Shown here one piece after another: positions 1 to 8,457 of a stretch of DNA of 8,457 nt; positions within the stretch are counted from its first letter, which is position 1; every line of letters starts with the position of its first letter. Origin of the DNA: an uncultured Beijerinckiaceae bacterium (lineage in GTDB: Bacteria; Pseudomonadota; Alphaproteobacteria; Rhizobiales; Beijerinckiaceae); assembly GCA_937863205.1 (NCBI GenBank), contig CALMGA010000568.1, positions 1 through 8,457 on the forward strand, given 5' to 3'. Below the pieces are notes generated by a model, which did not search any database, was not told where the DNA came from, and saw only the letters and a list, made by a program, of their open reading frames with translations. The translations under genes and the position numbers were made by a program.

Positions 1-425
1 GCCGGGGATGCCGAGCGCACGAAGCTCACGCCAGAGCTGCATGGCGTTCTCGCAGCCCGCGCCGAGGCGGACATGCAGGTGGTCAAGGTAGGGATCGAGG
101 ATGCTCCGCTCGGGCCCGTGCAGGCCATGGCGCGGAAAGCGCTCGGCAAAGGCGTACTTGCGCACGGTGGCGCGGGCGAGACCGGTCTCGCGATTGATCT
201 GGCGCAGCGACTGCCCTGCCGCGCGACGGCGCCGGACATCATGGTAGAGCGCCTCCCATCGCCCAACGGCAGCCGCCCGGGCGAGCGCCTCGGCCGGCGC
301 GCGTGGGTAGGCCTTGGTGCGCCGGGTCCCTGCTGGCCGCACGGCAACCGGCGGCAGCTGCTTGAGGCGCGGATGAACGCGGGCGAGCCAGCGCTCGACC
401 ATCTGCCGCGCGTTGAGCAGGAGAT

Positions 426-465
426 GTCGGGTAGCCGGGGCTCGTTACCGAGCCCCAGCCCCCTC
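426..465 (-). ncRNA. Group II intron domain VI with bulged branch-point A
   Basis: Reading on the minus strand, the upper stem GGGGCTCG/CGAGCCCC (8 bp) is capped by a GTAA tetraloop. Below it, GGCT pairs with GGCT through wobbles (T-G, C-G, G-C, G-T). An unpaired A follows, and GGG pairs with CCC. This bulged A is seven bases before the 3' end of the intron (A then CCCGAC), the usual place for the lariat branch point. The 3' splice site follows the C at 426. Confidence 0.9.
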
Positions 466-466
466 A

Positions 467-500
467 GAACCGGACGGGACGATCTCTCGTCATCCGGCTC
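467..500 (-). ncRNA. Group II intron domain V (catalytic hairpin)
   Basis: This 34-base hairpin holds the catalytic core of the ribozyme. Reading from 500 down, the lower stem GAGCCGGA pairs with TCCGGTTC (8 bp, one G-U), followed by a T-G wobble and a two-base CC bulge on the 3' side. The upper stem GACGA/TCGTC is closed by a GAGA (GNRA-type) tetraloop. The AGC catalytic triad is at the second to fourth bases. Length, bulge and tetraloop all match the domain V consensus. The maturase stop codon overlaps its first two bases. Confidence 0.95.
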
Positions 501-2220
501 AAGCCTCCGCCGCCTGCTTCACCGTCCGCGCATGGTGCGCCTTGTGGCACCATCGGTGAACCAGCTTCAGGTTGCTGATCCCGTCCGTCCCGCCGCGATG
601 ACGCGGGATGTCGTGGTGCGTCTCGACAAAGGTCATGTCCTCGTCGGGGTCGAACCAAACGCCGCACATCGCACACCGATAGTCCTGCTGCCGAAGCAGT
701 GCCGTTCGCTTGCGAGACCGCATCGCCTCGTCCAGCCGTCGGCGCCGCCGCGCCTCCCAGTACGCCTGGTCGTCGGGGTTGAGCGGACTGCGCTTTCCCT
801 GGACCTTGGCGTGCCGGATGATCGCCACCTCGTCGTGCCGTGCGAGCTTGGCTTTGCCGTCCACGAAGTTCCACCCGTGGTCGAAGTACTTCGACCGGAC
901 CCACGCCGCCGACTTGGTCGGGTGGCGGCGCTTGGCCCATCGCCACAGCTTGGCGACGATGTGGTGGTCCGCCGTGTGGAACGCGTGCTTCGACGCCCCG
1001 TGCCGGTAGTAGGCGGCCCAGCCCCGGATCAGCGGCGCCAACGCCGCGATGATCTGGCTCGGGCCGGCCTGACGGTGCTGGCGCAGGTAGTCCCCGATGG
1101 CGCGGAGGTGCCGCACCACCTTGGCCTTCTGCGGCCGCGTCAGAACCGTGCTCCGGAAGCGTCGCACGGTGAAGCCCAGGAAGTCGATCCCGTCGTCAAC
1201 GTGAACGATCCGGGTCTTCGCCTCGCTCAGGTGCAGCCCGCGCTTGCCAAGGAAGGTGACGAGCGCAGGGACGACATGGGTCAGCAGGACGTCTCGCGTG
1301 GGTGCCGTCACCACCAGGTCGTCGGCATAGCGGATCAGGCTGACGCCGCGGTTTGCGCCGCGGCGCAGGCTCGGGCGGACGTGCCGGCCCCGAACGTCCT
1401 CGGCCCCGAAGAGCCGTTCCATGCCGTCAAGCGCGATGTTGGCCAGCAGCGGCGACAGGGGACCGCCCTGCGGCGTCCCCGCCGTCGCCGCCGACCACGC
1501 GCCCAACTCCACGGCGCCGGCTTTGAGCCATCGCCGGATGGTGGTGGTGAACGCGGGCAGCCTCGCCAGCAACGGGTCGTGCCCGATGTTGTCGAAGCAG
1601 CCGGCGATGTCCGCGTCGAGCAGCCAGCCGCTGGCGCCGGCCGGAGCCAGCGTCGCGTGCAGGGCCACGATCGCGTCCATCGTGCCCCGTCCGGGTCGGA
1701 ACCCGTAGCTGTTGGTCTCGAAGCGCGGTTCCCATTCGGGTTCCAGCGCCAACTTCACCAGCATCTGCAGGGCCCGGTCCCGGATCGTCGGGATGCCCAG
1801 GGGCCGCCGCCGGCCGTCCGGCTTCGGGATGTGAACCCGCCGCACCGGCTGCGGATGGTCGTCCCTCAGGCTCAGGCCGTCGTCGGCCAACCTCATCCGG
1901 CTCTCGGGCGTCTTGCACACCACGCCGTCGATGCCGGGGGTCTTGCGGCCCGCGTTCTGCTGGGTGACCCTGCGAACCGCGAGCCGTTTTGCGGATGTCG
2001 AGCGGACCAGGAGCTTTTGCAGGCTCTTCACCTGCCGACCCTTCCCGGCCGCCGCAGCACGGTAGATCCGTCCTTGCAGTCGCTTCACGGCCGCTTCCGT
2101 CGTGGCCCAATCGATCTCGGGCCACGTCGTTGGCGTCCGTCCACCGGTCAATTCGGCTTGCACCGTCCAACGTCTCCGGCAGTTCCAAGCGCCCCAAGGC
2201 TTCTCAACCGTTGAGACCAT
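499..2220 (-). CDS. ltrA: Group II intron-encoded reverse transcriptase/maturase with HNH endonuclease
   Basis: This 573-residue protein helps its intron RNA fold and splice, then copies it into DNA at new sites. The N-terminal RT0-type region (about 38-100) includes A-K-R-L-A-V-R-R-V-T-Q and the P-G-I-D-G motif. The RT fingers and palm carry I-P-K-P-D-G-R-R-R-P-L-G-I-P (131-144), the first catalytic Asp in D-A-D-I-x-G-C-F-D (D204), T-P-Q-G-G-P-L-S-P (249-257) and the active-site Y-A-D-D (298-301). The maturase X domain covers about 365-450 (R-G-W-A-A-Y-Y-R). The C-terminal HNH nuclease has C516-x2-C519, H535-H536-D-I-P, G-G-T-D-x-x-x-N-L and C558-H559. The ATG at 2220 is chosen because homologues start M-V-x-T-V-E-K-P. 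The frame stays open upstream to 2718, but that part is intron RNA domains I-III. There is no clear Shine-Dalgarno. The stop codon TGA (501-499) overlaps the first bases of domain V. The ORF is intact with all catalytic residues present. The symbol ltrA is a generic family name. Confidence 0.95.
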   Translation of the reverse strand: MVSTVEKPWGAWNCRRRWTVQAELTGGRTPTTWPEIDWATTEAAVKRLQGRIYRAAAAGKGRQVKSLQKLLVRSTSAKRLAVRRVTQQNAGRKTPGIDGVVCKTPESRMRLADDGLSLRDDHPQPVRRVHIPKPDGRRRPLGIPTIRDRALQMLVKLALEPEWEPRFETNSYGFRPGRGTMDAIVALHATLAPAGASGWLLDADIAGCFDNIGHDPLLARLPAFTTTIRRWLKAGAVELGAWSAATAGTPQGGPLSPLLANIALDGMERLFGAEDVRGRHVRPSLRRGANRGVSLIRYADDLVVTAPTRDVLLTHVVPALVTFLGKRGLHLSEAKTRIVHVDDGIDFLGFTVRRFRSTVLTRPQKAKVVRHLRAIGDYLRQHRQAGPSQIIAALAPLIRGWAAYYRHGASKHAFHTADHHIVAKLWRWAKRRHPTKSAAWVRSKYFDHGWNFVDGKAKLARHDEVAIIRHAKVQGKRSPLNPDDQAYWEARRRRRLDEAMRSRKRTALLRQQDYRCAMCGVWFDPDEDMTFVETHHDIPRHRGGTDGISNLKLVHRWCHKAHHARTVKQAAEA

Positions 2221-2456
2221 GGCGGAAGTCTGCGCCCTTTCGGGCCGGGTATCTCCTCGTCGCCGAGGCCCTGTCCGCCCCGTTACAGGGCGGCCTTCGC
2301 TTGCTCCGCCGTTCCTTATACCCCCTCCGTCGTGCCCTTCCTTGCGGTCGGGAGACCGCCTCACGGCGGGGCGGGTGGGGCTTACCCTGTTGTCCGAAGG
2401 GGAGAAGCGGATGGGGAGGCTGCGCCCTATGGTCCGGCGGGTGCTGGTGCCACTGT

Positions 2457-2477
2457 CGTCGGTGCTGGCAACCGACG
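2457..2477 (-). ncRNA. EBS1 hairpin of the group II intron
   Basis: A 7-bp stem (CGTCGGT/ACCGACG) displays the loop TGCCAGC, about 304-309 bases into the intron. The GCCAGC in the loop (2469 to 2464) is a perfect complement of the last six bases of the 5' exon, GCTGGC (2778 to 2773, IBS1). This is the expected exon-binding site 1 arrangement in domain I. It independently supports the 5' splice site at 2773/2772. Confidence 0.85.
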
Positions 2478-2536
2478 ATCCGACCCGCGTGCCGTTTTGG
2501 CGCCGGCCTGTCAGCACCTTTGGCCGGTTGCCGATG

Positions 2537-2542
2537 ACGGAC
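2537..2542 (-). ncRNA. Candidate EBS2 of the group II intron
   Basis: GTCCGT on the minus strand (intron bases 231-236) pairs with exon bases -13 to -8, GCGGAC (2785 to 2780), by five Watson-Crick pairs and one G-U. It lies about 70 bases upstream of EBS1, a normal domain I spacing. Six bases can match by chance, so this is less certain than EBS1. No full domain I fold was made. Confidence 0.6.
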
Positions 2543-3459
2543 CTTGACGACGGGCGTTCACTTGCGTTCAGCCTTCCATCCTCTGCTGGGCCGCCTCCGG
2601 GGTGGTGCTTCCAGATTGAGGCCGTTGTTCCCGAAGCTTCGCACGTCGGATTGCTCCTTCGCACGTCCGGGTAGCAGCACTTGAGTGGACAAGGTTCCTC
2701 CACGGGACACTCCTCCATCGAACCTTGCGGGTCACCGGGACGGTGTCGGTCCCGATCACCCTCAGGTCACACGCCAGCGGTCCGCGACCTGCACGGCATC
2801 TGGCGCGCCCAATGCGGTACCGCGCCCGTACTCGGTCGAGCGGTCGCGTGGACGACCTCCACCTGCGGCTCGCGGCGGAGCCAGGCGGCCAACGTCATGG
2901 CGGAGCGGTCCGGCAACAGGTCGACGGGGCGGTGTCGTTCGAGGTCGACCAGGATGGTGCCGTAGCTCCGGCCCTTGCGCAGCGCCCAGTCGTCGACGCC
3001 CACGACGTGCGGCCTGCGTCGGCGCGGCAGCGGCACGCCTCGGATCGTGCGCAGCATGGTGGTGGCGCTCGCCGGCATGGCGAGATGCGACAGCAGGCGT
3101 GCGGCGGGCTGGCCGCCGAGCGCGAGGCCGGCTTGGGCATGAGCCTCGGCAAGGCGGCGGGTGCGCTGCGCGTGACGGCCGAGCAAACGCGGGAAGCGCT
3201 CGGCAAAGGTGCGGCGCGGGCAGCCGGGATGGCCGCAGAAGAAGCGGCGCACCCTCAGGTCCAGCCGGACGACTTGGCCGCTGACCGGCAGGTCGGCAGC
3301 CCGTCGTCGGTAGCGCGCGTGCACCGCGGTGCTAACGGTCCGGCAGTCAGGGCAGCGGGCGTGGTCGCGCCGACCCTCGCCGCTGACGATGAGACCATCA
3401 GGACCATCACGCGCGACGCGAAGCAGGCGACAACCGGGGAGAAGACAGAGCGGGCTCAT

Positions 3460-3741
3460 GCCATGATCTGCGCGCCAGCAACAGCTGAGACCAGAAGGCG
3501 ATCCTCACCTCGCCCGTCCCACCAATGTCGGCGATGAACCACTTCAGTGGGGGAGGATCAAGCGTAAGTCATTGGGTCGAGTAGTCCAGCTCAGCTAATG
3601 TGATATCAGCCGTTTAGGAAATCACCCCGGCACCGATCGGCGTCGAACCCCCACGCCGATTCACAAACAGAGTACTGCCAGACCGCTCGGGGCTGACCTG
3701 ATAGCCGATAACGGCTACTTCGGCCGTCTTGGATCACGCCA
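3460..3741. other. Intergenic region: outer end of the ISL3 element and upstream region of the TIR gene
   Basis: No convincing gene is seen in these 282 bases. The IS end should lie here. GATCCTC (3500-3506) and GAGGATC (3553-3559) are inverted copies 46 bases apart, and the second sits in GGGGGAGGATC, which could be near the terminal repeat. This cannot be confirmed because the other IS end is outside the window. A hairpin lies at 3636-3660. A weak promoter-like pair (TTGGGT at 3572 and TAATGT at 3596, 18-base spacer) points toward the TIR gene, but matches the sigma-70 consensus at only half the positions. GC content is lower here than in the flanking genes. Confidence 0.5.
3636..3660. repeat. 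8-bp inverted repeat (hairpin) 82 bases upstream of the TIR gene
   Basis: ATCGGCGT (3636-3643) and ACGCCGAT (3653-3660) are perfect inverted copies around the 9-base spacer CGAACCCCC. On the minus strand the loop reads GGGGGTTCG. There is no T-run on either side, so it is not a standard intrinsic terminator. It could be an operator, an RNA structure in the TIR-gene leader, or a leftover of an integration site. Confidence 0.5.
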
Positions 3742-6700
3742 TTGTCCCGCATCTTTCTGTCCTATTCGAGCAGCAACGACCTTGAAGCCGTGGCGCTGCG
3801 CGACTGGCTGGCGGGGGAGGGCTGGGACGACGTGTTCCTCGACTTCGACCCGAACCGCGGCATTGTCGCGGGGCAGCGCTGGGAGCGCCGGCTCACCGAG
3901 GCGGCGAGTCGCTGCGAGGCGGTGGTGTTCCTGCTGTCGGCGCACTGGCTGGCGTCGGGCTGGTGCCTCAAGGAGTACACCACGGCGCGCCGGCTCAACA
4001 AGAAGCTGTTCGCCGTGCTGGTCGATCCGGCGACCACGATGAAGGACCTGCCTCCCGAGCTGACCGACACGTGGCAGGTCACCGATCTGGCGGGCGGCCG
4101 CGATATGGTCACGTTCCGCGCCGTTCGGCCCGGCACGCAGGAGGAACGCGACGTCGCATTCAACCGTGACGGGCTGACCCGATTGAAGCGCGGGCTGCAG
4201 AAGGCTGGCCTTGATGCGCGCTTCTTCGCCTGGCCACCCGCGGCTGATTCGGGGCGGGCGCCCTATCGCGGGCTGAAGCCGCTGGAGGCGGAGGACGCCG
4301 GCATCTTCTTCGGCCGCGACGCGCCCATCGTGGAGGCCGTCGACCGGCTGCACGGGCTTGGCACCGGCGCCCCGCCGCGGCTGCTGGTGGTCCTGGGCGC
4401 GTCGGGAGCCGGCAAGTCCTCGTTCCTGCGCGCCGGGCTGCTGCCGCGGCTGGCGCGCGACGACACGCATTTCGTGGTGCTGCCCCCGATCCGGCCGGAG
4501 CGGGCGGCGCTGACCGGCGAGACGGGGCTGCTGCGCACCCTGGAACTGGCCTGCCCCGGCCGCAAGGCCGCCGAGATCGGAACGGCAGTCGAGGCCGGCG
4601 CGGCGGGGCTGCGTTCTCTGCTGGCCGAGCTGGTCGGTGCCACTTTCCGGCGCACCCTGGCCGAGGCCGGCACGGTCAGGCCGCCAGCGGTAATGGTCGC
4701 AATCGACCAGGCCGAGGAGCTGTTCCGCGCCGAGGGCGCCGCGGAAGCGCAGCAGCTCCTCGAGCTCGTGCGCGAGTTGACGAGCGGGGACGATCCCGTT
4801 GCCGTGATCGTGGTCTTCGCGATCCGCTCCGACAGCTATGACGCGCTGGAGCACGCCAAGCCGCTGGAAGGGCTGCGCCAGGAAGCAATCCCGCTGCTGC
4901 CGATGCCGCGCGGTGCCTACAAGGAAGTGATCGAGGGGCCAGCGCTGCGCGTCACGGAGGCCGGCGGCAAGCTAGCGGTCGAGCCCCAGCTCACCGAGCG
5001 GCTGCTGGAGGACGTGCAAAAGGGCGGGGGCAGCGACGCCCTGCCGCTTCTCGCCTTCACCCTGGAGCAACTCCACCGCGAGCACGGGGGAAACGGTGTT
5101 CTGAAGCTGGCGGACTACGAGGCTGGCGGTGGCGTCGGGGGTGCCATCGAGGCCGCGGTGGTGCGCGCCTTTGCCCGCGCCGACGCCGACCCGCGCATCC
5201 CGCGCGAGCGCGCCGCCCGCGAGGCACTGCTGCGGCGCGGGCTGATCCCCTGGCTCGCCGGCATCGATCCCGAAACGCGGAGCCCGCGGCGCGACATCGC
5301 CCGGCTCGCCAACATCCCGGCCGAGGCTGCGCCATTGATCGAGCTGCTGGTCGAGGAGCGCCTGCTCTCGACGGACGTGCGGCGCGCGCGCGACCCGGGC
5401 ACCGGGGCCGAGGCGCAGGTTCGCACCATCGAACCGACACACGAAGCGCTGCTGCGGCAATGGGGTCTGCTGGAGGGCTGGCTGGCCGCCGACTTCGGCC
5501 TGCTGGCGACGCTGGAGGGCGTGCAGCGTGGGGCGCGTGACTGGGACGCCAACGGGCGCGACGAGGCGTGGCTGGCGCACGGGGGCGGACGTCTCGCTGA
5601 GGCGCAGGGCCTCGACGCGCGTCCAGACATCGCCGGCAAGCTTGACGCGACGGACCGCGCCTACATCGCCGCCTGCCGCGCGCGCGAGGACGCCGCCCAT
5701 ATCGAGGTCGAGCAGCGTCGCCGGGAGCGCGAGGCGGAGCAGGAGCGGCGTGTCACCGACGCCCAGGCCCTCACGGCGGCGACGCGGCGCACGGCGCAGC
5801 GCACCCGCATCGGCCTCGTCGCCGCCCTCGTGCTCGCCGTCGCCACCGCCGGCTTCGGCCTGTTCGCCAAGGCGCAAAAGACACGCGCGGACCAGAAAAC
5901 GGTCGAAGCGGAAGCGCAGCGCGACGCGGCAGGACGGGCGGAGACCTCGGCCAAGCAGCAGACGACCCTGGCCCAGGCTGCCAAGAAGGAGGCGGACCAG
6001 CGCGCCGGGCTTCTCGCATCCGACGTCGCCCAATCCTACATTGCAGCCGGCGACCTTGATGGCGCAGCCTTGCTGCTGATCCAGGCCTCGCAGGCGTTTG
6101 ACGACGCCAACGCTCCCGACAAGCTGCGCATCGCGCTGTCGCAGCTCGTCGACCGCCAAGCGAAGCAGCGCATTATGGCGATCCCGGAGGGGTCCGACGT
6201 CATCGACACGGATGAGGCCACCTTCATCAAGAACGACATAACCGGGGCCTTGCTCGCCCTCGACGACGCCGGCCTTCGGACCTTGATCGCGTCTTCCGAG
6301 TCACACGGCCCCATCGTCGCGGTCCGCCGCGTCGCGGACGGCTCCTACGTGATCGCAAGGGGGAACGGCACCCTGGAGGCGCTTGCCAAGGACGGCGGCG
6401 CGCCGAGGCAGCTCGTTGACTTCCCCGCTGTGCCCGACGGGCCTGACCGGCAGGACACGTGGAGCATCTCACCTGAGGGACTGGCAATGCGGGCCGACGT
6501 CGACAAAAGCGGCGGCGATCAGATTGTTGACCTGTTCGACACGGCATCTGGCGCCTTCGCCCGACATAAGACGACCCTTTCCCATCCGGAAGTCTCGATT
6601 CTGGGCAGGAAGGTTTACCTTCACGACGAGGAGGATTATTTCCTGATCGCCGTGAAGGGTCGCGAGCTGACCCTCAACGAGGCGCACCTCAGCGACGAGC

Positions 6701-7761
6701 AGCGGGAAGCCCTCCGCTTCGCCGATTGCCTTGCCAAGATGCCGGACGGAGCGCGAGCGGCCGCGACGAAGTACCTGGGGGAACAGCAGGAAAGCAATCC
6801 AAGCAACAGGTTTTCGTGCCGCGGCGCAGGTCGCTACGGTGTCGTGACCTCTCTCGGCTATACGAGCAGCGGCGTTGAGCGCGAGGACCAGATCTTCAAT
6901 GCTGACGGCAAGGGGCAGTCCCTCGACGAACGCCTGAAGATGTCGCCCGGCAACAGCACGAAGTCCTTCGCGATCGACGGGCGCAACGATCAGATTGCGG
7001 GCCTCCGTGACCGGGTTATCACCATTGCCTCGGAGAAGCCGAGCGACGATCCGTACATGGATCACGTCGACCCCGCCCCCCTGAAGGCGCGGACCCTGCC
7101 CGATGCGATCCGGTTTCTACCGACCGGCGAACTGGCGGTCGTCGAAGCTAGGGCGGGACGCGTGACGTTTCATCAGGTGCTGCCGGTGAGCACGCCCGTC
7201 CACGAGATCCTGGCCAAATACCTATCGCGTTCGGATCACGGCCAGCCGGCACAGTTCGGCGGCTGCTTTGGCGGCTATGCGTACCAGTTCCAGCCGGGTC
7301 CATGGACGCTCCAGGATGGACGGACGATCGCTTTTTCCGATTATGGCGCCGATCCGTCCGCCAACGTCAGGAAGGTCGACATCGTCGTCCGCGACAAGAC
7401 ACGCAAGGTTTTGAAGGCGCTGCAGGTATCCGCACGGTGCCTTGCGCTGTCCCACGACTTTGAGACCTTGGTGACGGCGGACGACCGGTCGCTTTCGGTT
7501 CACACCGGCTTCCTCGACAGCGATGGCCTCGGCAAGGCGGCAGGAGTGGCTGTTCCGGTCCCAGACCTCAGTGCCATCGCCTTCACCGCGGATCACGGGC
7601 GCTTCGTCACCGCCAACGAGAGTGAGGTGGCCACGCTTTGGAAACCCGACGCGTCTGGCGGAAGCTGGACGGGTTCGGCCTTGTACGTTGCCGACTCAGT
7701 AATCGTCCACGCCGAGACGGATCCATCGGGAACACGTCTCCTCATAATTCGGCAAGAGTAG
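3742..7761 (+). CDS. TIR - nSTAND1 NTPase - transmembrane - WD40-like protein (putative defence/cell-death sensor)
   Basis: This 1339-residue protein is predicted to sense a trigger, oligomerise using NTP, and act through its TIR domain, probably by cleaving NAD+. Role and substrate come from family knowledge. TIR (1-165): S-R-I-F-L-S-Y-S-S, and S-G-W-C-L-K-E with E78 where TIR NADases have the catalytic Glu. nSTAND1 NTPase (172-585): Y-R-G-L-K-P-L...F-F-G-R-D, Walker A G-A-S-G-A-G-K-S (219-226), Walker B V-A-I-D-Q-A-E-E-L-F (319-328), the I-R-S-D-S-Y-D-A-L motif (361-369) and T-H-E-A-L-L-R-Q-W (566-574). A charged coiled coil (about 645-690) precedes one hydrophobic helix (690-709), then a second helical stretch (711-756) and a degenerate beta-propeller (about 810 to the end). 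Its clearest WD40-like blade is L-S-A-I-A-F-T-A-D-H-G-R-F-V-T-A-N...L-W-K-P-D (1276-1302). TTG is the only usable start: an in-frame TAA lies at 3709 and no ATG or GTG intervenes. The Shine-Dalgarno is poor (GGA at 3731). The frame ends at TAG, but the fold seems to continue in 7762-8028. Confidence 0.92.
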   Translation: MSRIFLSYSSSNDLEAVALRDWLAGEGWDDVFLDFDPNRGIVAGQRWERRLTEAASRCEAVVFLLSAHWLASGWCLKEYTTARRLNKKLFAVLVDPATTMKDLPPELTDTWQVTDLAGGRDMVTFRAVRPGTQEERDVAFNRDGLTRLKRGLQKAGLDARFFAWPPAADSGRAPYRGLKPLEAEDAGIFFGRDAPIVEAVDRLHGLGTGAPPRLLVVLGASGAGKSSFLRAGLLPRLARDDTHFVVLPPIRPERAALTGETGLLRTLELACPGRKAAEIGTAVEAGAAGLRSLLAELVGATFRRTLAEAGTVRPPAVMVAIDQAEELFRAEGAAEAQQLLELVRELTSGDDPVAVIVVFAIRSDSYDALEHAKPLEGLRQEAIPLLPMPRGAYKEVIEGPALRVTEAGGKLAVEPQLTERLLEDVQKGGGSDALPLLAFTLEQLHREHGGNGVLKLADYEAGGGVGGAIEAAVVRAFARADADPRIPRERAAREALLRRGLIPWLAGIDPETRSPRRDIARLANIPAEAAPLIELLVEERLLSTDVRRARDPGTGAEAQVRTIEPTHEALLRQWGLLEGWLAADFGLLATLEGVQRGARDWDANGRDEAWLAHGGGRLAEAQGLDARPDIAGKLDATDRAYIAACRAREDAAHIEVEQRRREREAEQERRVTDAQALTAATRRTAQRTRIGLVAALVLAVATAGFGLFAKAQKTRADQKTVEAEAQRDAAGRAETSAKQQTTLAQAAKKEADQRAGLLASDVAQSYIAAGDLDGAALLLIQASQAFDDANAPDKLRIALSQLVDRQAKQRIMAIPEGSDVIDTDEATFIKNDITGALLALDDAGLRTLIASSESHGPIVAVRRVADGSYVIARGNGTLEALAKDGGAPRQLVDFPAVPDGPDRQDTWSISPEGLAMRADVDKSGGDQIVDLFDTASGAFARHKTTLSHPEVSILGRKVYLHDEEDYFLIAVKGRELTLNEAHLSDEQREALRFADCLAKMPDGARAAATKYLGEQQESNPSNRFSCRGAGRYGVVTSLGYTSSGVEREDQIFNADGKGQSLDERLKMSPGNSTKSFAIDGRNDQIAGLRDRVITIASEKPSDDPYMDHVDPAPLKARTLPDAIRFLPTGELAVVEARAGRVTFHQVLPVSTPVHEILAKYLSRSDHGQPAQFGGCFGGYAYQFQPGPWTLQDGRTIAFSDYGADPSANVRKVDIVVRDKTRKVLKALQVSARCLALSHDFETLVTADDRSLSVHTGFLDSDGLGKAAGVAVPVPDLSAIAFTADHGRFVTANESEVATLWKPDASGGSWTGSALYVADSVIVHAETDPSGTRLLIIRQE

Positions 7762-8028
7762 ATGGATTGGTTTCACGGTTATCTTTACTCGATCTCGGCC
7801 GGTCAGACTTGGTATGACTTTGGAACTTACCAGAGATACCTTCATGCATACTTCACCTCTGAGGGGCGGGTCGAGATCACACATGAGGAAGGCGTGGCCG
7901 ACAGATATGGACTGCTGCCCCTCACGGAGCTGGACCGGCTGGCGAAGGAGAAGCTGTCTCCCAGTTGCCGGTGGGGCGAGGGAGCGCCCCTCACCGACTC
8001 ACCCTGCTGGCCGCAAGCGGTTCGCTGA
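7762..8028 (+). CDS. 88-codon in-frame continuation of the TIR-nSTAND1 protein after a TAG stop
   Basis: The ATG directly follows the TAG of the TIR gene and is in the same reading frame. The translation starts M-D-W-F-H-G-Y-L-Y-S and contains the propeller-like strand G-R-V-E-I-T-H-E-E-G, then L-T-E-L-D-R-L-A-K-E-K-L-S-P-S-C. That last stretch resembles the C-terminal helix ending many nSTAND-WD40 proteins (L-x-x-L-A-x-x-x-L-x-x-x-C). The preferred reading is that this is the true C-terminus of the upstream protein, separated by a nonsense codon. The alternatives are a coupled small gene restarted at TAGATG (a weak AAGAG lies upstream at 7752-7756) or stop-codon readthrough. After residue 66 the sequence (R-W-G-E-G-A-P-L...) looks non-native, so the original 3' end may be lost as well. 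It is more AT-rich than the NTPase region. Confidence 0.55.
   Translation: MDWFHGYLYSISAGQTWYDFGTYQRYLHAYFTSEGRVEITHEEGVADRYGLLPLTELDRLAKEKLSPSCRWGEGAPLTDSPCWPQAVR
7973..7990. repeat. Short GC-rich inverted repeat near the end of the split TIR gene
   Basis: GGGGCG (7973-7978) and CGCCCC (7985-7990) are perfect inverted copies around AGGGAG. The hairpin lies just after the last recognisable protein helix, where the translation stops looking native. It has no T-run, so a classical terminator is not supported. It may mark the boundary between the gene and unrelated sequence. Confidence 0.35.
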
Positions 8029-8319
8029 TCCCGTGGCGGTCCGAGCCGTACTCGCTCACGGGGTGCAACTCGCCCGCTCACGTGCCGCAAGGTGCCTCGG
8101 GTCTTCCGACCCAAACCCGCGAAGTCGGGGCATGGAAGTGGATCGACATCATCGACAACTGAAGGACAGGGCTCGAAAGGTTCGCATGATGGTCGATGCG
8201 CCGGTGACCTCGCCGCCGCCGGCCATGAGATGAGCGAGAGCCGCTCGAAGCAGGGCATGCCTCCTTGGCGCGCCTTCCAGCGACGTCATCCGACCTTGCC
8301 AGGACGCGAAAGGTTATCC
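8029..8319. other. Non-coding or degenerate gap before the last gene
   Basis: No recognisable gene lies in these 291 bases. A small inverted repeat, GGGTC/GACCC around TTCC (8099-8112), has no T-run. A 33-codon ORF (8132-8233, M-E-V-D-R-H-H-R-Q-L-K-D) follows a GGGG at 8127-8130 but has no recognised motif. The same sequence is open in several frames, as usual at this GC content. The gap argues that the last gene may have its own promoter, although no convincing -35/-10 pair is seen. Confidence 0.4.
8309..8313 (+). promoter_or_regulatory. Shine-Dalgarno for the right-edge gene
   Basis: AAAGG at 8309-8313 is followed by six bases (TTATCC) and then ATG at 8320. Spacing and sequence fit a ribosome binding site, and it is the best one in the right part of the window. 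It fixes the start of the truncated gene. Confidence 0.65.
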
Positions 8320-8457
8320 ATGGACGGCAGGCCGCCATCGCCGGCCTTGGCCTTCCGCGTGGGCGTCACCGGCGCGCGCGACCTCGACGGCCGGCCCGAG
8401 GCGGTGCGGGCGGCGATCCGACGAGAGGTCGAGGCGGCGCTCGGCGCCGTGCGGGAC
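8320..8457 (+). CDS. N-terminus of a possible SLOG/Rossmann-type nucleotide-binding protein, cut by right edge
   Basis: Only the first 46 codons are in the window. The translation reads M-D-G-R-P-P-S-P-A-L, then A-F-R-V-G-V-T-G-A-R-D-L-D-G-R (11-25), and then an Ala/Arg-rich helix (26-45). A hydrophobic strand leading into G-V-T-G-x-R, followed by a long helix, is the opening of Rossmann-like SLOG and related proteins, which often read G-V-T-G-H-R. Here Ala replaces the His. Members of that fold bind nucleotides or NAD-derived ligands, and some are found in defence loci with TIR enzymes. The start is set by a good Shine-Dalgarno, and codon use is typical of a real high-GC gene. The family is a guess from a short fragment, but that it is a coding region is fairly secure. 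Confidence 0.7.
   Translation, partial: MDGRPPSPALAFRVGVTGARDLDGRPEAVRAAIRREVEAALGAVRD

Follow-up and report, generated by a model that had tools for sequence, protein, structure and literature searches.

NTPases of the nSTAND1 type are known from bacterial conflict systems, where they are combined with TIR, protease or FGE domains, and the accessible parts of the respective reports describe proteins that, like the family investigated here, join a TIR N-terminus and an nSTAND1 NTPase to an exchangeable C-terminal sensor (PMC8195603, PMC10907252). The present family differs from these proteins by a predicted propeller sensor without Pfam name and by a predicted membrane helix at the junction between NTPase and sensor. 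A STAND NTPase followed by two propellers is also found in Apaf-1 and Dark, which, unlike our family, contain no membrane helix, carry a CARD in place of the TIR domain and keep their propellers in the cytosol. As far as the available text of the sources goes, the TIR NADases of SPARTA (TIR-APAZ/Ago) and SpbK share the TIR fold and the position of the catalytic glutamate with our protein (PMC10474274, PMC12847820), but employ other sensors and no STAND NTPase. Swarozyc/DUF4062 NADases resemble the family in their eukaryotic members, which place an NADase beside a STAND NTPase and WD40 repeats, whereas their effector is not of the TIR_2 type and the available part of the report mentions no membrane helix (PMC13174449). 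Toll-like receptors are single-pass proteins with the TIR domain inside and a ligand-binding domain outside, a topology that we infer for our family, although in Toll-like receptors the chain runs in the opposite direction and the ligand domain consists of LRRs instead of propellers, while our family usually contains an NTPase in between; a common descent of the architecture is not claimed. As a rule, STAND immune proteins such as Avs are regarded as sensors acting in the cytosol. Among titles and abstract beginnings of the open-licence papers listed in our searches, we recognised no membrane-spanning TIR-nSTAND1 protein with a propeller on the outside. The family is best read as a variant of the known TIR-nSTAND1 conflict receptors, for which we propose a membrane helix at the junction and a sensor facing outwards.

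The window, by which we refer to the entire 8,457-nucleotide stretch of DNA from an uncultured Beijerinckiaceae bacterium, contains a long open reading frame with the following features:

3742..7761, + strand: truncated receptor open reading frame of 1339 amino acids with TTG start and TAG stop (from the list of open reading frames)
3751..4098, + strand: TIR domain, residues 4-119 (Pfam TIR_2, E 1.2e-14)
3973..3975, + strand: E78, the glutamate predicted to be catalytic in the TIR domain (invariant in 37 alignment rows)
4261..5565, + strand: nSTAND1 NTPase, residues 174-608 (Pfam, E 7.3e-67)
4396..4419, + strand: Walker A motif, residues 219-226 (37-row alignment)
4705..4719, + strand: Walker B region, residues 322-326, with D322, E325 and E326 (37-row alignment)
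5809..5865, + strand: predicted membrane helix, residues 690-708, preceded by basic residues (hydropathy)
5890..6162, + strand: predicted helices linking the membrane helix and the propellers, residues 717-807 (structure model, start partly of low confidence)
6166..7758, + strand: remaining part of a predicted tandem double beta-propeller, residues 809-1339, with four of six conserved cysteines (model of the C-terminus and alignment)
7759..7761, + strand: TAG stop that interrupts the second propeller in frame (sequence and alignment A1)
7762..8025, + strand: 88-residue remainder of the sensor beyond the stop in the same frame, with the last conserved cysteine pair (BLAST and alignment)

We favour, with modest confidence, the view that this gene is a broken copy of a TIR-STAND immune receptor that spans the membrane once, with a periplasmic double-propeller sensor and a TIR domain acting as NADase. 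In its intact relatives, the TIR domain and the nSTAND1 NTPase would reside in the cytoplasm, a single helix would cross the inner membrane and the double propeller, stabilized by up to three disulfides, would face the periplasm. A ligand on the outside or a disturbance of the envelope would alter the propellers, causing the NTPases to assemble and to bring the TIR domains together, which in this clustered state may cleave NAD+ with the help of E78, so that the infected cell would stop growing. With the sensor outside and TIR domain and NTPase inside, such a receptor could detect an infection already at adsorption or DNA entry and would provide bacteria with a counterpart of Toll receptors.

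The reading frame does not reflect chance, since the protein is matched by 2071 proteins at E ≤ 0.001 (7996 candidates scored), and its TTG start is consistent with the N-termini of relatives. The initial annotation had proposed a TIR effector with retained E78 and a complete P-loop NTPase with Walker A motif, D322 and E325-E326, and both assignments are borne out. The TIR_2 and nSTAND1 profiles reach scores of 55.2 and 227.1 bits (with Pfam cut-offs of 28 and 27.1, respectively), and in the 37-row alignment A2 seven Walker A residues are invariant, with A223 being nearly so, and the three acidic residues of the Walker B region are conserved. E78 occupies the WCxxE position and coincides with the glutamate of the plant TIR domain 3jrn and, in SpbK (chain 9phb_G), with residue 216. 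In fold comparisons, the nearest structures of the TIR domain are NADase TIRs from defence proteins, with that of SPARTA being closest, whereas the NTPase model (residues 169-578) matches ORC, NLR and Apaf-1 folds and resembles Apaf-1, CED-4, plant NLRs and Avs3. As a search of PDB sequences with alignment A2 was flooded by WD40 proteins attracted by other C-termini, we used a profile of the TIR domain instead; SPARTA is absent from its 45 matches, and the link to this system therefore rests on the comparison of folds. Scans of the protein with PADLOC and NCBIfam gave matches that are weak or below cut-off, and no Avs model is found among the four weak PADLOC families listed at E ≤ 0.1.

The C-terminal 600 or so residues define a separate sensor family without Pfam name, which in the window protein is present in truncated form. 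The WD40 sensor suggested initially finds no counterpart in Pfam, where no WD40 match is detected at E ≤ 0.1, while its description as a propeller agrees with the structure prediction, in which the C-terminus folds into two propellers arranged in tandem. The best Foldseek matches of this model include Apaf-1 and Dark, although its query-based TM-scores are low in the rows listed (0.15-0.26). Together with the query, 21 proteins were identified that carry this sensor.

A hydrophobic helix precedes this sensor. Residues 690-708 form the strongest hydrophobic stretch of the window protein (mean Kyte-Doolittle value of 2.37), in line with the helix noted previously. Its location between NTPase and propeller, which had been regarded as unusual, is by contrast the rule, since 116 of the 125 family proteins in which the junction was located (out of 129), including that of the window, contain a 19-residue stretch with a mean hydropathy of at least 1.6 at this place; P0122, P0125, P0126 and P0128, whose helices were determined separately, are omitted from these counts. 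The net charge is higher before the helix in 107 of the 116 proteins and lower in one, and lysines and arginines are more numerous before the helix in 99, equal in number on both sides in nine and less numerous before it in eight. In the window protein, four such residues are found on each side, with a net charge of +4 before and +2 after the helix. Across the family, the charge bias favours an orientation with the N-terminus inside and the C-terminus outside.

The distribution of cysteines points in the same direction. Exactly six cysteines are found in the approximately 700 residues following the helix in 22 of 25 aligned rows (with the window row read through its stop). P0006 contains four, having lost C516 and C574 (A1 numbering) together, P0060, whose tail is missing, contains four as well, and P0122, a protein with a Sel1 insert, contains eight, two above six. 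In the 24 relatives, cysteines at unconserved columns account for 29 of the 14,026 residues that precede the helix and for none of the 17,442 that follow it (Fisher p 6.5e-11, a value that ignores shared descent and is based on columns from which those exclusive to the insert of P0122 are omitted by construction). In all 26 WD40-type relatives chosen by the first cysteine of a tail motif, a second cysteine follows 23-27 residues further on. From the joint loss in P0006 and the order of the cysteines, we infer that they may pair as up to three disulfides. The argument is strong for the sensor family of the window and weaker for others, since TPR-type relatives contain zero, one or two cysteines after the helix and several of the WD40 type contain three; moreover, the TIR half also harbours two conserved cysteines, and conservation is thus in itself insufficient to place a domain outside. 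The suggestion that TIR domain and NTPase reside on one side of the membrane and the sensor on the other is in accord with charge and cysteine patterns, while the orientation itself stays at the level of a likely assignment. Together with the existence of short TIR-helix-sensor members, the six-cysteine pattern renders this topology directly testable.

The main rival is a protein of the Apaf-1 type that is wholly cytoplasmic or merely tethered, with the helix buried or lying on the membrane and the propellers folding back onto the NTPase until they bind a cytosolic phage product. The Foldseek matches to Apaf-1 and Dark, the resemblance of the NTPase to proteins of this class and the odd cysteine numbers in TPR-type relatives would all suit such a protein, and a sensor on the outside would make an Apaf-1-like fold-back impossible, which counts against a membrane receptor. 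We nevertheless regard a cytoplasmic location as unlikely in view of the hydropathy of the junction in 116 of 125 proteins with its accompanying charge bias, the complete lack of unconserved cysteines in the sensor and the one paired loss.

Within the family, sensors and effectors are exchanged as modules. The C-termini attached to the TIR-NTPase-helix module include WD40, TPR, Sel1 and FGE domains, and the sensor of the window is also found on a protease-NTPase or on a TIR domain without NTPase, and possibly, as judged by eye, on a DUF4062 domain in P0125. When the window protein is compared with the 36 other rows of A2, its TIR-NTPase half is closest to that of P0002 (76%), whose listed domains include WD40. 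A tree was calculated from 71 of the 123 usable N-terminal halves, comprising all 20 in which the module is combined with the same sensor and 51 others, for which every second row was taken, and leaving out P0109, with its partial match to the sensor, and rows with other N-termini. In this tree, the window and P0002 pair at 100% and the sensor label requires four changes, at least three of which are forced by strong branches. A single clade of the 20 same-sensor halves, a group named before the tree was calculated, is rejected (lnL lower by 127, AU p 0.002).

To characterize genomic surroundings, we relied on relatives with C-termini other than the sensor of the window, to which all neighbourhoods read belong, since this sensor is rare among the searched genomes. 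With P0113 as query (E ≤ 1e-60), 17 places were identified in 13 genomes out of 397 from the order, none of them matching beyond its residue 747, and the surroundings of 16 were retrieved (L001 and L022-L036). P0126 matches one of 385 genomes of the class, over its residues 12-189 only, and three plasmid records, over residues 11-150 only and thus outside the sensor. Confirmed defence or conflict genes are located beside four of the 16 loci, the four in which neighbours were scanned for families (in L022, L024 and L027 after selection by eye). L001 is accompanied by ThsB and ThsA, a complete Thoeris pair, L022 by a cytosine methylase and an Mrr-helicase, L024 by a reverse transcriptase, part of HsdR, a CHAT protein and a TIR-FGE protein, and L027 by IetS, a patatin effector and TPR-S. 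The 12 remaining loci appear mostly metabolic when their translations are inspected by eye (L029 in part). Another nSTAND-like protein adjoins L023. In both plasmid loci examined (out of 75 matching records), TIR, CHAT, protease or restriction genes are annotated nearby. Phage records contain two distant matches to the NTPase region, and pattern scans of limited reach in IMG/VR viral contigs detected no confirmed relative.

In L024 (genome G520), a reverse transcriptase (5826-6923, - strand) is accompanied by an intergenic repeat (4027-4152) with two near copies, one at the end of the TIR-FGE protein (4342-4467) and the other (8137-8262) spanning about residues 956-997 of a TIR-nSTAND1-helix-FGE protein of 1002 residues. 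If the repeat at 4027 is taken as template, 10 of 11 and 13 of 14 mismatches are found at template adenines, whereas they are spread with either of the other copies as template, and from its sequence the set looks like a diversity-generating retroelement. The receptor contains a helix at residues 661-679 and eight cysteines from residue 701 on, and the diversification of its end supports a role in ligand sensing for the region following the helix. Retroelement-diversified FGE sensors linked to STAND proteins are already known, and one STAND (NACHT) protein is predicted to be periplasmic in the accessible part of the report (PMC10907252). Tentatively, and with somewhat less than even confidence, we propose that bacteria possess Toll-like receptors of their own, with a cytoplasmic TIR domain with or without STAND NTPase, one helix and exchangeable periplasmic ectodomains, such as disulfide-bonded double propellers, WD40 and lectin-like FGE domains, which in at least one genome would be diversified by a retroelement. 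Such diversification, if true, would allow the surveillance of the cell envelope to evolve.

The presumed role as anti-phage sensor draws on the defence genes beside four of 16 relatives and on the NADase-type fold of the TIR domain, and phage is the probable rather than the observed trigger, with the survey of neighbours speaking for defence in these four scanned loci and the other 12, judged by eye, looking mostly metabolic. A receptor serving another purpose, such as cell death or regulation under envelope stress, would fit these 12 loci and the expectation that an outside sensor would be first to meet changes of the envelope. Still, we consider it quite unlikely when confronted with the neighbours of L001, L022, L024 and L027, the diversified C-terminus of a relative and the origin of the nearest TIR structures from defence proteins.

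The gene of the window itself is best read as a broken copy whose sensor is cut short by an in-frame stop. In 23 of the 24 aligned relatives of A1, 86-92 residues follow the column of the stop, meaning that the frame is not shifted; the exception, P0060, ends before this column. In the C-terminal model of 769 residues, the stop corresponds to position 681, where a strand of the second propeller ends. The tail beyond it is matched in BLAST by 14 of the 119 listed relatives, and the stretch after the TAG carries, in the same frame, the family ending, a terminal motif of the type LSPECR...SPCWP, which is shared by TIR-nSTAND1 relatives of 1371-1475 residues. Since the stop lies inside the second propeller and removes the last conserved cysteine pair, leaving four of six sensor cysteines, the copy has probably become inactive or been deprived of its sensor. 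The protein record represents two contigs, making a plain sequencing error less likely, though possible. That the shortened form would be functional and the gene in effect intact, with the stop being suppressed, programmed or an assembly error, as might be suspected from an in-frame remainder in which the two tail cysteines and the family ending are retained, as expected of a recent or unreal stop, is very unlikely in light of the absence of a stop at this column in 23 of 24 relatives, the two contigs and the position inside a propeller strand.

Within the window, whose contig stops at 8457, no ThsA was seen beside the gene. A downstream open reading frame of 46 residues has no match in Pfam, plasmids or proteins and, in the small set of open reading frames from fetched loci, weakly resembles one of L027 (37.5% over 40 residues, E 0.001); as this is its only link, no partner gene is claimed. 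The gene also adjoins an ISL3 transposase, which is apparently split by a group II intron, and in the plasmid collection the DNA of the window matches records of Azospirillum and Methylobacterium only, within positions 5-2797, which contain mobile elements.

The sensor family, a predicted tandem double beta-propeller, is also found in relatives on other N-termini. Two of these, P0122 and P0128, are TIR-helix-sensor proteins without any NTPase, and in P0122 Sel1 repeats are additionally inserted within the sensor. The N-terminus of a further relative, P0125, has no match in Pfam at 0.01 and was judged by eye to be DUF4062-like. Since a 2026 preprint describes DUF4062 as a TIR-like NADase (PMC13174449), P0125 may combine a second NADase type with the same sensor.

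The receptor neighbourhoods described here belong to relatives with other C-termini. At L001, a ThsB-ThsA pair (7934-9336, minus strand), which constitutes a Thoeris system with a TM-macro ThsA and is preceded upstream by an integrase gene, adjoins a TIR-nSTAND1 relative in divergent orientation. L024 contains an apparent diversity-generating retroelement (4027-8262). Its variable repeats form the ends of a pair of TIR proteins, of which one is a TIR-nSTAND1-helix-FGE receptor. A Rhizobium leguminosarum plasmid (L038:1-19770) encodes a consecutive series of three proteins annotated with TIR domains and one with a CHAT domain.

The window itself contains the following flanking features:

426-502 and 2589-2694, minus strand, group II intron matches (Rfam)
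499-2718, minus strand, RT-maturase-HNH ORF
2767-3459, minus strand, ISL3 transposase (NF033550, 192 bits)
8320-8457, plus strand, beginning of another ORF, which carries a VGVTGARDL motif and is truncated where the contig stops

From its sequence, the region 1-3459 (minus strand) appears to be an ISL3 transposase interrupted by a group II intron, with the ORF at 1-402 possibly encoding the remaining part of the transposase. In trial joins, the frames are open but the junction is not unique. The ORF at 8320-8457, which we take to be reminiscent of SLOG-type ligand-binding proteins, shows weak likeness to a 691-residue protein adjoining the relative at L027.
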